From contig JAGAIW010000153.1 in assembly GCA_017626305.1 (NCBI GenBank), positions 1 through 61,336 of the forward strand: 61,336 nucleotides of DNA. The letters run 5' to 3'. This document shows, in pieces, positions 1 through 61,336 of the stretch. The position numbers were made by a program, and so were the translations under genes. Origin of the DNA: Clostridia bacterium. GTDB taxonomy: Bacteria; Bacillota; Clostridia; Christensenellales; Borkfalkiaceae. How positions within the stretch are numbered: position 1 is the stretch's first letter; each line of letters opens with the position of its first letter. The notes under the pieces were generated by a model. The model was not told the origin of the DNA, did no database searches, and saw only the letters and a program-made list of their open reading frames with translations.

Positions 1-99
1 GCGATAAAGGAGTACATAGAAAATCAGTTGAAAGCGGATAAAGAAGCAGACCAACTGAGTATTTTTGACCCACATGACCCTTTTAAGGGTGGCAAGTAA
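1..99 (+). CDS. C-terminal fragment of an unidentified protein
   Basis: The first 32 codons are open in frame 1 and end with TAA at 97-99; the gene begins before the window. The tail is highly charged and helical, and ends with a short Ser-Ile-Phe-Asp-Pro stretch followed by Gly-Gly-Lys. The style recalls tails of proteins carried by Clostridia mobilisable elements, but I cannot assign a family from 32 residues. It converges on mgtE. Confidence 0.4.
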   Translation, partial: AIKEYIENQLKADKEADQLSIFDPHDPFKGGK

Positions 100-127
100 T
101 TAAAGCACGCTGCCAGGCATCCCGAAA

Positions 128-197
128 GGGCACTTGTGCCCCGCTGGTAGTATTAGGGCTATGCCCGAAAAGTAAAAACCACTGGCTATGCCAGTGG
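128..197. terminator. Hairpin cluster between convergent genes; terminator for mgtE
   Basis: Three perfect hairpins lie in a row: GGGCAC/GTGCCC (128-141), GGGC/GCCC (156-166) and CCACTGGC-TAT-GCCAGTGG (179-197). The last is followed by ATATTTATTTT on the plus strand and preceded by GTAAAAA, so it can end transcription from either side. mgtE stops at 207 on the minus strand, 10 nt away. Confidence 0.6.
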
Positions 198-206
198 ATA
201 TTTATT

Positions 207-1883
207 TTACAAAGTGCCTAAAAGCCATACGGCGAACAGGCAATATACCGTTAAGGACAATACGTCAATAATCGTCGTGATAAACGGGGACGCGACCACC
301 GCAGGGTCTAAGCGGCATTTTTTGGCGAGCAGGGGAAGAATCGCCCCGATAAGCTTGGCAAGCAAAATGGTGACGAACATGGAAAGGCAAATCACCAGCG
401 CTACCCATACGCCGTTTTCTACGGCGTATACACCGTCAAGGAACATAACCTTAGCAAAGCAAGCTACGGCAAGTAATGCGCCCATCAAAACGGATACGCG
501 GATTTCTTTCCATACGACCTTGCAAAAATCGGAAAATTCCACTTCGCCGATAGCAAGCCCGCGGATAATCATTGCCGACGCTTGCGAGCCTGCGTTCCCG
601 CCAGTACCCATGAGCATGGGCATGCACGCCGTTAAAATAATGCCGTACACGGGCATATTCAAGGTCGATTCGTTTTGCGAGATAATCCAACCTGAAAAAG
701 TAGAAGAAATCAACAATAGGATAAGCCACGGCAAACGGTTGAAACAAATGCGCCAAACGCTCGTTTTCAAATAGGGCTTATCGGTAGGGGTAACAGCCGC
801 CATTTTGGCGATATCTTCGGTGTTTTCTTCTTGGATAACGGTCATGGCGTCGTCAACGGTAACGATACCTACAAGCCGCGTTTCTCTATCGACAATCGGC
901 AGGGCAAGGAAACCGTAGTCGGAAATCATACGCGCCACTTCTTCCTTATCGTCTTGGGTATGCGCGTAAATGACGTTCTCGTTCATGATATCCGCAATTT
1001 GCGCTTTTTGGTCGGCGAGCATTAAATCTTTCGCCGTCACAAGCCCAAGCAGCTTTTTCGTTTCGTCCGTTACGTAGCAGGTGTAAATGGTTTCCTTATC
1101 AATCGCCGTTCGGCGGATACGGGTAAACGCATCTTCTACCGTCATAGTAGGCTTTAAGGAAACGAATTCTATCGTCATGATACTGCCTGCGCTGTCCTTG
1201 GGATATTGCAGCAGTTCGTTGATATACGCGCGCGTTTCGTTGTCGCTTTGCGCCAAAATACGTTTGACGACGCTGGCAGGCATTTCTTCGATAAAGTCTA
1301 CCGTGTCGTCCAAAAACAGTTCGTCCATGACGGCGCGAAGTTCTTTATCGTTCAGCTTTTTTAAAAGCTTTTCCTTTTGCTCGCCGTCCATTTCCACAAA
1401 CGTTTCCGCCGCCAAATCCTTGGGCAAAATACGGAAGAGTACGGCGAGCTCCGTTTCCGTTTTTAAACGGTTGAAAACGTCGGCAAGGTCAATGGCGTTC
1501 ATGGAAAAAAGTAGGGGCTTTAATACGGCGAAGTTACGCTGAGAAAGTAGCTGAATAATTTCGTCCGTTTCGGCGATACGCCGCACGATTTCCTGCGGCA
1601 TTTCTTCTATCATGTCCACCGTTTCGTCGACGGACATTTCGTCGAGTACCTTTTCTAGTTCGTCGTCACGCAGACTGTTGATGACGTCTTCTTGTAACGC
1701 TTTATCGAGTAAGGGTAACGTTTCGGCAAGCGTATCCGAATCAAGCGCGCGGCAAAGCGCGGGGATATCCGTTGCGTTTGCTTGGGTGAAAAGAGCGGCA
1801 AGCTCTTCGCTTGACAGTTTTTCGCAAAGAGTTGCGGCGCTTACATAGTCCTGTAAGCGCAAATATTCAAAAATTTGTTGCAT
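207..1883 (-). CDS. mgtE: MgtE-family magnesium transporter
   Basis: This protein of 558 residues has the complete MgtE architecture. A helical, acidic MgtE_N superhelix occupies roughly residues 20-210, with repeated acidic helices rich in Glu-Met-Pro turns. A tandem CBS pair follows (about 215-345), and then a five-helix membrane domain (about 380-555) containing the conserved Pro-rich pore helix and the GTGGNAGSQA motif of the Mg2+ channel. In the family the cytosolic domains sense Mg2+ and close the pore. The start is supported by GGAGG about 9 nt upstream. The 5' leader is long and structured (see 1916-2033), which suggests regulation before translation. The gene is monocistronic and ends at a hairpin. 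Confidence 0.96.
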   Translation of the reverse strand: MQQIFEYLRLQDYVSAATLCEKLSSEELAALFTQANATDIPALCRALDSDTLAETLPLLDKALQEDVINSLRDDELEKVLDEMSVDETVDMIEEMPQEIVRRIAETDEIIQLLSQRNFAVLKPLLFSMNAIDLADVFNRLKTETELAVLFRILPKDLAAETFVEMDGEQKEKLLKKLNDKELRAVMDELFLDDTVDFIEEMPASVVKRILAQSDNETRAYINELLQYPKDSAGSIMTIEFVSLKPTMTVEDAFTRIRRTAIDKETIYTCYVTDETKKLLGLVTAKDLMLADQKAQIADIMNENVIYAHTQDDKEEVARMISDYGFLALPIVDRETRLVGIVTVDDAMTVIQEENTEDIAKMAAVTPTDKPYLKTSVWRICFNRLPWLILLLISSTFSGWIISQNESTLNMPVYGIILTACMPMLMGTGGNAGSQASAMIIRGLAIGEVEFSDFCKVVWKEIRVSVLMGALLAVACFAKVMFLDGVYAVENGVWVALVICLSMFVTILLAKLIGAILPLLAKKCRLDPAVVASPFITTIIDVLSLTVYCLFAVWLLGTL

Positions 1884-1915
1884 AGCATTCTACCTCCGTG
1901 TGTTCTCTAATCTTG

Positions 1916-2033
1916 GTAGGTAGCGTGCTTTTTTATACGGTTTTTAACGTGTGGCGGAACGATCCGCGACGCGATTTTGCCGTAGGGGCACGCTGATACT
2001 ACTTAGACTGTCCATGAGATCGTTCCTCCTTTT
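1916..2033 (-). promoter_or_regulatory. Structured mgtE leader with two interleaved stems
   Basis: Reading the minus strand, GGAACGATC (2026-2018) can pair with GATCGTTCC (1964-1956), and AGCGTGC (1994-1988) can pair with GCACGCT (1928-1922). The arms alternate in order A-B-A'-B', so the two stems are either mutually exclusive or form a pseudoknot. The first stem overlaps the strong Shine-Dalgarno of the leader ORF. The layout suits a switch controlling mgtE. I could not match it to the M-box magnesium riboswitch consensus. Confidence 0.5.
1944..2015 (-). CDS. Putative 23-aa leader peptide of mgtE
   Basis: A short ORF begins with ATG at 2015, nine nucleotides after a perfect AAAAGGAGG, a stronger ribosome site than that of many full genes in this window. 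The peptide starts MDSLSS, contains one Val-Pro, and is Arg-rich towards the end; it stops at 1944, about 60 nt before mgtE. Its codons cover the inner arms of the leader's alternative stems, so ribosome progress could choose between them. The analogy is to E. coli mgtL upstream of mgtA; there is no sequence similarity. Expression is inferred only from the RBS. Confidence 0.5.
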   Translation of the reverse strand: MDSLSSISVPLRQNRVADRSATR

Positions 2034-2049
2034 GTAAGATAGTTATTCC

Positions 2050-4449
2050 TTATTCTTCGTCGCCGGGTTTGCGGCGGAGAATGAGATAATCGACTAAAAT
2101 GGCTATCGCGGCGCACCCTAACGTGATATAGGCAAAACGCCATACGTTATCCGTCGTTGCGCTTTCCGTTCCTTTGGAAACGGGAGTAACTTCGGGCGCG
2201 GACGGGTCGAACAGCGTCACGAACGCCTTGGGTACGTAGCCCGTGTACGTTTCGCCGTCTGCCGTGTACGATACTTTATAATAAGCGTAATGCGGCTCGT
2301 TAATTTCTCCAAGCAAGGTCACTTGACCGCTGCGCGGTAACGTCGTTACGGTGAGCAGCGGAGAAAGATAAGGGAATTTATACAGCCGTACGTCGTTGGT
2401 GAGATACGCCGAACATTGTTGTTCGTTTGTATACGGCAGGGAATATTCCGTCGGGTCGAGCACGGCGCAGTTTGCTTTGGGCGTGAGATAGGTGAGATAT
2501 TCCTTTTTCGTATTATCGAATACGGCGAGCAGGTTGTATTCTTCCGTCGCGCCCAAAACGAGCGCCGTCACGCTTTCTTCTTCGCGGTGATGGGAAAGAT
2601 AGGGGAAGTATTTCTCGTCTTCCAGCGTTTTCCCGTCGCGTAAATTGCCTAATTCAAAGCGAATAAGCAAGCTTTTTGGCTGTGTTTTGACAACCGTGGT
2701 GTTTTCCACGCTCTCTTCGGCAAACACCGTTTGCGCTACGTTTTGCGTGTCTATCGTGTGCAGGTTGGGAATATCCAGCTCCTGCGACCAAACGATATAC
2801 GTACCGTCGAATAAGACGTATACGGTAGACGCGTAATCGTCTGCTGCAAAGGTAAAGGACAGCGCGCTGGGCGTATACCCTTCGCCGCCGTAAACGTACG
2901 GCTTTTGCGAAAGCGCGGCAAAGGGCGTCGTTTCGCCGTTTTTATAGAGATTGCCGTTTTTTAACGCGTATACGTTTTTCTCGTAATCGACAAGCAGTTT
3001 ATCCGTTTCGGCGGGAATACCTGCTAGAAATTGTCTGCCGTCCTTGGTGGTATCGGCAAGCTCGTCTTGCGTAAAGGTGTAGACGAGATTGCCCGTCGCT
3101 ACGTATAAATTGCCGTGTAAATCGTTGGTAAGCAAATACGGGGAAACGAAGGACGCGCAGTTCTTTTTGACGTCCGTTTGTGTCCAACTGCCGTCTTCGC
3201 CTTGCGCGAGAATATAGGCGTAACCGTCGGAGATGAGATAGTGCGTGCCGTAAACGGACGCCGCGCCTTTAATTTCACCGTTAAAACGGTCGAACGTTTG
3301 CAACGCTTGACCGTCTGCCGCGGAAAACAAAGTCGCTTTGTTCTCCCCTGCGGCAAGCAGGACGTTTCCGTCCGTGGAAAGACGTTTCACGGGAAACGCC
3401 GTCGTGATGGGGGTGCGATAGCTATTCGAGCTTGTTTCGTATACGCTGATACGGTTATTACCGCTGTCGGCGGTGTACAAAATTCCGTCGAATAAGCATA
3501 CGTCCGTCGCGCCGTTTAAGCGGTTGATTGCCGCGCTTTGCGCGCCGATTTCAAAGGAAGTAAATTGCTTGTCCGTCGTGGAATACCGACGGATAAGCCC
3601 TTTTTGCGTTTGGGTGGCGTATACGTATTCCCCGAAAGACGAAAGAGTGGTATAGCTGCCGTCCGTTGCTTTGGTGAGCAGTCCTTCTTCGTTGATTTGC
3701 GCAAGGGAATAGGCGTAAAAATCGCGCGATTCCGTGGTGCAGGCGAGCACGCCTGCGGTAATCGTCATGTGTTGAATACGCGGTTCAAGCGTGGCAATCG
3801 GCGTTGCCGTATTCTTATTAACGTGGGGGTTGATTTTATATAGCGTTTGCGAAACGCCGTTGTCCGTAAAATACAGCTCGTTATTATAAAACGCAAGCGT
3901 TGGCTCGGTTGGAGAATAGGCAAGGTCAAAATGTACGGGCGTGGATTTTTCCGTTAAGGAATAGCTATATAAAGAACCTACGCTGTTGGCAAAGTACAGC
4001 TCCGTTCCGTGAATGACGAACGTTTTACAGGCAATATCCACGCGCGTTTTGGTCATAGTGGGCAGCTGCAACTCATAAAAGTTCGCCCCTGGGGAGTTAT
4101 CCGCAAAATACAAATTCCCGTTTTCGCAAAATTGCAGTTTTTTGATTGCATACTCGGGAAGTCCGCTTTGCTCGTGTTCGTATTTCACGTACGTTTGGCT
4201 GTGGCTATCGTAGACGTAAATAACGTTGCCGTCGGCTACCGCCGTATAGTTTGTACTTACCGCCGCACTGCTGGGCGCAGACAAGGGAAGATATTCTTCG
4301 TACGTTTGCGGCAGGAGAAGTCCGCTTTGCGTTTCCTGCGTAGCGGTATCCGCTTGCGCGGAAATGGGCGCAAGCGAAACTGCCGCGCCCGTAATACACA
4401 GGGCGGCGCAACACGCAAATGTCGTTATCGTCAACGCAAATTTCTTCAT
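2050..4449 (-). CDS. Secreted beta-propeller protein with C-terminal SH3-like domain and membrane anchor
   Basis: A longer reading frame extends upstream, but the start chosen here (ATG at 4449) gives a clean signal peptide beginning MKKFALTITT with an Ala-Gln-Ala cleavage site near residue 33. The mature part consists of repeated short beta blades of the YWTN/NHL style (roughly residues 60-600). An SH3-like segment follows (about 690-750, ending near a GYVPKAFVTLF strand), then a Thr/Ser-rich linker, one transmembrane helix and a short Arg/Lys-rich tail. It is therefore probably an extracytoplasmic protein anchored by its C-terminus. No enzyme motif is visible. A promoter at 4459-4487 puts transcription start within a few bases of the ATG, and no RBS is present. 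The gene at 5585-6304 has a similar plan. Confidence 0.75.
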   Translation of the reverse strand: MKKFALTITTFACCAALCITGAAVSLAPISAQADTATQETQSGLLLPQTYEEYLPLSAPSSAAVSTNYTAVADGNVIYVYDSHSQTYVKYEHEQSGLPEYAIKKLQFCENGNLYFADNSPGANFYELQLPTMTKTRVDIACKTFVIHGTELYFANSVGSLYSYSLTEKSTPVHFDLAYSPTEPTLAFYNNELYFTDNGVSQTLYKINPHVNKNTATPIATLEPRIQHMTITAGVLACTTESRDFYAYSLAQINEEGLLTKATDGSYTTLSSFGEYVYATQTQKGLIRRYSTTDKQFTSFEIGAQSAAINRLNGATDVCLFDGILYTADSGNNRISVYETSSNSYRTPITTAFPVKRLSTDGNVLLAAGENKATLFSAADGQALQTFDRFNGEIKGAASVYGTHYLISDGYAYILAQGEDGSWTQTDVKKNCASFVSPYLLTNDLHGNLYVATGNLVYTFTQDELADTTKDGRQFLAGIPAETDKLLVDYEKNVYALKNGNLYKNGETTPFAALSQKPYVYGGEGYTPSALSFTFAADDYASTVYVLFDGTYIVWSQELDIPNLHTIDTQNVAQTVFAEESVENTTVVKTQPKSLLIRFELGNLRDGKTLEDEKYFPYLSHHREEESVTALVLGATEEYNLLAVFDNTKKEYLTYLTPKANCAVLDPTEYSLPYTNEQQCSAYLTNDVRLYKFPYLSPLLTVTTLPRSGQVTLLGEINEPHYAYYKVSYTADGETYTGYVPKAFVTLFDPSAPEVTPVSKGTESATTDNVWRFAYITLGCAAIAILVDYLILRRKPGDEE

Positions 4450-4458
4450 AATAACATT

Positions 4459-4487
4459 ATTATACCACGAATACGTAAAAAAAGCAA
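4459..4487 (-). promoter_or_regulatory. Promoter of the beta-propeller gene, nearly leaderless
   Basis: On the minus strand TTGCTT (4487-4482) and TATAAT (4464-4459) are 17 nt apart. Only 9 nt separate the -10 from the ATG at 4449, so the predicted mRNA would have a leader of 2-3 nt. Confidence 0.75.
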
Positions 4488-4659
4488 TAGGACGGCGCAA
4501 AAAAGTTGTACAGAAAGACATTTTCTTTTTGGAAGGGGTAAGGGGAGATAGAACGGGACGGTTGCGCTCTTCCACGGGATTTTTCCGCTTGCGCGACAAA
4601 ATGACGGATAAAGTAGATTTTTATTAAATAGTTTACAATATGCAGGTAAAACTTGGAAA

Positions 4660-4689
4660 AATATACCAAAATAGGCATACGCTTGTCAA
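4660..4689 (-). promoter_or_regulatory. Second upstream promoter, minus strand
   Basis: TTGACA (4689-4684) and TATATT (4665-4660) are separated by 18 nt. It would add about 200 nt of leader to the beta-propeller gene. It sits 28 bp from the LexA-like palindrome at 4718-4731. Confidence 0.5.
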
Positions 4690-4717
4690 GGTTTATTTAT
4701 CTTTTTGTGTGCAAAAA

Positions 4718-4731
4718 CGAACAAATGTTCG
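4718..4731. promoter_or_regulatory. LexA (DinR)-box-like palindrome
   Basis: CGAACAAATGTTCG is a perfect inverted repeat of CGAAC around AAAT and fits the Gram-positive LexA operator pattern GAAC-N4-GTTC with both flanking C/G bases. It lies between divergent promoters (minus at 4660-4689, plus at 4762-4790) but overlaps neither core, which weakens the case for direct repression. Confidence 0.45.
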
Positions 4732-4761
4732 GATTTTATTCAAAAAAACGAACGGAAGGGG

Positions 4762-4790
4762 TTGCAAAAAGGAAAAAACGGGTGCATAAT
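4762..4790 (+). promoter_or_regulatory. Promoter of the 4857-5366 gene
   Basis: TTGCAA (4762-4767) and CATAAT (4785-4790) are separated by 17 nt. It would give a leader of about 60 nt ending in a GAGGTGAGTAAGG ribosome site. Confidence 0.6.
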
Positions 4791-4856
4791 AAATGCGCTT
4801 TCGGGGCGAGAGCTTGGACGAAAGAAGATGTAGGTAAAAAGTGAGGTGAGTAAGGT

Positions 4857-5366
4857 TTGAAAAATTACGTGAAGGCGGTGTTGTACGCTTATCCCGTATT
4901 AAAAACGGTGGAGAAGGAGTACAATCAGCATATTTCAAATATGGCGTTGCTGTCCTACCGTAGCGACGCTCCGGCGGAAGTCGTGGCGGAGCGAATCGTG
5001 GGGCAAATCGTGGAAAAGGACGATTTGCTTTGGTTGAAGGATCAAACGGAAAAAATCATGGAGCAGCTTAGCGAATTAGAACGAACCTTGCTTGCCGTCA
5101 AATTTTTTGGCAAGGAACGCAAATTAAAACGCACCCTGCCAAAAGCTGACGGGCGCAAGTTTCCGTTTAGTGAGAGTAAATATTTTCGCATGCAAATGCG
5201 CTTGGGGGAAAAGATGGGCGCAAAGCTGTGTGCTATCGGTTTGACGGAAAACGAATTTGAAAAGCGGTTTTCGCAAATGGAATTATTTCAGCTGATTTTT
5301 ACATACATGCAACGACGGGAAAACAGGGGACTTAGCGATAGGGAACGGCGCTGGCTGAAAGGGTAG
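4857..5366 (+). CDS. Possible phage-type transcription regulator (sigma-region-4/ArpU/RinA-like layout)
   Basis: This 169-residue, helix-rich basic protein has a TTG start placed just after GAGGTGAGTAAGG. The N-terminal part (1-75) resembles the helical lead segment of small phage late-gene activators. Residues about 75-130 have the order Leu-Ser-Glu-Leu-Glu-Arg-Thr-Leu-Leu, a basic stretch, then Phe-Ser-Glu-Ser-Lys-Tyr-Phe-Arg, which looks like the two helices of a sigma-4-type helix-turn-helix. No catalytic motif is seen. It is the first plus-strand gene before the capsid module and has its own promoter next to a LexA-like box, so it could control the module. That role is inference; I cannot name the family with certainty. 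Confidence 0.45.
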   Translation: MKNYVKAVLYAYPVLKTVEKEYNQHISNMALLSYRSDAPAEVVAERIVGQIVEKDDLLWLKDQTEKIMEQLSELERTLLAVKFFGKERKLKRTLPKADGRKFPFSESKYFRMQMRLGEKMGAKLCAIGLTENEFEKRFSQMELFQLIFTYMQRRENRGLSDRERRWLKG

Positions 5367-5385
5367 GAGAGATGCCGTCTAACAA

Positions 5386-5419
5386 CGGATTACATACCGC
5401 TGACGCGGATTACATACCG
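5386..5419 (+). repeat. Two 14-bp direct repeats, period 20
   Basis: CGGATTACATACCG occurs at 5386-5399 and again at 5406-5419. A diverged relative (ACGCGGATTATGTATAGG) lies near 5554-5571. They fill the short gap after the regulator-like gene. Confidence 0.7.
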
Positions 5420-5444
5420 TCTTGCGACGGATTTATCCCAAAAA

Positions 5445-5527
5445 GTCATATTGAGCAAAAGCGAAATATCCCTTAATACGTAGTCCGTACTTTCGTCCAA
5501 GGGATTCTTCGCTTCGTTCAGAATGAC
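5445..5527. repeat. Palindromic dispersed repeat (hairpin element)
   Basis: The left arm (5445-5472, GTCATATTGAGC...ATATCCC) is an imperfect inverted copy of the right arm (5501-5527, GGGATTCTTCGC...CAGAATGAC). The right-arm sequence recurs at 7874-8005 and 17043-17115, so this is one member of a small dispersed intergenic family. Similar ATTCTTCGC...TCAGAATGAC sequences are familiar from intergenic DNA of several bacterial phyla. Confidence 0.75.
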
Positions 5528-5584
5528 GGTTGGGGATGGTTTAGACCGCTAACGCGGATTATGTATAGGAAAAGAGCAAGGCGA

Positions 5585-6304
5585 TTACAGCTCGGGTTCG
5601 TAAGGCGGACGGCGGGGCGGTTTTAAAATCAGCGCGGCTAAGATGGGAACGAGCAGGCACAGCGCAATCAAAATGGCGATTTGCGCGGGTTGGGTTTGGT
5701 TGGAGCTTTCGTCGGGCGTGGGCGTCGTAGACGGCGGCGTATAGTTGTCCGCGTATTCCGTGCTCTTTTCCACGGTAAGGTCGGCGGGCTTGGGGACGTA
5801 GCCAAACTCTTCCCCCTGCAAAACGTAGCAGTACGTTTTCGAACCGACGGTATAATCCCCGTAATAGGTACACGTAACGGTGATTTCGTCTAAAAAGGTA
5901 TCGCCTGCGATAGAACCGTCTAAACGGTAATGCACGTTGAAAAGACAGTAATAATAGGGGCGTTTGGGTACGAAATCCACGGCGGTGAGCTGTTCGCTTT
6001 TCGCGTAGCCCGTCAGCTTTTTGACCTGCGTATCGTCGTAAAGATATTCGATTTTGGTATACGGCTCGCCCACTTCCACAATCTTGACGAAATACGTTTC
6101 GGGCAAAAGGAATAAGCCGCTTTTTTCGTCTGTTTCGGCGTAAAAATAGGCGGAGTTTGACAGAATACAGGCATAGCCGCCCACCGAAAGTTCGGGGACG
6201 GGAGCGGTATTTGACGCGGCTAAAACCGCGGTTTGTTGTACGGGCGAACATAGCGCGAACAGCCATAGCAATGCGGCAATCGCCCATGAAATATACTTTT
6301 TCAT
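5585..6304 (-). CDS. Secreted SH3-like protein with C-terminal membrane anchor
   Basis: The ATG at 6304 was chosen because it opens a signal peptide (MKKYISWAIAALLWLFALCS, cleavage near residue 30). The mature part of about 150 residues is all-beta with Tyr-rich strands and resembles an SH3-like module. It is followed by a Thr/Pro/Ser linker (about 180-200), one transmembrane helix (about 203-225) and a short basic tail. The plan matches that of the protein at 2050-4449, and the two probably share a cell-surface role; no ligand can be named. The -10 TATAAT lies 7 nt before the ATG with no RBS. It is divergent from the large terminase gene. Confidence 0.7.
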   Translation of the reverse strand: MKKYISWAIAALLWLFALCSPVQQTAVLAASNTAPVPELSVGGYACILSNSAYFYAETDEKSGLFLLPETYFVKIVEVGEPYTKIEYLYDDTQVKKLTGYAKSEQLTAVDFVPKRPYYYCLFNVHYRLDGSIAGDTFLDEITVTCTYYGDYTVGSKTYCYVLQGEEFGYVPKPADLTVEKSTEYADNYTPPSTTPTPDESSNQTQPAQIAILIALCLLVPILAALILKPPRRPPYEPEL

Positions 6305-6311
6305 AAACGCT

Positions 6312-6317
6312 ATTATA
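6312..6317 (-). promoter_or_regulatory. -10 element of a probably leaderless gene
   Basis: TATAAT on the minus strand ends 7 nt before the ATG at 6304. No good -35 is found at 16-18 nt. Confidence 0.45.
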
Positions 6318-6358
6318 ACGCAGGTAAATCGGGCGATTTTGTCTATTTGGTGTGAATT

Positions 6359-7789
6359 ATGAGAGAAATTGTAGAAAAACTCAAACGGGTAGAAACGGAG
6401 CTTGCCAAACGCAAAAAGCAAGACGCTCTTGCCAGATACAATACGGGGGAAACCGTTCATAAAAAACAGGTCGCCTTTCATAAATCCCCTAAGCGTAGCC
6501 GTTGGGTGTTCGGGGGAAACCGTTCGGGAAAAACGGAGTGCGGCGCGGTGGAGTGCGTATACATGGCGCGCGGCGTGCATCCCTATCGGCAAAATAAGCC
6601 CGACGTTTGCGGTTGGGTGGTGTCCTTGTCCACGCAGGTGCAAAGGGACGTTGCGCAAAAAAAAATTCTCCATTATCTGCGTAAAGACTGGATTGAAGAC
6701 ATCGTCATGCTCAGCGGCAGAAAGGATAGCCCGGAAAGCGGGATTATCGACTTAATCCGTATCAAAAACGTGTTTGGGGGGAGCTCGGTAATCGGGTTTA
6801 AAAGCTGCGATCAGGGCAGAGAAAAATTTCAAGGTACGTCGCTGGATTTCGTGTGGTTTGACGAAGAACCGCCCAAGGATATTTATTTGGAATGTCGTAT
6901 GCGCGTGTTGGACAAGCGTGGAGATATCTTCGCGACAATGACCCCTTTGAAGGGCTTGACGTTTGTCTATAACGATATCTTTTGCAATCGTGGAAACGAC
7001 CCCGAAATTTGGTATGAGTTCATGGAATGGAGTGACAATCCCTATCTCAACGGAGAAGAAATCTCGCTGTTGGAAGGCTGTATGGACGAGCGCGCTTTGC
7101 AATCTCGAAGATATGGGCGGTTTGCCGCCGAAGAAGGCTTGGTGTATCCTGAATTTGACGAAAGTATACACGTAATCGAACCGTTTGACGTGCCTGCGGA
7201 ATGGCAGGACAATATCTCTATCGACCCCGGTTTGAATAATCCCTTGTCGGCACATTGGTACGCGGTGGACTTCGACGACAACGTGTACGTGATTTACGAG
7301 CATTACGAAGCGGGTAGGGATATCGATTACCACGCGGCGAAAATTAAGGAGATCTGTGGGCGTATCGGTTGGAAACGGGATAGCGGCGGCAGGGTGTGCG
7401 CGCTAATCGACAGCGCGGCGAAACAAAAAACGCTGTCTGCGCTGCAAAGCGTGGCGGATTTGTTCTATCAACGCGGCATACTCGTCAACCCTGACGTGAA
7501 CAAGGATTTATTTTCGGGGATTGCTCGGGTGAAAAGCTATCTCAACCAACAAAACGGCTTGCCGAATATTTACATTTTCAACAACTGCGTTAAGCTGATA
7601 TCCGAGCTAAAAGGGTATTTTTGGGGGAGCGGCGACGCGCCGAGAAAGGCGGACGACCACGCTTTGGATGAAATGCGCTATTATTTGATGAGCCGTCCGC
7701 ATAAAGTGCCGCCAAAGCAAGGGAAGACTGCCATTCAAAAGGATAAGGAAAGCTTACTGCGGCGTTTGAAAAGGACTAGGGGGAAGTAG
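6359..7789 (+). CDS. terL: Phage terminase large subunit
   Basis: This 476-residue protein has both TerL domains. The ATPase has a Walker A GGNRSGKTE (about residue 58) and a Walker B DFVWFDEEPP (about 165). The RNase H-like nuclease begins with SIDPGLNNP (about 285) and keeps later acidic residues, including the ADDHALDEMRYYL segment near the end. In phages it pumps DNA into the prohead through the portal and cuts it. The length is close to P22 gp2, so it appears intact. There is no clear RBS before the ATG. The TerS-like gene follows rather than precedes it, and a triplicated 44-bp repeat lies between the two. Confidence 0.93.
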   Translation: MREIVEKLKRVETELAKRKKQDALARYNTGETVHKKQVAFHKSPKRSRWVFGGNRSGKTECGAVECVYMARGVHPYRQNKPDVCGWVVSLSTQVQRDVAQKKILHYLRKDWIEDIVMLSGRKDSPESGIIDLIRIKNVFGGSSVIGFKSCDQGREKFQGTSLDFVWFDEEPPKDIYLECRMRVLDKRGDIFATMTPLKGLTFVYNDIFCNRGNDPEIWYEFMEWSDNPYLNGEEISLLEGCMDERALQSRRYGRFAAEEGLVYPEFDESIHVIEPFDVPAEWQDNISIDPGLNNPLSAHWYAVDFDDNVYVIYEHYEAGRDIDYHAAKIKEICGRIGWKRDSGGRVCALIDSAAKQKTLSALQSVADLFYQRGILVNPDVNKDLFSGIARVKSYLNQQNGLPNIYIFNNCVKLISELKGYFWGSGDAPRKADDHALDEMRYYLMSRPHKVPPKQGKTAIQKDKESLLRRLKRTRGK

Positions 7790-7873
7790 AGAGAACAGTC
7801 GTGTGCTTTTCTTTACCGCCACGTTTAGCGGTAGCGAAATATGTCATTATACGAAGTTTGTAATCTCTTCCAT

Positions 7874-8005
7874 GGGATTCTTCCCTACGGTCAGAATGAC
7901 GGGTAGAAGAGAGAGTAGGGATTCTTCCCTACGGTCAGAATGACGGGTAGAAGAGAGAGTAGGGATTCTTCCCTACGGTCAGAATGACGGGTGGAAAAGA
8001 GAGTA
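7874..8005 (+). repeat. Three tandem 44-bp repeats between terL and the TerS-like gene
   Basis: Units at 7874-7917, 7918-7961 and 7962-8005 start GGGATTCTTCCCTACGGTCA. The first two are identical and the third has a few changes at its end. The core belongs to the dispersed family seen at 5501-5527 and 17043-17081. No CRISPR-like spacer variation is present. Confidence 0.9.
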
Positions 8006-8030
8006 GGAATAGGTGAAAAGGAGAGAGAAA

Positions 8031-8399
8031 ATGGAAAAGGAAGAAAAGCTTGGGGACGCGTTGTTAAAGGTGGCGCTTGGGTATCAGGTTTCCGAAATCA
8101 CCGAAGAGTATGCGGAAGTGGACGGGACGTTAAAGCTCACCAAACGCAAGAAGACGAAAAAGGATATTCCGCCCGATTTGAAAGCGGTGCAAATGCTTTT
8201 GGAAGGACGGGAAAACGGCGATATGGCAGCCATGACGGACGAAGAACTGGAAACGGAAAGAAAACGTTTGTTGGCTTTGCTAATCGACGAAGAAAAACAA
8301 AAAAAGGGGGAGCAGGTATGCGTTGAAACAAAAAAGACGGCGGCAAAGCCGCGCAAACGGGTAGTGAGAAAAACGGTAAAAAGGAGTAAGGAAACATGA
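8031..8399 (+). CDS. TerS-like (terminase small subunit) protein lacking an evident DNA-binding domain
   Basis: The start at 8031 follows AAAAGGAGAGAGAAA. The 122 residues begin directly with a segment (ALLKVALGYQ, then ITEEYAEVDG, KLTKRKK, KDIPPDLKAV) that resembles the oligomerisation core of Clostridia phage small terminases, where a GY...E..T-rich beta hairpin precedes a PPD helix. A Lys/Arg-rich tail follows. The usual N-terminal helix-turn-helix that recognises the packaging site is not seen, and the upstream gap holds only tandem repeats. It overlaps the portal start by ATGA. Without that domain, packaging-site choice would be relaxed or lost. The family assignment is moderate and is based on pattern and position. 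Confidence 0.55.
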   Translation: MEKEEKLGDALLKVALGYQVSEITEEYAEVDGTLKLTKRKKTKKDIPPDLKAVQMLLEGRENGDMAAMTDEELETERKRLLALLIDEEKQKKGEQVCVETKKTAAKPRKRVVRKTVKRSKET

Positions 8400-10255
8400 G
8401 CAAGGAACAATTTACGGATAAGCAGGCGGCGGAAGAAAAAAGGAAACAAAAGCTTGCCGCGGAAGTGGCGGCGGATTTTCAGCGCCGCAGGGAACAAAGA
8501 CGGAGTGTGGAAAGCGGTTGGCTTTTGAATATGCGCTTTTACAGCGGCGATCAGTATTGCGACGTTTCGCCGCTTGGCGGTATCGTAGAAGAAAACGACG
8601 GGTATTACTGGCAATCGCGCAGGGTGTTTAATCATATCGCGCCGCTGGTGGATTCCCGTATTGCAAAGCTCGAAAAGCTGCGCCCCGTGCTGCGCGTTCG
8701 CGCATTCTCCGACGAAGAAGGGGACGTCAAAACGGCAAAGCTTGCCACGGGCGTTTTACAGTACGCGCAAAGCCGTATCGCGTTTGCGGAAACGGTATCG
8801 AAGGCGACGGTGTGGTCGGAAACCTGCGGTTCGGCGTTTTACAAAGTTACTTGGAACGAGCAGGGCGGTAAAAAGGTAGGCGTGGACGAGCATGGGAACG
8901 CCGTGTTTGAAGGGGAAGTTAGCGTTGCGGCTTTGTCGCCCTTTGAAGTGTATCCCGACGATTTAACCGCCGACGGGGTGGAAAATATGCGCAGCATTAT
9001 CCATGCAAGGGCGGTCAGCGTCGATTACGTAAAGGATAATTACGGCGTAGAAGTGGCGGCGGAAGCTCCTGACCTTTTGACAAAAGTAGGCTACTGCGCG
9101 CCGTCGTCGGCAATCGCGCGTATGGGACAAGCGGATGAAGTGGCGTTGGACGAAAGCGTAGTGCTTATCGAACGCTATACCCGTCCAAACGGTGATTTAC
9201 CGCAAGGAAAATTAGAAATCGTCGCAGGGGGAAAGCTGTTGTATGAAGGGGAATTACCCTATCGCAACGGCGAACGCGGCGAGAGAATCTTCCCGTTTGT
9301 CAAACAGGATTGCTTGACGCTCCCCGGTGCTTTTTTCGGGGCGAGCGTTATCGACAGAATGATTCCCGTACAGCGCGCGTATAACGCCGTGCGCAATAGA
9401 AAACACGAGTTTTTAAACCGTGTATCCATGGGCGTTTTAACGGTGGAAGACGGGTCGGTGGACACGGACGAGCTGGCGGAAGAAGGATTAAACCCCGGGA
9501 AAATTCTCGTTTACCGTCAAGGGGGAAAAGCGCCTGAAATGCTGGATTGCGGCAAAGTGCCTACGGAGTTTTCTTTGGAAGAAGAATGGCTGGAACAGGA
9601 GTTTTCTTTGATTAGCGGCATTAGCGAGCTTTCGCAAAATTCCACGCCTGCAAGGGTGACCAGCGCAACGGGCTTGCAGTTGCTTTTATCCCAAGACGAT
9701 TCGCGCTTGGCGGCGACTTTGGGTAGTTTGGAACGGGCTATTAAAGAAGTGGGTAGGCAGATTTTACGGCTGTATCGGCAGTTTGCGGGCTCGGCAAGAT
9801 TGATGACCTTGACGGGCGAAAACAAGAAAACGCAGGTGTATTATTTCAACGCCGCCGACCTTTCGGTAAGCGACGTGCAGTTTGAAACGCAGGAAGCGGT
9901 TACGCCCGAAGAAAAGCGCGCGACCATTTTAAAATTGTACGAATGTGGCGTATTGACGGACGAAAACGGTAAGCTTTCTCCGGAAAATAAAAGCCGTGTT
10001 TTGGAAGCGTTCGGCTTTGGCAGTTATGAAAACGCGCAGGATATTTCCGCGTTGCATATCGCAAAAGCAGGCGAAGAAAATTTGAATATGCTCGTTGGGG
10101 AAACGGCGGTGGACGAGTACGACGACCATAGTTTACATATCACCGAGCATACCAGATTTTTGCTTTCGTCAGAGTTTAGAAAAAAACAAAACGAAGGGTT
10201 AAAGCAACGTTTTGTTGCGCATATCGCGGCGCATAAGCAAAAGGCGATACAATAA
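8396..10255 (+). CDS. P22-like portal protein
   Basis: This 619-residue protein has the P22-type portal layout. There is a charged N-terminal helix, a GWLLNMRFYSGDQY segment, and the NHIAPLVDSRIAKLEK region that matches the wing. The stem/clip and crown follow, with QRAYNAVRNRKHEF and a Gln/Ser-rich STPARVTSATGLQLL stretch near residues 415-430. A dodecamer of this protein forms the DNA channel at one capsid vertex and docks the terminase. It is translationally coupled to the TerS-like gene (ATGA). No frameshift is seen. Confidence 0.88.
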   Translation: MSKEQFTDKQAAEEKRKQKLAAEVAADFQRRREQRRSVESGWLLNMRFYSGDQYCDVSPLGGIVEENDGYYWQSRRVFNHIAPLVDSRIAKLEKLRPVLRVRAFSDEEGDVKTAKLATGVLQYAQSRIAFAETVSKATVWSETCGSAFYKVTWNEQGGKKVGVDEHGNAVFEGEVSVAALSPFEVYPDDLTADGVENMRSIIHARAVSVDYVKDNYGVEVAAEAPDLLTKVGYCAPSSAIARMGQADEVALDESVVLIERYTRPNGDLPQGKLEIVAGGKLLYEGELPYRNGERGERIFPFVKQDCLTLPGAFFGASVIDRMIPVQRAYNAVRNRKHEFLNRVSMGVLTVEDGSVDTDELAEEGLNPGKILVYRQGGKAPEMLDCGKVPTEFSLEEEWLEQEFSLISGISELSQNSTPARVTSATGLQLLLSQDDSRLAATLGSLERAIKEVGRQILRLYRQFAGSARLMTLTGENKKTQVYYFNAADLSVSDVQFETQEAVTPEEKRATILKLYECGVLTDENGKLSPENKSRVLEAFGFGSYENAQDISALHIAKAGEENLNMLVGETAVDEYDDHSLHITEHTRFLLSSEFRKKQNEGLKQRFVAHIAAHKQKAIQ

Positions 10256-10273
10256 AATGAAGGAGAAAAAAAT

Positions 10274-11008
10274 ATGAAAAAGGACAACGAATACGTACAG
10301 GAAACGGGCACGGAAGATATCGTAATGGCGAAAGACGGGGAAAATACGGAGCGAAACGCCCCCGCGCAGGCTTCGGCGGTGCTTGGAAAATTTAAGGACG
10401 TGGACGCCCTTGCTAAGGCGTACGGCTGCTTACAGGCGGAATTTACGCGACGTAGCCAAATGCTGAAACAGTTACAAAAGGAAATGGACAATCTCAAAGC
10501 TGAAAAGGTGGAAAGCACGCAAAATACAGGGGTGGAAAAGCTCCGCAAAAATGCTGCCGCAAGACGCGCGGAAGAAGAAAAGTTCGACGCGTATATCCAC
10601 GGCTTAGAACAGGCGAGCGTACGCGCCGACGAGTCGGAAATTGAGCTCCATGACCAACAACCGCAGCCTATCGAAGGCGTAAGCGAAAGCATGGAAACGG
10701 GGACTTTGCAGGAAAACGCGCAAAGGGATATTGCCGTTTCGGACGACGTGAAAAACGTCGCGCCGTTACAGCCGAGCCGCGGAATGACCGCGCTTTCGGA
10801 CGACGAACTTTTCGACAAGGTAATGCAAAACGAAGGGGTGCGCTTGAAAATCGTCGGGAGTTATTTATCTTCCTTGACGAAAAGCGGCGCGCCGCTTCTC
10901 ACGGGCGGAACGGGGGCGCTTGCCGCTCCGCAGCAAAAGGCGAAAAATTTTTCGGAAGCGGGCAACATGGCGTTGCATATGTTCCGTAAAAGCACGCAAC
11001 AAGCGTAA
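10274..11008 (+). CDS. Phage scaffolding protein (P22 gp8-like position)
   Basis: The 244 residues are hydrophilic and strongly helical. A central predicted coiled coil (about 55-115, Lys/Glu/Gln-rich) is followed by an acidic linker and a C-terminal region (about 180-244) with basic residues, the usual place where scaffolds contact the coat. It lies between portal and coat as in P22. Scaffold-type assembly fits the absence of a prohead protease gene. Sequence alone does not prove the role. The RBS GGAG is 8 nt from the ATG. Confidence 0.7.
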   Translation: MKKDNEYVQETGTEDIVMAKDGENTERNAPAQASAVLGKFKDVDALAKAYGCLQAEFTRRSQMLKQLQKEMDNLKAEKVESTQNTGVEKLRKNAAARRAEEEKFDAYIHGLEQASVRADESEIELHDQQPQPIEGVSESMETGTLQENAQRDIAVSDDVKNVAPLQPSRGMTALSDDELFDKVMQNEGVRLKIVGSYLSSLTKSGAPLLTGGTGALAAPQQKAKNFSEAGNMALHMFRKSTQQA

Positions 11009-11033
11009 AATAAAGTTTTAGGAGAAAAAAATT

Positions 11034-12206
11034 ATGATTACAGTAGAAACTGCGGATAACGCATTGAAATCTTTTTATTTGGACGCCGTAACGGAAGCGT
11101 TGAACTTAAAAGCAAATCCCTTACTGGCGCAATTTAAACGTTCGTCTGCCGACGTAGTGGGCAAGGACGTGCGTAAGCTTGTCAGAATTGGCATTAACGC
11201 CGGTATCGGCGCGGGCAGCGAAACGGGAGATCTTCCTTCCGCTAGAAGTGGCGATAGGGTGGAATTTGTCACGACGCTGAAAAACTTGTACGGTACGATT
11301 GAAATCTCGGATAAAGCCATTCGCGCGTCGGCGAATAACGAAGGCGCGTTCGTCAATCTTTTAAACGACGAAATGGAATCGCTGGTAAAAAGCGCGTCCT
11401 TAAACTTTGGCAGAATGTTGTTCGGTAACGGAACGGGATATCTCAGCGACGTTAGCGAAGCAAAAGGCAAGCAAGTTTACGTTGGCGATATTGCGCCGTT
11501 TTTGGAAGGTATGTACGTCGATTTTATCGACACGTTGGACGTAGCGATTCCCGAAGCACAAAACGTAAAAATTACACACGTAGACAGAAAAAACGGCATC
11601 ATTATGACGGAAAAGGATTGCAGCGAATACTTGCTGGAAGGATGTCTTATCTATATGCACGGTTCGCGTGATTACGAGTTGACGGGGCTTGGCGCGCTCT
11701 TTGACGAGTACCACGATATGTACGGTTTGAACAGAACGGAATTTCCAAGCATCCGCCCTTATCGAATGAATAACGTCGGGGAAATTAGCGATATCAAAAT
11801 TCAAAAGGCAATCGACGACATTGAAGCAAACTCGGGCAACCAAATCAATTTTATCGTTTGCTCTTTGGACGTAAAACGCACGTTGATGGATTATTTCCGT
11901 AAGATGTCTATCGTACTTCCTACAATGGAAATCGAAGGCGGCTTTAAGGCGCTGAACTTTAACGGTATTCCCCTTGTCGCCGACAGATTTTGTCCAGCGA
12001 GTACCATGTATCTGTTGAATACCAACGACTTTATTATTCATCAGCTTTGCGACTGGAAATGGTTGGAAGGCGAAGACGGAAAAATCTTGAAACAAGTACC
12101 CGGTAAGCCCGTGTATACGGCTACGCTTGTTAAGTATGCAGAGCTTATGTGTACTCGTCCGAATGGACAAGGTATCTTACTGGATATTCAAACGAATATA
12201 GAGTAA
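11034..12206 (+). CDS. Major capsid (coat) protein
   Basis: At 390 residues and uninterrupted, it carries an N-terminal helical arm and the beta-rich P-domain/E-loop region of HK97-fold coats. A Gly-rich GAGSETGDLP loop sits near residue 60 and an A-domain-like C-terminal half contains EGGFKALNFNGIPLVAD. There is no protease-cleaved delta domain, in line with a scaffold-dependent P22-like head. A strong TTAGGAG site precedes the ATG, and a GC-rich hairpin follows the gene, as is common for highly expressed coat genes. Confidence 0.85.
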   Translation: MITVETADNALKSFYLDAVTEALNLKANPLLAQFKRSSADVVGKDVRKLVRIGINAGIGAGSETGDLPSARSGDRVEFVTTLKNLYGTIEISDKAIRASANNEGAFVNLLNDEMESLVKSASLNFGRMLFGNGTGYLSDVSEAKGKQVYVGDIAPFLEGMYVDFIDTLDVAIPEAQNVKITHVDRKNGIIMTEKDCSEYLLEGCLIYMHGSRDYELTGLGALFDEYHDMYGLNRTEFPSIRPYRMNNVGEISDIKIQKAIDDIEANSGNQINFIVCSLDVKRTLMDYFRKMSIVLPTMEIEGGFKALNFNGIPLVADRFCPASTMYLLNTNDFIIHQLCDWKWLEGEDGKILKQVPGKPVYTATLVKYAELMCTRPNGQGILLDIQTNIE

Positions 12207-12254
12207 GCATAGGCGGTAGACGCCGTAAAAAGAAGAGAATGAAGGGAAAGGGGT

Positions 12255-12273
12255 GCGCCGCTTTGGGCGGCGC
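12255..12273 (+). other. GC-rich stem-loop after the coat gene
   Basis: GCGCCGC (12255-12261) pairs with GCGGCGC (12267-12273) around TTTGG. No U-run follows, so it is more likely an mRNA stabiliser or partial attenuator than a terminator. Confidence 0.5.
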
Positions 12274-12285
12274 GTGGGGTGAAAT

Positions 12286-12348
12286 ATGAAAAATACGCCG
12301 CTACGTATGTCTAAAAAACGTACCTGCGGCGGAAGGAGAGAATTATGA
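12286..12348 (+). CDS. Possible 20-aa basic peptide coupled to the adaptor gene
   Basis: ATG at 12286 follows GTGGGGTGAAAT. The peptide has many Lys/Arg and a Cys-Gly-Gly, and its TGA overlaps the next gene's start region. It may only serve translational coupling across the post-coat hairpin. Confidence 0.25.
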   Translation: MKNTPLRMSKKRTCGGRREL

Positions 12349-12899
12349 TCACGGTAAAAGAAGCGGTACAAGCAGCAGCGGAAACGTTGGGGCTTGGAGA
12401 AAAGGTAAACGCTTATTTGAACGGAGAAACTTCGGAAGGACAGGCGGAAACCGAGCACTTAACGCGTTGTTTTTCCGTCGTGGAAAACGAGCTTGCCTTG
12501 GATTATTTTCCGTTGACGGCGGAAGAAACTTTGCAAACGGATACGGGCGCGGTGTATTTTTCCGAATTTTCAAAAAGTATCGTGCGCGTGTTAAAGGTTA
12601 CGGACGAATGGGGGAATAACGTTCCGTTTAAGCTCTATCCCGAATATCTCAAAGCGCAAAGCGGTCAGCTTACCGTTACGTATAGCTACGTGCCTTTGGA
12701 GAAGGATATAGACGGCGTTAGCGATTTTACGCTGTTCGTTTGCGTGCGGCATTTTGCCTACGGTATGGCGGCGGAGTATGCGCTTTCGCTGGGATTGTTT
12801 GAAGAAGCGGCGGTGTATTCCAAAAAATACAAGGACGCTATTGCGGCAACCTATCGTTTATCGCCGTCTAAAAAAATACGCGCGAGAAGGTGGGTGTAA
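12345..12899 (+). CDS. Head completion/head-tail adaptor protein (P22 gp4-like position)
   Basis: This 184-residue protein has an N-terminal helical bundle (about 1-50) with VKEAVQAAAETLGL, a middle beta segment, and a C-terminal helical region ending in a basic ARRW tail. Size and position directly after the coat match P22 gp4, which binds below the portal and closes it. GGAAGGAGAG precedes the ATG. It is coupled to the following gene, whose start region overlaps its end. The family call rests on position and fold impression. Confidence 0.65.
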   Translation: MITVKEAVQAAAETLGLGEKVNAYLNGETSEGQAETEHLTRCFSVVENELALDYFPLTAEETLQTDTGAVYFSEFSKSIVRVLKVTDEWGNNVPFKLYPEYLKAQSGQLTVTYSYVPLEKDIDGVSDFTLFVCVRHFAYGMAAEYALSLGLFEEAAVYSKKYKDAIAATYRLSPSKKIRARRWV

Positions 12900-12901
12900 T
12901 C

Positions 12902-14248
12902 ATGGGCAAACAAGTGAAAACGGTTGCGGCTTTTTCGCAAGACGAGCTGGGTGAAAAGATATGGAAAGTGCGCTCGGCTAAAAACGTGGAATTTTCAGAC
13001 GGTACGGCGAAGACGGGCGTGGGGATTTCTACCGCTTTCACGCAAGACGGTAGTGCGCTTTCGTTAAATGGCGTACCGCTGGTTGACAGCGTATTTACCG
13101 TGCAGGAATACGCGGACGGTAGCTATAAAGAACGGTACGCGTTGTTGGCAGACGGGGATTTATACGCGTGGAACGACGCCGAGCAGACGTTTGAAGACCT
13201 GAGAATGCTTGGCGGCAGAATGAAAGCGGTTGGCGTAACGTCGGCGGTGGACAAAGGAGAAGTGCAGGACGTCATGTTGGCGGGGAAAGGCGGCGTGTTG
13301 TTTATGCGCGGTTTGGAAACGACTGTGGAAAGCGTTGCGCCCGTTTTGCCTTCGGCTTGTTTTGCGCTGGGGAGATATTTTTTCGTGGAAAAGCCGTACA
13401 CGCTATGGTATTCCAAGCCGTATGCTCCGCGCGACCATGCGGACAGTATTAACGACGGCGGTAACATACGCTTGCCTTCCGAATACGGCACGATCGTGGG
13501 GATTGCCGCTGTCAAAGAATACGTATACGTCTTTTACGAATACGGAATATCCCGTATCAAAGTTGGGGGCTCGGCAAGAGAATTTCGTGTGTATCCGTTG
13601 GCGTATGGCGGCGGTAAAATTCACGGGGACAGCTTGGGCGTTAGCGCTATCGGAGAGCAACAAATCGTGTTTCTTGCCGACGACGGCTTGTACTCGCTAC
13701 ACGGCGAACACGCCAAGCGCATATGCAAAGAGCTTGCGATAAGACCTTTACATGGGGAATATCCTTGTTATCACGCGGAGTTTGACGGAAAGTATTTCCT
13801 GTCGTATATGAGCGACGACGGGACGCGGAAAGCCGTAGTTGCGGATATGGAAACGGGGAAAGGATATTTTGCGTTCGCGCCAGCGGGGCTGTCCGGCTTT
13901 GCCGGAAAAGCGTACTGCTGCGACGGGGGATATTTAAGACGTTTGTCCGCCTTTGACGGCGAGTTGCCGAGCGGGGAAACGTATACGTTTGAAACGGAAA
14001 ACGTCGCGATAGGGAAAGGACGTAAAACCTTGGACTATTTAGAACTGCTAGGCGAAGGCGAATGTCACGTTTGGGTGCGTTCGGATATGGGCGAATGGAA
14101 GGGCGATTTTTCTATGCAAAACGGCAAGGCAAGCCGTTCGCTTGCGCTGCGTGGAAAGGACTTCGTCTTTACGTTCACCTTGGAAAAAGGTTGTATCTTA
14201 CGCGGTTTGCGCGCGGAATTTCAAAGCCCTGACGGGAAAGGAGTATAA
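12902..14248 (+). CDS. Tail-hub/DNA-stabilisation protein (P22 gp10-like beta-propeller)
   Basis: The ATG at 12902 is preferred to an in-frame GTG at 12890 because GAAGGTGGG is properly spaced. The 448 residues form repeated four-strand blades with Tyr-rich turns typical of a propeller, for example the stretches around RYALLADGDLY, YGISRIKVGG and KAVVADMETG, followed by a C-terminal beta region. P22 gp10, of similar size, binds gp4 and plugs the head; order and fold fit. In P22 the next genes encode the tail needle and ejection proteins, and these are not recognisable here. Confidence 0.65.
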   Translation: MGKQVKTVAAFSQDELGEKIWKVRSAKNVEFSDGTAKTGVGISTAFTQDGSALSLNGVPLVDSVFTVQEYADGSYKERYALLADGDLYAWNDAEQTFEDLRMLGGRMKAVGVTSAVDKGEVQDVMLAGKGGVLFMRGLETTVESVAPVLPSACFALGRYFFVEKPYTLWYSKPYAPRDHADSINDGGNIRLPSEYGTIVGIAAVKEYVYVFYEYGISRIKVGGSAREFRVYPLAYGGGKIHGDSLGVSAIGEQQIVFLADDGLYSLHGEHAKRICKELAIRPLHGEYPCYHAEFDGKYFLSYMSDDGTRKAVVADMETGKGYFAFAPAGLSGFAGKAYCCDGGYLRRLSAFDGELPSGETYTFETENVAIGKGRKTLDYLELLGEGECHVWVRSDMGEWKGDFSMQNGKASRSLALRGKDFVFTFTLEKGCILRGLRAEFQSPDGKGV

Positions 14249-14253
14249 GCGTT

Positions 14254-14757
14254 ATGGAAATTGATATTATCGATTACACGGAGCAGCAATACGCCGCTTT
14301 GACGGAAAGTCAGGTGCTTAGAGTGCAGGACGCGCAGCTACAAAAAAACAATTTGGTTCGTAGGCGTGAACAGGAAAAGAAGGACGAAAAATCCCGACTG
14401 TTAGAACAGGGGATTTTCCTTTCTCCCATATGGGAATTGTACTGCGCGGAGCTGGACGAAAGCTATGAAAAGCGTATTGAAAACGTACGGGATAGCCTGC
14501 TCTTTTATTTGCGCTATACGCAAAAGGCGAGCTCGGAAGAAATTTCCAAAGCGCCGTATACCGTCAATTACGCTTTGTCGGACGTGGAGCGTCTGAATAT
14601 CGTTCGTAGTTATTACGAAACGACCTATCCCGATCCGGTCGAGCGCTTTGAAGCGTTTAAGCTGGACACGGTTGCGCCGAATTATATCGCCTATTTTTAC
14701 GGGGCGTTATACGACACGTTTTTGGAAGCGTCGAAAGAAGCGGAAAGCGGGGCTTGA
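14254..14757 (+). CDS. Unknown last gene of the capsid module
   Basis: This 167-residue, mostly helical protein has a charged coiled-coil-like stretch (about 20-50) and Tyr-rich helices at its C-terminal end. AAAGGAG lies upstream and the gap to the gp10-like gene is 5 nt, so it belongs to the same transcript. It takes the place where a tail needle would be expected, but I see no needle-like heptad pattern over its whole length. Function unknown. Its final codons form the left arm of the module's terminator. Confidence 0.55.
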   Translation: MEIDIIDYTEQQYAALTESQVLRVQDAQLQKNNLVRRREQEKKDEKSRLLEQGIFLSPIWELYCAELDESYEKRIENVRDSLLFYLRYTQKASSEEISKAPYTVNYALSDVERLNIVRSYYETTYPDPVERFEAFKLDTVAPNYIAYFYGALYDTFLEASKEAESGA

Positions 14758-14772
14758 TAGCTCCGCTTTTTT
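14744..14772 (+). terminator. Terminator of the capsid module
   Basis: AAAGCGGGGC (14744-14753) pairs with GCTCCGCTTT (14760-14769) around TTGATA, with one G-U pair, and is followed by TTT. The stop codon of the last module gene lies in the loop. Confidence 0.85.
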
Positions 14773-14800
14773 CTCTTTGAGAAAAACAGGGGTAATTCGC

Positions 14801-14829
14801 TTGCTTTTTTTCGTGGGCTTTGTTATAAT
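14801..14829 (+). promoter_or_regulatory. Promoter of dut
   Basis: TTGCTT (14801-14806) and TATAAT (14824-14829) are 17 nt apart. Together with the terminator at 14744-14772 this separates dut from the capsid module. Confidence 0.85.
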
Positions 14830-14864
14830 GATTAGCGGATAAATAACCTACTACGGAGAAAAAA

Positions 14865-15308
14865 ATGATGCCTAAGGTTCAAGTAAAAAAACTCAACGAA
14901 AAAGCGGTGTTGCCCACCTACGGTAGCGCGTATGCGGCAGGAGCGGATTTATACGCTGTGTGTGAAGAAGATATCGTTATCGCGCCGAGCCAAACGGTGC
15001 TGGTGCATACGGGGCTTGCTATGGAAATTCCCGAAGGCTACGCAGGGCTTATCTATGCAAGGAGCGGTTTGGCGTCCAAGCGCGGTCTTGCGCCTGCCAA
15101 CAAAGTCGGTGTGGTGGACGCGGACTATCGCGGTGAAGTGATGGTGGCGCTGCATAATCATTCGGATAAAGAGCAAACGATTACCTGTGGCGAGCGTATT
15201 GCGCAGCTTGTCGTCGCGCCCTTTTTGCGCGTGGATTACGCCGAAACGCAAACGCTGTCCGATACCGTGCGCGGCGAAGGCGGCTTTGGAAGTACGGGTA
15301 CGAAATGA
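14865..15308 (+). CDS. dut: dUTP diphosphatase
   Basis: This 147-residue trimeric-type dUTPase hydrolyses dUTP to dUMP and PPi, keeping uracil out of DNA and feeding dTMP synthesis. Motifs are in order: AGADLYA, the ARSGLASK loop, GVVDADYRGE (catalytic Asp), ERIAQLVV and the C-terminal RGEGGFGSTG arm. ACGGAG lies before two adjacent ATG codons, either of which may be the start. dut genes also occur in phages, but this one has its own promoter and continues into trmB, so I regard it as a host gene. Confidence 0.95.
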   Translation: MMPKVQVKKLNEKAVLPTYGSAYAAGADLYAVCEEDIVIAPSQTVLVHTGLAMEIPEGYAGLIYARSGLASKRGLAPANKVGVVDADYRGEVMVALHNHSDKEQTITCGERIAQLVVAPFLRVDYAETQTLSDTVRGEGGFGSTGTK

Positions 15309-15322
15309 GAAGGTAAAAACGT

Positions 15323-16012
15323 ATGTCAATGAGAATGAGAAAAAAGAGAAACTTCGACGCGCGTATGCAAGCGTGCGGAGATTTGTTGTTGGCTAAGGGT
15401 GCAAACGGCATACTTAATATGAAGGAAGCGGCGGAACATTTCCGCGCGTTGATTGATTTTTCGGCGGCGTTTGGAAACGACGCGCCTATCGAGCTGGAAA
15501 TCGGTTGCGGAAAGGGCGGTTTTATTTGCGAATTAGCCTGCAAAAAACCCAACGTGAATTATTTGGCTTTGGAAAAGATGAGCAACGTGATTTTAACGCC
15601 GATGGAAGCGGTGAAAGCGCAGGGAATAGAAAACGTTCGTTTTCTCAATATCCGCGCGGAATGTATTCCCTGTTACATTCCCGAAAACAGTTTGGATACT
15701 ATCTATTTGAACTTCTCGACGCCGCTGCCAAAGCTTGGATATGCGTCGCAAAGACTTACCCATAGGAACTTTTTAAACGTGTATAAAAAGCTGTTGAAAA
15801 ACGGCGGGCGTATCGTTCAAAAAACGGACGATAGGGATTTTTTTGACTTTTCCTTGGAAGAATACAAAGCCTGCGGTTTTGCTTTGGAAAACGTTACGTA
15901 TAACCTGCACGAAAACGGCAATCCCGAATGGAATATCGTAACGGAATACGAAAACAAATGGGTGGAAAAAGGCTTTCCTATCCATAGAGTAGAAGCGGTG
16001 GTGATAAAATGA
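15323..16012 (+). CDS. trmB: tRNA (guanine-N7-)-methyltransferase
   Basis: The 229 residues form a TrmB Rossmann-fold enzyme that makes m7G46 in tRNA using S-adenosylmethionine. The SAM loop is EIGCGKGGFI (about residue 55), ALEKMSNV follows, and NFSTPLPK near residue 133 occupies the place of the usual NFPDPWPK, so the family's Asp and Trp are changed to Ser/Thr and Leu. The C-terminal motif TEYENKWVEKG is intact. The gene overlaps the next by ATGA. Confidence 0.9.
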   Translation: MSMRMRKKRNFDARMQACGDLLLAKGANGILNMKEAAEHFRALIDFSAAFGNDAPIELEIGCGKGGFICELACKKPNVNYLALEKMSNVILTPMEAVKAQGIENVRFLNIRAECIPCYIPENSLDTIYLNFSTPLPKLGYASQRLTHRNFLNVYKKLLKNGGRIVQKTDDRDFFDFSLEEYKACGFALENVTYNLHENGNPEWNIVTEYENKWVEKGFPIHRVEAVVIK

Positions 16013-17022
16013 AAAAAGCATGGAAAAAGTGTACGGCAGTTTTTGCCGCGGTAATGACGTTTGCGTTGAGCGCGGCTTGCGGGGAAACGAAAACGGACGT
16101 GACGGTGTATATGCCCGACGGCGCGCCGTCTATGGCGTTTGCCGCTATGATGAAGGACGATAAAGCGGACGACGGGGTTAGCTATAAGGTCGTTGACCCG
16201 AAACTCATCAAAAACGCGGTTACGTATAAGGAAGAAAGTGACAACGCCGATTTGTGCGTATTGCCCGTTACGGCGGCGGCAAAGCTGCTGGGCAGCGGTG
16301 AAAAGTATCAAATGCTGGGTACGGTTACGCACGGTAATCTCTATTTGATTGCCAAAGGCGATACGGCATATACGTCGGAAAATCTCAACGGGCTTATCGG
16401 GAAAACGGTAGGCGTTTTACAAATTGCCGAAGTGCCAGGGCTGACGCTCAAAAGTGTGCTTGCTAAGTTGGAACTTCCCTATCAAGAAGTGACTTCCGTA
16501 GAAAATGCGGCGGCGGACAAAATCAATCTCTTGCCCTTAACGGGCGCAGGGGACGTGGGCGCTTTGCCAGGCGTAGAAACCTATTTGCTTGGCGAGCCTG
16601 CCGTTACCGCAAAGGTAAAAGCCTTGCAGGGATATACCATAGCAGGGGATTTGCAGGCGCTTTACGGCGGCGAAAACGGGTATCCCCAAGCGGTGCTCGT
16701 GGCGAAAAAATCACTTTTAGAAAGCCGCAAGACTTGGGTGGAAGATTTTGTCGACGACGTCGCGGAGAGTGCGGCGTGGCTGGAAACGGCTACGGGCGCG
16801 GAAATCGTTTCGGCGGTAACGGCGCACTTGGCGGATAAAGATTATCAATCGACCTTAAAGCCTGCCATGTTACAGGCGGAAACCGTATCGCGTTGCGGCG
16901 TATACTTCACTTCGGCAAAAGCCTGTTTGGCGGAAGTAAACGCCTATTTGACGGGAATCGGCAACGTGGACGGCAAGACGACTCCGCCACAAGCGGCGTT
17001 CTACTGCACGTGGGATTTTTAA
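16009..17022 (+). CDS. ABC transporter substrate-binding lipoprotein (SsuA/ThiY-like)
   Basis: This protein of 337 residues has a lipoprotein signal peptide; the lipobox is LSAAC with Cys near residue 24. The fold pattern is that of the NMT1/SsuA/TauA/ThiY family, with mature strands starting DVTVYMPDG and a hinge near GKTVGVLQI. Such proteins deliver aliphatic sulfonates, taurine, HMP or related compounds. The ligand cannot be told here and no THI-box is seen. A permease and an ATPase follow after a 184-nt gap containing a dispersed repeat. Confidence 0.8.
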   Translation: MKKAWKKCTAVFAAVMTFALSAACGETKTDVTVYMPDGAPSMAFAAMMKDDKADDGVSYKVVDPKLIKNAVTYKEESDNADLCVLPVTAAAKLLGSGEKYQMLGTVTHGNLYLIAKGDTAYTSENLNGLIGKTVGVLQIAEVPGLTLKSVLAKLELPYQEVTSVENAAADKINLLPLTGAGDVGALPGVETYLLGEPAVTAKVKALQGYTIAGDLQALYGGENGYPQAVLVAKKSLLESRKTWVEDFVDDVAESAAWLETATGAEIVSAVTAHLADKDYQSTLKPAMLQAETVSRCGVYFTSAKACLAEVNAYLTGIGNVDGKTTPPQAAFYCTWDF

Positions 17023-17042
17023 GGAAACGGACTACCTAATTT

Positions 17043-17115
17043 GGGATTCTTCATTACGCTGACGCTCCATTCAGAATGACGTTGGGGCGAGTTGACGCTC
17101 CATTCAAAATGACGT
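17043..17115 (+). repeat. Dispersed repeat copy with a partial second copy
   Basis: GGGATTCTTCATTACGCTGA at 17043 continues to CATTCAGAATGACG ending at 17081. A partial copy (GACGCTCCATTCAAAATGACG) lies at 17094-17114. It is inserted within the ABC transporter operon, between the binding protein and the permease. Confidence 0.75.
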
Positions 17116-17206
17116 TTGGGGACTGAATGAAGAAAGGCGCGGCGCAAATGTGGTGAGCCGACGCTCCGTTTAACGGGAACGTTGATAGAGAAAAAGGAAG
17201 AAAAAA

Positions 17207-17974
17207 GTGAAAAAAAGGACTTGGAGAAACAACGTAATAACGGTAGCGGCGGCAATCGCCGTACTCCTTACGGTATGGGCAATCGCCTACGCCGTAGTGG
17301 GGAACGATTTACTGCTCCCGTCCTTTGCCGAGTGTATGCGCGCGGCAGGGGAGTTGCTCCTTTCGTCTGTTTTTTGGACGGCGTTTTTCGGTACGCTTTT
17401 GCGCGTGCTGATTGCCTTTTGCATTTCCTTTGTTTTTGCGACAATTTTTGCGGTGATTGCATACATGCTACCCACCTTTCGCGCATTTTTTGCACCGATT
17501 GTGGGGGCGATACGCGCTTTACCCGTGCTTGCCGTACTGCTTATCATACTCGTTTGGACAAGCGCAGGGACTGCCCCGACGGTGGTGGCGTTTTTGTCCT
17601 TGTTTCCTATGCTGTATACGGGGATTTCGGCGGCGCTCATGCGCGTGGATACCAAGTTAATTGAAATGAGTCGCGTATATAAAGTGCCTTTAAGAAAACA
17701 AATCACGACGCTGTATCTCCCGTCGGCTTTGCCTGCGGTGTGTTTAGAGTGCGGCGCGGCGTTTGCGTTTGGTTTAAAAGCGGTGGTTAGCGCGGAAGTG
17801 CTTGCCCGCGCGGCAAACGGTTTAGGGACAATGGCAAACGATATGCAAATTTACAGTCAAATTCCTGCGTTGTTTGCGTTGGTTATCGTCGTGTGTATCA
17901 CGGGGATTTTAGCGGAAAGCTTGGGCAGTATCGTAGGAAGATGGGCGGAGAGGAGAATGGATAATGCGGATTGA
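17207..17974 (+). CDS. ABC transporter permease (SsuC/TauC/ThiX-like)
   Basis: The GTG start follows AAAAAGGAAG by 6 nt. The 255 residues contain about six transmembrane helices and the cytoplasmic EAA-type loop (about 150-175, DTKLIEMSRVYKVPLRKQI) that contacts the ATPase. It ends with GTMANDMQIYSQIPALFALV, typical of this permease class. It overlaps the ATPase gene by 11 nt. Confidence 0.9.
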   Translation: MKKRTWRNNVITVAAAIAVLLTVWAIAYAVVGNDLLLPSFAECMRAAGELLLSSVFWTAFFGTLLRVLIAFCISFVFATIFAVIAYMLPTFRAFFAPIVGAIRALPVLAVLLIILVWTSAGTAPTVVAFLSLFPMLYTGISAALMRVDTKLIEMSRVYKVPLRKQITTLYLPSALPAVCLECGAAFAFGLKAVVSAEVLARAANGLGTMANDMQIYSQIPALFALVIVVCITGILAESLGSIVGRWAERRMDNAD

Positions 17975-18626
17975 CGTTTCCAAAACTTACGGAAAACAAA
18001 CGGTGTTTTCTCGTTTGCAATTAGCCTTTTCCGACGGGGAAATCGTTTGCATTTTAGGCGCGTCGGGCGTGGGGAAGACGACGCTTTTGCATATTTTGGC
18101 AAGGCAAATCCCGTTTGAAGGTACGTTGACCGACGTTCCCGACGGCGTGGGATATGCCTATCAAGAGCCGCGGCTTTTGCCCCACCTTTCGGCAAAAGAA
18201 AATCTTATCTACGTTGGCGCGGACGAAAACGCCGCAAACGAGCTTTTAATCAAAGTGGGGCTGGAAACGCAAAAGGATAAGCCTTCTTCCCAGCTTTCCG
18301 GGGGCGAACAGCAACGCGTTGCGCTTTGTCGGGCGTTTTGGGGAAAGAATAAGCTGTTGTTATTAGACGAGCCGTTTTCGTCGCTGGACGTAATCCGAAA
18401 GCAAGATTTATATCAAGCGTTTATCGCGCTTTGGCAGGAAAACAAGCCGACGACGGTGCTGGTAACGCACGATATTGAAGAATCGTGGGAGCTGGCGCAA
18501 CGGGTAATCGTACTCAAAAACGGAAAGGTGGCGCTGGATATGCGCTTGCCTGATACGGCTCTGCCCCGTAAAATTGACGACGGCGCGGACGTGAAAGCGC
18601 AAATTTTACGTGCTATGCGCGATTAA
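17964..18626 (+). CDS. ABC transporter ATP-binding protein (SsuB/TauB/ThiZ-like)
   Basis: The 220 residues hold the complete ATPase set: Walker A GASGVGKTT, Q-loop near YAYQEPRLLPH, signature LSGGEQQRVALCRAF, Walker B LLLLDEPFSSLD and switch LVTHD. It is shorter than average and lacks a C-terminal regulatory domain. It powers the permease encoded just upstream, and the unit ends at the terminator at 18625-18657. Confidence 0.93.
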   Translation: MRIDVSKTYGKQTVFSRLQLAFSDGEIVCILGASGVGKTTLLHILARQIPFEGTLTDVPDGVGYAYQEPRLLPHLSAKENLIYVGADENAANELLIKVGLETQKDKPSSQLSGGEQQRVALCRAFWGKNKLLLLDEPFSSLDVIRKQDLYQAFIALWQENKPTTVLVTHDIEESWELAQRVIVLKNGKVALDMRLPDTALPRKIDDGADVKAQILRAMRD

Positions 18627-18657
18627 AAGAGCTTTAAAAAAGAAGGCTCTTTTTTTG
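18625..18657 (+). terminator. Terminator of the ABC importer operon
   Basis: AAAAGAGC (18625-18632) pairs with GCTCTTTT (18646-18653), followed by further T residues. Confidence 0.9.
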
Positions 18658-18666
18658 TTTAATCGC

Positions 18667-18695
18667 TTGCTTTTTATCGATTGTTTTGCTATACT
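18667..18695 (+). promoter_or_regulatory. Leaderless promoter of rex
   Basis: TTGCTT (18667-18672) and TATACT (18690-18695) are 17 nt apart, and the ATG starts at 18702, only 6 nt after the -10. The predicted transcript begins at the start codon. Confidence 0.8.
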
Positions 18696-18701
18696 AAACG
18701 T

Positions 18702-19361
18702 ATGAAGAATAAATTTAGCGAAAAAACGGAGAAAGGAATTTCCAAGGCAACGCTTGCGCGGATGCCGTTATATTTGCACTATTTACAGGAAGAAAGCGCG
18801 AAAGGCGCGCAGTATATTTCATCTAGCGTGATTGCGCAAAGTATTAACGTTTCGTCGGTGCTCGTGCGGAAGGATTTGGCTTTGGTTGCGTCCGAAGCGG
18901 GACGGCCGCGTCTGGGTTTTGCCATCAGTCGTTTGATGGTGGATATTGAAAAATTTCTTGGCTATGATAATCTTTCCGACGCGATTATCGTCGGCGCAGG
19001 CGGTTTGGGTAGAGCGTTTTTGGGCTATGAAGGGTTTAAAAATAACGGGCTCAACGTCTTGGCGGCGTTTGACGTTGCGCCGTCTTTGGTGGGGACGAGC
19101 GTGGCGGGAAAAACCATTTATCCCATGACGGAGCTTGCGGCGTTTGTCAAACGGCATAACGTTAAAATCGGGATTATTACCGTGCCTAAGCAGGCGGCGC
19201 AGGAAGTGCTCAACGCTATGGTAGACGCGGGGATTAAGGCGGTGTGGAATTTTGCGCCTGCGCCCTTGCGCGTACCCAAAGGCATTGTGTTAAAGACGGA
19301 AGATTTGGCGGCGTCTTTGGCGATTTTGGCAGGACAGTTATATCAATTAGAGCAGGAATAA
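18702..19361 (+). CDS. rex: Redox-sensing transcriptional repressor Rex
   Basis: This 219-residue repressor has an N-terminal winged helix (about 10-75, with the recognition segment SSVLVRKDLALV) and a Rossmann domain whose NADH loop is VGAGGLGRAFL (about 95-105). The domain-swapping C-terminal helix LAASLAILAGQLYQLEQE is intact. Rex binds operators at low NADH/NAD+ and controls fermentation and glycolysis genes in Firmicutes. The internal ATG at 18702 was chosen over an upstream one because the upstream Met lies inside the promoter spacer. A Rex-like palindrome is found at the pgk promoter (32687-32703). Confidence 0.95.
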   Translation: MKNKFSEKTEKGISKATLARMPLYLHYLQEESAKGAQYISSSVIAQSINVSSVLVRKDLALVASEAGRPRLGFAISRLMVDIEKFLGYDNLSDAIIVGAGGLGRAFLGYEGFKNNGLNVLAAFDVAPSLVGTSVAGKTIYPMTELAAFVKRHNVKIGIITVPKQAAQEVLNAMVDAGIKAVWNFAPAPLRVPKGIVLKTEDLAASLAILAGQLYQLEQE

Positions 19362-19394
19362 CGATAAGAATATAAAAGTAAACGAAGCGGTTAG

Positions 19395-19432
19395 TCATTC
19401 AACCAACGGTTGAGTGAAATAAACGCTTTTTT
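19395..19432 (+). terminator. Terminator after rex
   Basis: TCATTCAACC (19395-19404) pairs with GGTTGAGTGA (19408-19417) around AAC, with one wobble. A T-run comes about 8 nt later. Confidence 0.6.
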
Positions 19433-19434
19433 AC

Positions 19435-19463
19435 TTGCCGTAAAGGGAAAAGAGATATACAAT
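19435..19463 (+). promoter_or_regulatory. Promoter of the 19515 lipoprotein gene
   Basis: TTGCCG (19435-19440) and TACAAT (19458-19463) are 17 nt apart. Confidence 0.65.
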
Positions 19464-19514
19464 ATAGATAATCTGTATGCAGATGCAATCAAAAGCTTTT
19501 ATGGAGGTAATATT

Positions 19515-21155
19515 ATGAAAAAAAGATGGTGGCTTGCAAGCGCACTTGCCGTGATGATGACGTGCTCGATAGGACTTGCGGCATGCGGCGGCGGAGAAAC
19601 GTCAAGCGCAAACGGCAGTAACGGCAGTTCGGTGGAAGACAGCAGCGTGGAAACGCCAAAAAAACCGACGGCAGCGGAAGTTGTGGCGGCGAGAAAAAAA
19701 GCGAAAGAAGTTACGCTGCAAGGGTATGATTTCAGCTTGGATTTGTCGGCGGATTTGCAAATTCTAGGCTTGGGCGGCGGCGTGAACGGCAGATACGACG
19801 GGCAATACCGTGAAAACACGGAAACGGGCGAAATGCAATTCAAACGCGTAACGAGCGGCGCGCTGCTCAACGATTCTACGGCGTACGTCATGCAGGACGG
19901 CGTACAAAAAATTAAAATCACCATGGACGACGGAAAGGTGAAAAAAGCGTCCGTGGTAACGGACGACGACGGGGCAACCTTTATTCATAAGCCGTTTGTC
20001 GCGCTTATCGATTCGCTTACCGCTACGGAAATCTCCGACGTCGTAGAGCTGGAAGGCGGCGAATACGAATATCAATCGCAACTTGTTTTTTCGGCAAATA
20101 ACCCCGTTTTGGACAAAGTTTTAGGCGTCGTTGGAAAGCTTGGCACGACCATTTCCGTTAAGGGCGCGGAAATCGACAATCCCGTTAACGGTTTAAAATT
20201 ACAATATAATATTGACGACGACGGCGCGCTGAGCGATTTTGCGTTGGCAATTAACGTCGTCGTGCCCATTAAGATGGCGACGGCTACCATTTGTTTGTCC
20301 TACGAACAAAAAGCGGCGAGCTCGGCGGTAGAAGTGCCTTCGTCGGCAGGTATATTATATAAACAAGCGGATATGCAAACGGACGTTGCGGTTATCAATA
20401 ACGCTTTGACGGAGCTGAAAAACGACGACGATTATTCGTTGGATCTCGTTGCGGAAAATGAATTTGACCCCGGTTGGAATAAGCTGGCTACCGTGGATAA
20501 ATATACGGCGCGTTTGTACAAAAATACGACGGAAGAAGGGGTATGGTTCAACCATTCGTACGAATACAAAGCACATCATGAAGAAGACGGCGCGGAAACG
20601 TATAAATATACCATAGGGAATATTCAAGACGGCAGCGTACATATCGTTTCGAGAAAGGGCGGGAACGTAGTCACGGCGGCGGAAGGAATTACGCTGGATA
20701 CGCAATTCACCTACCTTACCGAAGCGGTTATGCAATCGGCAAGCAACCTTGAATGTATGCGGAAAGAAACGAAAAACGGTAGTACGTTCTATCATTTGTA
20801 TCTCAACGCTACGGCGGCTGCGTCTACGCAGGATATTATACTCGATTTGATCAATTCCAACGACGCGCAAGGAGTGGTGGACGTAAACAACTACTTCGAC
20901 GCAGAAAACTATACCGTAAAAGAAGCGGAAATCGTCGTGGAAATGAAAAACGGAAAAATAGTCGATATTTCTTGTTTGACCGAGCTGCAATACACGCCGA
21001 CGGACGGAGAACACGTGGAGTACGTCGTCACCTTGACGAATAAAATTCAATTAAAAGTAAACGAAAATTTAGAAAAAGCGTCTAAATACGAAGCGCCGTC
21101 GAAAGCGGCGGGCGCTATCCTTGGTTTGGAAGCGTTTACGAAGTATATTTTATAA
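19515..21155 (+). CDS. Large lipoprotein of unknown function
   Basis: The ATG at 19515 follows ATGGAGG by 8 nt and opens a lipoprotein signal (MKKRWWLASALAVMMTCSIG, lipobox LAAC, Cys near residue 24). A Gly/Ser/Asn-rich spacer follows, then two similar-looking beta-rich halves (about 55-290 and 295-540), each with long strands and polar turns. The halves may be an internal duplication; both contain VVEL/VVEM-type strands and a Leu-Gln-Tyr strand. It is anchored on the outer face of the membrane. No catalytic motif is visible. It stands alone between rex and tilS. Confidence 0.7.
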   Translation: MKKRWWLASALAVMMTCSIGLAACGGGETSSANGSNGSSVEDSSVETPKKPTAAEVVAARKKAKEVTLQGYDFSLDLSADLQILGLGGGVNGRYDGQYRENTETGEMQFKRVTSGALLNDSTAYVMQDGVQKIKITMDDGKVKKASVVTDDDGATFIHKPFVALIDSLTATEISDVVELEGGEYEYQSQLVFSANNPVLDKVLGVVGKLGTTISVKGAEIDNPVNGLKLQYNIDDDGALSDFALAINVVVPIKMATATICLSYEQKAASSAVEVPSSAGILYKQADMQTDVAVINNALTELKNDDDYSLDLVAENEFDPGWNKLATVDKYTARLYKNTTEEGVWFNHSYEYKAHHEEDGAETYKYTIGNIQDGSVHIVSRKGGNVVTAAEGITLDTQFTYLTEAVMQSASNLECMRKETKNGSTFYHLYLNATAAASTQDIILDLINSNDAQGVVDVNNYFDAENYTVKEAEIVVEMKNGKIVDISCLTELQYTPTDGEHVEYVVTLTNKIQLKVNENLEKASKYEAPSKAAGAILGLEAFTKYIL

Positions 21156-21240
21156 CCGTTGACGAAAGCAACAAAGCGCAGGGGAACAAAACACCCGTGC
21201 GCTTTTCTCTTTGGAATTTTGCTTTCGGCGCTGAAAAAGC

Positions 21241-21269
21241 TTGCAAGTTTTTCGTCCGTGTGCTATACT
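21241..21269 (+). promoter_or_regulatory. Leaderless promoter of tilS
   Basis: TTGCAA (21241-21246) and TATACT (21264-21269) are 17 nt apart; tandem ATG codons begin at 21276, 6 nt after the -10. Confidence 0.8.
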
Positions 21270-21275
21270 GAAATT

Positions 21276-22592
21276 ATGATGAACTTGCGTACATTCCAAA
21301 ACAAAACGATATGCGTGGCAATCAGCGGCGGAGCGGACTCCGTCGCGCTTACCCATTATCTCAAAACGCAGTCGAAGGAATACGGTTTTTCTCTGCGCGC
21401 ACTCCATTGTCAACACGGTATTCGCGGGGAAGAAAGTTTGGAAGATATGCGTTTTGTGGCTGCGCTTTGTAAGGAATGGGATATTTCGCTCACCGTTGTG
21501 GAAGGGGATTGTCTTGCGCTTGCCAAACAAAACGGTCAAAGCGTAGAAACGGCGGCAAGGGAGTTCCGTCGCGCGGCGTATGCGCGTATGATTGATGAGA
21601 AAAAAGCGGATTTTATCGCTACGGCACACCATTTATCCGATCAAGCGGAAACGGTTTTGTTTCGTCTTGCGCGCGGCAGCGCACTTTCGGGAGTCGCCGG
21701 CATGCGCGAACAGGACGGATATATCCTGCGCCCGTTTTTGACGAAAACGAAAGAAGACATTTATGCATATTGTCAAACATACGGACTTGCTTATCGGGTA
21801 GATAAGACGAATTTATCCACCGAATATACACGCAATCAGCTCCGTTTGGAAGTGTTGCCTGCTTTGGAAAACGCCGTTTGTGGGGCGCAGGAGAACTTGG
21901 CGCGCTTTGCGGCAATCGCCGCCGAAGATGACGAGTATTTATACGCGTTAAGCGAAAAGCTCCTTACGGTAGGGGATAGGGAAATGCGCGTAGCGTTTGC
22001 AAAAGAAAAACCGTTATTTCGCCGCGCGTGCTTGTTGGCACTCAAACGCTTGGGGCTTACGAAAGATTATACCTTTGCGCATTTGGAAAGCTTATATGCG
22101 CTACAATACGCTCAAAGGGGAGCGCGGTGCGACCTGCCGTGCGGGGTTACGGCAAGCAAGGAAACGGACGGTTTGCGCATTTTCTACGCGTGCGATACGC
22201 CCGTGTTTCCCCCTGCACCTACAACCAGCGCACCCTTTTCAGAAGGGGAATTTGACGGGGGTATGTATAAGGTGAGCGTTTCTAAAACGCCCCCGACTAC
22301 GGGAAATGCCTTGCGTATTGACGGGGATAGTATTCCCCAAAACGCCGTCTTCCGTTTTCGGCAGGACGGCGACGAAATACAAGCGTTTGGCGGCGGCACG
22401 AAAACCTTGAAGAAGTTTTTTAACGAGAAAAAAACGGACGTAAGACAGCGCGCGTATTTGCCGCTGATTGCGGCGGATAAGGAAGTATACGTCGTTTGCG
22501 GCGTGGATATTTCCCGAAAATGTATGGTTACAAAAAACACGAAAACCGTGTACTATATTACGATAGAAAAAGCGAAAAACGCAACCGATTAG
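21276..22592 (+). CDS. tilS: tRNA(Ile)-lysidine synthase
   Basis: This 438-residue protein is an ATP pyrophosphatase-type enzyme that modifies C34 of the tRNA-Ile(CAU) precursor to lysidine, so that AUA is read as Ile. The PP-loop is SGGADSVAL (about residue 15), followed by HCQHGIRGEES and the ATAHHLSDQAETVLFRLARGS helix. The C-terminal TilS_C domain (about 360-430) is present. The start was placed at 21276 because the core promoter occupies the sequence upstream. The last codons and the stop lie inside a perfect terminator stem shared with the opposite gene. Confidence 0.94.
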   Translation: MMNLRTFQNKTICVAISGGADSVALTHYLKTQSKEYGFSLRALHCQHGIRGEESLEDMRFVAALCKEWDISLTVVEGDCLALAKQNGQSVETAAREFRRAAYARMIDEKKADFIATAHHLSDQAETVLFRLARGSALSGVAGMREQDGYILRPFLTKTKEDIYAYCQTYGLAYRVDKTNLSTEYTRNQLRLEVLPALENAVCGAQENLARFAAIAAEDDEYLYALSEKLLTVGDREMRVAFAKEKPLFRRACLLALKRLGLTKDYTFAHLESLYALQYAQRGARCDLPCGVTASKETDGLRIFYACDTPVFPPAPTTSAPFSEGEFDGGMYKVSVSKTPPTTGNALRIDGDSIPQNAVFRFRQDGDEIQAFGGGTKTLKKFFNEKKTDVRQRAYLPLIAADKEVYVVCGVDISRKCMVTKNTKTVYYITIEKAKNATD

Positions 22593-22606
22593 TCGGTTGC
22601 GTTTTT
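22575..22606. terminator. Bidirectional terminator containing two stop codons
   Basis: AAAAACGCAACCGA (22575-22588) pairs perfectly with TCGGTTGCGTTTTT (22593-22606) around TTAG. The TAG of tilS (22590-22592) and the TAA of the deacetylase (22591-22589, minus) both lie in or at the loop. Confidence 0.93.
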
Positions 22607-23434
22607 GCGTAAGCGGATATATTCCGCGCCGTTTTTCATGCTTACGCCGTGCGCTTTTGCCATAGCGGAAAGGGTTACCGCTTGATAACCGTTTTCGTAT
22701 AACTTGGGCAGTAACGTTTTTACGGCGTCTACCGTGTTTTGCTTGCTGTCGTGTAGTAAAACAATCGCGCCGTCGAATGTATTTTGCAAAACTTCCAGCT
22801 GTATTTCTTCGGGGCTTTTGCCTGTCCAGTCCAGCGTGTCAATCGTCCAGTTGACGATAGGCACGGGTAAAAGCGCTTTCCATTCCCGTTCAAGCTTGCC
22901 AAACGGCGGGCGGAACAAGTGTCGTTCTTTTCCGTCAATTGCTTGTAGCAGCGCGTCGGTGTCGCTTATCTCACGCCATTTTTCTTGGACGGATAGAGTG
23001 GTTAGGTCGGTATGAGAAAAGGCGTGATTGCCCAGCTCCCAGCCCATAGCGCAGGCGGCGGAAAGGGTGTGTTTGTTTTCGTTATGAATAAGCCTTCCGT
23101 TGCAAAATACCGTCGCCGTTGCTGGGAAATTTGGGCGTGTTTGATTAAAATTTGCGAATACGGCAAGCAGATTTTCAAGCATGGACTGCGGCGCGTCGTC
23201 AAAGGTGAGCGCAACTAATTTGCGCGTTTTATCGACTGTGGAAATATTTACGTTGGAAACGTCCCATACGTTTTGCTCGGGTATGGGCGCGCTTTGCGGT
23301 GGTAGTTCGGCGGGGAAGATAATCGTTTTATTCCTATCCAAAGGCAAACGGCTTTCTTGGTTGGAAGAGCAAGCGGAGAGAAAAAACGAACAAAGAAGAA
23401 GACCGATAAAAGCTTTTTTACGAACAGTATTCAT
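22589..23434 (-). CDS. Polysaccharide deacetylase (NodB-type) lipoprotein
   Basis: The start at 23434 gives a lipoprotein signal (MNTVRKKAFIGLLLCSFFLS, lipobox LSAC). The mature 260 residues carry the carbohydrate esterase family 4 motifs: ALTFDDAP with the catalytic/metal Asp pair (motif 1), GNHAFSHTDLT (motif 2, metal His residues), RPPFGKL (motif 3), a WTIDTLDW strand (motif 4) and IVLLHDS (motif 5). Family members deacetylate peptidoglycan or other N-acetyl glycans at the cell surface. Motif 1 has FDDAP where FDDGP is usual. It converges on tilS with a shared terminator. Confidence 0.88.
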   Translation of the reverse strand: MNTVRKKAFIGLLLCSFFLSACSSNQESRLPLDRNKTIIFPAELPPQSAPIPEQNVWDVSNVNISTVDKTRKLVALTFDDAPQSMLENLLAVFANFNQTRPNFPATATVFCNGRLIHNENKHTLSAACAMGWELGNHAFSHTDLTTLSVQEKWREISDTDALLQAIDGKERHLFRPPFGKLEREWKALLPVPIVNWTIDTLDWTGKSPEEIQLEVLQNTFDGAIVLLHDSKQNTVDAVKTLLPKLYENGYQAVTLSAMAKAHGVSMKNGAEYIRLRKNATD

Positions 23435-23520
23435 ATAGTTACCATGGGCAAATTTTCGCTTTTTTATGATTTTTGGGCTATTTTTAGCAAAAGAATGGCG
23501 TAAAAGAAGGAAAAAGGGGG

Positions 23521-23549
23521 TTGACAATTACGCGCGGTTATGGTATACT
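23521..23549 (+). promoter_or_regulatory. Promoter of the sugar kinase gene
   Basis: TTGACA (23521-23526) and TATACT (23544-23549) are 17 nt apart, a near-consensus promoter about 110 nt before the chosen start. Confidence 0.85.
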
Positions 23550-23661
23550 AATATGGTAAGCTGTAAAAATTCCACGGTAGACGGTTGTCGAAAAGATAAG
23601 TCGTTTGCATACTATGGAATATCCGTTTTCAAAAACGGAAAAAAACACATTGGGGAATGGA

Positions 23662-24774
23662 ATGAATAGAGAAGAACAGCAGATCATCTCGGTATGTCAG
23701 CGTTTTGCTATCGCGGGGGAATATTCCCGTTATGAAGTAATCAATAGCGGACATATCAACACAACGTATCGCGTATATTTCATACGCCATGGGGAAGAAA
23801 AGGATTATATTTTACAAAAGGTAAACACCTACGTCTTCACGAAACCCGTGGACGTAATGGAAAACATTTCGGCGGTAACCGAATTCATTCGCGCCAAAAT
23901 CAAGGCAACGGGTGTAACGGCAAAACGCAGCGTACTGCACTATGCGAAAACCGACCATGACGAGTATTATACCACTATGCCCGACGGCGGTTTTTGGAGA
24001 TGCTGTCGATACATTAACGGCTCGGTGTCCTTTACGCAAACGGACGATTTGAAGATTATCGAAGAATCGGGTAAGGCGTTTGGAGAGTTCCAAAATTATT
24101 TAATCGATTTTCCCGTAGACAAATTGCATATCGTTATTCCGCATTTCCATAATACCGTTATGCGTTTTGACGCCTTGGAACAGGCGGCAAAGGACGATTT
24201 GGCGGGCAGAGCAAAAGAAGTGGAAGACGTTTTGCAAGGATATCGTGAAATACGCGAGCTTGCGACCAAGCCGTACCGTATGCAACGGGAAGGCATACTG
24301 CCCTTGCGCGTTACGCACAACGATACCAAAACGAGCAACGTCCTTTTTGACGCGGAAACGTATGAAAAGCTTGCGGTTATTGATTTGGATACCGTTATGC
24401 CCGGGCTTGTGGCGTTTGACTTTGGTGACGCCATTCGCGTGGCGGGCTCTACCGTAGACGAAGACGAAAAAGACCTTTCCAAGGTCGCGTTGGATTTGGA
24501 AAAGTACGAAGCGTTCACGCGCGGATTTGTCGGCATGGTCAAGGATACGATTACGGACGAAGAAAAACGCTCGTTGGCGCTTGGCGCAATCGCCATGACG
24601 GCGGAATGTGGCGCGCGGTTTTTAACCGACTATTTAAACGGGGATAAATACTTCCGTATTCATTATCCCGATCAAAACTTGGCGCGGGCAAAGTGCCATT
24701 TAACGTTGACCCTTGATATGATTGCCAAGCTGGCTCAAATGCAAGAGATTGTGGAAAAATACTGTAAAGCATAA
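23662..24774 (+). CDS. Aminoglycoside-phosphotransferase-fold kinase, probably N-acetylhexosamine 1-kinase (NahK-like)
   Basis: The 370 residues contain the APH/choline kinase fold. There is an N-terminal lobe with SGHINTTYRV (nucleotide loop), the catalytic loop THNDTKTSNVLFD and the metal loop IDLDTVMPGLVAFDFGDAIR. The long DLDTVMPG...FGD stretch is characteristic of NahK, which makes GlcNAc/GalNAc-1-phosphate in host-glycan salvage. The start at 23662 follows TTGGGGAATG; an upstream in-frame ATG at 23605 has no RBS. It ends at a strong terminator. Substrate is inferred from family resemblance. Confidence 0.75.
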   Translation: MNREEQQIISVCQRFAIAGEYSRYEVINSGHINTTYRVYFIRHGEEKDYILQKVNTYVFTKPVDVMENISAVTEFIRAKIKATGVTAKRSVLHYAKTDHDEYYTTMPDGGFWRCCRYINGSVSFTQTDDLKIIEESGKAFGEFQNYLIDFPVDKLHIVIPHFHNTVMRFDALEQAAKDDLAGRAKEVEDVLQGYREIRELATKPYRMQREGILPLRVTHNDTKTSNVLFDAETYEKLAVIDLDTVMPGLVAFDFGDAIRVAGSTVDEDEKDLSKVALDLEKYEAFTRGFVGMVKDTITDEEKRSLALGAIAMTAECGARFLTDYLNGDKYFRIHYPDQNLARAKCHLTLTLDMIAKLAQMQEIVEKYCKA

Positions 24775-24776
24775 GG

Positions 24777-24804
24777 AAACGGAGCAGCCGTAGCTGCTCC
24801 GTTT
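24777..24804. terminator. Terminator of the kinase gene, shared with the small membrane ORF
   Basis: AAACGGAGCAGC (24777-24788) pairs with GCTGCTCCGTTT (24793-24804), followed by T residues. On the minus strand the same stem follows the 29-codon ORF that ends at 24804. Confidence 0.9.
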
Positions 24805-24893
24805 TACATTTTATTCGCTTTAAATAACGCCATAGTAATCACGCCGATATTGCCGCCGATAACAAGTCCGATACAAAGTCCCAACCAAAACAT
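24804..24893 (-). CDS. 29-aa single-helix membrane peptide (DUF3789-like)
   Basis: ATG at 24893 follows AAGGAGAAAAACT. The peptide starts MFWLGLCIGLVIGG, has one hydrophobic helix with a Gly-rich face, and ends in a Lys-containing polar tail. Its length and its Trp-Leu-Gly...Gly-Gly...Gly-Val-Ile-Thr-Met pattern resemble the short DUF3789 proteins of Clostridia and their phages. It is too short for usual gene calling. A near-perfect RBS and an adjoining terminator stem support expression. Function unknown. Confidence 0.6.
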   Translation of the reverse strand: MFWLGLCIGLVIGGNIGVITMALFKANKM

Positions 24894-24956
24894 AGTTTTT
24901 CTCCTTCTCTTTTTAAGGAGTATTCCCCCTTTGTTGGCAAGATATGCAAAAAGGAT

Positions 24957-24991
24957 AAAAAAAGTTCTTTATAGATTAAGGAACTTTTTTT
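24957..24991. terminator. A/T-flanked hairpin before the nitrilase-like gene
   Basis: AAAAAAAGTTCTT (24957-24969) pairs, with a one-base bulge, with AAGGAACTTTTTTT (24978-24991). It can act in either direction and isolates the gene at 25027. Confidence 0.6.
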
Positions 24992-25026
24992 GTATGCCAA
25001 GGATATACTGTATGCAGGAGGGGTTT

Positions 25027-25677
25027 ATGCAAGTTTGTTTCGTCAGCCGCGGTGGGCTTCGCGCCTTTGCAGATGCGTACGTCGGGGAAAAGCCGCCTAA
25101 GCTGTTTGTGTTTGGCTTTGCGGACAACGGGGAAGTGAGTTATGAAAAGGAACTCAAAGGAGAAACGGGCTTTTTTGAAACGGCTGCCCGTTTTTCTAAA
25201 CGCGTGCAATCGGTGGTCGTGTGCGGCTGTATCACCGAAACGCTAGGACATAGACGCAAATCGGTGTTGGTAGCGGAAAACGGTAAGTTACTTGGTGTTT
25301 CGGATATGCTCCACGCCGTAGACGGCGAGCTGTCCGCAGGCGCAACGGCGCGGGTGTATTCGACGAAAGCAGGGCGAATGGGCGTTATCGTCGACGAAGA
25401 TTTATTATTCCCCGATATAGCGCAGGCGCTTGGGGTGTGCGGTTGTGATTTTATCGTTTGTCCGTTCGGTCAGGTAGACGGAGTGCAGGGGGTACTACTT
25501 CGTGCGGAAGCGTATTTATACGGCGCGCCTATTTTATTTTGCGCGGACGGGTATTGCGCGGTGGCAAACGTCAAGGGAGAGATGGAATTTGCTTCGCCGA
25601 TTAGCCCTATGCAAACGGAATTCAACTGGAAAAAGGAGTATCATTTGGTGGAAACACGGCGGCGGGGGAGAGTATAA
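25027..25677 (+). CDS. Nitrilase-like protein lacking the catalytic residues
   Basis: The start follows AGGAGGGG by 4 nt, and a TATACT at 25004-25009 lies just upstream. The 216 residues have the alternating strand/helix pattern of the carbon-nitrogen hydrolase fold, with LFVFGFADNG at the first catalytic position, VAENGKLLGV in the middle and GRMGVIVDEDLLFPDIAQAL where active members have GxxICYDxRFPE. The catalytic Cys is replaced by Val and the first Glu appears to be missing, so it is probably a pseudoenzyme or a diverged member. A sugar kinase gene lies upstream and smpB converges from downstream. Confidence 0.55.
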   Translation: MQVCFVSRGGLRAFADAYVGEKPPKLFVFGFADNGEVSYEKELKGETGFFETAARFSKRVQSVVVCGCITETLGHRRKSVLVAENGKLLGVSDMLHAVDGELSAGATARVYSTKAGRMGVIVDEDLLFPDIAQALGVCGCDFIVCPFGQVDGVQGVLLRAEAYLYGAPILFCADGYCAVANVKGEMEFASPISPMQTEFNWKKEYHLVETRRRGRV

Positions 25678-25706
25678 AAAACGCGCCGTTTGTCCAAAAA
25701 CGGCGC
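25673..25706 (-). terminator. Terminator of the pgk-smpB cluster
   Basis: On the minus strand GCGCCGTTT (25706-25698) pairs with AAACGGCGC (25691-25683) and is followed by GTTTTTTA. It lies immediately after smpB. Confidence 0.85.
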
Positions 25707-25716
25707 ATACGTATGC

Positions 25717-26169
25717 TTAAAATCCTGCATTTTTAATGTCGCGGTCTACGCTGCGTTTAACGTCGCGCGCGGCGATAGCCTGCTTTTTATCAAAGGTGTG
25801 TTTACCGCGGCAAAGGGCGACTTCCATTTTAATCAACGCGTCTTTAAAATACAGCTTTAACGGAACAAGCGTATACCCTTGTCGGTTGATTTTTCCTACG
25901 ATTTTGGCAATCTCATTTTTATGCAAAAGCAGTTTTCTATCCCGACGGGTATTCTTACTGGTAAAGCCGTCCGTCTTTTCATAGAAAGCGATATGCATAT
26001 TTTTGACAAACGCTTCGCCGTTGACGACGAAACAAAAGCTGTCGTTCATATTCACGTTGCCAAGGCGCAGCGATTTAACTTCGTTGCCGTCAAGCACGAT
26101 ACCCGCTTCGTATTTTTCTTCGATAAAATATTCAAACGAAGCGCTTTTATTTACGGCGATCATTTTCAT
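25717..26169 (-). CDS. smpB: SsrA-binding protein SmpB
   Basis: The 150 residues form the SmpB OB-fold that binds tmRNA and the decoding centre in trans-translation: EAGIVLDGNEVKSLR, KLLLHKNEI and GYTLVPLKLYF, with a basic C-terminal tail (KKQAIAARDVKRSVDRDIK). It overlaps rnr by 4 nt (ATGA), the usual order in Firmicutes. An ssrA gene was not found next to it within this window. Confidence 0.96.
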   Translation of the reverse strand: MKMIAVNKSASFEYFIEEKYEAGIVLDGNEVKSLRLGNVNMNDSFCFVVNGEAFVKNMHIAFYEKTDGFTSKNTRRDRKLLLHKNEIAKIVGKINRQGYTLVPLKLYFKDALIKMEVALCRGKHTFDKKQAIAARDVKRSVDRDIKNAGF

Positions 26170-28283
26170 ACCCGTTCTCCTTCTTGGATTTTAGCAATTA
26201 ACCGAAACTCCGTCCTGCGGCGCTCGAAGTCCACGTCGATAACCTTCACGCGAATACGCTCACCGATACCGTAAACGGCGTACGAGCCGACAAGGCGTAA
26301 CCTGTCGGGGTCGAACGCGTACGTGCCGTATAAGCTTTCGATAGGAATAAACCCTTCAATGGTGTTTTCCAGTTCGGCAAAAAGCCCAAACGTAGCGACG
26401 CCCGATATTACGGCGTCGTACTCCTTGCCGATACGCTCGCTCATGAACATGGTCTTATACAAATCGTCCACGTCCCGTTCGGCTTCGGTAGCGCGGCGTT
26501 CACGCTCGGACGATTGCAAAGCGGCTTGTGACACAAAATCTTTATACCGTATAGCCGTTTCTTCGTATTTACCGTGTAATATTTCCTTGATAATGCGGTG
26601 AATACACAGGTCGGGATAACGCCGAATGGGGGAAGTAAAATGACAATAGCACGTGCTTGCTAAACCGAAATGCCCCACGTTTTCAGGGGAATAGCGCGCC
26701 TTTTGCATAGAGCGGAGCATGACGCGGTTGAGCACGGAAAAGGACGGTAAATCCTTAGCGGCGTCGAGTAGATTTTTATAATCGTAGGGCTTGACGTCGT
26801 CCACGTGTAAACGGGGCGTAAGTCCTAAGGACTGCGCAAACGTTTTTAAGGTATTAGCCTTTTCTTCCGTCGGTTTTTCGTGAATACGGTAGATAAACGG
26901 CGCGTCCATCGAGTGCATATACTCGGCAACCGTTTCGTTGGCAAGCACCATAAACGCTTCGATAATCTCGTGAGAGAACATATGCGGACGGTCGGGAATG
27001 ACGATTTCGTTTTTCTCGGATAAGAAAATTTTCGCTTCCTTAACGTCCAAAGCCACGTTTCCGCGCGCCGCTCGGCGTGCTTGTAAAATACGGGTTAAGT
27101 CGGCGAAAAGCCGTACCTGTTCTACGACGTCGGCGTATTGCTTGCACGTTTTTTCGTCGCCGTCCAAAATGAGCATAATCTCGTCGTACGTCATTTTATG
27201 CGCCGAACGGATAACGCCTTCAACGATTTCGCTTTTGGTAACGACGCCCTTGTCATTTACGTGCATAACGCACGAAAGGGTCAGCCTGTCTTCCCCTTCG
27301 TTGAGCGAACAAATGCCGTTGGATAACGCTTTGGGCAGCATGGGCAGGACGCAGTCGGGGAAATATACGCTCGTACCGCGCTCATACGCTTCTTTGTCCA
27401 AAGCGGAACGGGATAAAACGTAATGGGAAACGTCGGCGATATGCACGCCAAGGATATACCCGTCTTCCGTTTTTTCAAGGTGCACGGCGTCGTCAATATC
27501 CCGCGTATCCGCGCCGTCAATGGTGACAATAAGTTGCTGCCTAAAATCCGTTCTATTGAGTAAATCGCTTTGCGTAATGCCACGGCGTTCTTGTTTTTGC
27601 GCTTCCTTTTCCACGTGCGCGGGGAATTCTTCCCGTAAATCGTAAGAACGGATAATGGAAAGCTCTTCCGCGAAAAAGTCGTTTTCTTCACCGAGCACTT
27701 CGATAATTTTCCCGCCGGGCGCTTTGCCCTTGGGATAGTCGGTGATTTTGGCTACCGCCTTAACGCCGTTGGGGATTTGGTGACAATCGGATAAGGGAAT
27801 ATAGATATCGGTGGAAAAACGTTTTTCGTCTGGGATAAGATAGCCCGCCCGTCTATCGCGGCGGAACGTGCCGACGACGTTTGTATACCCACGGGAAAGA
27901 ATTTTGACGACGGCGGCTTCGTTGCCTTCTCTGCCTTCGACGCGGCAAACGAGCACGCTGTCCCCGTGCAACGCGCCGTATAAGCGGTTGCGTGAGATAA
28001 AGAAATCTTCCCCGTAACGCTCTTTATCGTCGGGGATAAGAAAGGCAAAGCCGCGCTCGTTTCCCGAAATAACGCCCTTAATCAGGTCTAACTGTGTAGG
28101 CGTACCGTACCTGCCGTTTTCGTCGGCGTATAAGACGCCGTCTTCAATAAGCTCGGTTAAAAGGGAAAGCAGCCTGCCGCGTTCGCGGTAGGGGATTTGC
28201 ATTTGTTTGCAAAGCTCGCCAAGCGTTTTGCCTGCGAAATTTCCGTTTTCAAATTCTTGTAAAATGCGCTGTTTCGCGCCCAT
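26166..28283 (-). CDS. rnr: Ribonuclease R
   Basis: This 705-residue 3'-5' exoribonuclease degrades structured RNA. It contains an N-terminal helix-turn-helix (about 1-65), cold-shock domains (about 70-220), the RNB catalytic domain with DGADTRDIDDAVHLE (metal Asp cluster near residue 265) and TSPIRRYPDLCIHR, and a C-terminal S1 domain (about 615-695). AAGGAG precedes the ATG. It sits between secG and smpB, the common Firmicutes arrangement that ties RNase R to trans-translation. Confidence 0.96.
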   Translation of the reverse strand: MGAKQRILQEFENGNFAGKTLGELCKQMQIPYRERGRLLSLLTELIEDGVLYADENGRYGTPTQLDLIKGVISGNERGFAFLIPDDKERYGEDFFISRNRLYGALHGDSVLVCRVEGREGNEAAVVKILSRGYTNVVGTFRRDRRAGYLIPDEKRFSTDIYIPLSDCHQIPNGVKAVAKITDYPKGKAPGGKIIEVLGEENDFFAEELSIIRSYDLREEFPAHVEKEAQKQERRGITQSDLLNRTDFRQQLIVTIDGADTRDIDDAVHLEKTEDGYILGVHIADVSHYVLSRSALDKEAYERGTSVYFPDCVLPMLPKALSNGICSLNEGEDRLTLSCVMHVNDKGVVTKSEIVEGVIRSAHKMTYDEIMLILDGDEKTCKQYADVVEQVRLFADLTRILQARRAARGNVALDVKEAKIFLSEKNEIVIPDRPHMFSHEIIEAFMVLANETVAEYMHSMDAPFIYRIHEKPTEEKANTLKTFAQSLGLTPRLHVDDVKPYDYKNLLDAAKDLPSFSVLNRVMLRSMQKARYSPENVGHFGLASTCYCHFTSPIRRYPDLCIHRIIKEILHGKYEETAIRYKDFVSQAALQSSERERRATEAERDVDDLYKTMFMSERIGKEYDAVISGVATFGLFAELENTIEGFIPIESLYGTYAFDPDRLRLVGSYAVYGIGERIRVKVIDVDFERRRTEFRLIAKIQEGERV

Positions 28284-28343
28284 GGGATACTCCTTGTGAA
28301 TAAAAAAGGCGGCTTTACCAAGCCGCCGAAAGTTGTGTAGTTG

Positions 28344-28670
28344 TTATGCCGCCCAGAATACGGGGATTTGAAGTACGTAGAAAACGATAGCAAGGACGAC
28401 AAGAACGGCAAGGCAAATCCACGTCCACTTTTTCATCTTCGCTTCAATCGATTTTCCTTTGTTTTTACCGAAAAACGTTTCGCTTGACCCGCCCAACGCG
28501 TCGATACCGCTGGAATTGCTGGGTTGCATTAAAACGAGTACGATAGCCACGAGCGCCGCAATACACATCAAAACAATCATTGTGGTATTCAAAATACCGT
28601 GGATGACTTCGTGTGTAGGGCTCTTATAAGTAAAATCGGCAGTAGCCAACAAATTGATTACATTAAACAT
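28344..28670 (-). CDS. secG: Preprotein translocase subunit SecG
   Basis: The 108 residues have two transmembrane helices (about 25-47 and 82-104) separated by the conserved cytoplasmic LMQPSNSSGIDALGGSSETF loop of SecG. It assists SecYE in protein export. The N-terminal extension of about 20 residues is a little longer than usual. A promoter at 28721-28749 starts a secG-rnr-smpB transcript. Confidence 0.93.
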   Translation of the reverse strand: MFNVINLLATADFTYKSPTHEVIHGILNTTMIVLMCIAALVAIVLVLMQPSNSSGIDALGGSSETFFGKNKGKSIEAKMKKWTWICLAVLVVLAIVFYVLQIPVFWAA

Positions 28671-28720
28671 TTTGTTTCAATCCTTTTCCAAAAATGCGTT
28701 TTTATTCAAAATACTCATTG

Positions 28721-28749
28721 ATTATAGCATACTTACGAAAAGAACGCAA
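28721..28749 (-). promoter_or_regulatory. Promoter of secG-rnr-smpB
   Basis: On the minus strand TTGCGT (28749-28744) and TATAAT (28726-28721) are 17 nt apart. Confidence 0.85.
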
Positions 28750-28787
28750 GTATTTTTCGCGCGGTTTTGGTAATTTTTTTATTTTTC

Positions 28788-28812
28788 GCGGCAAAGCAAG
28801 GCGCTTTGCCGC
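28788..28812 (-). other. Stem-loop after gpmI
   Basis: GCGGCAAAGC and GCTTTGCCGC form a perfect 10-bp stem. On the minus strand it is followed by an A-rich rather than a U-rich tract, so it is not a clear terminator for gpmI. Confidence 0.5.
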
Positions 28813-28827
28813 TTTATTCGTACGTTC

Positions 28828-30402
28828 TTATTTAACGATCAGCGTTTTACCCGTCATTTCTTTGGGTTGCGCTACGTTCATCATATCCAAAAGCGTGGGC
28901 GCAAGGTCGGCAAGAACGCCGTCGCCACGTAACGTAACGTTTTTCAGCTCGTTAGAAACGAGAATAACGGGAACGGGGAAGGTGGTGTGTTGCGTGAACG
29001 CCGTTTCACCGTCGTCCGCAATCATTTGGTCGGCGTTGCCGTGGTCGGCGGTGACCAGCGCGCTGCCGCCCATAGCCAAAATCTTATCCGTAACCTTCTT
29101 TACACATTCGTCTACGGTGTGTACGGCTTTGATTGCCGCGTCCATAACGCCCGTGTGTCCGACCATGTCGCAGTTGGCATAGTTGAGAATAACGACGTCG
29201 TAAACGCCCTTGTCCAGCTCTTCCAAAACCTTTTCCGTTACGAGATACGCGCTCATTTCAGGCTGCAAATCGTAGGTAGCCACCTTTGGAGAAGGGATTA
29301 CGATACGCGTTTCCCCTTCGACGGGAGCTTCTAACTTCGCGTTGAAAAAGAAGGTAACGTGTGCGTACTTTTCCGTTTCGGCAATATGCAGCTGTTTCAT
29401 GCCCAAAGACGCAATATATTGCGGCAGGGTGTTGGTGATTTCATCAGGCGGGAACGCCACTCCGACGTCTTCAAAGGACGAATCGTACACCGCAAACCCA
29501 ACGTACGTGGGGTTTAAGAACCCCGTCTTTCTTTTAAAACCAAGGGTTGCGCCCGTCTTTGCGTCGGTGAAGGGGAAGTTCTTTTGAGAGAACATTCTCG
29601 AAATTTGGCGCGCTCTGTCGGGGCGGAAGTTAAAGCAAATAATGCTGTCGTTTTTGCCGATCAGCGCAACGGGTTTGCCGTTTTCCGTCAAGTTGGTAGG
29701 CAGGATAAATTCGTCGGTAACGCCGTTTTCATACGACGCCTTTGCCGCGGCTTCCGCCGTGCCTTCAAAAGCAACGCCCGTGCCAAGCGTCAACATATCG
29801 TACGCTTTTTCTTCTCTGTCCCAGTTGTTGTCGCGGTCCATTGCGTAATATCTGCCCGAAACGGACGCAATTTTACCAAAGTGCAATTCGTCAAGCTTAG
29901 CTTGCAAATCTTTCAAGAAGTCCGCGCCCGAAGTCGGGGCAACGTCGCGCCCGTCGGTAAAAGCGTGAATATATACGTTGTCAAGCCCCTGCGCTTTTGC
30001 CATTTCCACCAAAGCGTACAAATGCTCGGTATGGCTATGCACGCCGCCCGTCGAAACTAAGCCGAACAGGTGCAGTTTCGTTCCTGCGTTTTTTGCCGCT
30101 TGCATAGCGCGAATGAGTTCGGGATTTTTGAAAAATGCGCCGTCGCGGATATCCTTGGTGATTTTCGTCAAGTCTTGATAGACGATACGGCCTGCGCCGA
30201 TATTTAAATGTCCGACTTCGCTGTTGCCCATTTGCCCGTCGGGTAAACCAACCGACATACCGCTTGCGCCAAGCTGCGCGCTGGGGTAGTTGTTTTTCAG
30301 TTCGTTGACGTATTTACTGCCGTCCGCGCAAATGGCGTTGCCGTTGCAGCTGGGATTCAGTCCATACCCGTCCATAATAATGATTGCAAAGGGAGTTTTC
30401 AT
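28828..30402 (-). CDS. gpmI: 2,3-bisphosphoglycerate-independent phosphoglycerate mutase
   Basis: The 524 residues match the iPGM length. It interconverts 3- and 2-phosphoglycerate using two Mn2+ ions. The N-terminal metal site is IIMDGYGLN with the phosphorylated Ser in MGNSEVGHLNIG (about residue 63). HAFTDGRDVAP, the NFRPDRARQISR substrate segment and the C-terminal TADHGNADQM metal motif are intact. GGAG lies 9 nt from the ATG. It is downstream of pgk and tpiA; no enolase gene follows here. Confidence 0.96.
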   Translation of the reverse strand: MKTPFAIIIMDGYGLNPSCNGNAICADGSKYVNELKNNYPSAQLGASGMSVGLPDGQMGNSEVGHLNIGAGRIVYQDLTKITKDIRDGAFFKNPELIRAMQAAKNAGTKLHLFGLVSTGGVHSHTEHLYALVEMAKAQGLDNVYIHAFTDGRDVAPTSGADFLKDLQAKLDELHFGKIASVSGRYYAMDRDNNWDREEKAYDMLTLGTGVAFEGTAEAAAKASYENGVTDEFILPTNLTENGKPVALIGKNDSIICFNFRPDRARQISRMFSQKNFPFTDAKTGATLGFKRKTGFLNPTYVGFAVYDSSFEDVGVAFPPDEITNTLPQYIASLGMKQLHIAETEKYAHVTFFFNAKLEAPVEGETRIVIPSPKVATYDLQPEMSAYLVTEKVLEELDKGVYDVVILNYANCDMVGHTGVMDAAIKAVHTVDECVKKVTDKILAMGGSALVTADHGNADQMIADDGETAFTQHTTFPVPVILVSNELKNVTLRGDGVLADLAPTLLDMMNVAQPKEMTGKTLIVK

Positions 30403-30483
30403 TCTATTTATCTCCTAATCTTCAAAATAGTAGGGCAGATATCACTCAACGCATACCTGCCCCCGTGATTTTCATGTTTTTGC

Positions 30484-31230
30484 TTACTTATCGAAGTTGA
30501 CGATTGTTGCAAAATCAGGCGCTTTCAAGGACGCGCCGCCGATCAAACCGCCGTCGATTTCTTCCATCGCCATAAGCTCTTTGCAGTTGCCTGCGTTCAT
30601 GCTGCCGCCGTATTGAATACGGAGCTTTTCCGCGCACTTAGGGCAGAAAAGTTCGCCCACCGTTTTACGGATAAACGCAATCGTTTCGTTGGCTTGGGCA
30701 GCCGTAGCCGTCTTGCCCGTACCGATTGCCCAAACGGGTTCGTACGCGATAACGATTTTCGTGATATCTTCAATATCCTTCAAGCCGTCTTTAAGCTGCG
30801 TGTACAAAACTTCTTCCGTTTTGCCCGTTTCTCTTTCTTCTAACGATTCGCCTACGCAAACGATAGGGGTAAGCCCAGCTTTGAGCGCGGTAAGCGTTCT
30901 CTTGTTGACCGTTTCGTCCGTTTCCGCGAAGTATTGACGGCGTTCGCTGTGGCCGATAATGACGTATTCTACGCCGTATTCAAGGAGCATTGCCGCGGAA
31001 ATTTCGCCCGTGTAAGCGCCTTTTTCGGCAAAGTGTACGTTTTCCGCGCCAAGCTTAATATTCGTACCTTTCAAAGCTTCGCTAACGGCAGGGATATCGA
31101 TAGCGGGTACGCAAACGACGACGTCGCAGTTGGCTTCCGTTACAAGGGGAGCAATCGCTTTGACAAGCGCGACGCCTTCGGAAGCGGTGTTGTTCATTTT
31201 CCAGTTACCTGCAATAATAGGTCTTCTCAT
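30484..31230 (-). CDS. tpiA: Triosephosphate isomerase
   Basis: This 248-residue enzyme interconverts DHAP and glyceraldehyde-3-phosphate. Active-site Lys is in AGNWKMN, His in IIGHSERRQYF, Glu in AYEPVWAIGTGK and the phosphate loop is in YGGSMN. The second of two nearby Met codons is used because the AAAGGA site is then properly spaced; the first ATG abuts it. It forms part of a glycolytic operon with pgk and gpmI. Confidence 0.96.
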   Translation of the reverse strand: MRRPIIAGNWKMNNTASEGVALVKAIAPLVTEANCDVVVCVPAIDIPAVSEALKGTNIKLGAENVHFAEKGAYTGEISAAMLLEYGVEYVIIGHSERRQYFAETDETVNKRTLTALKAGLTPIVCVGESLEERETGKTEEVLYTQLKDGLKDIEDITKIVIAYEPVWAIGTGKTATAAQANETIAFIRKTVGELFCPKCAEKLRIQYGGSMNAGNCKELMAMEEIDGGLIGGASLKAPDFATIVNFDK

Positions 31231-31268
31231 GTTTATCATTCCTTTTTTTTATTTTCTTTATCGTAGCT

Positions 31269-31294
31269 ACGGGAGCGAACGCCGTCGCTCCCGT
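31269..31294 (-). other. Intercistronic stem-loop between pgk and tpiA
   Basis: ACGGGAGCGA (31269-31278) and TCGCTCCCGT (31285-31294) form a perfect 10-bp stem with a 6-nt loop and no U-run. It is a candidate for differential mRNA processing or stability within the operon. Confidence 0.55.
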
Positions 31295-31305
31295 AAAACG
31301 TGTTC

Positions 31306-32622
31306 TTATTTATCGTTCAGACAAGCGATACCGGGGAGAACCTTACCTTCGAAGAGCTCCAACGACGCGCCGCCGCCCGTGGAGATGTGGGTCATCTTGT
31401 CCGCATAGCCAAGTACTTGTACAGCCGCCGCGCTGTCACCGCCGCCGATAATCGTCGTTGCTTTGCCGTATGCGTTTGCAAGCGCCGCTGCAACCGCCTT
31501 CGTGCCTTCCGCCAAAATGGGATTTTCAAATACGCCCATAGGGCCGTTCCAAATCACCGCTTTTGCTTGGGCAACTACGCTTGCGAAGAGTTCTTTGGTC
31601 TTAGGACCGATATCCAAGCCCATCATATCGTCGGGGATTTCATTCGAAGGGCAAACCGCCGTTTCGATAACCGCGTCGATAGGGTTGGGGAATTCTTTCG
31701 CGATAACGGTATCTACGGGAAGAACGATTTTCTTGCCAAGGCTTTCGGCTTTTGCAAGCATTTCGTTGCAGTAAGAGATTTTTTCGTCGTCGACAAGGGA
31801 CGTACCGATTTTGCCGCCCTTTGCTTTAATGAAGGTGTAAGCCATACCGCCGCCGATAATCAACGTGTCGCATTTTTCAAGCAAGTTGGAGATAACGTTG
31901 AGTTTGTCCGCAACCTTTGCGCCGCCGAGAATGGCTACGAAAGGACGGTTGGGGTTTTCCAACGTATCCGCCATAACGGAAAGTTCTTTTTCAATCAAGA
32001 AACCGCAAGCCGCCGTTTCCACCAAGCCTTCTTCCACGATACCTGCGGTGGACGCGTGCGAACGGTGCGCCGTACCGAAAGCGTCGTTGACGTATACTTC
32101 GGCGTAGCTTGCCAAAGCTTGCATAAATTCGGGGAATTTCTTTTCTTCGCCCTTGTGGAAACGAAGGTTTTCAAGCAATACGCATTCGCCTTCCTTGCAA
32201 GCGGCAACCTTTGCCTTTGCGTCTTCGCCGACTACGTCGGTTGCAAACGTAACTTTACCGCCGAGCAGCTCGTTCAATCTTGCCGCAACGGGGGCAAGGG
32301 TGAGCTTTTTCACGTCCTTTTTCGCCTTTTCCAAAGCTTCCGCCGTAGCGGCAGCCTGTTCTTCTTCGGGAAGAGCGGCAATCTTCGCCTTTTCCTTTTT
32401 ATTGAGTTCTAATTTTTCGTCAAAGACGTTGTGGGGTTTGCCCATGTGCGAGCAAAGCACGACCTTTGCGCCCTGTTCCATTAAATACTGGATGGTGGGA
32501 AGTGCGCCGACGATACGGTTTTCGTCCGTAATAACGCCGTCCTTCATGGGTACGTTGAAGTCGCATCTGACAAGGACTTTTTTGCCCTTGACTTGAATGT
32601 CTTTTACCGTTTTCTTGTTCAT
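31306..32622 (-). CDS. pgk: Phosphoglycerate kinase with an inserted charged segment
   Basis: The 438 residues keep the PGK hallmarks: [11 protein letters not shown], the CSHMGKP loop, [37 protein letters not shown] and the C-terminal [11 protein letters not shown] with STGGGASLE. It makes ATP from 1,3-bisphosphoglycerate. It is about 40 residues longer than usual. The excess is a Lys/Glu/Ala-rich helical segment after CSHMGKP (about 64-108) where typical enzymes have a short loop. AAGGAG lies upstream. It is the first gene of the glycolytic run, and gapA is not adjacent. Confidence 0.96.
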
Positions 32623-32664
32623 AAGATACAGTTTCTCCTTGTATTAAATATTTTATCCGTATAT

Positions 32665-32693
32665 ATAATACCCGTTTTTTTTGCATTTGTCAA
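32665..32693 (-). promoter_or_regulatory. Promoter of the pgk operon
   Basis: On the minus strand TTGACA (32693-32688) and TATTAT (32670-32665) are 17 nt apart. Confidence 0.88.
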
Positions 32694-32703
32694 CTTTTTA
32701 CAA
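32687..32703. promoter_or_regulatory. Rex-operator-like inverted repeat over the pgk -35
   Basis: TTGTCAA-CTT-TTTACAA resembles the Firmicutes Rex site TTGTnAA-N4-TTnACAA but has a 3-nt rather than a 4-nt spacer. It overlaps the -35 hexamer. rex itself is in this window. Confidence 0.35.
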
Positions 32704-32764
32704 AAATAAACGCAAAAAAGATTTTGCAGTTTGGTAAATTTTCGGTGAAAATCTCCCCGTACCC

Positions 32765-32794
32765 TTGACGAACGGGGTTGGAATGTGCTATACT
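32765..32794 (+). promoter_or_regulatory. Promoter of thyA-folA
   Basis: TTGACG (32765-32770) and TATACT (32789-32794) are 18 nt apart. Confidence 0.8.
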
Positions 32795-32828
32795 TTATCA
32801 TAGAATATAAAAGGACGGTGTTTTACGA

Positions 32829-33659
32829 ATGAGCAGAGCTGACGAGATTTTTGCGCAAAACATGCGCGATATTATGGAAAACGGATTTTGGGATACAAAC
32901 TTACAGGTTCGCCCCAAATGGGACGACGGGACGCCCGCCCATACGGTGAAAAAATTCGGCGTGGTCAATCGCTATAATTTACAGGAAGAATTTCCCATAC
33001 TCACCCTGCGTAGAACGGCGTTCCGCTCCTGCGTGGACGAACTTTTGTGGATTTGGCAAAAAAAGAGCAATAATATCCACGATTTGAACTCGCATATTTG
33101 GGATAGCTGGGCGGACGAACAGGGTTCTATCGGCAAGGCGTACGGCTATCAGCTCGGCGTAAAACACAAATATAAAGAAGGGGAGTTCGACCAAGTGGAC
33201 AGGGTGCTATTCGACTTAAAAAACAACCCTGCAAGCCGTCGTATTATGACGAATATTTACAACTTCCAAGACCTGCATGAAATGAACTTATACCCTTGCG
33301 CGTACTCCATGACGTTCAACGTCTCAGGGGATACGCTGAACGGGATTTTAAACCAACGCTCTAACGATATGTTGACGGCAAACAACTGGAACGTGGTGCA
33401 ATACGCCGTGCTTTTGATTATGATGGCGCAGGTTTCGGGGTTGAAAGCAGGCGAGCTGGTGCACGTGATTGCCGACGCGCATATTTACGACAGACACGTA
33501 CCCCTTGTTCAAGAAATTTTGGAAAAGCCCCGTCACGCCGCTCCTAAGCTTATCGTTGACCCGTCGATTACCAACTTCTACGATTTTACGGTGGATAGTT
33601 TCCAACTTGTCGATTACGAATACGAAAAGCTGGATAAAAAAATCCCCGTTGCGATTTAA
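32829..33659 (+). CDS. thyA: Thymidylate synthase
   Basis: The 276 residues form a ThyA-type enzyme making dTMP from dUMP with methylene-tetrahydrofolate. The catalytic Cys is in NLYPCAYSMTF (the common form is PPCH), followed by NQRSNDMLTANNWN and the ADAHIYDRHV segment with the dUMP-binding residues. The N-terminal FWDTNLQVRPKW region and an intact C-terminal Val/Ala-Ile are present. folA follows after 9 nt, so dihydrofolate made here is recycled by the next enzyme. Confidence 0.95.
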   Translation: MSRADEIFAQNMRDIMENGFWDTNLQVRPKWDDGTPAHTVKKFGVVNRYNLQEEFPILTLRRTAFRSCVDELLWIWQKKSNNIHDLNSHIWDSWADEQGSIGKAYGYQLGVKHKYKEGEFDQVDRVLFDLKNNPASRRIMTNIYNFQDLHEMNLYPCAYSMTFNVSGDTLNGILNQRSNDMLTANNWNVVQYAVLLIMMAQVSGLKAGELVHVIADAHIYDRHVPLVQEILEKPRHAAPKLIVDPSITNFYDFTVDSFQLVDYEYEKLDKKIPVAI

Positions 33660-33668
33660 GGTGCGCTT

Positions 33669-34169
33669 ATGATTAGAGCTATCGTCCACGCCGATAAAGA
33701 ATGGGGAATCGGCAAAGGGAACGACATGATGTTTTCCCTGCCCAAGGATATGAAATTTTTCCGCGAAACGACCGTGGGGCATACCGTGGTGATGGGGGGA
33801 AATACGCTGCGTTCTTTCCCGAATCAAAAACCGTTGAAAAATCGGGTAAATATCGTACTTTCTAGGGGGCATGTACAAGACGAATGTATTTTCGTGCGTT
33901 CGTTTGACGAGCTGAAAGCCGAGCTGAAAAAGCGGGAAACCGAAGAGATTTATATTATCGGCGGCGGCGAAATTTACAAGGAATTATTACCCTATTGCCA
34001 CGAAGCCTTAGTGACGAAGGTGGACGCCGTAGGGGGCGCGGAAGTATTCTTCCCGAACTTAGACGAAAACGCCAACTTTACCTGCGTATACCAAAGCGAG
34101 CCGATAGACGATAACGGCTTAACGATCCGTTTCACAACGTATAGAAACGATAAAAGGATTCCGCTATAA
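33669..34169 (+). CDS. folA: Dihydrofolate reductase
   Basis: The 166 residues have the DHFR layout: AIVHADKEWGIGKGNDM (Met20-loop region), the SLPKDMKFFRETT helix with the active-site acid, VVMGGNTLRSF for NADPH and YIIGGGEIYKELL. It reduces the dihydrofolate produced by ThyA. The stop codon lies within the terminator hairpin that ends the operon. Confidence 0.94.
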   Translation: MIRAIVHADKEWGIGKGNDMMFSLPKDMKFFRETTVGHTVVMGGNTLRSFPNQKPLKNRVNIVLSRGHVQDECIFVRSFDELKAELKKRETEEIYIIGGGEIYKELLPYCHEALVTKVDAVGGAEVFFPNLDENANFTCVYQSEPIDDNGLTIRFTTYRNDKRIPL

Positions 34170-34182
34170 GCGGAATTTTTTT
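34158..34182 (+). terminator. Terminator of thyA-folA
   Basis: ATTCCGCT (34158-34165) pairs with AGCGGAAT (34169-34176) around ATA, followed by six T residues. It overlaps the folA stop. Confidence 0.93.
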
Positions 34183-34212
34183 AAGTAATTGAGAAAAACC
34201 TATCGTTTTTCC

Positions 34213-34241
34213 TTGTCAATTTCAAGAAAAAGTATTACAAT
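34213..34241 (+). promoter_or_regulatory. Promoter of typA
   Basis: TTGTCA (34213-34218) and TACAAT (34236-34241) are 17 nt apart. Confidence 0.75.
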
Positions 34242-34279
34242 AATAAGGTTGAAAAGTTCACTAGCAAAGGAGAAAGACA

Positions 34280-36106
34280 TTGATTAGAGAAGATTTGAGA
34301 AACGTGGCGATTATCGCGCACGTAGACCACGGCAAAACGACGCTCGTCAACGAAATGTTGGCGCAGGGCGGTGTATTCCGCGAAAATCAACAGGTACAAG
34401 ACAGAGTAATGGACTCGGGCGATTTGGAAAGAGAACGCGGCATTACCATTTTAGCGAAAAACACTTCGGCGCATTATAAGGGCGTGAAGATTAACATTAT
34501 CGACACCCCTGGACACGCTGACTTTTCGGGCGAAGTAGAACGCGTTTTGAAAATGGTAAACGGCGCAATCATTCTCGTGGACGCTGCGGAAGGCCCGTTG
34601 CCGCAAACCCGTTTCGTTATGCAAAAGGCGCTTTCGCTTGGCTTAAAGACGATTATCGTTATCAATAAAGTCGACCGTCCCGACGCGCGTATTGAAGAAG
34701 TAGTGGAAGAAATGCAACTGCTTATGATGGATTTAGACGCAACGGACGAACAGCTGGAAAGCCCTATCGTGTACTGCTGCGGTCGTCAAGGCACGGCGTC
34801 GCTTACGCCCGACAAACAGGAAGAAAATCTCAATCCCCTGTTCGATACCATTTTGGAAACCATTCCGCCCATGGATATGGACGTCGACGGCAAAGGACAG
34901 CTCCTTGTTTCGTGTATTGACTATAACGAATTTGTCGGCCGTATCGGTATCGGTAGAATCGAAAGGGGCGTCATTCGCGCAAACGAACCCGTTTCCATTT
35001 GTAATTTTAACGAACCCAAGGTTCGCACGAATTGCCGTATCGTCAATTTGTATCAAATCGAAGGGTTAGAGCGTGTGTCCGTTCCCGAAGCCAAAGCGGG
35101 GGATATCGTCGTCTTTTCGGGGATTGATGGCTTGAATATCGGGGATACGGTGTGCGAACCGTCGGCGGTTGAGCCCGTAGAGTTTGTCCGTATTGAAGAC
35201 CCGACGGTGGAAATGACCTTCTCCGTCAACGATAGCCCGTTTGCGGGTAAGGAAGGGAAATTCGTCACCACCCGTCAGCTCCGCGATAGATTGTATAAGG
35301 AATTGCTCCGCGACGTTTCTTTGCGTGTAAACGACACCGAAAGCGCGGACAGTTTCCGCGTTTGCGGGCGTGGGGAAATGCACCTGTCCATTCTCATTGA
35401 AACCATGCGCCGCGAAGGGTATGAATTTCAAGTTTCTACCCCCAAGGTGCTGTATAAGGATATTGACGGCGTTCGTCACGAGCCTATCGAGCGTTTCGTC
35501 GCCGACGTGCCCGAAGATATGACGGGCCCCGTATTCTCCGCCATGGGTAACCGTAAAGGGAATTTGGTGCAAATGACGGCAATCGGTACGCGTATGCGTT
35601 TGGAATTTACCGTTCCTTCCCGTGGCTTGTTCGGCTATAAGAGCGAATTTTTGACGGATACCAAGGGTCAAGGGATTATGAATACTATTTTCTATTCCTA
35701 CGAACCGTACAAAGGGGATATGCAACGCCGTAATACGGGTTCTTTGGTGGCGTTTGAAACGGGTGAAGCGGTTGCGTACGGCTTGTTCAACGCACAGGGC
35801 CGCGGAAACCTGTTTATCACCCCCGGCACGCCCGTATATCAAGGTATGGTCGTGGGGTATACCAACCTTTCGGACGATATCAACGTCAACGTATGTAAGA
35901 CCAAACACTTGACGAATACCCGTTCGTCCAGCAGCGACGACGCGCTGACGCTCATTCCCGTATCTAAAATGAGCTTGGAAGAATGTTTGGAATTTATCGC
36001 CGACGACGAGCTTTTGGAAGTAACGCCCAAATCCTTGCGTATTCGTAAGCGTATTTTGGATAGCGAACTGCGCGCAAAAGCACGTTTTAAGGAGAAAAAT
36101 AAATAA
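34280..36106 (+). CDS. typA: Ribosome-associated GTPase TypA/BipA
   Basis: The start is TTG after AAAGGAG. The 608 residues are an EF-G-like translational GTPase: G1 AHVDHGKTT, the RGITILAK switch, G3 DTPGHADF and G4 NKVDRPDA, then domains II, III and V, and the BipA-specific C-terminal domain ending near [10 protein letters not shown]. It acts on the 70S ribosome and in large-subunit assembly under stress. The stop overlaps the start of the next gene (TAATG). Confidence 0.96.
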
Positions 36107-36747
36107 TGAAAGGTAAGGTTTACATTTTCGATATGGACGGAACGCTTGCCGATTCCATGCCCGCCGTTTGGGGGACAATGCCCTTGCGCTTTTTGGAAGA
36201 ACAGAATATTGCGTATCCCGACGATTATTTGAAAAACGTTATCGCGTTGGGGATTCCCGGGCTGATTGCTTACACGAAGGAGCATTTTCCCGTCGCGGAA
36301 ACGGCGGAAGAAATGTATGCTTGGTTTATTCAAAACGGCAAAACGCATTACGAAACCACCGTTCCCGAAAAGCCGTTTACGACGCAAACGCTGCTTGCTT
36401 TAAAGGCAAGCGGAGCTCGCCTAAATATCCTTACGGGCAGTCCGCACGTCTTTCTTGATCCGTGGGTGCGCCGCTTAGGGATAGAGCGTTTGTTTGACAA
36501 TCTTTGGTCGGTAGACGATTTTCCCATGAATAAGGCAAACCCGTTACTCTACGAAGAAATTGCCCGTCGGCTTGGCGTAAAAGCGAGTGATTGCGTGATG
36601 GTGGACGACAGTATCGTGCCGCTTTCGGCGGCAAAGCAAGCTGGCTGGAAAACGGTGGGAATATACGACGAAGTATCCAAGGACAAAGAACGCGAAATGC
36701 GTGAAATTGCGGATACGTACGTGCATTTTTTGAACGAACTGTTGTAA
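36106..36747 (+). CDS. HAD-superfamily hydrolase (phosphoglycolate phosphatase-like)
   Basis: The 213 residues contain HAD motif I IFDMDGTLAD (nucleophile Asp), an alpha-helical cap (about 20-80), motif II LTGS, motif III Lys near NKANP and motif IV MVDDS. The family dephosphorylates small phosphate esters; the substrate is not evident. It is translationally coupled to typA. Confidence 0.88.
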   Translation: MKGKVYIFDMDGTLADSMPAVWGTMPLRFLEEQNIAYPDDYLKNVIALGIPGLIAYTKEHFPVAETAEEMYAWFIQNGKTHYETTVPEKPFTTQTLLALKASGARLNILTGSPHVFLDPWVRRLGIERLFDNLWSVDDFPMNKANPLLYEEIARRLGVKASDCVMVDDSIVPLSAAKQAGWKTVGIYDEVSKDKEREMREIADTYVHFLNELL

Positions 36748-36769
36748 GGCGCAATAAAGGAGAAGAAAA

Positions 36770-37648
36770 ATGCATAAAAAAATTCCAAGTGCTGCTTATG
36801 AAATTGCCTTTGATAAAGTACGTTCCCGTTTTTTTCTTGTGGGAAGGGGTAACGTTCGTGTATTCGACGTAAATACGAATGAGAAAATAGCGGTGCTTCG
36901 TGGTATACCAAATCCAAGCCAAGTTTTCGTATCTCAGAAAAATGGAATTATTGCGGTAAAATCAACGGAAGCTCGGTTTGCTTTTTATGGAATAGATACG
37001 TTTGAACTGCTTGGATTGTTAAAAATACGCGGGGCGGCAAATACCGACCCCGATTTCTATTACGACGAAGATGAAAATATGCTTTATGGTCTTACGTATT
37101 ATAAAACGCTTGACGAGTATTTGTATCAAGTGTCACCTGCAACGTTAAACTATTCTACCGTTCCGTTAAAAAGTGTGGAAATGAAAGTGGGGGAAGGGGA
37201 AAAGCCGTATACCCGTTATAGGTTGCATAAACATGAAAACGGCGGGGCGTATCTGATCCGTTCGTGTTATAATCTCAAACGGCCCTATAACAAAGGGGTT
37301 TACGAATCCTGTTACGGTAGATACGAACTGGAAAACGGCGAATACGTTTTGAAGGAGAAATATATTTCAACCAACGAATACTGTTTAGATTTAAAAGATT
37401 TTATTGCGCCCGAAGCGTATCGCCGTTTCTGTGCTTATTTAAAGGACGATTGTGGAATGGGTGCTTTCTACCGTGTGCGCCGATGCGAAAAGGAAACGTA
37501 CTTTATTCACTTGGGTAAGGCTGTATACCGCGAACGCGAATTGGGTGAGTTTGAGACGGTATTTGAAGATAAATATACGTGGGACTATGCGGAATTCCAA
37601 GGTCGCACGTATGCGTGCACTTGGGAGTATTGCATGATACGCTGGTGA
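36770..37648 (+). CDS. Unknown protein with repeated beta strands
   Basis: The 292 residues have no signal peptide. The N-terminal half (about 10-120) looks like several WD/propeller-style blades with short runs such as RFFLVGRGNVRVF, VFVSQKNGIIAV and FAFYGIDTFELLG. The C-terminal half is Tyr/Arg-rich with several Cys. AAAGGAG lies 8 nt upstream and the gap from the HAD gene is 22 nt, so it may be co-transcribed. Codon use is somewhat more AT-rich than that of its neighbours. I do not recognise a family. Confidence 0.6.
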   Translation: MHKKIPSAAYEIAFDKVRSRFFLVGRGNVRVFDVNTNEKIAVLRGIPNPSQVFVSQKNGIIAVKSTEARFAFYGIDTFELLGLLKIRGAANTDPDFYYDEDENMLYGLTYYKTLDEYLYQVSPATLNYSTVPLKSVEMKVGEGEKPYTRYRLHKHENGGAYLIRSCYNLKRPYNKGVYESCYGRYELENGEYVLKEKYISTNEYCLDLKDFIAPEAYRRFCAYLKDDCGMGAFYRVRRCEKETYFIHLGKAVYRERELGEFETVFEDKYTWDYAEFQGRTYACTWEYCMIRW

Positions 37649-37666
37649 ATAAAAGCTCATTGATAA

Positions 37667-37697
37667 AAAGCCTTCTCTAAAAAAGGGAAGGCTTTCT
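37667..37697 (+). terminator. Terminator before the ribosomal locus
   Basis: AAAGCCTTCTCT (37667-37678) pairs with AGGGAAGGCTTT (37684-37695), with a short T/C tail. A perfect 12-bp palindrome GTGCGCGCGCAC at 37704-37715 and very AT-rich DNA (37720-37850) follow. Confidence 0.8.
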
Positions 37698-37854
37698 CTA
37701 TACGTGCGCGCGCACGCATATATAAAATAAGGAAGTATAAAAGGGCGCGTAAGGGGGAATATATACAAAAACGCTTGAAAAATACCCTAAAAACAAAAAT
37801 ATGCATAATTTTGAAAAAAAGTTAAAAAAAATTAAAAATATTTGTTTCAAACGC

Positions 37855-37883
37855 TTGACTTCCCCTTGCAAATTTGATATTAT
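37855..37883 (+). promoter_or_regulatory. Promoter of the S10-spc operon
   Basis: TTGACT (37855-37860) and TATTAT (37878-37883) are 17 nt apart, preceded by A/T-tracts (37803-37850) that look like an UP element. Confidence 0.8.
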
Positions 37884-37889
37884 AGTTAG

Positions 37890-38136
37890 GCTGTATAAAT
37901 ATGCGGTGTATAGGGTTGAGACGGGAAGTTACTGAAATTTGGGGCAAAAAGCCGCCCCGACAGATAATTTCCGTTGACAAAAGTGGGGGCAAGACTCCTG
38001 CGACTAACCGAGGCTTTGCGTAAGAACGCTCGGTAAAAAACGAGAGTTTTTATTTTGCGGAAAGGCTCGATACACACGGATGAGTTGATACAGTAAATAA
38101 AACGTTAGTATAAACAGTAAAAGGAGTAACACAAAC
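37890..38136 (+). promoter_or_regulatory. Structured leader of the S10 operon
   Basis: The leader of about 245 nt holds a branched stem closed by ACGGGAA/TTTCCGT (37921-37974), with GGGGC/GCCCC inside (37941-37958). A second hairpin ACCGAG/CTCGGT (38007-38034) is followed directly by AAAAAC-GAGA-GTTTTT and ATTTT (38036-38055), which could be a weak attenuator. Ribosomal-protein feedback (L4 in E. coli) acts through such leaders; the binding protein here is not known. Confidence 0.6.
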
Positions 38137-38436
38137 ATGGCAGTACAGAAAATCAGAATTAAGTTAGCGGCATACGACCACGAACTTGTAGACGAAGCGG
38201 CAAGCCGTATCGTTGAAACAATGAAGAAGAGCGGGGCAAAGATCTCCGGTCCTATTCCCCTTCCTACGGAAAGAGAAATCGTAACCATTCTCCGTTCGCC
38301 CCACAAAGACAAGGATTCGCGCGAACAGTTCGAAATGAGAACGTATAAGAGAATTATCGATATCTATTCCCCCAACGCAAAGCTTTTGGATTCCATTCAC
38401 TTGCCCGCAGGTGTGGATATCAAAATTAGGCTCTAA
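38137..38436 (+). CDS. rpsJ: 30S ribosomal protein S10
   Basis: The 99 residues show the S10 signatures [24 protein letters not shown] and [13 protein letters not shown]. The protein sits in the 30S head and also serves as NusE in transcription antitermination. KGAG-type RBS AAAAGGAG lies upstream. It is the first gene of the ribosomal superoperon. Confidence 0.98.
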
Positions 38437-38503
38437 TCAACAAGCCGAGAAATACTTTCAAAGGTATTCGAGAATAAAAATTTTTAAGGAGTGAACTTTA
38501 TCA

Positions 38504-39139
38504 ATGAATAAAGCAATCATCGGTCGCAAGGTCGGCATGACGCAGATCTTCGCAGAAGACGGGAGAATGATCCCCGTTACGGTAGTGGAGGCAGGTCCCT
38601 GCCCCGTAGTGCAAGTAAAGACGGTGGAAAACGACGGTTACGCCGCGTTGAAACTGGGCTTTATCGAAACGAGTGAAAAGGCGCTTACCAAGCCCGAGCT
38701 CGGTCAGTACAAAAAAGCAGGCGTTAAGCCCCACAAAGTGCTGAAAGAAATCAGAGTAGCTAATGCGGAAACGTACGCAGTCGGCGCAGAGCTGAAAGCT
38801 GACGTGTTTGCGGCAGGCGATAAGGTGGACGTTTCGGGTGTGACGAAAGGTCACGGTTTCACGGGTGTTATCAAGAGATGGAATCAACAAAGATTGAAGA
38901 TGACCCACGGTACTGGCCCTGTGCACAGAGAACCTGGTTCTATGGGTTCTATCAGTTCCCCTTCGAGAGTATTCAAGAATAAGCATCTCGCCGGTCAATA
39001 CGGTGTGGAGAACGTTACCATTCAAAATCTTGAAGTCGTAAAGGTAGATCTTGAAAGAAACGCGATTCTCATCAAAGGCGCTATCCCCGGACCCAAAGGT
39101 AGTATCGTTACCATTTCGGACAGCGTGAAGAGCAAATAA
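38504..39139 (+). CDS. rplC: 50S ribosomal protein L3
   Basis: The 211 residues start with [10 protein letters not shown] and contain the long central extension that reaches the peptidyl transferase centre ([12 protein letters not shown], then [14 protein letters not shown]). The C-terminal [12 protein letters not shown]-like end is intact. It is an early assembly protein of the 50S subunit. Confidence 0.98.
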
Positions 39140-39154
39140 GGAGAGTAAGGTAAA

Positions 39155-39778
39155 ATGGCGGCTATTAAAGTATTAAATATGAGCGGCGCAGAAGTCGGCG
39201 AAATCGAACTCAACGATAACGTATTCGGCGTCGAATTTAAAGAATCTTTGATTCATCAGGCAGTCGTTACCCGCTTGGCTAACGAAAGACAGGGTACGAA
39301 ATCCACCCTTACGAGAACGGAAGTCCGCGGCGGCGGTATCAAACCTTGGAGACAAAAAGGTACGGGTCGTGCCCGTCAAGGTTCTATCCGCGCACCTCAA
39401 TGGATTAAGGGCGGCGTAGTATTCGCACCCAAATCCCGCGACTTCTCCAAGAAGATGAACCAAAAAGCGAAAAAGACGGCTCTTTTGTCCGCGCTTTCCA
39501 AGAAGGTTGCTGACGGCGAATTTATCGTTGTAGACGAATTGAAAGTAACCGCAGCGAAGACGAAGGAAATGGCGGCGTTTGCAAAAGCGCTGGGCTTGAA
39601 CAAAACGGCGCTCGTTGTTATGGATAACGACGACGTGAACGTGATCCGCGCGGCGGCAAACCTTCCCAAGTTGGCTACGTTGCCCCTTGTGCAACTCAGC
39701 ACCTACGAAGTTGTTGTAAACAACAAAATCGTTATGACGAAGGCTGCTGTTGAGAAATTCCAGGAGGTCAACGCGTAA
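39155..39778 (+). CDS. rplD: 50S ribosomal protein L4
   Basis: The 207 residues include the exit-tunnel loop (about 45-95) with GGGIKPWRQKGTGRARQGS, the segment where macrolide-resistance changes occur in other species. In E. coli L4 represses its own operon. Its stop overlaps the rplW start (TAATG) and its last codons contain the CAGGAGG ribosome site of rplW. Confidence 0.98.
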   Translation: MAAIKVLNMSGAEVGEIELNDNVFGVEFKESLIHQAVVTRLANERQGTKSTLTRTEVRGGGIKPWRQKGTGRARQGSIRAPQWIKGGVVFAPKSRDFSKKMNQKAKKTALLSALSKKVADGEFIVVDELKVTAAKTKEMAAFAKALGLNKTALVVMDNDDVNVIRAAANLPKLATLPLVQLSTYEVVVNNKIVMTKAAVEKFQEVNA

Positions 39779-40068
39779 TGTTTGCAGAAGATATCATTTT
39801 GAAACCCGTTCTCACCGAAAAGGGCTACGACGGGATCGCGTCTAAGAAGTACACCTTCTACGTAAAGAAAGATGCGAATAAAGTGGAAATCAAGTTGGCA
39901 GTTGAAAAGCTTTTCGGCGTACAGGTTGCTAGCGTAAACACCGTTGCTTGCAAAGGCAAGCTTAAAAGAATGGGCAGAAACCAAGGTTATACGCCCGATC
40001 GTAAGAAAGCCATCGTTACTTTGAAAGAAGATAGCAAAGCTATTGAATTCTTCGAGTCGTTGACTTAA
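39778..40068 (+). CDS. rplW: 50S ribosomal protein L23
   Basis: The 96 residues have the L23 pattern: [33 protein letters not shown] and [23 protein letters not shown]23 lies at the tunnel exit and docks SRP and trigger factor. Translationally coupled to rplD. Confidence 0.98.
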
Positions 40069-40088
40069 TCTCAGGAGGAAAAAAGAAA

Positions 40089-40919
40089 ATGGCTATTAAA
40101 ACGTATAAACCCACGTCGGCAGGTCGCCGTTTCGTAACCGTCCTGACCAACGACGACTTAACGCCCGGTGCAAAACCCGAACGCTCGTTGATGCACGATC
40201 AACGTCATAGCGGCGGTAGAAACAACTTGGGCAGAATCACCACCAGACATATCGGCGGCGGCAACCGCAGAAAATACCGTATTATCGACTTCAAGAGATT
40301 GAAGGACGATATCCCCGCAACGGTGCAAAGCATTCAGTACGACCCCAACCGTAGCGCACATATCGCGCTCTTGGTTTACGCGGACGGCGTGAAGAGCTAT
40401 ATCCTTGCTCCCGTTGGTTTGAACGTAGGGGACAAGGTAATGAGCGGCGTAAACGCAGACATCAAAGTAGGTAACGCGTTGCCCCTTGAAAACATTCCCG
40501 TCGGTACGATGGTACACAATATCGAACTTACCCCCGGTAAGGGCGGTCAAATTGCGAGAAGTGCTGGTATTTCCGCGCAAATCATGGCTGTGGAAGGTAA
40601 GTACGCTACCATCAGAATGCCCAGCGGCGAAATGAGATACGTGCTCTTAAAGTGCCGTGCGACGATCGGTCAAGTCGGCAACGTTGACCACGAGCTCGTT
40701 TCCTTGGGTAAAGCAGGTAAAGCAAGATATCTCGGTTTAAGACCGGAAGTTCGCGGTTCGGTAATGAACCCCGTTGACCACCCTCACGGCGGTGGTGAAG
40801 GTAAGTCGCCTATCGGTCATGCAGGCCCGTTGACGCCTTGGGGCAAGCCCGCGCTTGGTTACAAGACGAGAAAGAAGAAGAATGCAACGAACAAGTTCAT
40901 TCTTAAAAGAATTAACTAA
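40089..40919 (+). CDS. rplB: 50S ribosomal protein L2
   Basis: The 276 residues carry the conserved C-terminal [15 protein letters not shown] motif whose His is needed for peptidyl transfer, and the central RNA-binding domain with [18 protein letters not shown] lies 10 nt from the ATG. Confidence 0.98.
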
Positions 40920-40934
40920 TCGGAGGATCGTATA

Positions 40935-41213
40935 ATGTCAAGAAGCGTAAAGAAAGGACCTTATGTCGAAGCAAAACTTTATAGCAGAATTCAGGCGATG
41001 AACGACGCAAACGAAAAGAAAGTCATCAAGACTTGGTCGAGAGCGTCCACGATTTTCCCCGAGTTCGTTGGTCACACCATTGCGGTATACGACGGTCGTA
41101 AGCACGTACCCGTATACGTAACGGAAGACATGATCGGTTGCAAGCTTGGTGAGTTTGCGCCGACGAGAACGTTCCACGGTCATACCGCGAAGACGACTAC
41201 CCCGGGTAAATAA
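40935..41213 (+). CDS. rpsS: 30S ribosomal protein S19
   Basis: The 92 residues begin [11 protein letters not shown] and contain [20 protein letters not shown] and [13 protein letters not shown], the S19 core in the 30S head near the A site. Confidence 0.98.
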
Positions 41214-41226
41214 GGAGAATAGATAA

Positions 41227-41628
41227 ATGGCAACGAATATGAAGAAAAAGACGGAAAGGGTTGCGGCAAAAAGAGAAAAGCGCCCCTTCGCAGTCGCTAA
41301 ATATATCAGAGTATCCCCTTACAAAGTAAGAACGGTTCTTGCTTTGATTCGTGGAAAGAGTTACAGAGAGGCAAAAGCGATTCTCGATTACAGCGTAAAC
41401 GGAAGCGCGCTTGCGGTTAAGAAAGTGTTGATGTCTGCTGCGGCAAACGCAGAACACAACATGGGCATGGACAGAAACGACCTGTTCGTTGCGGAATGTT
41501 TCGCAGACGGCGGTCAAATGCTCAAAAGAATGCAACCCGTATCCAAAGGTCGCGGTCATGCAATCTTGAAGAGAACCAGCCACATCACCGTTATTTTGGA
41601 CGTAAAGAAATTGGAAGGAGAAGTATAA
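41227..41628 (+). CDS. rplV: 50S ribosomal protein L22
   Basis: The 133 residues have the L22 body ([23 protein letters not shown]) and the tunnel hairpin around [22 protein letters not shown] basic N-terminal extension of about 20 residues precedes the core. The last codons encode the rpsC ribosome site (GGAAGGAG). Confidence 0.97.
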
Positions 41629-41629
41629 C

Positions 41630-42295
41630 ATGGGACAGAAAGTAAATCCTCACGGTTTGAGAGTCGGCGTTATCGCGGATTGGAATACCACTTGGTATGC
41701 AGACAAAAAAGAATTCTCCAAATTCCTTAAAGAAGACAACGTTATTCGTACCTTCCTTAAAAAGAAGTACTATCAAGCGGCTGTCAGCAAAATCTTGATT
41801 GAACGTGCGGCGGCAAGAATCGTCGTTACCATCTACACGGCACGTCCCGGCGTTATTATCGGTAAGGGCGGCGCAGAAGTAGAAGTTATCAAGAAAGACC
41901 TTGCAAAGCTTACGGGCGGTAAGATGGTAAGCATCAATATCACCGAAGTTAGAAAGCCCGATTGCGACGCGCAGCTCGTTGCAGAAGGCGTTGCGGCTCA
42001 GCTTGAAAAGCGTATGTCTTTCAGACGTTGTATGAAACAGGCTATCGGCCGTTCTATGCGTGCGGGCGTTAAGGGCATCAAGATGATGGTTAGCGGTCGT
42101 TTGGACGGTGCGGAAATCGCAAGAAGCGAACATTACCATGAAGGTTCTATTCCCCTTCAAACGCTTCGTGCGGATATCGATTACGGTTTTGCGGAAGCGC
42201 ACACCACCTTCGGTATGATCGGCGTTAAGTGCTGGATCTACAAGGGCGAAGTGATTAAAACCGCCAAGAAAGCCGTAGAAGGAGGCGAACAGTAA
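41630..42295 (+). CDS. rpsC: 30S ribosomal protein S3
   Basis: The 221 residues contain the KH domain with [14 protein letters not shown] and the C-terminal S3 domain with [19 protein letters not shown]3 lines the mRNA entry tunnel. The tail Glu-Gly-Gly-Glu-Gln overlaps the rplP ribosome site and the stop overlaps its start (TAATG). Confidence 0.98.
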
Positions 42296-42744
42296 TGTTA
42301 ATTCCCAAGAGAGTAAAAAGACGTAGACAGCATCGCGGTACAATGAAGGGTAAGGCGACGAAGGGTAACGTAATCGCATACGGCGAATACGGCCTTGTTT
42401 CCGAAGAACTTGGCTGGATTAAATCCAACCAAATCGAAGCAGCCCGTATCGCAATGACGAGATTCATCAAGCGTGGCGGTAAAGTATGGATTGACATCTT
42501 CCCCCACAAGCCTATCACGAAAAAACCTGCGGAAACGCGTATGGGTTCCGGTAAAGGTTCGGTTGAATATTGGGTAGCCGTTGTAAAACCCGGCCGCGTA
42601 ATGTTCGAAATGTCGGGCGTAAGCGAAGACGTAGCAAGAGAAGCTATGCGTCTTGCAGCGCACAAGTTGCCCGTAAAATGCAAGTTTGTTAAGAAAGAAG
42701 TCGTTGCGGCTGCGCCCGAAACGGCAGAAGGCGGTGAACAATAA
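42295..42744 (+). CDS. rplP: 50S ribosomal protein L16
   Basis: The 149 residues include the L16 core ([51 protein letters not shown]). It binds near the A-site tRNA. The C-terminal extension repeats the Glu-Gly-Gly-Glu-Gln ending of S3 because it too contains the next gene's ribosome site and overlapping start. Confidence 0.98.
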
Positions 42745-42938
42745 TGAAAGCGAAAGAAGTAAAAGAAATGACCAGCGAAGAGTTGACGGCAAAGCTCGCA
42801 GAGCTGAAAAGCGAACTGTTCAATCTTCGTTTCCGTTTGGCGTCCGGTCAGCTTGAAAATCCCGTTTCCATCAGAACCTGCAAGAAAGATATCGCGCGTG
42901 TGAACACGGAAATCCGCGCGAGAGAATTGAAGGCGTAA
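42744..42938 (+). CDS. rpmC: 50S ribosomal protein L29
   Basis: The 64 residues form the two-helix L29 with [20 protein letters not shown] and a [14 protein letters not shown] second helix. Coupled to rplP by TAATG. Confidence 0.97.
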
Positions 42939-42952
42939 CGGAGGAGAAGACA

Positions 42953-43207
42953 ATGGAAAGAAATCTTAGAAAAGAAAGAGTAGGCTTGGTCGTATCCGAT
43001 AAAATGGATAAGACGGTCGTTGTAGAAATCACCGACAAGAGCAAGCACCCCCTTTACAAAAAGACCATCACCAAGAGTAAGCGCATTAAAGCGCACGACG
43101 AAGCGAACGAATGTGGCGTAGGCGACAAGGTTCGTATCGTTGAGACGAGAAAGCTCAGCAAGGACAAGAACTGGCGCGTTGCTGAAATCGTCGAGAAAGC
43201 AAAGTAA
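42953..43207 (+). CDS. rpsQ: 30S ribosomal protein S17
   Basis: The 84 residues have the OB-fold S17 pattern: [34 protein letters not shown] and the [19 protein letters not shown] segment. It is a primary 16S rRNA binder. Confidence 0.98.
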
Positions 43208-43228
43208 TTATAAGGAGAGTAATAAGTT

Positions 43229-43597
43229 ATGATACAACCTCAATCGAGGCTCAAAGCTGCGGACAACAGCGGCGCAAAAGAGCTTATGTGTATTAGAGTA
43301 TTAGGCGGCTCCTTCCGTAAAACTGGCAACATCGGCGACGTAATCGTAGCATCCGTTAAATCGGCTACGCCCGGTGGTGCGGTAAAGAAAGGCGACGTTG
43401 TAAAAGCCGTTATCGTAAGAAGCGCTAAGGGCATCAGAAGAGCAGACGGAACGTTCGTTAAATTTGACGAAAACGCCGCTGTTATTATCGACAACCAAAA
43501 ACAACCCAAGGGTACGCGTATCTTTGGGCCGATCGCGAGAGAATTGAGAGATAAAGATTACATGAAGATTATCTCCCTTGCTCCCGAAGTACTGTAA
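43229..43597 (+). CDS. rplN: 50S ribosomal protein L14
   Basis: The 122 residues begin [19 protein letters not shown] and contain [17 protein letters not shown] and the [15 protein letters not shown] end, all typical of L14, which forms an inter-subunit bridge. It starts the spc part of the locus. Confidence 0.98.
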
Positions 43598-43618
43598 GGT
43601 ATTAGGAGGACTAAAACA

Positions 43619-44047
43619 ATGAACGTAAAAGTAAATGATAACGTACTTGTAATTGCCGGTAAAGATAAAGGCGTACAGGGAAAAGTCCTTGCCACGTCCC
43701 CTAAGGCAAATACGGTAGTCGTGGAAGGCGTGCGTATCCAAAAGAAGCACGAAAAAGCAAGAAAAGCGAACGAAACGAGCAAAATCGTAGAAGTTCCCGG
43801 ACCTATTGACGCGTCCAACGTAAAAGTGGTTTGCCCTACCTGTGGTAAAGCAGTAAGAGTAAAGCACGCCGTTGTAGACGGTAAGAACGTAAGAGTATGC
43901 GCTTGTGGCGCTGTTCTCGACAAAGCGTATTCCAAGAAGGCTGCTGCAAAAGCGGCTGCTACGGTGGAAGAAGCGCCTAAGAAGAGAACGAGAAAGCGTG
44001 CGGCGAAAGCTACCGAAGCGCAACCCGAGACCACGGAAAACAAGTAA
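43619..44047 (+). CDS. rplX: 50S ribosomal protein L24, with zinc-ribbon-like Cys and Ala/Lys tail
   Basis: The 142 residues have the KOW motif (VLVIAGKDKGVQGKVL) and a C-terminal part with CPTCG and CACG pairs, a possible Zn site known from other clostridial L24 proteins. About 35 extra residues form an Ala/Lys/Glu-rich disordered tail. L24 initiates 50S assembly. Confidence 0.97.
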   Translation: MNVKVNDNVLVIAGKDKGVQGKVLATSPKANTVVVEGVRIQKKHEKARKANETSKIVEVPGPIDASNVKVVCPTCGKAVRVKHAVVDGKNVRVCACGAVLDKAYSKKAAAKAAATVEEAPKKRTRKRAAKATEAQPETTENK

Positions 44048-44061
44048 CGAGGTAAGGTAAA

Positions 44062-44619
44062 ATGGCAGAAAAAGTGTATAAAAACAGAGTAAAAGAAAAG
44101 TACGAAAAAGAAGTAGTACCTTTCCTTATGAAGAAATTTGGATACAAGTCCGTAATGCAATGCCCTAGACTCGTTAAGATTGTTATCAACACGGGTCTTG
44201 GCGATATCAAAGACAACGCGAAGTCCATTCAAATGACGGAAAACGAAATCAAGCTCATCTCCGGTCAACAACCCATCTTGACGAAAGCAAAGAAATCAGT
44301 TGCAAACTTCAAGGTAAGAGAAGGCCAAAACGTGGGTATTAAGGTAACGCTCCGCGGTGAAAGAATGTACAACTTCTACGACAAGTTCGTATCCATCGCG
44401 CTTCCCCGTCTCCGCGACTTCCGCGGTGTATCGGATAAGGCGTTCGACGGACGCGGCAACTACTCGGTAGGCTTGAAAGAACAGCTTATTTTCCCCGAAA
44501 TCACGTACGATCAGGTGGAAAAAATCAGAGGTATGGACGTTGCGATCGTAACTACGGCGAACACGGACGAAGAGGCAAGAGAGTTGCTCCGCGCACTCGG
44601 TATGCCTTTCAAGAAGTAA
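44062..44619 (+). CDS. rplE: 50S ribosomal protein L5
   Basis: The 185 residues show the L5 core: [39 protein letters not shown] and [21 protein letters not shown]5 binds 5S rRNA. Confidence 0.98.
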
Positions 44620-44631
44620 GGAGAAACGAAC

Positions 44632-44817
44632 ATGGCAAAGAAGTCAATGATAAATAAACAGCAAAAGACGCCCAAGTTCTCTACGAGAGCTTACACGAGA
44701 TGCACCATTTGCGGAAGACCCCATGCGGTTTTGAGAAAGTACGGTGTTTGCCGTATCTGCTTCCGTAACCTTGCGTATAAGGGAGAAATTCCCGGCGTTA
44801 AGAAGTCTAGCTGGTAA
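44632..44817 (+). CDS. rpsN: 30S ribosomal protein S14, zinc-binding type
   Basis: The 61 residues have the C+ (type Z) S14 motif C-x2-C ([10 protein letters not shown]) and C-x2-C (GVCRICFR), with the usual Lys-Ser-Ser-Trp end. Confidence 0.98.
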
Positions 44818-44833
44818 TAGGAGGTAAAAAGAA

Positions 44834-45223
44834 ATGACAGATCCTATCGCAGATATGCTCACGAGAATTAGAAACGCCATTACGGCGAAGAAGGAATGCG
44901 TGGAAGTTCCCGCATCTAACGAAAAGAAGGCAATTGCGGAAATTTTACTTAACGAAGGTTGGGTAAAAGACGTTAAAATCGTAGAAGACGGTTACAACGG
45001 TAAAATTGCAATCACCTTGAAATACGACGACAAGAAATCGGTTATCAGCGGTTTGCAAAGAGTATCCAAGCCCGGCTTGCGTACCTATGCAGGCGTTGCA
45101 AATATGCCCCGCGTACTCGGTGGTTTCGGTACGGTTATCCTTTCCACCAACAAGGGCATCATGACCGGTAAGAAGGCAAAGGCAGCCAACGTAGGTGGCG
45201 AAGTTCTTTGCTACGTCTGGTAA
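44834..45223 (+). CDS. rpsH: 30S ribosomal protein S8
   Basis: The 129 residues start [15 protein letters not shown] and end with the [20 protein letters not shown] segment that contacts 16S rRNA. In E. coli S8 represses the spc operon. Confidence 0.98.
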
Positions 45224-45239
45224 GGGAGGTATAGGCAAA

Positions 45240-45788
45240 ATGTCGAGAATCGGTAAAATGCCCATCGCGCTTCCCGCAGGCGTAACGGTTGAATTTAAGG
45301 ACAGCGTTGTTACGGTAAAAGGCCCGAAAGGCACGTTGACGAGAGAAGTCGTCGGCAACGTATCCGTAGAAACGGAAGGCGCAAACGTAGTGCTTAAAGC
45401 ACTTGACGACAGCGCTGAAACCAACGCAAAGCACGGCTTGTACAGAGCGCTTGTAAACGGTATGGTTACGGGCGTATCCGCAGGCTTTGTAAAGGCGTTG
45501 GAAGTAAAAGGTGTAGGTTGGAAAGCAGCCGTTCAAGGCAACAAGCTTGTTTTGAACGTAGGTTTCTCTCATCCCGTAGAAGTGATCGCACCCGAAGGCA
45601 TCAAATTCGAATGTCCTACGCTTACGGAAGTACAAGTTTCCGGTATCAGCAAGGAACTCGTTGGTCAAATCGCGGCGAACATTCGTGCAATCAGATTGCC
45701 CGAACCTTATCACGGATACGGTATTCGCTATAAGGGCGAAGTAGTAGAGCACAAGGAAGGTAAGACTTCCGGTAAGGGCAAGAAATAA
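45240..45788 (+). CDS. rplF: 50S ribosomal protein L6
   Basis: The ATG at 45240 follows GGGAGGTATAGGCAAA; an upstream in-frame ATG within rpsH is ignored. The 182 residues contain SRIGKMPIALPAGV, the KGPKGTL loop and the C-terminal LPEPYHGYGIRYKGE motif of L6. Confidence 0.98.
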   Translation: MSRIGKMPIALPAGVTVEFKDSVVTVKGPKGTLTREVVGNVSVETEGANVVLKALDDSAETNAKHGLYRALVNGMVTGVSAGFVKALEVKGVGWKAAVQGNKLVLNVGFSHPVEVIAPEGIKFECPTLTEVQVSGISKELVGQIAANIRAIRLPEPYHGYGIRYKGEVVEHKEGKTSGKGKK

Positions 45789-45801
45789 GGAGCGTTGAAG
45801 T

Positions 45802-46185
45802 ATGATTACGAAAATTGATAAAAATGCAGTCAGACAAAGACGTCATGCGCGTGTTAGAAAGAACGTTGTCGGCACCGCGGAAGCGCCCCGTATGAACGTT
45901 TATAGAAGTCTTAACCACATTTACGTACAAGTGATCGACGACAGAGCAGGCAACGCGAAAGGCGGCGTAACCTTAGCGGCAGCGTCCACGATGGACAAAG
46001 CGGTTAAGGAAAAAATCGCAGGTCTTTCTAAGACGGAAGCTGCAAAGGTAGTCGGCGCAGTCGTAGCGGAAAGAGCTATGGCAAAAGGCGTAAAAGCTGT
46101 CGTATTCGACAGAGGCGGCTATCTCTACACGGGACGTGTAAAGGCAGTTGCAGACGGCGCAAGAGAAGCCGGACTTAATTTCTAA
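45802..46185 (+). CDS. rplR: 50S ribosomal protein L18
   Basis: The 127 residues have the L18 pattern: [20 protein letters not shown], the [16 protein letters not shown] strands and [19 protein letters not shown]. It binds 5S rRNA with L5. Confidence 0.98.
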
Positions 46186-46197
46186 GGAGTGAATACA

Positions 46198-46725
46198 ATG
46201 GCAGACGAAAAGAGAGAAAGAAGACCTCAAAGAAGACAAGCAGAAGACGACGGTCTTATCAAAAAGCTCATTGAAGTAAACCGTGTAACCAAGGTTGTAA
46301 AGGGTGGTAAAAACATGCGTTTTGCCGCACTCGTAATCGTTGGTGACGGTAACGGCAAAATCGGTGTTGCAACGGGTAAAGCGAAAGAAGTTCCCGAAGC
46401 AATCGAAAAGGCTACGCTTCGTGCGAAGAAGAACATGGCTCCCGTATCCATCGTAAACGGTTCGATTCCCCACCAAGTAATCGGTAGATTCGGCCGCGGT
46501 GCGGTTTTGATGATGCCCGCCGAAGAAGGTACTGGCGTTATTGCCGGCGGTCCTGTACGTGCGGTTATGGAAGCTGTTGGCGTAAAGAATATCAGAACGA
46601 AATCTCACGGTACGCAAAACCCCGGCAACTGTGTAAAAGCAGCTATCGAAGGTTTGAAAGAACTCAAATCGGTAGAACAGGTTGCGGCGCTTCGCGGCAA
46701 GACCGTTGATGAAATTTTGAGCTGA
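46198..46725 (+). CDS. rpsE: 30S ribosomal protein S5
   Basis: The ATG at 46198 follows AAGGAGTGAATACA. The 175 residues carry an Arg-rich N-terminal tail, the double-stranded-RNA-binding fold ([29 protein letters not shown]) and [21 protein letters not shown]5 acts in decoding fidelity. Confidence 0.98.
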
Positions 46726-46744
46726 TTAGACGGAGGAACAAGAA

Positions 46745-46924
46745 ATGGCTAAAATTAAAGTTACGCTCGTAAAGAGCACGATCGGACAAGTGGAATCCGT
46801 AAAAGCTACGGTAGCAGCGCTTGGTTTAAGAAAGATCCGTTCTTCCAAAGAACTTGACGATTGCCCTGCTGTACAGGGTATGGTTGCGAAAGTTAAGCAC
46901 CTTGTCAAAGTAGAAAACGTTTAA
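46745..46924 (+). CDS. rpmD: 50S ribosomal protein L30
   Basis: A 59-residue ORF between rpsE and rplO, with GGAGGAACAAGAA upstream. It begins [14 protein letters not shown] and has [15 protein letters not shown], the bacterial L30 pattern. Confidence 0.96.
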
Positions 46925-46935
46925 GGAGATATAGT

Positions 46936-47382
46936 ATGAGAATAGATACTCTTGCGCCCGCAGAAGGCGCAGTAAAAGCGACGAAAAGACTTGGTCGCGG
47001 TATCGGTTCGGGCACGGGTAAAACTTCCGGTAAGGGCCACAAAGGTCAATGGGCTCGTTCCGGTGGCGGTGTACGTCCCGGGTTTGAAGGCGGTCAGATG
47101 CCTATTGCTCGCCGCGTACCTAAGAGAGGTTTCAATCATACCGCAAAGAAAGTATACGTTATCGTAAACCTTTCCGATTTGGCGGAACTTCCCGAAGGAA
47201 CGGTAGTAGATTACGGTTTCGTTATGTCGAACGGTCTTGCGAAAGAAGTGAAGAACAACTGCGGCTTGAAAGTTCTCGGTAAGGGCGAATTGAAAGTAGC
47301 GCTCACCGTGAAAGCGGCAAAATTCTCCGCGACCGCAAAAGAAGCTATCGAAGCGGCTAAGGGCACGGCGGAGACCCTTTAA
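46936..47382 (+). CDS. rplO: 50S ribosomal protein L15
   Basis: The 148 residues have the Gly-rich N-terminal extension (KRLGRGIGSGTGKTSGKGHK), EGGQMPIARRVPKRGF and the C-terminal beta/alpha domain ending in VKAAKFSATAKEAIE. Late 50S assembly protein. A structured 150-nt spacer separates it from secY. Confidence 0.98.
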   Translation: MRIDTLAPAEGAVKATKRLGRGIGSGTGKTSGKGHKGQWARSGGGVRPGFEGGQMPIARRVPKRGFNHTAKKVYVIVNLSDLAELPEGTVVDYGFVMSNGLAKEVKNNCGLKVLGKGELKVALTVKAAKFSATAKEAIEAAKGTAETL

Positions 47383-47398
47383 TCGAAGCAACCGTAAC

Positions 47399-47428
47399 AC
47401 GGAAAATTGCCGAAAGGTAGTTTTCCGT
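47399..47428 (+). promoter_or_regulatory. Strong GNRA-capped stem in the rplO-secY spacer
   Basis: ACGGAAAATTGCC (47399-47411) pairs with GGTAGTTTTCCGT (47416-47428) around GAAA, a 13-bp stem with two G-U pairs. Weaker hairpins follow at about 47453-47465 and 47482-47497. No U-run follows. The spacer (47383-47534) carries no gene and is unusual, because rplO and secY are often nearly adjacent. Confidence 0.6.
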
Positions 47429-47534
47429 AGTTCGCGTTATTTCTCCCCTTAACGCTTTTAGCGTATTCGTTACCCTGCGGCTTGCCGTTTTGGCAGTATG
47501 CGGAGTAATTAGAAATCTTTTAACGGAGAAAAAA

Positions 47535-48857
47535 ATGTTACAGACACTTATCAATGCATTTAAGGTAAAGGAAATCCGACGCAAAGTGTACATGATGCTC
47601 CTTTTGCTGTTGGTGTTCCGTATCGGCTGTTTCATTCCCGTCCCTGGACTTTTGCATGAAACGTTCGGCGACGCAGTTGCGGGAAACGACTTCTTGCAGC
47701 TGATGAGCAGCATTACGGGTGGCGCGTTATCGCAAGGTACGATTTTTGCTTTGGGTATCGGGCCGTACATCAACGCTTCGATTATCATGCAACTGTTAAG
47801 CGTTGGTATCCCTGCGCTGGAAAGATTGTCCAAACAAGGCGAAGAAGGCCGTAAAAAGATTGCGCAATATACCCGCTACGTAACCATTTTACTTGCGGTA
47901 GTGCAATCTATCGGTATTATCGTCAGCTTCGGTAACAGTCAATCCGCTATTCAGCTGTCCCTGTTCGGCGGTCAGCTGTGGCTTGCAGGCGTATTCATGA
48001 CCGTGGTATATACGGCAGGTGCGCTTGTCGTTATGTGGTTGGGTGAACGTATCACCGACTATGGCGTAGGCAACGGACAATCCATGATTATTTTCGTTGG
48101 TATCCTTGCTACGGCTGGTCAAGCAATCGTTGCAAAATTCCAAACCATGTTTGGTTGGGGTGACGCAGGCGTTACGGCACTTTGGGAACTTATTGCGTTC
48201 TTGCTCGTTTGCGTAGTCATCTTCTTTGCAATTGTTTACGTTGACCTTTCCGAAAGAAAAGTTCCCGTTCAGTACGCGAAACAAATCAAAGGTAGAAAGA
48301 TGTACGGCGGTCAATCGTCTTCGATTCCCATCAGAATCTCTGGCGGTGGCGTTATGCCCTTGATTTTCTCCTTCTCGATTCTCAGCTTCCCGCAAATGAT
48401 TTGCAGTATGGTAGACCCTAATGCGGAAGGTTGGTTCACGCAGTTCTGGAACAATTATATGTCCGCTTCGGCGCAAGGCTGGGGTGCGGTTGTATACGCG
48501 CTTGTGCTTTGCTTGTTGATTTTTGCATTCTCGTTCTTCTATGCGCAAATGCAGTTCAATCCCGAAGACGTATCTAAGAGTATTCAACAAAACGGTGGTT
48601 TCATTCAAGGTATTCGTCCTGGTAAGGCAACGGAAAACTACTTGAAGAAAATCTCCAACCGTATCACGTTGTTTGGTGCTATCTACCTTTCGTTGATTGC
48701 GTTTATCCCTTCGGTTGCGTTCGCTTGGGCGTCGCTCGATTTGGTTAACGTATTCTCCACGACGGGTATTCTGATTGTCGTTTCCTGTGCTATGGAATTC
48801 GAAAAGCAGTTGCAAGCACAACTCATGATGAAGAACTATAAAGGGTTCTTGAAGTAA
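47535..48857 (+). CDS. secY: Preprotein translocase subunit SecY
   Basis: The ATG at 47535 follows AACGGAGAA. The 440 residues form ten membrane helices: FIPVPGL near helix 1, the plug region with GALSQGTIFALGIGPYINASIIMQ, the loop-8 segment SERKVPVQYAKQIKGRKMYGG and the FFYAQMQFNPEDVSK end region. SecY is the channel of the Sec translocon. Confidence 0.97.
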   Translation: MLQTLINAFKVKEIRRKVYMMLLLLLVFRIGCFIPVPGLLHETFGDAVAGNDFLQLMSSITGGALSQGTIFALGIGPYINASIIMQLLSVGIPALERLSKQGEEGRKKIAQYTRYVTILLAVVQSIGIIVSFGNSQSAIQLSLFGGQLWLAGVFMTVVYTAGALVVMWLGERITDYGVGNGQSMIIFVGILATAGQAIVAKFQTMFGWGDAGVTALWELIAFLLVCVVIFFAIVYVDLSERKVPVQYAKQIKGRKMYGGQSSSIPIRISGGGVMPLIFSFSILSFPQMICSMVDPNAEGWFTQFWNNYMSASAQGWGAVVYALVLCLLIFAFSFFYAQMQFNPEDVSKSIQQNGGFIQGIRPGKATENYLKKISNRITLFGAIYLSLIAFIPSVAFAWASLDLVNVFSTTGILIVVSCAMEFEKQLQAQLMMKNYKGFLK

Positions 48858-48956
48858 GAAACACGAAGGCGCAGCGCCTTGTTGCAAAGCAGGGCGCGCG
48901 CTTAAAAACGTTTTTTGAAGCCGCTGCGTATGATAATAAAAAACAAGGAGTGGCAC

Positions 48957-49592
48957 ATGAACATCATTTTACTCGGTGCACCGGGTGCGGGCAAAGGCAC
49001 GCAAGCGACGAAAATTGCGGATAAATATGCGTTACCGCATATCTCCACCGGTGATATTTTCAGAGAAAACATCAAAAACCAAACGGAAATCGGCTTGCTT
49101 GCCAAATCGTTTATCGATAAAGGTCAGCTTGTTCCCGACGAAGTAACCTGTAAAATCGTGGAAGAACGTATTTCGCGCGCCGACTGTAAAGACGGCTACA
49201 TGTTAGACGGTTTTCCCCGCACTATTGCGCAGGCGGAAGCTTTGGAAAAAATCACGAAGATCGATCTCGTTATCAATATCGACGTGGACTTTTCCTTACT
49301 GATGGAACGTTTATGCGGTAGACGCGTTTGTAAAGACTGTGGCGAAAGCTATCACGTATCCCGTTTAAACGGAACAACGACGTGCGCGCGCTGCGGTGGC
49401 GAGTTGTATCAAAGAAAGGACGATAATCCCGAAACGGTACAAAGCCGCTTAGACGTATACAACGCGCAAACTGCGCCGCTGATTGCCTACTACACGGAGA
49501 AGGGAAACATCTTCAACGTGATCAGCGATACTCGTCCACCCGAAGCGGTGTTCGAGAAAATCGTGGAAAAGTTGGATACTCTTCGTAAGTAA
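48957..49592 (+). CDS. adk: Adenylate kinase, zinc-binding LID type
   Basis: The start at 48957 follows AAGGAGTGGCAC. The 211 residues have the P-loop [12 protein letters not shown], the [16 protein letters not shown] segment and a LID with two Cys pairs (CKDCGESYH and CARCGGE) that would hold Zn2+. It equilibrates ATP, ADP and AMP. Confidence 0.97.
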
Positions 49593-49594
49593 TT

Positions 49595-50341
49595 ATGGTT
49601 TATATCAAAAGCGAAAACGAAATCGATTTGATGCGCGAACCGTGCAAAATTGTCAAGGATACCTTGGCTTTTATAGGCTCTAAGATTCAAGCCGGTATGA
49701 GCACGAAAGAAGTAGACGAACTTGTTGAAAGATACATTCGTGCTTCGGGCGCATATCCTTCCTGCTTAGGTTACGGCGGTTTCCCTGCGTCCGCTTGTAT
49801 TTCGGTCAACGAAACGGTAGTACATGGGATTCCTAGCGAAGATATTCTTCTCAAAGAAGGCGATATCGTCAGCGTAGATTTATGCGCGTATAAAAACGGT
49901 TACCACGGCGACGCTTGCCGAACGTTTAAAATCGGCAAAGTTTCCGAAGAACTGGAAAAACTAGTGCAAGTAACGGAAGAATGCTTTTTTAAGGGCATTG
50001 AAGGTTTGAAAGCGGGCACGCCGTTATACGATATCGGCTATCGCGTGCAAAAGCACGCCGAATCGCATGGGTACGGCGTAATCCGTTCGTATACAGGTCA
50101 CGGTATCGGTAAAGAAATGCATGAAGATCCGTCCGTTCCTAACTATGGACGTGCGGGTACGGGTATGCGTTTAAAGGCAGGCACGGTCATTTGCGTTGAA
50201 CCCATGATTGCGCAAGGCAACTGGCGGGTGAAAATTTTACCCGACGGCTGGACGGCGGTAACGGTAGACGGTAAATGCGCTGCGCATTACGAAAACACGT
50301 TAGTGGTGCGCGAAGACGGCGTGGAAATTCTCACGCTGTAA
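49595..50341 (+). CDS. map: Methionine aminopeptidase, type I
   Basis: The 248 residues contain all five metal ligands of the type I enzyme: Asp in [17 protein letters not shown] (two), His in [15 protein letters not shown], Glu in CVEPMIA and Glu in HYENTLVV. It removes N-terminal Met from nascent proteins. It starts 2 nt after adk without a clear RBS, so coupled translation is likely. Confidence 0.97.
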
Positions 50342-50378
50342 CGTAAAAATAACGATAAAAAAATCGGAGGAAATTTCT

Positions 50379-50600
50379 GTGTCCAAAGACGACGTAATCG
50401 AAGCGGAAGGTAAAGTTGTGGAAGCGTTGCCGAATGCAACCTTCAAAGTACAGCTTTCCAACGGTCATACCATCACGGCGTATATATCCGGAAAACTTCG
50501 TATGAACTATATTAGAATCATTGAAGGGGATACGGTAAAATTAGAAATGAGCCCGTACGATCTGACGAAAGGCAGAATCACGTGGCGTAGCAAGTCGTAA
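50379..50600 (+). CDS. infA: Translation initiation factor IF-1
   Basis: The GTG start follows TCGGAGG. The 73 residues form the IF-1 OB fold: [41 protein letters not shown] and [10 protein letters not shown]. Confidence 0.97.
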
Positions 50601-50641
50601 TCAAACGACAAAATTTGTTTAATAATCAAGGAGAAAAGATC

Positions 50642-50758
50642 ATGAAAGTAAGACCTTCTGTAAAGCCTATGTGCGACAAATGCAAAGTTATTAAAAGAAA
50701 CGGCAGAGTTATGGTTATCTGCTCTAAGAGCAAGAGCCACAAGCAAAGACAGGGCTAA
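50642..50758 (+). CDS. rpmJ: 50S ribosomal protein L36
   Basis: A 38-codon ORF after AAGGAGAAAAGATC. It begins [18 protein letters not shown] and has the zinc-ligand set C-x2-C, a later Cys and His, ending KQRQG as in the zinc-type L36. It closes the spc segment. Confidence 0.97.
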
Positions 50759-50797
50759 AAAAACTTTCCGTATTTACAAATTTTCCCAAAAAAATGC

Positions 50798-50827
50798 TTG
50801 ACAGCTATTGTATAGCTATGATATAAT
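50798..50827 (+). promoter_or_regulatory. Promoter of the alpha segment with a palindrome in its spacer
   Basis: TTGACA (50798-50803) and TATAAT (50822-50827) are 18 nt apart. AGCTAT-TGT-ATAGCT (50803-50817), a perfect inverted repeat, fills most of the spacer and could be an operator. Confidence 0.85.
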
Positions 50828-50833
50828 ATTATC

Positions 50834-51080
50834 ATGCCGTACTTTGGGAAACCCTGTATTACAGCGGAAAAAACTCCCAAAAAACCAAATGTAATTAAGC
50901 TGAATTTCCGTAAAATTACGGAAACTCAGTTTTGTTGCGTTGTTACGCGTACGCATATACGCACGCGAGAACGCTGAAAACAATACAGCGCGCTTTACAA
51001 TCGTATTTTCCACTACGGTAATCGGCGCGTTCGTTAGCGATAAATACTAATAAATAAAAAAAAATCATTACTAAAAAAAC
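50834..51080 (+). promoter_or_regulatory. Structured leader of rpsM-rpsK-rpsD-rpoA-rplQ
   Basis: The leader of about 260 nt has a stem of CTGA-TTTCCGT with ACGGAAA-CTCAG around 50911-50935 and a GC-rich stem GCGTACG/CGCACGC near 50947-50966. A possible longer pairing of CAGCGCGC with GGCGCGTT runs from about 50985 to 51032. Alpha-operon leaders are commonly bound by S4; no known motif was matched. Confidence 0.5.
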
Positions 51081-51095
51081 GGAGGACAGAAATCA

Positions 51096-51464
51096 ATGGC
51101 ACGTATTGCCGGTGTAGATTTACCCAGAGAAAAAAGAATCGAAATCGGTCTGACCTATATCTACGGTATCGGTTTGACGACTTCCAAAAAGATTCTCGCG
51201 GAAACGGGCATCAATCCCGATACGAGAGTAAAAGATCTCGACGAAAACGACGTTTCCAAATTGAGAGAATATATCGACCACAATTTGAGAGTAGAAGGTG
51301 AACTTCGCAGCGAAGTATCCCTGAACATCAAGCGCCTTATGGAAATCGGATGCTATCGCGGTATCCGCCACAGAAAAGGCTTGCCCGTACGCGGACAAAG
51401 CACGAAGAGAAACGCTCGTACGCGTAAAGGACCTGCTCGCGCAATTGCAGGTAAGAAGAAATAA
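51096..51464 (+). CDS. rpsM: 30S ribosomal protein S13
   Basis: The 122 residues start [25 protein letters not shown] and end with the [24 protein letters not shown] tail that reaches tRNA. GGAGGACAG lies upstream. Confidence 0.98.
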
Positions 51465-51486
51465 TTCGAGGAGACGATAAAATATT

Positions 51487-51885
51487 ATGGCAGAAATGAA
51501 AAAGAAAGTCGCTTCTCGTAAGCGCAAAGAGATTAAGAAGGTTGACAAAGGACAAGTTCATATCCAGTCGACGTTCAACAACACTATCGTTACCGTTACC
51601 GATATGAACGGCAACGCAATTTCGCAATCCAGCGCAGGCGCTCTTGGTTATAAGGGCAGCAGAAAGGGTACTCCCTTTGCAGCGCAAATGGCGTCGGAAA
51701 CGGCAGCAAAGGTTGCTAAGGAACACGGTCTTCGTAGCGTAGAAGTTTACGTAAAAGGCCCTGGCGCAGGTAGAGAATCCGCAATCCGCGCGTTGTCCGC
51801 TTGCGAATTGGAGATCACGTTGATTTCGGACGTATCGCCCATTCCCCACAACGGTTGCAGACCCCCGAAACGTCGTAGAGTATAA
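51487..51885 (+). CDS. rpsK: 30S ribosomal protein S11
   Basis: The 132 residues contain [32 protein letters not shown] and the [15 protein letters not shown] end of S11, which lies at the 30S platform near the E site. Confidence 0.98.
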
Positions 51886-51905
51886 TCAGGAGGCAGTAAA
51901 GAATT

Positions 51906-52532
51906 ATGGCAAGATACAGAGAAGCAAAATGTAAGCTTTGCAGAAGAGAAGGCGCAAAGTTGTTCTTAAAAGGCGACAAGTGCTATATGGATAAATGCCC
52001 GTTCAACAAACGTCCGGTAGCTCCCGGTCAGCACGGTGCAGATAGAAAGAAGGTTTCCGAATACGGTTTGCAGCTTCGCGAAAAGCAAAAGACCAAGAGA
52101 ATTTACGGCGTACAAGAAGGTCAATTCCGTAAATATTATGAAATGGCGGACCGTATGAAGGGCGTTACGGGTGAAAACATGCTTTCCCTTTTGGAAAGAC
52201 GTTTGGATAACGTTGTATACAGAATGGGTATTGCTCCTTCCAGAACGTTGGCTCGTCAACTTGTAAGCCACGCGCATTTGTCCGTAAACGGCAGAACGGT
52301 AACCGTTCCTTCCTATATCGTGAAGGCAGGCGACGTTGTCGTTGTTAAGGAAAACAGAAAGGGCAACAAATATTTCACCGAATTGAAAGAGACGAAGGCA
52401 AGCAACACCCTTGCAAAATGGGTAGAGTTTGACAGAGAAAAGCTTGAAGGAAAGGTATTAGCGCTTCCCACCAGAGAAGATATCGACAGCCAGATCGCAG
52501 AACACATGATTGTCGAATTGTACTCCAAATAA
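51906..52532 (+). CDS. rpsD: 30S ribosomal protein S4, zinc-binding type
   Basis: The 208 residues have an N-terminal four-Cys site (CKLCRREG, then CYMDKCPF), the S4 RNA-binding domain ([31 protein letters not shown]) and an intact C-terminus. S4 nucleates 16S rRNA folding and represses alpha operons in other bacteria. Confidence 0.98.
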
Positions 52533-52556
52533 TTGACGAAAAGAAGGAGGTAACAT

Positions 52557-53507
52557 ATGATCGAAATGGATATGCCCAAGCTCGAAGTGCTCGAAAACGA
52601 CGACTTCTATGCGAAAGTCGTATGCGAGCCTTTGGAAAAGGGTTTCGGTCTTACCATAGGAAACTGCTTGCGTAGAATTTTGCTTGCCGCATTACCCGGT
52701 GCAGCGGTAGAAGGCATCAAGTTCACGGACGGCAGCGTAAAACACGAATTTTCCGCAGTTGAAGGCGTAAAAGAAGACGTTACGGAAATCATTCTCAACT
52801 TAAAAACGCTTGCAATTAGAACGAAGGTAATTGATAAAGATTACGAAAAAGTTCTTCATATTTGCAAGGAAGGTCCTGCCGTTTTGACGGGTAAGGATCT
52901 CAACGTAGATGCGGAAATCGAAGTTGTAAACAGCGACCAGTATATTTGTACGATTGACGAAGGCGCAAAGCTTGACGTGGAAATCACCATTGGCCGCGGC
53001 AGGGGTTATAAACCTGCAAAAGAAAACAAAAAACCCGTCGTCGATTATATCGCGGTGGACTCCATCTATACTCCCGTACAGCGCGTGAACTATACGGTAG
53101 ACCCTACTCGTGTTGGTCAAGCAGTCGACTATGACAAACTGACGTTGGAAGTATGGACGGACGGCACGTTCTCGGGCAAGGAAATCATTTCTCTTGCAGC
53201 GAAGATCATGCAAGACCATATCAATCTTTTCGTCAACCTTAGCGAAACGATTAAGGGTATGGATATCCTTGTTAAGACGGAAGACGACAAGCAACAACAA
53301 ATTCTCAAAATGGCGATTGAAGAAATGGATTTATCCGTCCGTTCGTACAACTGCTTGAAGAGAGCTAACATTCACACGGTCGAAGACCTTACGAAGAAAA
53401 CGGAAGACGATATGTTGAAGGTAAGAAACCTTGGCAGAAAGTCTTTGGAAGAAGTTATTCAGAAGTTGGATTCTTACGGCCTTGCATTAAGACAACAGGA
53501 GGATTAA
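52557..53507 (+). CDS. rpoA: RNA polymerase alpha subunit
   Basis: The 316 residues have the N-terminal dimerisation domain (EPLEKGFGLTIGNCLRRILLAALPGAAVEGIKF), domain 2, a linker (about 228-245) and the C-terminal domain (SVRSYNCLKRANIHTVEDLTKKTEDDMLKVRN, shown only in part by its key SYNCLKRA motif) that binds UP elements. The last codons contain the rplQ ribosome site CAGGAGG. Confidence 0.98.
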   Translation: MIEMDMPKLEVLENDDFYAKVVCEPLEKGFGLTIGNCLRRILLAALPGAAVEGIKFTDGSVKHEFSAVEGVKEDVTEIILNLKTLAIRTKVIDKDYEKVLHICKEGPAVLTGKDLNVDAEIEVVNSDQYICTIDEGAKLDVEITIGRGRGYKPAKENKKPVVDYIAVDSIYTPVQRVNYTVDPTRVGQAVDYDKLTLEVWTDGTFSGKEIISLAAKIMQDHINLFVNLSETIKGMDILVKTEDDKQQQILKMAIEEMDLSVRSYNCLKRANIHTVEDLTKKTEDDMLKVRNLGRKSLEEVIQKLDSYGLALRQQED

Positions 53508-53511
53508 AATT

Positions 53512-54018
53512 ATGCCCGGTAAATTGGGAAGAACGTCCAAAGAAAGAAACGCTCTTTTGAGAGGTCTTGCGTCGCAACTTCTTTGGTATGGAAAAATTGA
53601 AACGACGGCTGCGAAGGCGAAAGAACTTCGTCCTTACGTAGAAAAACTTATCACCAAAGCCGTAAATACCTATGCTGACACCATTGAATTCGAAGTAACG
53701 AAGAAAGATAGCAAGGGCAAAGAAGTTACGGTAACCAGCGTTAAAGACGGCGCTAAAAAGCTTGCTGCTCGTCGTGCAATCATGGCAAAAACTTATGACT
53801 TGCAGGAAATCAAAGCCTTCACCGAAAAGAAGAGCGAATACAAGGCGAGAACGGCTGACGTTCAACACCCCTTGATGGACAAACTCTTCAACGAAATCGC
53901 ACCTAAATATGCGGCTCGTAAAGAAGAACTTGGTCAAGGTGGCGGTTATACGAGAATTTATCTTCTCGGCGAACGTCGTGGCGACGCTGCGGAAAAAGCG
54001 ATTATCGAATTAGTATAA
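53512..54018 (+). CDS. rplQ: 50S ribosomal protein L17 with two insertions
   Basis: The ends are typical L17 (MPGKLGRTSKERNALLRGL, ETTAAKAKELRPYVEKLIT, and GGGYTRIYLLGERRGDAAEKA), but the length is 168 rather than about 110-130 residues. The excess is a Thr/Lys/Val-rich loop of about 25 residues near 50-77 and a segment near 98-120 (FTEKKSEYKARTADVQHP). L17 lies near the tunnel exit, so the loops would be solvent-exposed. A terminator follows. Confidence 0.95.
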   Translation: MPGKLGRTSKERNALLRGLASQLLWYGKIETTAAKAKELRPYVEKLITKAVNTYADTIEFEVTKKDSKGKEVTVTSVKDGAKKLAARRAIMAKTYDLQEIKAFTEKKSEYKARTADVQHPLMDKLFNEIAPKYAARKEELGQGGGYTRIYLLGERRGDAAEKAIIELV

Positions 54019-54037
54019 TCGTTATACGTGAATGATA

Positions 54038-54066
54038 ATACCCGTGGATATTCCACGGGTATTTTT
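54038..54066 (+). terminator. Terminator of the ribosomal locus
   Basis: ATACCCGTGGA (54038-54048) pairs perfectly with TCCACGGGTAT (54052-54062) around TAT, followed by TTTT. Confidence 0.95.
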
Positions 54067-54186
54067 CGTGATAAAATACTTGCTTGCGTTTTAAATGTAC
54101 GTATTGTTTTTTTTGGTTGTCTGTCATAAAAACAGGCACACGTATATGTATTTTTGTTACATTTTATATAATTATCGGCAGTTTGT

Positions 54187-54215
54187 TTTACAAAATCAGA
54201 AAAGTGTGTTATAAT
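54187..54215 (+). promoter_or_regulatory. Promoter of the serine dehydratase gene
   Basis: TTTACA (54187-54192) and TATAAT (54210-54215) are 17 nt apart. An ATG out of frame with the enzyme lies 6 nt after the -10. Confidence 0.8.
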
Positions 54216-54221
54216 ATAAGC

Positions 54222-54326
54222 ATGACGACCCATAGGGGGAAAATTTATGAAATCATTAAGAGAACTATACCGTATCGGTCGTGGACCGTCGTCTTCGCAT
54301 ACTATCGGTCCGGAACGGGCTTGTAA
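54222..54326 (+). CDS. Possible leaderless 34-aa ORF overlapping the serine dehydratase start
   Basis: The ATG at 54222 coincides with the predicted transcription start and opens a 34-codon ORF (MTTHRGKIYE...) in a different frame. The ORF runs over the ribosome site and start of the downstream gene and ends at 54326. If translated as a leaderless message it would interfere with initiation at 54247. Evidence is positional only. Confidence 0.3.
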   Translation: MTTHRGKIYEIIKRTIPYRSWTVVFAYYRSGTGL

Positions 54327-55434
54327 ATTGTTTTTAAGCGAGAATCCTAATGCGGATAAGTATTCGGTCGTCTTGTACGGTTCTTTGGCAAAAACAGGCA
54401 AAGGACACGGCACAAATCGCATTATTGAAGACGTTTTGCCAAACGTGAAGGTGGCTTTTGATATGCAAACGGACGTTCCGCATCCAAATACAATGGATTT
54501 AGCGGCGTACGTCGACAAAAAGCCCGTTGCGACAATGCGCGTTTACAGCGTTGGTGGTGGAGCAATTCGTATAGAAGGCAGAGAAGATGAGCAAAAGGAC
54601 GTGTATCCCTTGTCTACGCTTAGTCAAATCCGCGCGTATTGCGAAGAAAGAGATATGCGTTTATACGAGTACGTGTATGCCTACGAAGGAGAAGAACTTC
54701 GTTCATTTTTGCAATCAGTTTGGGGTGTTATGAAAAACGCTATTGCGCGTGGAATTACCAAAACGGGAACGCTGCCTGGTGGCTTGGACGTGGAACGCCG
54801 CGCCAAAGTTTTATTTGATGGGAAACATTTAGAAGAAAGCGCAGAGACGCGTGAAAACCGCTTGGTTTGCGCGTATGCGTTTGCGGTTGGGGAAGAGAAC
54901 GCGTCGGGCGGAGAAATCGTTACAGCGCCAACCTGCGGCGCTTGCGGGGTTTTGCCCGCTGTATTGCAATATGAACAAGAGCGTATGGGGTATACCGACG
55001 AAGAAATTTGTAATGCTTTGGCGACGGCAGGGCTAATCGGCAATCTTATCAAAACGAATGCGTCGATATCAGGCGCGGAATGTGGTTGTCAAGCGGAAAT
55101 CGGCAGCGCATGCTGTATGGCAACGGCAGCTTTGAGCGAGCTGAGAAACATGTCGTTGGAACAAATCGAGTATGCCGCAGAAGTGGCTATGGAGCATCAT
55201 TTGGGACTGACGTGTGACCCGATTTGTGGTTTGGTGCAAATTCCGTGTATCGAACGAAACGCCGTGGCGGCAATGCGCGCCATCAATGCGTCGTCGCTTG
55301 CATATTTCTTATCGGGTAGTAGAAAAATTTCTTTTGATTTGGTTGTGAAAACCATGTATGAAACGGGAAAAGATTTACGTAGACCCTACCGTGAAACGGC
55401 AGAAGGCGGGTTGGCTAAGCTGTATAAAAAGTAA
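54247..55434 (+). CDS. sdaA: L-serine dehydratase, single-chain iron-sulfur type
   Basis: This enzyme of 395 residues joins the beta (about 1-145; GPSSSHTIGPERA) and alpha (about 155-395) parts of the 4Fe-4S serine dehydratase. The alpha part has PTCGACGVLPAVL, AECGCQAEIGSACCMA and CDPICGLVQIPCIERNA, giving the cluster Cys residues. It deaminates serine to pyruvate and ammonia. AGGGGGAAAATTT precedes the ATG. It stands alone between the ribosomal locus and the tRNA cluster. Confidence 0.95.
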   Translation: MKSLRELYRIGRGPSSSHTIGPERACKLFLSENPNADKYSVVLYGSLAKTGKGHGTNRIIEDVLPNVKVAFDMQTDVPHPNTMDLAAYVDKKPVATMRVYSVGGGAIRIEGREDEQKDVYPLSTLSQIRAYCEERDMRLYEYVYAYEGEELRSFLQSVWGVMKNAIARGITKTGTLPGGLDVERRAKVLFDGKHLEESAETRENRLVCAYAFAVGEENASGGEIVTAPTCGACGVLPAVLQYEQERMGYTDEEICNALATAGLIGNLIKTNASISGAECGCQAEIGSACCMATAALSELRNMSLEQIEYAAEVAMEHHLGLTCDPICGLVQIPCIERNAVAAMRAINASSLAYFLSGSRKISFDLVVKTMYETGKDLRRPYRETAEGGLAKLYKK

Positions 55435-55532
55435 AAATGTGGCAGGCATGTATGCGTTGAACGCAAAAAATGTACATCTATAAAAAAAATCAAATTTTTT
55501 TTGTAAAATTGCGCAAAACCGCAAAAAAACGC

Positions 55533-55561
55533 TTGACAAAAAGTTTGAAATAGATTATTAT
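55533..55561 (+). promoter_or_regulatory. Promoter of the tRNA cluster
   Basis: TTGACA (55533-55538) and TATTAT (55556-55561) are 17 nt apart, 34 nt before tRNA-Asp. The AT-rich tracts just upstream could act as an UP element. Confidence 0.85.
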
Positions 55562-55594
55562 ATACAGGCATTGTTTAAGTGCATCTTTTGGTAT

Positions 55595-55671
55595 GGCCCA
55601 ATAGCTCAGTTGGTTAGAGCGCCAGCCTGTCACGCTGGAGGTCGACGGTTCGAGCCCGTTTTGGGTCGCCA
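55595..55671 (+). tRNA. tRNA-Asp (GTC)
   Basis: The acceptor stem GGCCCAA pairs with TTGGGTC; the anticodon loop is CTGTCAC with GTC, and GGTTCGAGC forms the T loop. CCA is encoded (55669-55671). 77 nt with a normal short variable loop. Confidence 0.97.
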
Positions 55672-55676
55672 AATAT

Positions 55677-55752
55677 GCCTTGGTAGCTCAGTCGGTAGAG
55701 CAGCAGACTGAAAATCTGCCTGTCGGTGGTTCGATTCCGCCCCAAGGCACCA
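55677..55752 (+). tRNA. tRNA-Phe (GAA)
   Basis: The acceptor stem GCCTTGG pairs with CCAAGGC; the anticodon loop is CTGAAAA with GAA; GGTTCGATTCC forms the T arm. CCA is encoded. Confidence 0.97.
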
Positions 55753-55775
55753 CCAAAACGGTGAAGTACACCCAT

Positions 55776-55851
55776 GCCGGTGTAGCTCAATTGGCAGAGC
55801 AGCTGATTTGTAATCAGCAGGTTGTGGGTTCAAGTCCAATCGCCGGCTCCA
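55776..55851 (+). tRNA. tRNA-Thr (TGT)
   Basis: The acceptor stem GCCGGTG pairs with CGCCGGC; the anticodon loop is TTTGTAA with TGT; CCA is encoded. The GGGTTCAAGTCC T arm is normal. Confidence 0.97.
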
Positions 55852-55870
55852 TTCAACAATAATTTCATAT

Positions 55871-55955
55871 GGGCAGATTCCAGAGCGGCCAAATGGATCA
55901 GACTGTAAATCTGACGTCTTCGACTTCGGTGGTTCGAATCCACCTCTGCCCACCA
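55871..55955 (+). tRNA. tRNA-Tyr (GTA)
   Basis: The acceptor stem GGGCAGA pairs with TCTGCCC; the anticodon loop is CTGTAAA with GTA; a long class II variable arm (about 55914-55928) and encoded CCA are present. The tyrosine integrase gene ends 149 nt downstream, so the 3' part of this tRNA is a candidate attachment site, although no second copy lies in the window. Confidence 0.97.
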
Positions 55956-56000
55956 AAAACGAGTATTTATGCAAAAAACTATGTATAAATGCTCGTTTTT
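55955..56000 (+). terminator. Terminator of the tRNA cluster
   Basis: AAAAACGAG-T-ATTTAT (55955-55970) pairs with ATAAAT-G-CTCGTTTTT (55985-56000). The long stem has one mismatch and ends in a T-run. Confidence 0.88.
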
Positions 56001-56103
56001 CTTGTATATTTGCATAAATATTCTCTCGATTTTGCGTTTTTGGTAGGGTTTGGCGAAAGATTTGGCGAAAGATTTTGCCGTTTTTGCCTTTATTTTCAAG
56101 GGG

Positions 56104-57327
56104 TTAAAGTGGGAATTTCACCAAGTCCATTTGCTCGCGCATAAATTTGTCGGAGAAGTGTGTATATACTCTTCCAACGAGTCTATCGGGGCTGTCACCC
56201 ATCCAAATATCAACGATATCAGGACGAACGTATTGCTGACATATCGTTGCGAAAGTGTGTCGTAAACAATACGCTGTTTTGTCTGCAAGCAATTCTTTCA
56301 TAACGTCGTTTATTTTCAATCGGTGTAAATCGGTCGTTAAAGGTTTATCCCAGTCAATCAATCCCTGTGCCTGCGTAGGTATGGGGATTTTCTTATACTC
56401 AATTTTACCGTTCTTACGTTTGCGGTTACGAGCAATCAAGAACTCGCCTTCGCGGTGCGTTTCTTCGTCGATTTCGCAAGGGCGTAAACCGAAGAAATAA
56501 AGCGTATAAGCAAACTGTCTTACATTATTATATTTTACGTCTTTAATGCGCTCTAAAAACGCTTTAATTTCGTCTTCGGATAAACACTCGCGGTTTTGTC
56601 TTTCTGCGCGTTTGAACTTGATTAAAGCCACTGGGTTGTTTTGTATAACACCCGTTGCGGTTGCGTATTTGAAAATTCCGTTGAAAAGGGTACGTAATTC
56701 TTCGTATTTGCGCGGTTGCACGTCTTTCATTATAGCGTCTAAATCTACGGCTCGAATTTCGGTGATAGGGGTATATCGTAATTCTTCGGGTAAATTGTTA
56801 AAGTTTGTTTCAAAGCGTTTTATTTCTTTATCTAAAATCGTTCCTTTCTTCAAGGAAAGCCATTCGTTGAAAAGTATGTGTAAAGCATATTTTTCATTGC
56901 GATTGCGTGAAGCTTCTTTTACTTTGTATTTTTCAATTTCTTTCGGAGTGGTTTTCTCTAAAAATTTTGCTTTTGCTACTTGTAAGTTGGTAGATGAAGC
57001 TCTTATGTCAAAACCATTTGCGCGATAACGAATTTCATAAGAAAAAGTATTTTTTCCGCAGGGCTTTTTGAGTACGTGTGCAACGAGCCCGTTTGCAATA
57101 AATTGTTTCTTAAAAGTTGTTGCCATTTTTTCTATCTCCTTTTGTGTAAATCTTATAGACGTGGAAATCGTTTGGCTGTTTGAATTTGATTGCACGTCAA
57201 AATTATCTTTTTGTGGATAACTCGCAAAAAGATTAGTAAGTAGAAGTTTAATTTTTTCTTCGGCGTTCGGTTGATTTGCCAAAGCCATAATGCAGGTTGT
57301 CGTTACGTTGATTTCATTTTCATTCAT
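56104..57327 (-). CDS. Phage-type tyrosine recombinase (integrase)
   Basis: The catalytic domain (about 200-400) shows FFGLRPCEI with the first Arg, AYCLRHTFATIC with the second Arg and following His, and GRVYTHFSDK with the Tyr nucleophile. The usual first His of the HxxR box is Tyr, a variant that seems tolerated in clostridial phage integrases. Two in-frame starts have good ribosome sites: 57327 (AAAGGAGAAGA, 407 aa) and 57126 (AAAGGAGATAGAAAAA, 340 aa). The latter begins right before the arm-binding/SAM-like region and may be the true integrase start. It lies beside tRNA-Tyr, in the usual position for a tRNA-targeting element. Confidence 0.88.
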   Translation of the reverse strand: MNENEINVTTTCIMALANQPNAEEKIKLLLTNLFASYPQKDNFDVQSNSNSQTISTSIRFTQKEIEKMATTFKKQFIANGLVAHVLKKPCGKNTFSYEIRYRANGFDIRASSTNLQVAKAKFLEKTTPKEIEKYKVKEASRNRNEKYALHILFNEWLSLKKGTILDKEIKRFETNFNNLPEELRYTPITEIRAVDLDAIMKDVQPRKYEELRTLFNGIFKYATATGVIQNNPVALIKFKRAERQNRECLSEDEIKAFLERIKDVKYNNVRQFAYTLYFFGLRPCEIDEETHREGEFLIARNRKRKNGKIEYKKIPIPTQAQGLIDWDKPLTTDLHRLKINDVMKELLADKTAYCLRHTFATICQQYVRPDIVDIWMGDSPDRLVGRVYTHFSDKFMREQMDLVKFPL

Positions 57328-57536
57328 TCTTCTCCTTTTTTGAAAATTTCGGTCAGTCGCCCCGTCGAGCGACATAAACGCGTTCACTTTTACCTGATTT
57401 TCGTGTCGTGCCGTATAGCACAAAATCAGTATAAAAGAAAATTTTTTTAATTGTTAGCAACTCGATCTATAAGGTTTAGCAACGCATATATAGAGTTTTG
57501 AAAACTAAACCCAAATTTCCCCCAAACAAACCAAAA

Positions 57537-57556
57537 GTGCAATCGCAAGATTGCAC
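57537..57556. other. GNRA-capped hairpin upstream of the integrase gene
   Basis: GTGCAATC (57537-57544) pairs perfectly with GATTGCAC (57549-57556) around GCAA. It lies in the 640-nt stretch 57328-57969 that holds no protein gene apart from an upstream extension of the integrase frame. Confidence 0.5.
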
Positions 57557-57570
57557 CGACCACCAACCAT

Positions 57571-57709
57571 CAAAAAAGACCTAAATTGTCAAGGAAAAGG
57601 GAACCGAAGAAAAAAGATTTTGTGCGAAAATGAAAAGCACCGTGCCAAAAAGCTCGGTGCTATAAATTATTTAAAATGTTTTTTCCCTTGACAATGACGG
57701 GCTTTTTTG
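57571..57709. repeat. 139-bp element with inverted terminal arms
   Basis: The left arm (57571-57594, CAAAAAAG...ATTGTCAAGG) is repeated inverted at 57686-57709, identical over the outer 8 and inner 10 bases and different in the middle 6. A GCACCG/CGGTGC hairpin (about 57637-57660) lies inside. It could be a MITE-like relic, a recombinase-binding site or an RNA structure. Confidence 0.55.
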
Positions 57710-57772
57710 ATACCTGAAAGGGGAAAATTGTTGATGGTTTTATTTTACAAATAAAAATTAGGTGAAAAGGTA

Positions 57773-57801
57773 TTGACAAGATTTTGAGAAAACGGTATAA
57801 T
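57773..57801 (+). promoter_or_regulatory. Strong promoter of the candidate structured RNA
   Basis: TTGACA (57773-57778) and TATAAT (57796-57801) are 17 nt apart, both consensus hexamers. The predicted start (about 57808) is the first base of the closing stem of the RNA. Confidence 0.88.
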
Positions 57802-57807
57802 AATTAT

Positions 57808-57981
57808 GCTACATTGTTCCGAATATTTTTCCACGTAGATATAGTTCTGATAGGACTATATCTTCATTCGCGTTTACAAAAATCTGCGTGGTTTTCGTGA
57901 ACAGTGTAGCAACTTTGCGAGAGAAGATATATTCTATGGTGCCGTTCTCGCATGAGAACGGCATTTTAATTATTTGTTTTT
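57808..57981 (+). ncRNA. Candidate structured non-coding RNA with terminator
   Basis: Three nested stems follow the promoter: GCTACATTGTTC (57808-57819) with GAACAGTGTAGC (57899-57910), CCACGTAGAT (57831-57840) with ATCTGCGTGG (57882-57891), and ATAGT (57841-57845) with ACTAT (57855-57859). G-U pairs occur in the first two. A perfect terminator GCCGTTCTC-GCAT-GAGAACGGC (57941-57962) ends the RNA before a U-rich run. TGCGAGA (57916-57922) could pair instead with TCTCGCA (57946-57952), which would break the terminator. No plus-strand gene lies directly behind; readthrough would be antisense to the AraC gene. No known RNA family was recognised. Confidence 0.6.
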
Positions 57982-58818
57982 TTGAGACAGTCTATATTCG
58001 CTAGCGGTACAACCATATAAATTTTTGAAGGTATATAAAAAATGAGTATAGCTATTAAATCCAGACATAAAACAAATATCATAGATGCTATAATTGGTGT
58101 TTTTTAGCAAATGTCGAGCATGTAGCATTTTTTGCTTAGTAATATAGGAAATTAAGGTGACATTTGTATTTTTTTTGAATACTTTTGAGAGATGGGAATA
58201 GGAGATGTGGAATTCATTGGCTATTGTGGATACTGAAAAATTTACGTCTAAACAATGTATTTTTATATAACTTTTTATTTCTTTAATAAAATCTGTTTTT
58301 ATGGAAATTTTAGTTTCATCTCTTGGACAAAGCGAGGATAAAATTTGTAAAAATACAGAAAGTTTCTCATAGTAGGGAACCTGTTTTTTGTCGTATAATT
58401 TGGAAAAAAGTGAAAAAATAATTTCAGTTATTTGTATAGGAGTGGGGCAAGTAAGCACGGGGGTATCAAGAGAAAAACCGCAATCAGTTAGATATGTTTG
58501 CGCCAAAGAACCATTGAATTCAAAAAAGGCATAAGAATAAGGGTCCTTTTCGTCGTGATAATAACGGAAGGGACAAGAGTTTGGAATAGCAAAGATGTCG
58601 TTTTCTTTAACTTCAAAGATTTTATTATTGATTTCTAACGTTCCTCGACCTGAAACAATGAAATGAATCGTATAAAAGGGTTGGATGCGACGTCTGTAAT
58701 TTTCGTGGTGCGCTTTAAAGTCGGTATAGCCAAGCCCGATTACGCGAATCTCGGTTTCTTTTCTTGCTATGATTCGATTTGTGCAATGTGTAAAATAAAA
58801 AGTTCTCTGATTATTCAT
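57970..58818 (-). CDS. AraC-family transcriptional regulator
   Basis: The 282 residues have an N-terminal cupin sensing domain (about 35-115, HFIVSGRGTLEIN and DIFAIPNSCPF) and two C-terminal helix-turn-helix motifs (about 185-280; FSVSTIANEFHISYSHLSKVF and DICFMSGFNSYTHFLYTFK). Such regulators of clostridial sugar-use genes bind the substrate or its breakdown product. It is divergent from the GH28 gene, its likely target. The -10 lies 9 nt before the ATG with no RBS. The gene is clearly more AT-rich than the ribosomal region. Confidence 0.92.
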   Translation of the reverse strand: MNNQRTFYFTHCTNRIIARKETEIRVIGLGYTDFKAHHENYRRRIQPFYTIHFIVSGRGTLEINNKIFEVKENDIFAIPNSCPFRYYHDEKDPYSYAFFEFNGSLAQTYLTDCGFSLDTPVLTCPTPIQITEIIFSLFSKLYDKKQVPYYEKLSVFLQILSSLCPRDETKISIKTDFIKEIKSYIKIHCLDVNFSVSTIANEFHISYSHLSKVFKKNTNVTLISYITKQKMLHARHLLKNTNYSIYDICFMSGFNSYTHFLYTFKNLYGCTASEYRLSQKNK

Positions 58819-58827
58819 AGTAAATTT

Positions 58828-58856
58828 ATTATAGCATAATAGGAAATAAAAGTCAA
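58828..58856 (-). promoter_or_regulatory. Promoter of the AraC gene, nearly leaderless
   Basis: On the minus strand TTGACT (58856-58851) and TATAAT (58833-58828) are 17 nt apart; the ATG is 9 nt after the -10. Confidence 0.85.
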
Positions 58857-58948
58857 TTAAAAAGATAATTCCGTAATATAAATGGCTTTAATTTTGAAAA
58901 AATGACAAAAAATCGTAGTTTCAAACACAAAAAACAATATTTCAAATT

Positions 58949-58977
58949 TTTATCGGTATGTTATAATATAAAATGTG
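58949..58977 (+). promoter_or_regulatory. Promoter of the GH28-esterase genes
   Basis: TATAAT (58972-58977) has a poor -35 (TTTATC, 58949-58954) at 17 nt. A weak -35 fits dependence on the divergent AraC activator. Confidence 0.5.
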
Positions 58978-59024
58978 AAGAAGTCCAAAGTGATAGGCGA
59001 TAATGTGCTTTTGGGGGAAAAATA

Positions 59025-60515
59025 GTGAAAAAGGTTTTATTTGAGAACGAAGCAATCTTTTGGTGGGTTAGGGAAACTGCAAATTTAAAAGTTGATTATC
59101 GAATTTACTTAAATGGGGAATTCTTTAAGCAAACGGACAAGACGCATGTGCGTATCGACGGATTAACACCGCTTGTAAATTATACGATTCTTGTTGAAAC
59201 TGTAAACCATAATGGCGAGATTTTAAGCACGAATAAGGAAACTTTTACTACTCTCGCAAAAAAACGGATAATAGATGTAACGAAAGCACCCTATTATGCG
59301 GTTGGTGATGGTAAGACAATGAATACAATTATGCTCCAAAAAGCGTTGGATGATTGTAAGTCTACGGATATGGTGTTTTTCCCTGCGGGTGTTTATGTGA
59401 CAGGTGCGCTTAATCTACATAGTGATACGGAAATTTATATTTCGCCCGACGCTGTTTTGCAAGGGACAAAAAATGCAATAGATTATTTGCCGAAAATTAA
59501 AAGTCGCTTCGAGGGGATAGAGCAATTATGTTATAGCTCTCTTTTGAATATGGGGGAGCTTAACCATAAACAAGGCGCGAATTGCAAAAATATTATTATA
59601 CGTGGAGGTGGTACAATTTCAGGCGGCGGAAGAAGTTTGGCTGAAAATGTAATTGAAACAGAGAAGAAGAACAGTACGGTCGAGCGTGAAAAAACTGTTG
59701 ATTGCGATAATGAAAATACTGTATATGGTCGTGCGAGACCGCGTCTTATCAACGTAAGCAATTCGGAAAATGTTATAATTGCAGATATTACGGTGCAACA
59801 TGGACCTTCATGGAATATCCATATGATTTATTCCAAAAATGTTGTAACGTATGGTTGTAACTTTTATTCTGAAAACGTTTGGAATGGTGATGGTTGGGAT
59901 CCAGATTCCAGTGAGAATTGTACGATTTTTGATTGTACTTTTAATACGGGTGACGATTGTATTGCTATAAAGTCGGGAAAAAATCCGGAAGGGAACAAGA
60001 TATCAAGAGTCACAAAAAATATTGATATTTTTGATTGTAAAAGCGTATATGGGCATGGGGTTGCAATAGGTAGTGAGGTTTCTGGCGGCGTAGAAAACGT
60101 GCGAATATGGGATTGTGATTTCAAAGATTCGTGGACGGGAATTACGTTGAAAAGTCATAAAAAACGTGGTGGATATATTCGTAATGTGTCCGTATTTAAT
60201 AGTGAGTTTTCGGGAGTTTTAATTATTGGTAGTGTTTGGTATAATCAAGATGGTGAAAGTGCTCCTACGATTACCTTTTTTGAAGATTTAAGATTTGAGA
60301 ATATCTTTTTGACGGGTAAATGTTACTCTTCAAAAAAGGAACGTTATTGTATTCCGCCCATAGATATAAGAGGCTACGACGATAGTAAAGAGTATTTTCG
60401 TGATATAAAATTTGAGAATATTTATTTGCAAAGACATTCAAAAGATGAAGCCAAGGAAATTTCTGTGAAAGACGTGGAAGACATTGTTTTTGAAAATATT
60501 ACGTTTGTTGAATAA
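59025..60515 (+). CDS. Glycoside hydrolase family 28 (polygalacturonase-like)
   Basis: The GTG start follows GGGGGAAAAATA. The 496 residues begin with a fibronectin-III-like module (about 1-80) and continue as a right-handed beta-helix with GH28 motifs: GDGWDPDSSENC (Asp), NTGDDCIAIKSG (Asp pair), YGHGVAIGSE (His) and GITLKS (the usual RIK site). There is no signal peptide, so it probably acts on imported oligogalacturonides or related glycans. An SGNH esterase gene follows after 34 nt. Confidence 0.92.
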   Translation: MKKVLFENEAIFWWVRETANLKVDYRIYLNGEFFKQTDKTHVRIDGLTPLVNYTILVETVNHNGEILSTNKETFTTLAKKRIIDVTKAPYYAVGDGKTMNTIMLQKALDDCKSTDMVFFPAGVYVTGALNLHSDTEIYISPDAVLQGTKNAIDYLPKIKSRFEGIEQLCYSSLLNMGELNHKQGANCKNIIIRGGGTISGGGRSLAENVIETEKKNSTVEREKTVDCDNENTVYGRARPRLINVSNSENVIIADITVQHGPSWNIHMIYSKNVVTYGCNFYSENVWNGDGWDPDSSENCTIFDCTFNTGDDCIAIKSGKNPEGNKISRVTKNIDIFDCKSVYGHGVAIGSEVSGGVENVRIWDCDFKDSWTGITLKSHKKRGGYIRNVSVFNSEFSGVLIIGSVWYNQDGESAPTITFFEDLRFENIFLTGKCYSSKKERYCIPPIDIRGYDDSKEYFRDIKFENIYLQRHSKDEAKEISVKDVEDIVFENITFVE

Positions 60516-60549
60516 ATGATGTAATTTACTATTTTAAGTTGAGGCTGAA

Positions 60550-61336
60550 ATGAGAGAAAACATGTGTATTGATAAAGAAGAAAATCCGCTTGCGGAAATA
60601 ATTAGTGACGGTGGATATACGGCTATATTTCGTACCATCGGTTGCATAGGTGATTCACTTAGTTCTGGGGAACACGAATCTCTTGATGAGGAAGGAAATA
60701 AAGGATACCACGATTATTATGAATATTCTTGGGGTCAATTTATTGCAAGAGCTTGTGGGTTGAAAGCTTATAACTTCTCAGTAGGAGGCTTGACAGCGAA
60801 AGAATTTCAAAGACTTGCACGATATATGAAGTGCTTTACGCCCGAAAAAGCTTGCCAAGCGTATATTATTGCTCTTGGAGTAAACGATTTGAAGGACGTA
60901 AATTTTCATTATAGCGGCGGTTTTGGGACTATGCCAGATTTTGAAAACAAAGAAGATACTTTAATTGGTGCTTACGTGCGAATTATTCAACAGATTAAAG
61001 ACTTGCAACCTAAGGCTAGGGTTTTTGTAGTGACTCCGCCCGTAAGAAATTATGATGATGTGGAAAGGATGGAACGAGAAGAAAAGTTTGCGGATTTCTT
61101 ACGTTCCTTGCCACAGTATTTTGAGTTTTTGTACGTCATTGATTTGCGGAAATACGACCAGGTTTATGATAAGGAGTTCTTCGCCAAATACAATCTTGGT
61201 GGGCATATGAGCGCAATTGGTTACAAGCGAATGGCAAATGTTATATCTACCTATATAGATTGGATAATAAGAAACAACTATGATGATTTTAAGCAGGTAG
61301 GTTTTATAGGAACAAAGTTCCATAATTGTTCGGAAA
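60550..61336 (+). CDS. SGNH/GDSL-family esterase, 3' end cut by the window
   Basis: The ATG at 60550 follows GAGG, 34 nt behind the GH28 gene. The 262 visible codons are open to the window edge. The SGNH blocks are GCIGDSLSSGE (Ser), NFSVGGLTA (Gly), ALGVNDLKD (Asn) and GGHMSAIGY (His). It ends with a WIIRNNYDDFKQVGFIG stretch typical of the end of this intracellular family, so little is missing. It may remove acetyl or methyl groups from pectic oligosaccharides before GH28 acts. Confidence 0.88.
   Translation, partial: MRENMCIDKEENPLAEIISDGGYTAIFRTIGCIGDSLSSGEHESLDEEGNKGYHDYYEYSWGQFIARACGLKAYNFSVGGLTAKEFQRLARYMKCFTPEKACQAYIIALGVNDLKDVNFHYSGGFGTMPDFENKEDTLIGAYVRIIQQIKDLQPKARVFVVTPPVRNYDDVERMEREEKFADFLRSLPQYFEFLYVIDLRKYDQVYDKEFFAKYNLGGHMSAIGYKRMANVISTYIDWIIRNNYDDFKQVGFIGTKFHNCSE

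Follow-up and report, generated by a model that had tools for sequence, protein, structure and literature searches.

A probable podovirus-type gene-transfer-agent-like locus, ancestral in an order of Clostridia

To our knowledge, few gene transfer agents (GTAs) have identified genes, and those are mostly alphaproteobacterial. RcGTA is siphovirus-like and has a coat of a different family, unlike the podovirus-type cassette from Clostridia described here. The accessible sections of Kogay et al., 2022 (PMC9662315) characterize GTAs as caudoviricete-derived proteins that form caudovirion-like particles, package mostly random host DNA in a head too small for their own genome and deliver it to other cells. 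The GTA genome is endogenised, often at several loci, and is inherited mostly vertically with host co-diversification. Protein similarity is accepted there as a sign of caudoviricete origin.

The closest known system is FpGTA of Faecalibacterium prausnitzii, to which we liken the present locus by description, not by sequence (Borodovich et al., 2026; PMC12946183). In the accessible sections of that January 2026 paper, FpGTA is called the first GTA from the human gut microbiome. Particles of ~40 nm with ~9-kb DNA are described from one strain, and the system is present in 12/12 Faecalibacterium genomes examined there. For Christensenellaceae (HGM11616, QANA01), the same sections describe events of GTA-like packaging, with no operon named. 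Among the titles listed by a literature search (no preprints, few subscription journals), this was the sole paper on a GTA in this bacterial group.

Like FpGTA as described in those sections, the locus analysed here is a compact chromosomal operon with genes for TerL, portal, scaffold, coat and short-tail-phage-like proteins, no replication genes and a TerS without an obvious DNA-binding domain. Unlike FpGTA, in which TerS lies upstream of TerL, it has TerL before TerS. In some strains, FpGTA also comprises a second locus that encodes baseplate, tail fibre, holin and endolysin; holin and tail-fibre profiles revealed no convincing counterpart in the window's genus. Our cassette is order-wide and accompanied by sigma-region-4-family and SH3 genes, neither of which is mentioned for FpGTA in the accessible sections of PMC12946183. 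With RcGTA and the alphaproteobacterial type I GTAs, as far as the accessible sections go, the cassette shares vertical inheritance at the level of an order or above, the possibility of several loci (PMC9662315) and the absence of replication genes (PMC9662315; PMC6854486). A TerS that appears to have no N-terminal DNA-binding domain is a further likeness to RcGTA (Sherlock et al., 2019; PMC6854486).

The window is the whole 61,336-nucleotide stretch analysed (contig JAGAIW010000153.1). Its ORF map contains eight same-strand genes at 6359–14757, none of them broken. These and the neighbouring features are as follows:

~2050–4449, minus strand: ~799-aa protein with an NHL repeat (beta-propeller type; NHL E 3.9e-5)
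4857–5366, plus strand: 169-aa protein of a sigma-70-region-4-like family (family matches; position kept across families)
5585–6304, minus strand: 239-aa SH3-domain-family protein (family alignment; SH3_3 in a relative)
6305–6358, no strand: 54-bp intergenic gap carrying a pair of conserved elements (ATTATA at ~6312–6317, TTTTG at 6337–6341)
6359–7789, plus strand: TerL, the large terminase subunit, an ATPase and nuclease (Pfam Terminase_6N/6C; also a PHROGs terminase large-subunit match)
7874–8010, plus strand: three-copy tandem repeat between TerL and TerS, not belonging to the system
8013 (or 8031, where there is an ATG)–8399, plus strand: TerS, terminase small subunit (weak PHROGs match, 9e-5)
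8396–10255, plus strand: P22-like portal (Pfam P22_portal, E 4.4e-18; phrog_156, E 4.4e-41)
10274–11008, plus strand: scaffold-like protein (assigned by position, between portal and coat)
11034–12206, plus strand: major coat protein (phrog_14242 major head protein, E 1.4e-45)
12345–12899, plus strand: gp4-like head-tail adaptor (assigned by position)
12890–14248, plus strand: gp10-like tail nozzle (predicted structure)
14254–14757, plus strand: 167-aa short coiled-coil protein (hhalign 95.5%, E 1.4e-8)
14742–14771, plus strand: Rho-independent terminator-like stem (13 pairs, then a T-run)

An earlier note on this DNA had described eight intact genes in P22 head order. The genes are indeed intact; the order is not that of P22, in which the terminase small-subunit gene comes before that of the large subunit. 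Its closing terminator and host-like base composition are both borne out, GC per kilobase over 4–15 kb being 0.45–0.54, inside the range of the flanks. The eight genes it delimited stand as a set and the limits of the unit do not: the genes at 4857–5366, 5585–6304 and probably ~2050–4449 (minus strand) go with the cassette. Neither Pfam nor PHROGs matched integrase, replication, holin or endolysin families in the ten frames at 4857–14757, in agreement with the note, and no tail-spike gene of a P22-type prophage or recognisable decayed phage gene was matched in these frames. No long direct repeats (att-like) were found flanking the cassette. A P22-type temperate prophage was rejected on these absences.

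The scaffold-like protein has no family name from Pfam or PHROG, and the gp4-like protein matched no structural family in Pfam or PHROGs. Their clusters are present in 145/158 mapped loci (118 distinct sequences) and 134/158 (109 distinct sequences), respectively. Loci L031–L064 and L117–L196 overlap, many of them being the same contigs, so that locus counts, unlike those of distinct sequences, are not independent. The 167-aa protein is a shortened homologue of a coiled-coil protein found near the cassette end in other families.

The packaging motor is strongly conserved. TerL residues K58, D168, E169, D289, D351, D433 and D437 are invariant in 106/106 distinct sequences. In all eight TerS homologues scanned, phrog_309 was matched only from position 195–204 of 319 (E 9e-7 to 0.013), and Pfam detected no HTH in 7/7 homologues. 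At a phage-type locus (L209), the gene in the TerS position shows HTH_23 (Pfam); two Jasmine proteins tried as possible TerS controls did not match the TerS family. The cassette TerS thus apparently lacks an N-terminal DNA-binding domain, and we infer that the part of the family left without a match is that domain. With the motor kept and the selector of phage DNA apparently gone, particles would most likely carry pieces of host DNA between cells.

The cassette had been described as head-only, a description that the gp10-like protein makes not quite accurate. Its predicted structure (pLDDT 92.5) matches those of podovirus tail nozzles, including chains of the P22 tail complex. Because of this nozzle fold, the unit is modelled as a head with a short-tail hub. 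Among phage records, coat and portal are closest to Jasminevirus-like actinobacterial phages (23–27% identity, 13 records, and 22–26% identity, 12 records, respectively), and TerL has 28–29% identity with the top match out of 341 phage records. The portal, queried against viral contigs, found no relative. Arthrobacter phage Jasmine (NC_041875), Microbacterium phage Shocker and P22 are complete phages, unlike the cassette; Jasmine carries DNA polymerase, helicase, tail spike, endolysin and holin.

The sigma-region-4-family gene and the SH3 membrane-protein gene go with the cassette across families. Sigma70_r4_2 was matched in 9/22 members of the 169-aa protein family (best 8.2e-10) and DUF1492 in 5/22; the window's own member matches neither. 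Against PDB profiles, 8/8 matches of the 169-aa protein are sigma factors, all weak (E 0.23–0.74). It is probably a regulator of the cassette, judging from family and position. The 239-aa protein reads as having a signal peptide and a C-terminal membrane anchor, and SH3_3 was matched in a relative (E 2.4e-6) and not in the window's own member. Its gene occurs together with coat in 118/247 order genomes at ~1e-10, and in 141/247 at 1e-3. Neither protein has a match among 50,697 phage records. The ~799-aa protein, which reads as secreted and C-terminally anchored, is a probable partner of the cassette: its position is kept in those genus loci that extend to the gene, and homologues also precede the cassette at further loci, including one in family f27. 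Between the SH3 gene and TerL, the ATTATA/TTTTG pair is present in 24/30 genus loci with a spacing of 16–19 (shuffled mean 0.13, largest 2), in a pattern picked after inspecting the sequences. ATTATA may be read as a −10 element on the minus strand.

Within Candidatus Scatosoma, the genus of the window, the coat gene is present in 37/37 genomes, and across the genus it lies at one locus preceded by the same genes. All eight genes occur in the same order in 30/37 genus loci, so the synteny that the note proposed to look for is found; five of the remaining loci are cut by contig edges, and in the other two only gp10 was not detected by BLAST. On the other side, dut and trmB were seen in 22/37 genus stretches. 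We identified coat in 147/247 order genomes (56/107 genera), with no internal stop in any listed match. The other 100 order genomes have no coat match, which we count against a GTA reading. Outside the order, a sample of 393 yielded 11 same-class genomes with coat, an internal stop being present in one. In three genomes belonging to a single f27 genus (G086, G105 and G133), a separate locus 39–53 kb from coat contains TerL, SH3 and the sigma-like gene; TerL is missing from the coat locus in the two genomes where that locus was mapped (L197, L198). Both pieces of this split system are kept, which is not as expected of a dead prophage.

Quick trees of RpoB and of TerL+portal+coat from 28 genomes, with SH-aLRT support, agree closely. 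All 13 well-supported RpoB splits are recovered in the cassette tree and 13/14 well-supported cassette splits in the RpoB tree, with no supported conflict, a pattern of the vertical inheritance and co-diversification expected of GTAs. The trees have 17/25 splits in common, against at most 2 with shuffled labels. Mantel correlations with RpoB distances (RpoB frames chosen by BLAST) are 0.80 for TerL, 0.69 for gp4 and 0.64 for portal; coat and gp10 track RpoB weakly, with r = 0.28 for both and values at least that high in 57 and 19, respectively, of 2000 permutations. Across families, r is 0.10–0.35 for all five genes. In a coat-only tree, the members of f19, of f27 and of f10 do not form one clade per family; this and the weak correlations are also counted against a GTA. 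The best reading of these comparisons is that the cassette has been inherited mainly vertically, co-diversifying with its order.

Values of dN/dS, put forward earlier as a check on domestication, are far below 1. In pairs of closely related genomes, none of which includes the window, they span 0.03–0.46 overall, 0.03–0.14 for coat (14 pairs) and 0.045–0.12 for TerL (7 pairs). TerL, portal and TerS are under purifying selection. Across the best aligned stretches of 342 gene instances, stops fall only ≤21 residues from the end, like ordinary gene ends.

We consider it likely that the cassette is the structural locus of a podovirus-type GTA-like system, ancestral in the order and known here from sequence alone. 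Its caudoviricete origin is indicated by protein similarity (TerL, portal and coat) and by the nozzle fold, and its genome is endogenised, as judged by its chromosomal setting and the two loci in one f27 genus. The note's judgement that this is a retained capsid-forming cassette and not a fresh prophage holds, given the shared locus in relatives, low dN/dS and lack of att-like repeats. Among the three forms it had offered (GTA-like, tail-borrowing satellite and encapsulating particle), the GTA is favoured by the co-diversification of cassette and host and by a TerS whose match to its family is confined to the C-terminal part.

For such a system we infer regulation, random host-DNA packaging, release and delivery. 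A podovirus head and short-tail hub would have become a fixed part of the chromosome in some ancestor belonging to this Clostridia order. The sigma-region-4-family protein (4857–5366) would switch the cassette on in some cells, where scaffold, coat and portal would assemble a small procapsid. Any available chromosomal DNA would then be packed into it by TerL, paired with a TerS unable to recognise a phage pac site, and the gp4-like adaptor and gp10-like nozzle would close the particle as a stub tail. Release would be by lysis, which in several families would involve a pair of adjacent holins and in the window's genus some other gene.

Holins lie at the cassette end in other families, and two are adjacent in several. 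In the window's genus, Pfam Phage_holin_1 was matched in 0/13 genomes, and BhlA-type and holin_1-type profiles gave no convincing homologue in 18 genomes (best matches G011, E 0.001; a 1185-aa frame in G000, 0.0018; G027, 0.049). A tail-fibre-like protein profile matched in 0/12 genus genomes. Apart from the Pfam one, these profiles come from other families of the order, and unrelated proteins would escape them; within that scope the absences count against the GTA reading. ComEC (PF03772) is present in 15/15 genomes searched and also in 10/14 control genomes, and therefore does not discriminate. Most families examined have no tail-fibre gene at the locus. This lack would be explained if the cassette belonged to a new GTA class, ancestral to much of the order, with its own envelope module, in which a sigma-region-4 switch and one or two SH3/propeller membrane-anchored surface proteins serve as docking or release partner. 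We regard this extension as possible and somewhat doubtful.

A domesticated particle that transfers no DNA, whether a PBSX-like killer of relatives or an internal or released container, is the main alternative, and an unlikely one. It would sit well with the failure to find a tail fibre or holin in the window's genus, and the gp10-like nozzle is the least conserved of the eight genes within the genus (25–35% identity), as one could expect of a component involved in conflict between cells. PBSX too packages DNA, so packaging alone does not rule out killing. A container, however, would need neither a TerL with intact catalytic residues nor a nozzle, nor a packaging chain (TerL, portal and TerS) kept under purifying selection. 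The accessible sections of PMC12946183 leave the same possibility open for FpGTA. An encapsulin-type nanocompartment (shell and cargo, no portal or terminase) was rejected, portal and TerL being present and conserved, and the retention of the portal, the terminase motor and the tail nozzle also speaks against the plain encapsulating shell of the earlier note.

The tail-borrowing satellite fares worse. A capsid-forming (cfPICI-like) element that packages its own short genome and takes tails from a helper phage would account for the small size and for head genes without tail fibres. It would also need a DNA-binding TerS for self-packaging, and none is recognisable here; the cassette has its own nozzle, no integrase, primase or replication gene was matched in the ten scanned frames, no att-like repeats were found, and the same single locus is kept across the genus and co-diversifies with RpoB across families. 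We consider it very improbable. Least probable of all is a defective prophage remnant, recent or decaying. Clear phage homology and absent replication and integration genes would suit it, but not 342 gene instances whose stops fall only within 21 residues of the end of the best aligned stretch, nor the low dN/dS; the cassette is in every genus genome, whereas a related phage-type coat in f44 (the family of one same-class genome) is sporadic (2/15 genomes).

The cassette is a strong candidate for the genes behind the GTA-like packaging in Christensenellaceae described in the accessible sections of PMC12946183. It may also bias gut-virome counts, because IMG/VR files pieces of such cassettes as viruses (12 contigs with coat). 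The named genes (coat, TerL, TerS and the sigma-like switch) make DNA exchange testable in common, mostly uncultured gut bacteria.

We identified the coat gene by sequence search in 37 of 37 Candidatus Scatosoma genomes, the window counted. Stretches around it from the 36 other genomes gave 37 loci, because one genome (G015) holds two. All eight cassette genes are present in 30 of these loci; five of the remaining seven are truncated at contig ends, and two (L041 and L066) lack only a gp10 detectable by BLAST. The 169-aa sigma-like gene and the SH3 membrane protein gene lie upstream, together with TerL, in 31/37 loci, and dut and trmB lie downstream within the stretch taken in 22/37. These counts bear out the earlier note, which had proposed a retained cassette and suggested looking for it at the same locus in close relatives, including synteny on the dut-trmB side.

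Identity to the window ranges from 73–81% for TerL (near full-length copies) through 48–66% for coat to 25–35% for gp10. Across 342 gene instances, stops fall only within 21 residues of the end of the best aligned stretch, the region that this test covers; a frameshift beyond it is invisible to the test. The two G015 loci (L056 and L057) carry the cassette and flanks with equal scores on two contigs, reflecting either a duplicated assembly or two strains. Some Scatosoma genomes have large genes (1636 and 628 aa, loci L042 and L059) directly after the cassette, between its last gene and dut.

Beyond the genus, a first sample of the order contained the coat gene in 8/24 genomes and a larger one in 147/247 genomes (56/107 genera), with no internal stops among the matches listed for these 147. 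A scan of species genomes returned at least 571 coat relatives; the best 80 of these, which we retained, also include Candidatus Borkfalkia, placed by NCBI taxonomy in Christensenellales (Scatosoma is incertae sedis within Clostridia). Of 393 genomes sampled across the class, 30 had a coat match, 11 of them outside the order: four in one genus of family f68 and seven scattered. One scattered match has an internal stop, and the family of one is positive in 2/15 genomes, a prophage pattern. The f68 coat genes (another order) come from four sampled genomes of one genus. Of the three stretches taken (L201, L203 and L204), two (L201 and L203) were mapped by profile, and neither TerL nor portal was recognised near the coat in them. 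One f68 genome (G413) carries a second, phage-like coat copy (L202). Another genome (G120, locus L199) has a tandem pair of coat genes, each 43–44% identical to the window's. Twelve IMG/VR contigs catalogued as viruses (L075–L086) contain coat relatives in cassette order, and the upstream partner genes are also visible in four (L077, L079, L085 and L086).

Other families have a fuller gene plan. It begins with a propeller-type surface protein (minus strand, some loci), the sigma-like gene and the SH3 gene (minus strand), continues with TerL, TerS, a small Cys-rich protein, portal, scaffold, coat, a small protein, gp4 and gp10, and ends with tail-fibre-like proteins (few families), a coiled-coil protein, a BhlA-type holin and a holin_1-type holin. 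The last cassette gene of the window encodes a shorter homologue of this coiled-coil protein (hhalign 95.5%, E 1.4e-8); the two small genes (the Cys-rich one and the one after coat) and both holins are absent from the window's cassette locus. Profiles from other families detected no convincing holin homologue in 18 genus genomes and no tail-fibre homologue in 12. In three genomes of one f27 genus, TerL sits with the sigma-like and SH3 genes in a separate locus (L231–L233) 39–53 kb from the coat gene; the two coat loci mapped in these genomes lack TerL. Two f24 loci (L243 and L244) are rearranged, with TerS-like and small-gene profile matches upstream of TerL, not after it.

The TerL catalytic residues K58, D168, E169, D289, D351, D433 and D437 are invariant in 106 distinct sequences (phage-type loci left out) and 98–100% conserved in 133 rows that include redundant and phage-type sequences. 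For the window's TerS and its homologues from seven further loci, the alignment to phrog_309 starts only at position 195–204 of 319 (8/8, E 9e-7 to 0.013), and Pfam detected no helix-turn-helix in 7/7 homologues; the gene at the TerS position in phage-type locus L209 does show one. Given the usual TerS layout, as described in PMC6854486, the missing part would correspond to the DNA-binding domain. According to the same paper, TerS of the alphaproteobacterial type I gene transfer agent (RcGTA) shows this loss too, which is tied there to random packaging.

Because SH3 domains are common, we put a stricter cut-off for the SH3 profile first (about 2.5e-10, chosen after the list was inspected; 127 genomes), ahead of E 0.001 (186/247 order genomes). 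At the stricter cut, 118 of 247 genomes have SH3 and coat, 29 coat only, 9 SH3 only and 91 neither (Fisher p 9e-31); at E 0.001 the counts are 141, 6, 45 and 55 (p 1.5e-20). Both p values ignore relatedness of the genomes. Among 85 same-contig pairs less than 9 kb apart (median 5,423 bases), SH3 is upstream in 84 and on the opposite strand in 84; the two genes are on separate contigs in 25 genomes and farther apart in 8. Five of the nine SH3-only genomes were mapped: in G199 the contig ends inside TerL, G059 retains genes resembling TerL, the coiled-coil protein and BhlA, and no cassette accompanies the SH3 gene in G044, G051 and G114; the association therefore has exceptions. Single-sequence searches of the window's SH3 and 169-aa proteins against 50,697 phage records gave no match. 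Sigma70_r4_2 is detected in 9/22 members of the 169-aa family and DUF1492 in 5/22; the window's member matches neither, and its structure model found no relative in the PDB. We rate the partner genes as the most novel part of the cassette system.

We identified the following intergenic features in the window:
5451-5529, upstream: one copy of the repeat GGGATTCTTCNCTNCGNTCAGAATGACG
6305-6358, between the SH3 gene and TerL: conserved element pair (24/30 genus loci, spacing 16–19 bp)
7874-8010, between TerL and TerS: three tandem copies of the repeat GGGATTCTTCNCTNCGNTCAGAATGACG

The repeat has four matches in the window, with 0 expected. The element pair consists of a minus-strand -10 and an unusual -35-like CAAAA, which the sigma-like protein may read.

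Several comparisons bear on inheritance with the host. On a 49-row coat tree, 17 group labels require 18 changes (minimum possible 16, shuffled mean 34.8); f1, f31, f24, f3, f6 and f68 each form a single group, and f19, f27 and f10 do not. RpoB and TerL+portal+coat trees of 28 common genomes share 17/25 splits (at most 2 when shuffled). In these quick trees, which carry SH-aLRT support only, 13/13 starred RpoB splits occur in the cassette tree and 13/14 starred cassette splits in the RpoB tree, with no starred conflict. Pairwise distances correlate with RpoB for TerL (r 0.80), gp4 (0.69) and portal (0.64), with 0/2000 permutations as high, and weakly for coat (r 0.28; 57/2000) and gp10 (r 0.28; 19/2000), which therefore evolve faster or less evenly. 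Cross-family pairs alone give r 0.10–0.35. Swaps of single genes may have occurred.

We calculated dN/dS (Nei-Gojobori) for the 14 closest pairs among 40 listed by coat identity, drawn from named contigs, one IMG/VR contig and family f68. The check on coat and portal suggested earlier, made on pairs of relatives that do not include the window, agrees with retention: 0.03–0.14 for coat (14 pairs) and 0.06–0.20 for portal (9). Values are 0.045–0.12 for TerL (7), 0.19–0.43 for scaffold (14), 0.26–0.44 for gp10 (5), 0.19–0.29 for the SH3 protein (6) and 0.13–0.46 for the 169-aa protein (5); for three genes, saturation at silent sites left two pairs without a value.

The closest known system is the gene transfer agent of Faecalibacterium prausnitzii (FpGTA), likened on the basis of its published description. 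According to PMC12946183, it has the same kind of operon and the same TerS feature but differs in TerL/TerS order; for Christensenellaceae, that paper describes GTA-like packaging but names no operon. The literature searched yielded no earlier description of the cassette. ComEC is present in 15/15 genomes but also in 10/14 controls. Three of the six features in the GTA definition of PMC9662315 are recognisable in the cassette from sequence. We read the cassette as encoding a putative gene-transfer-agent-like particle.
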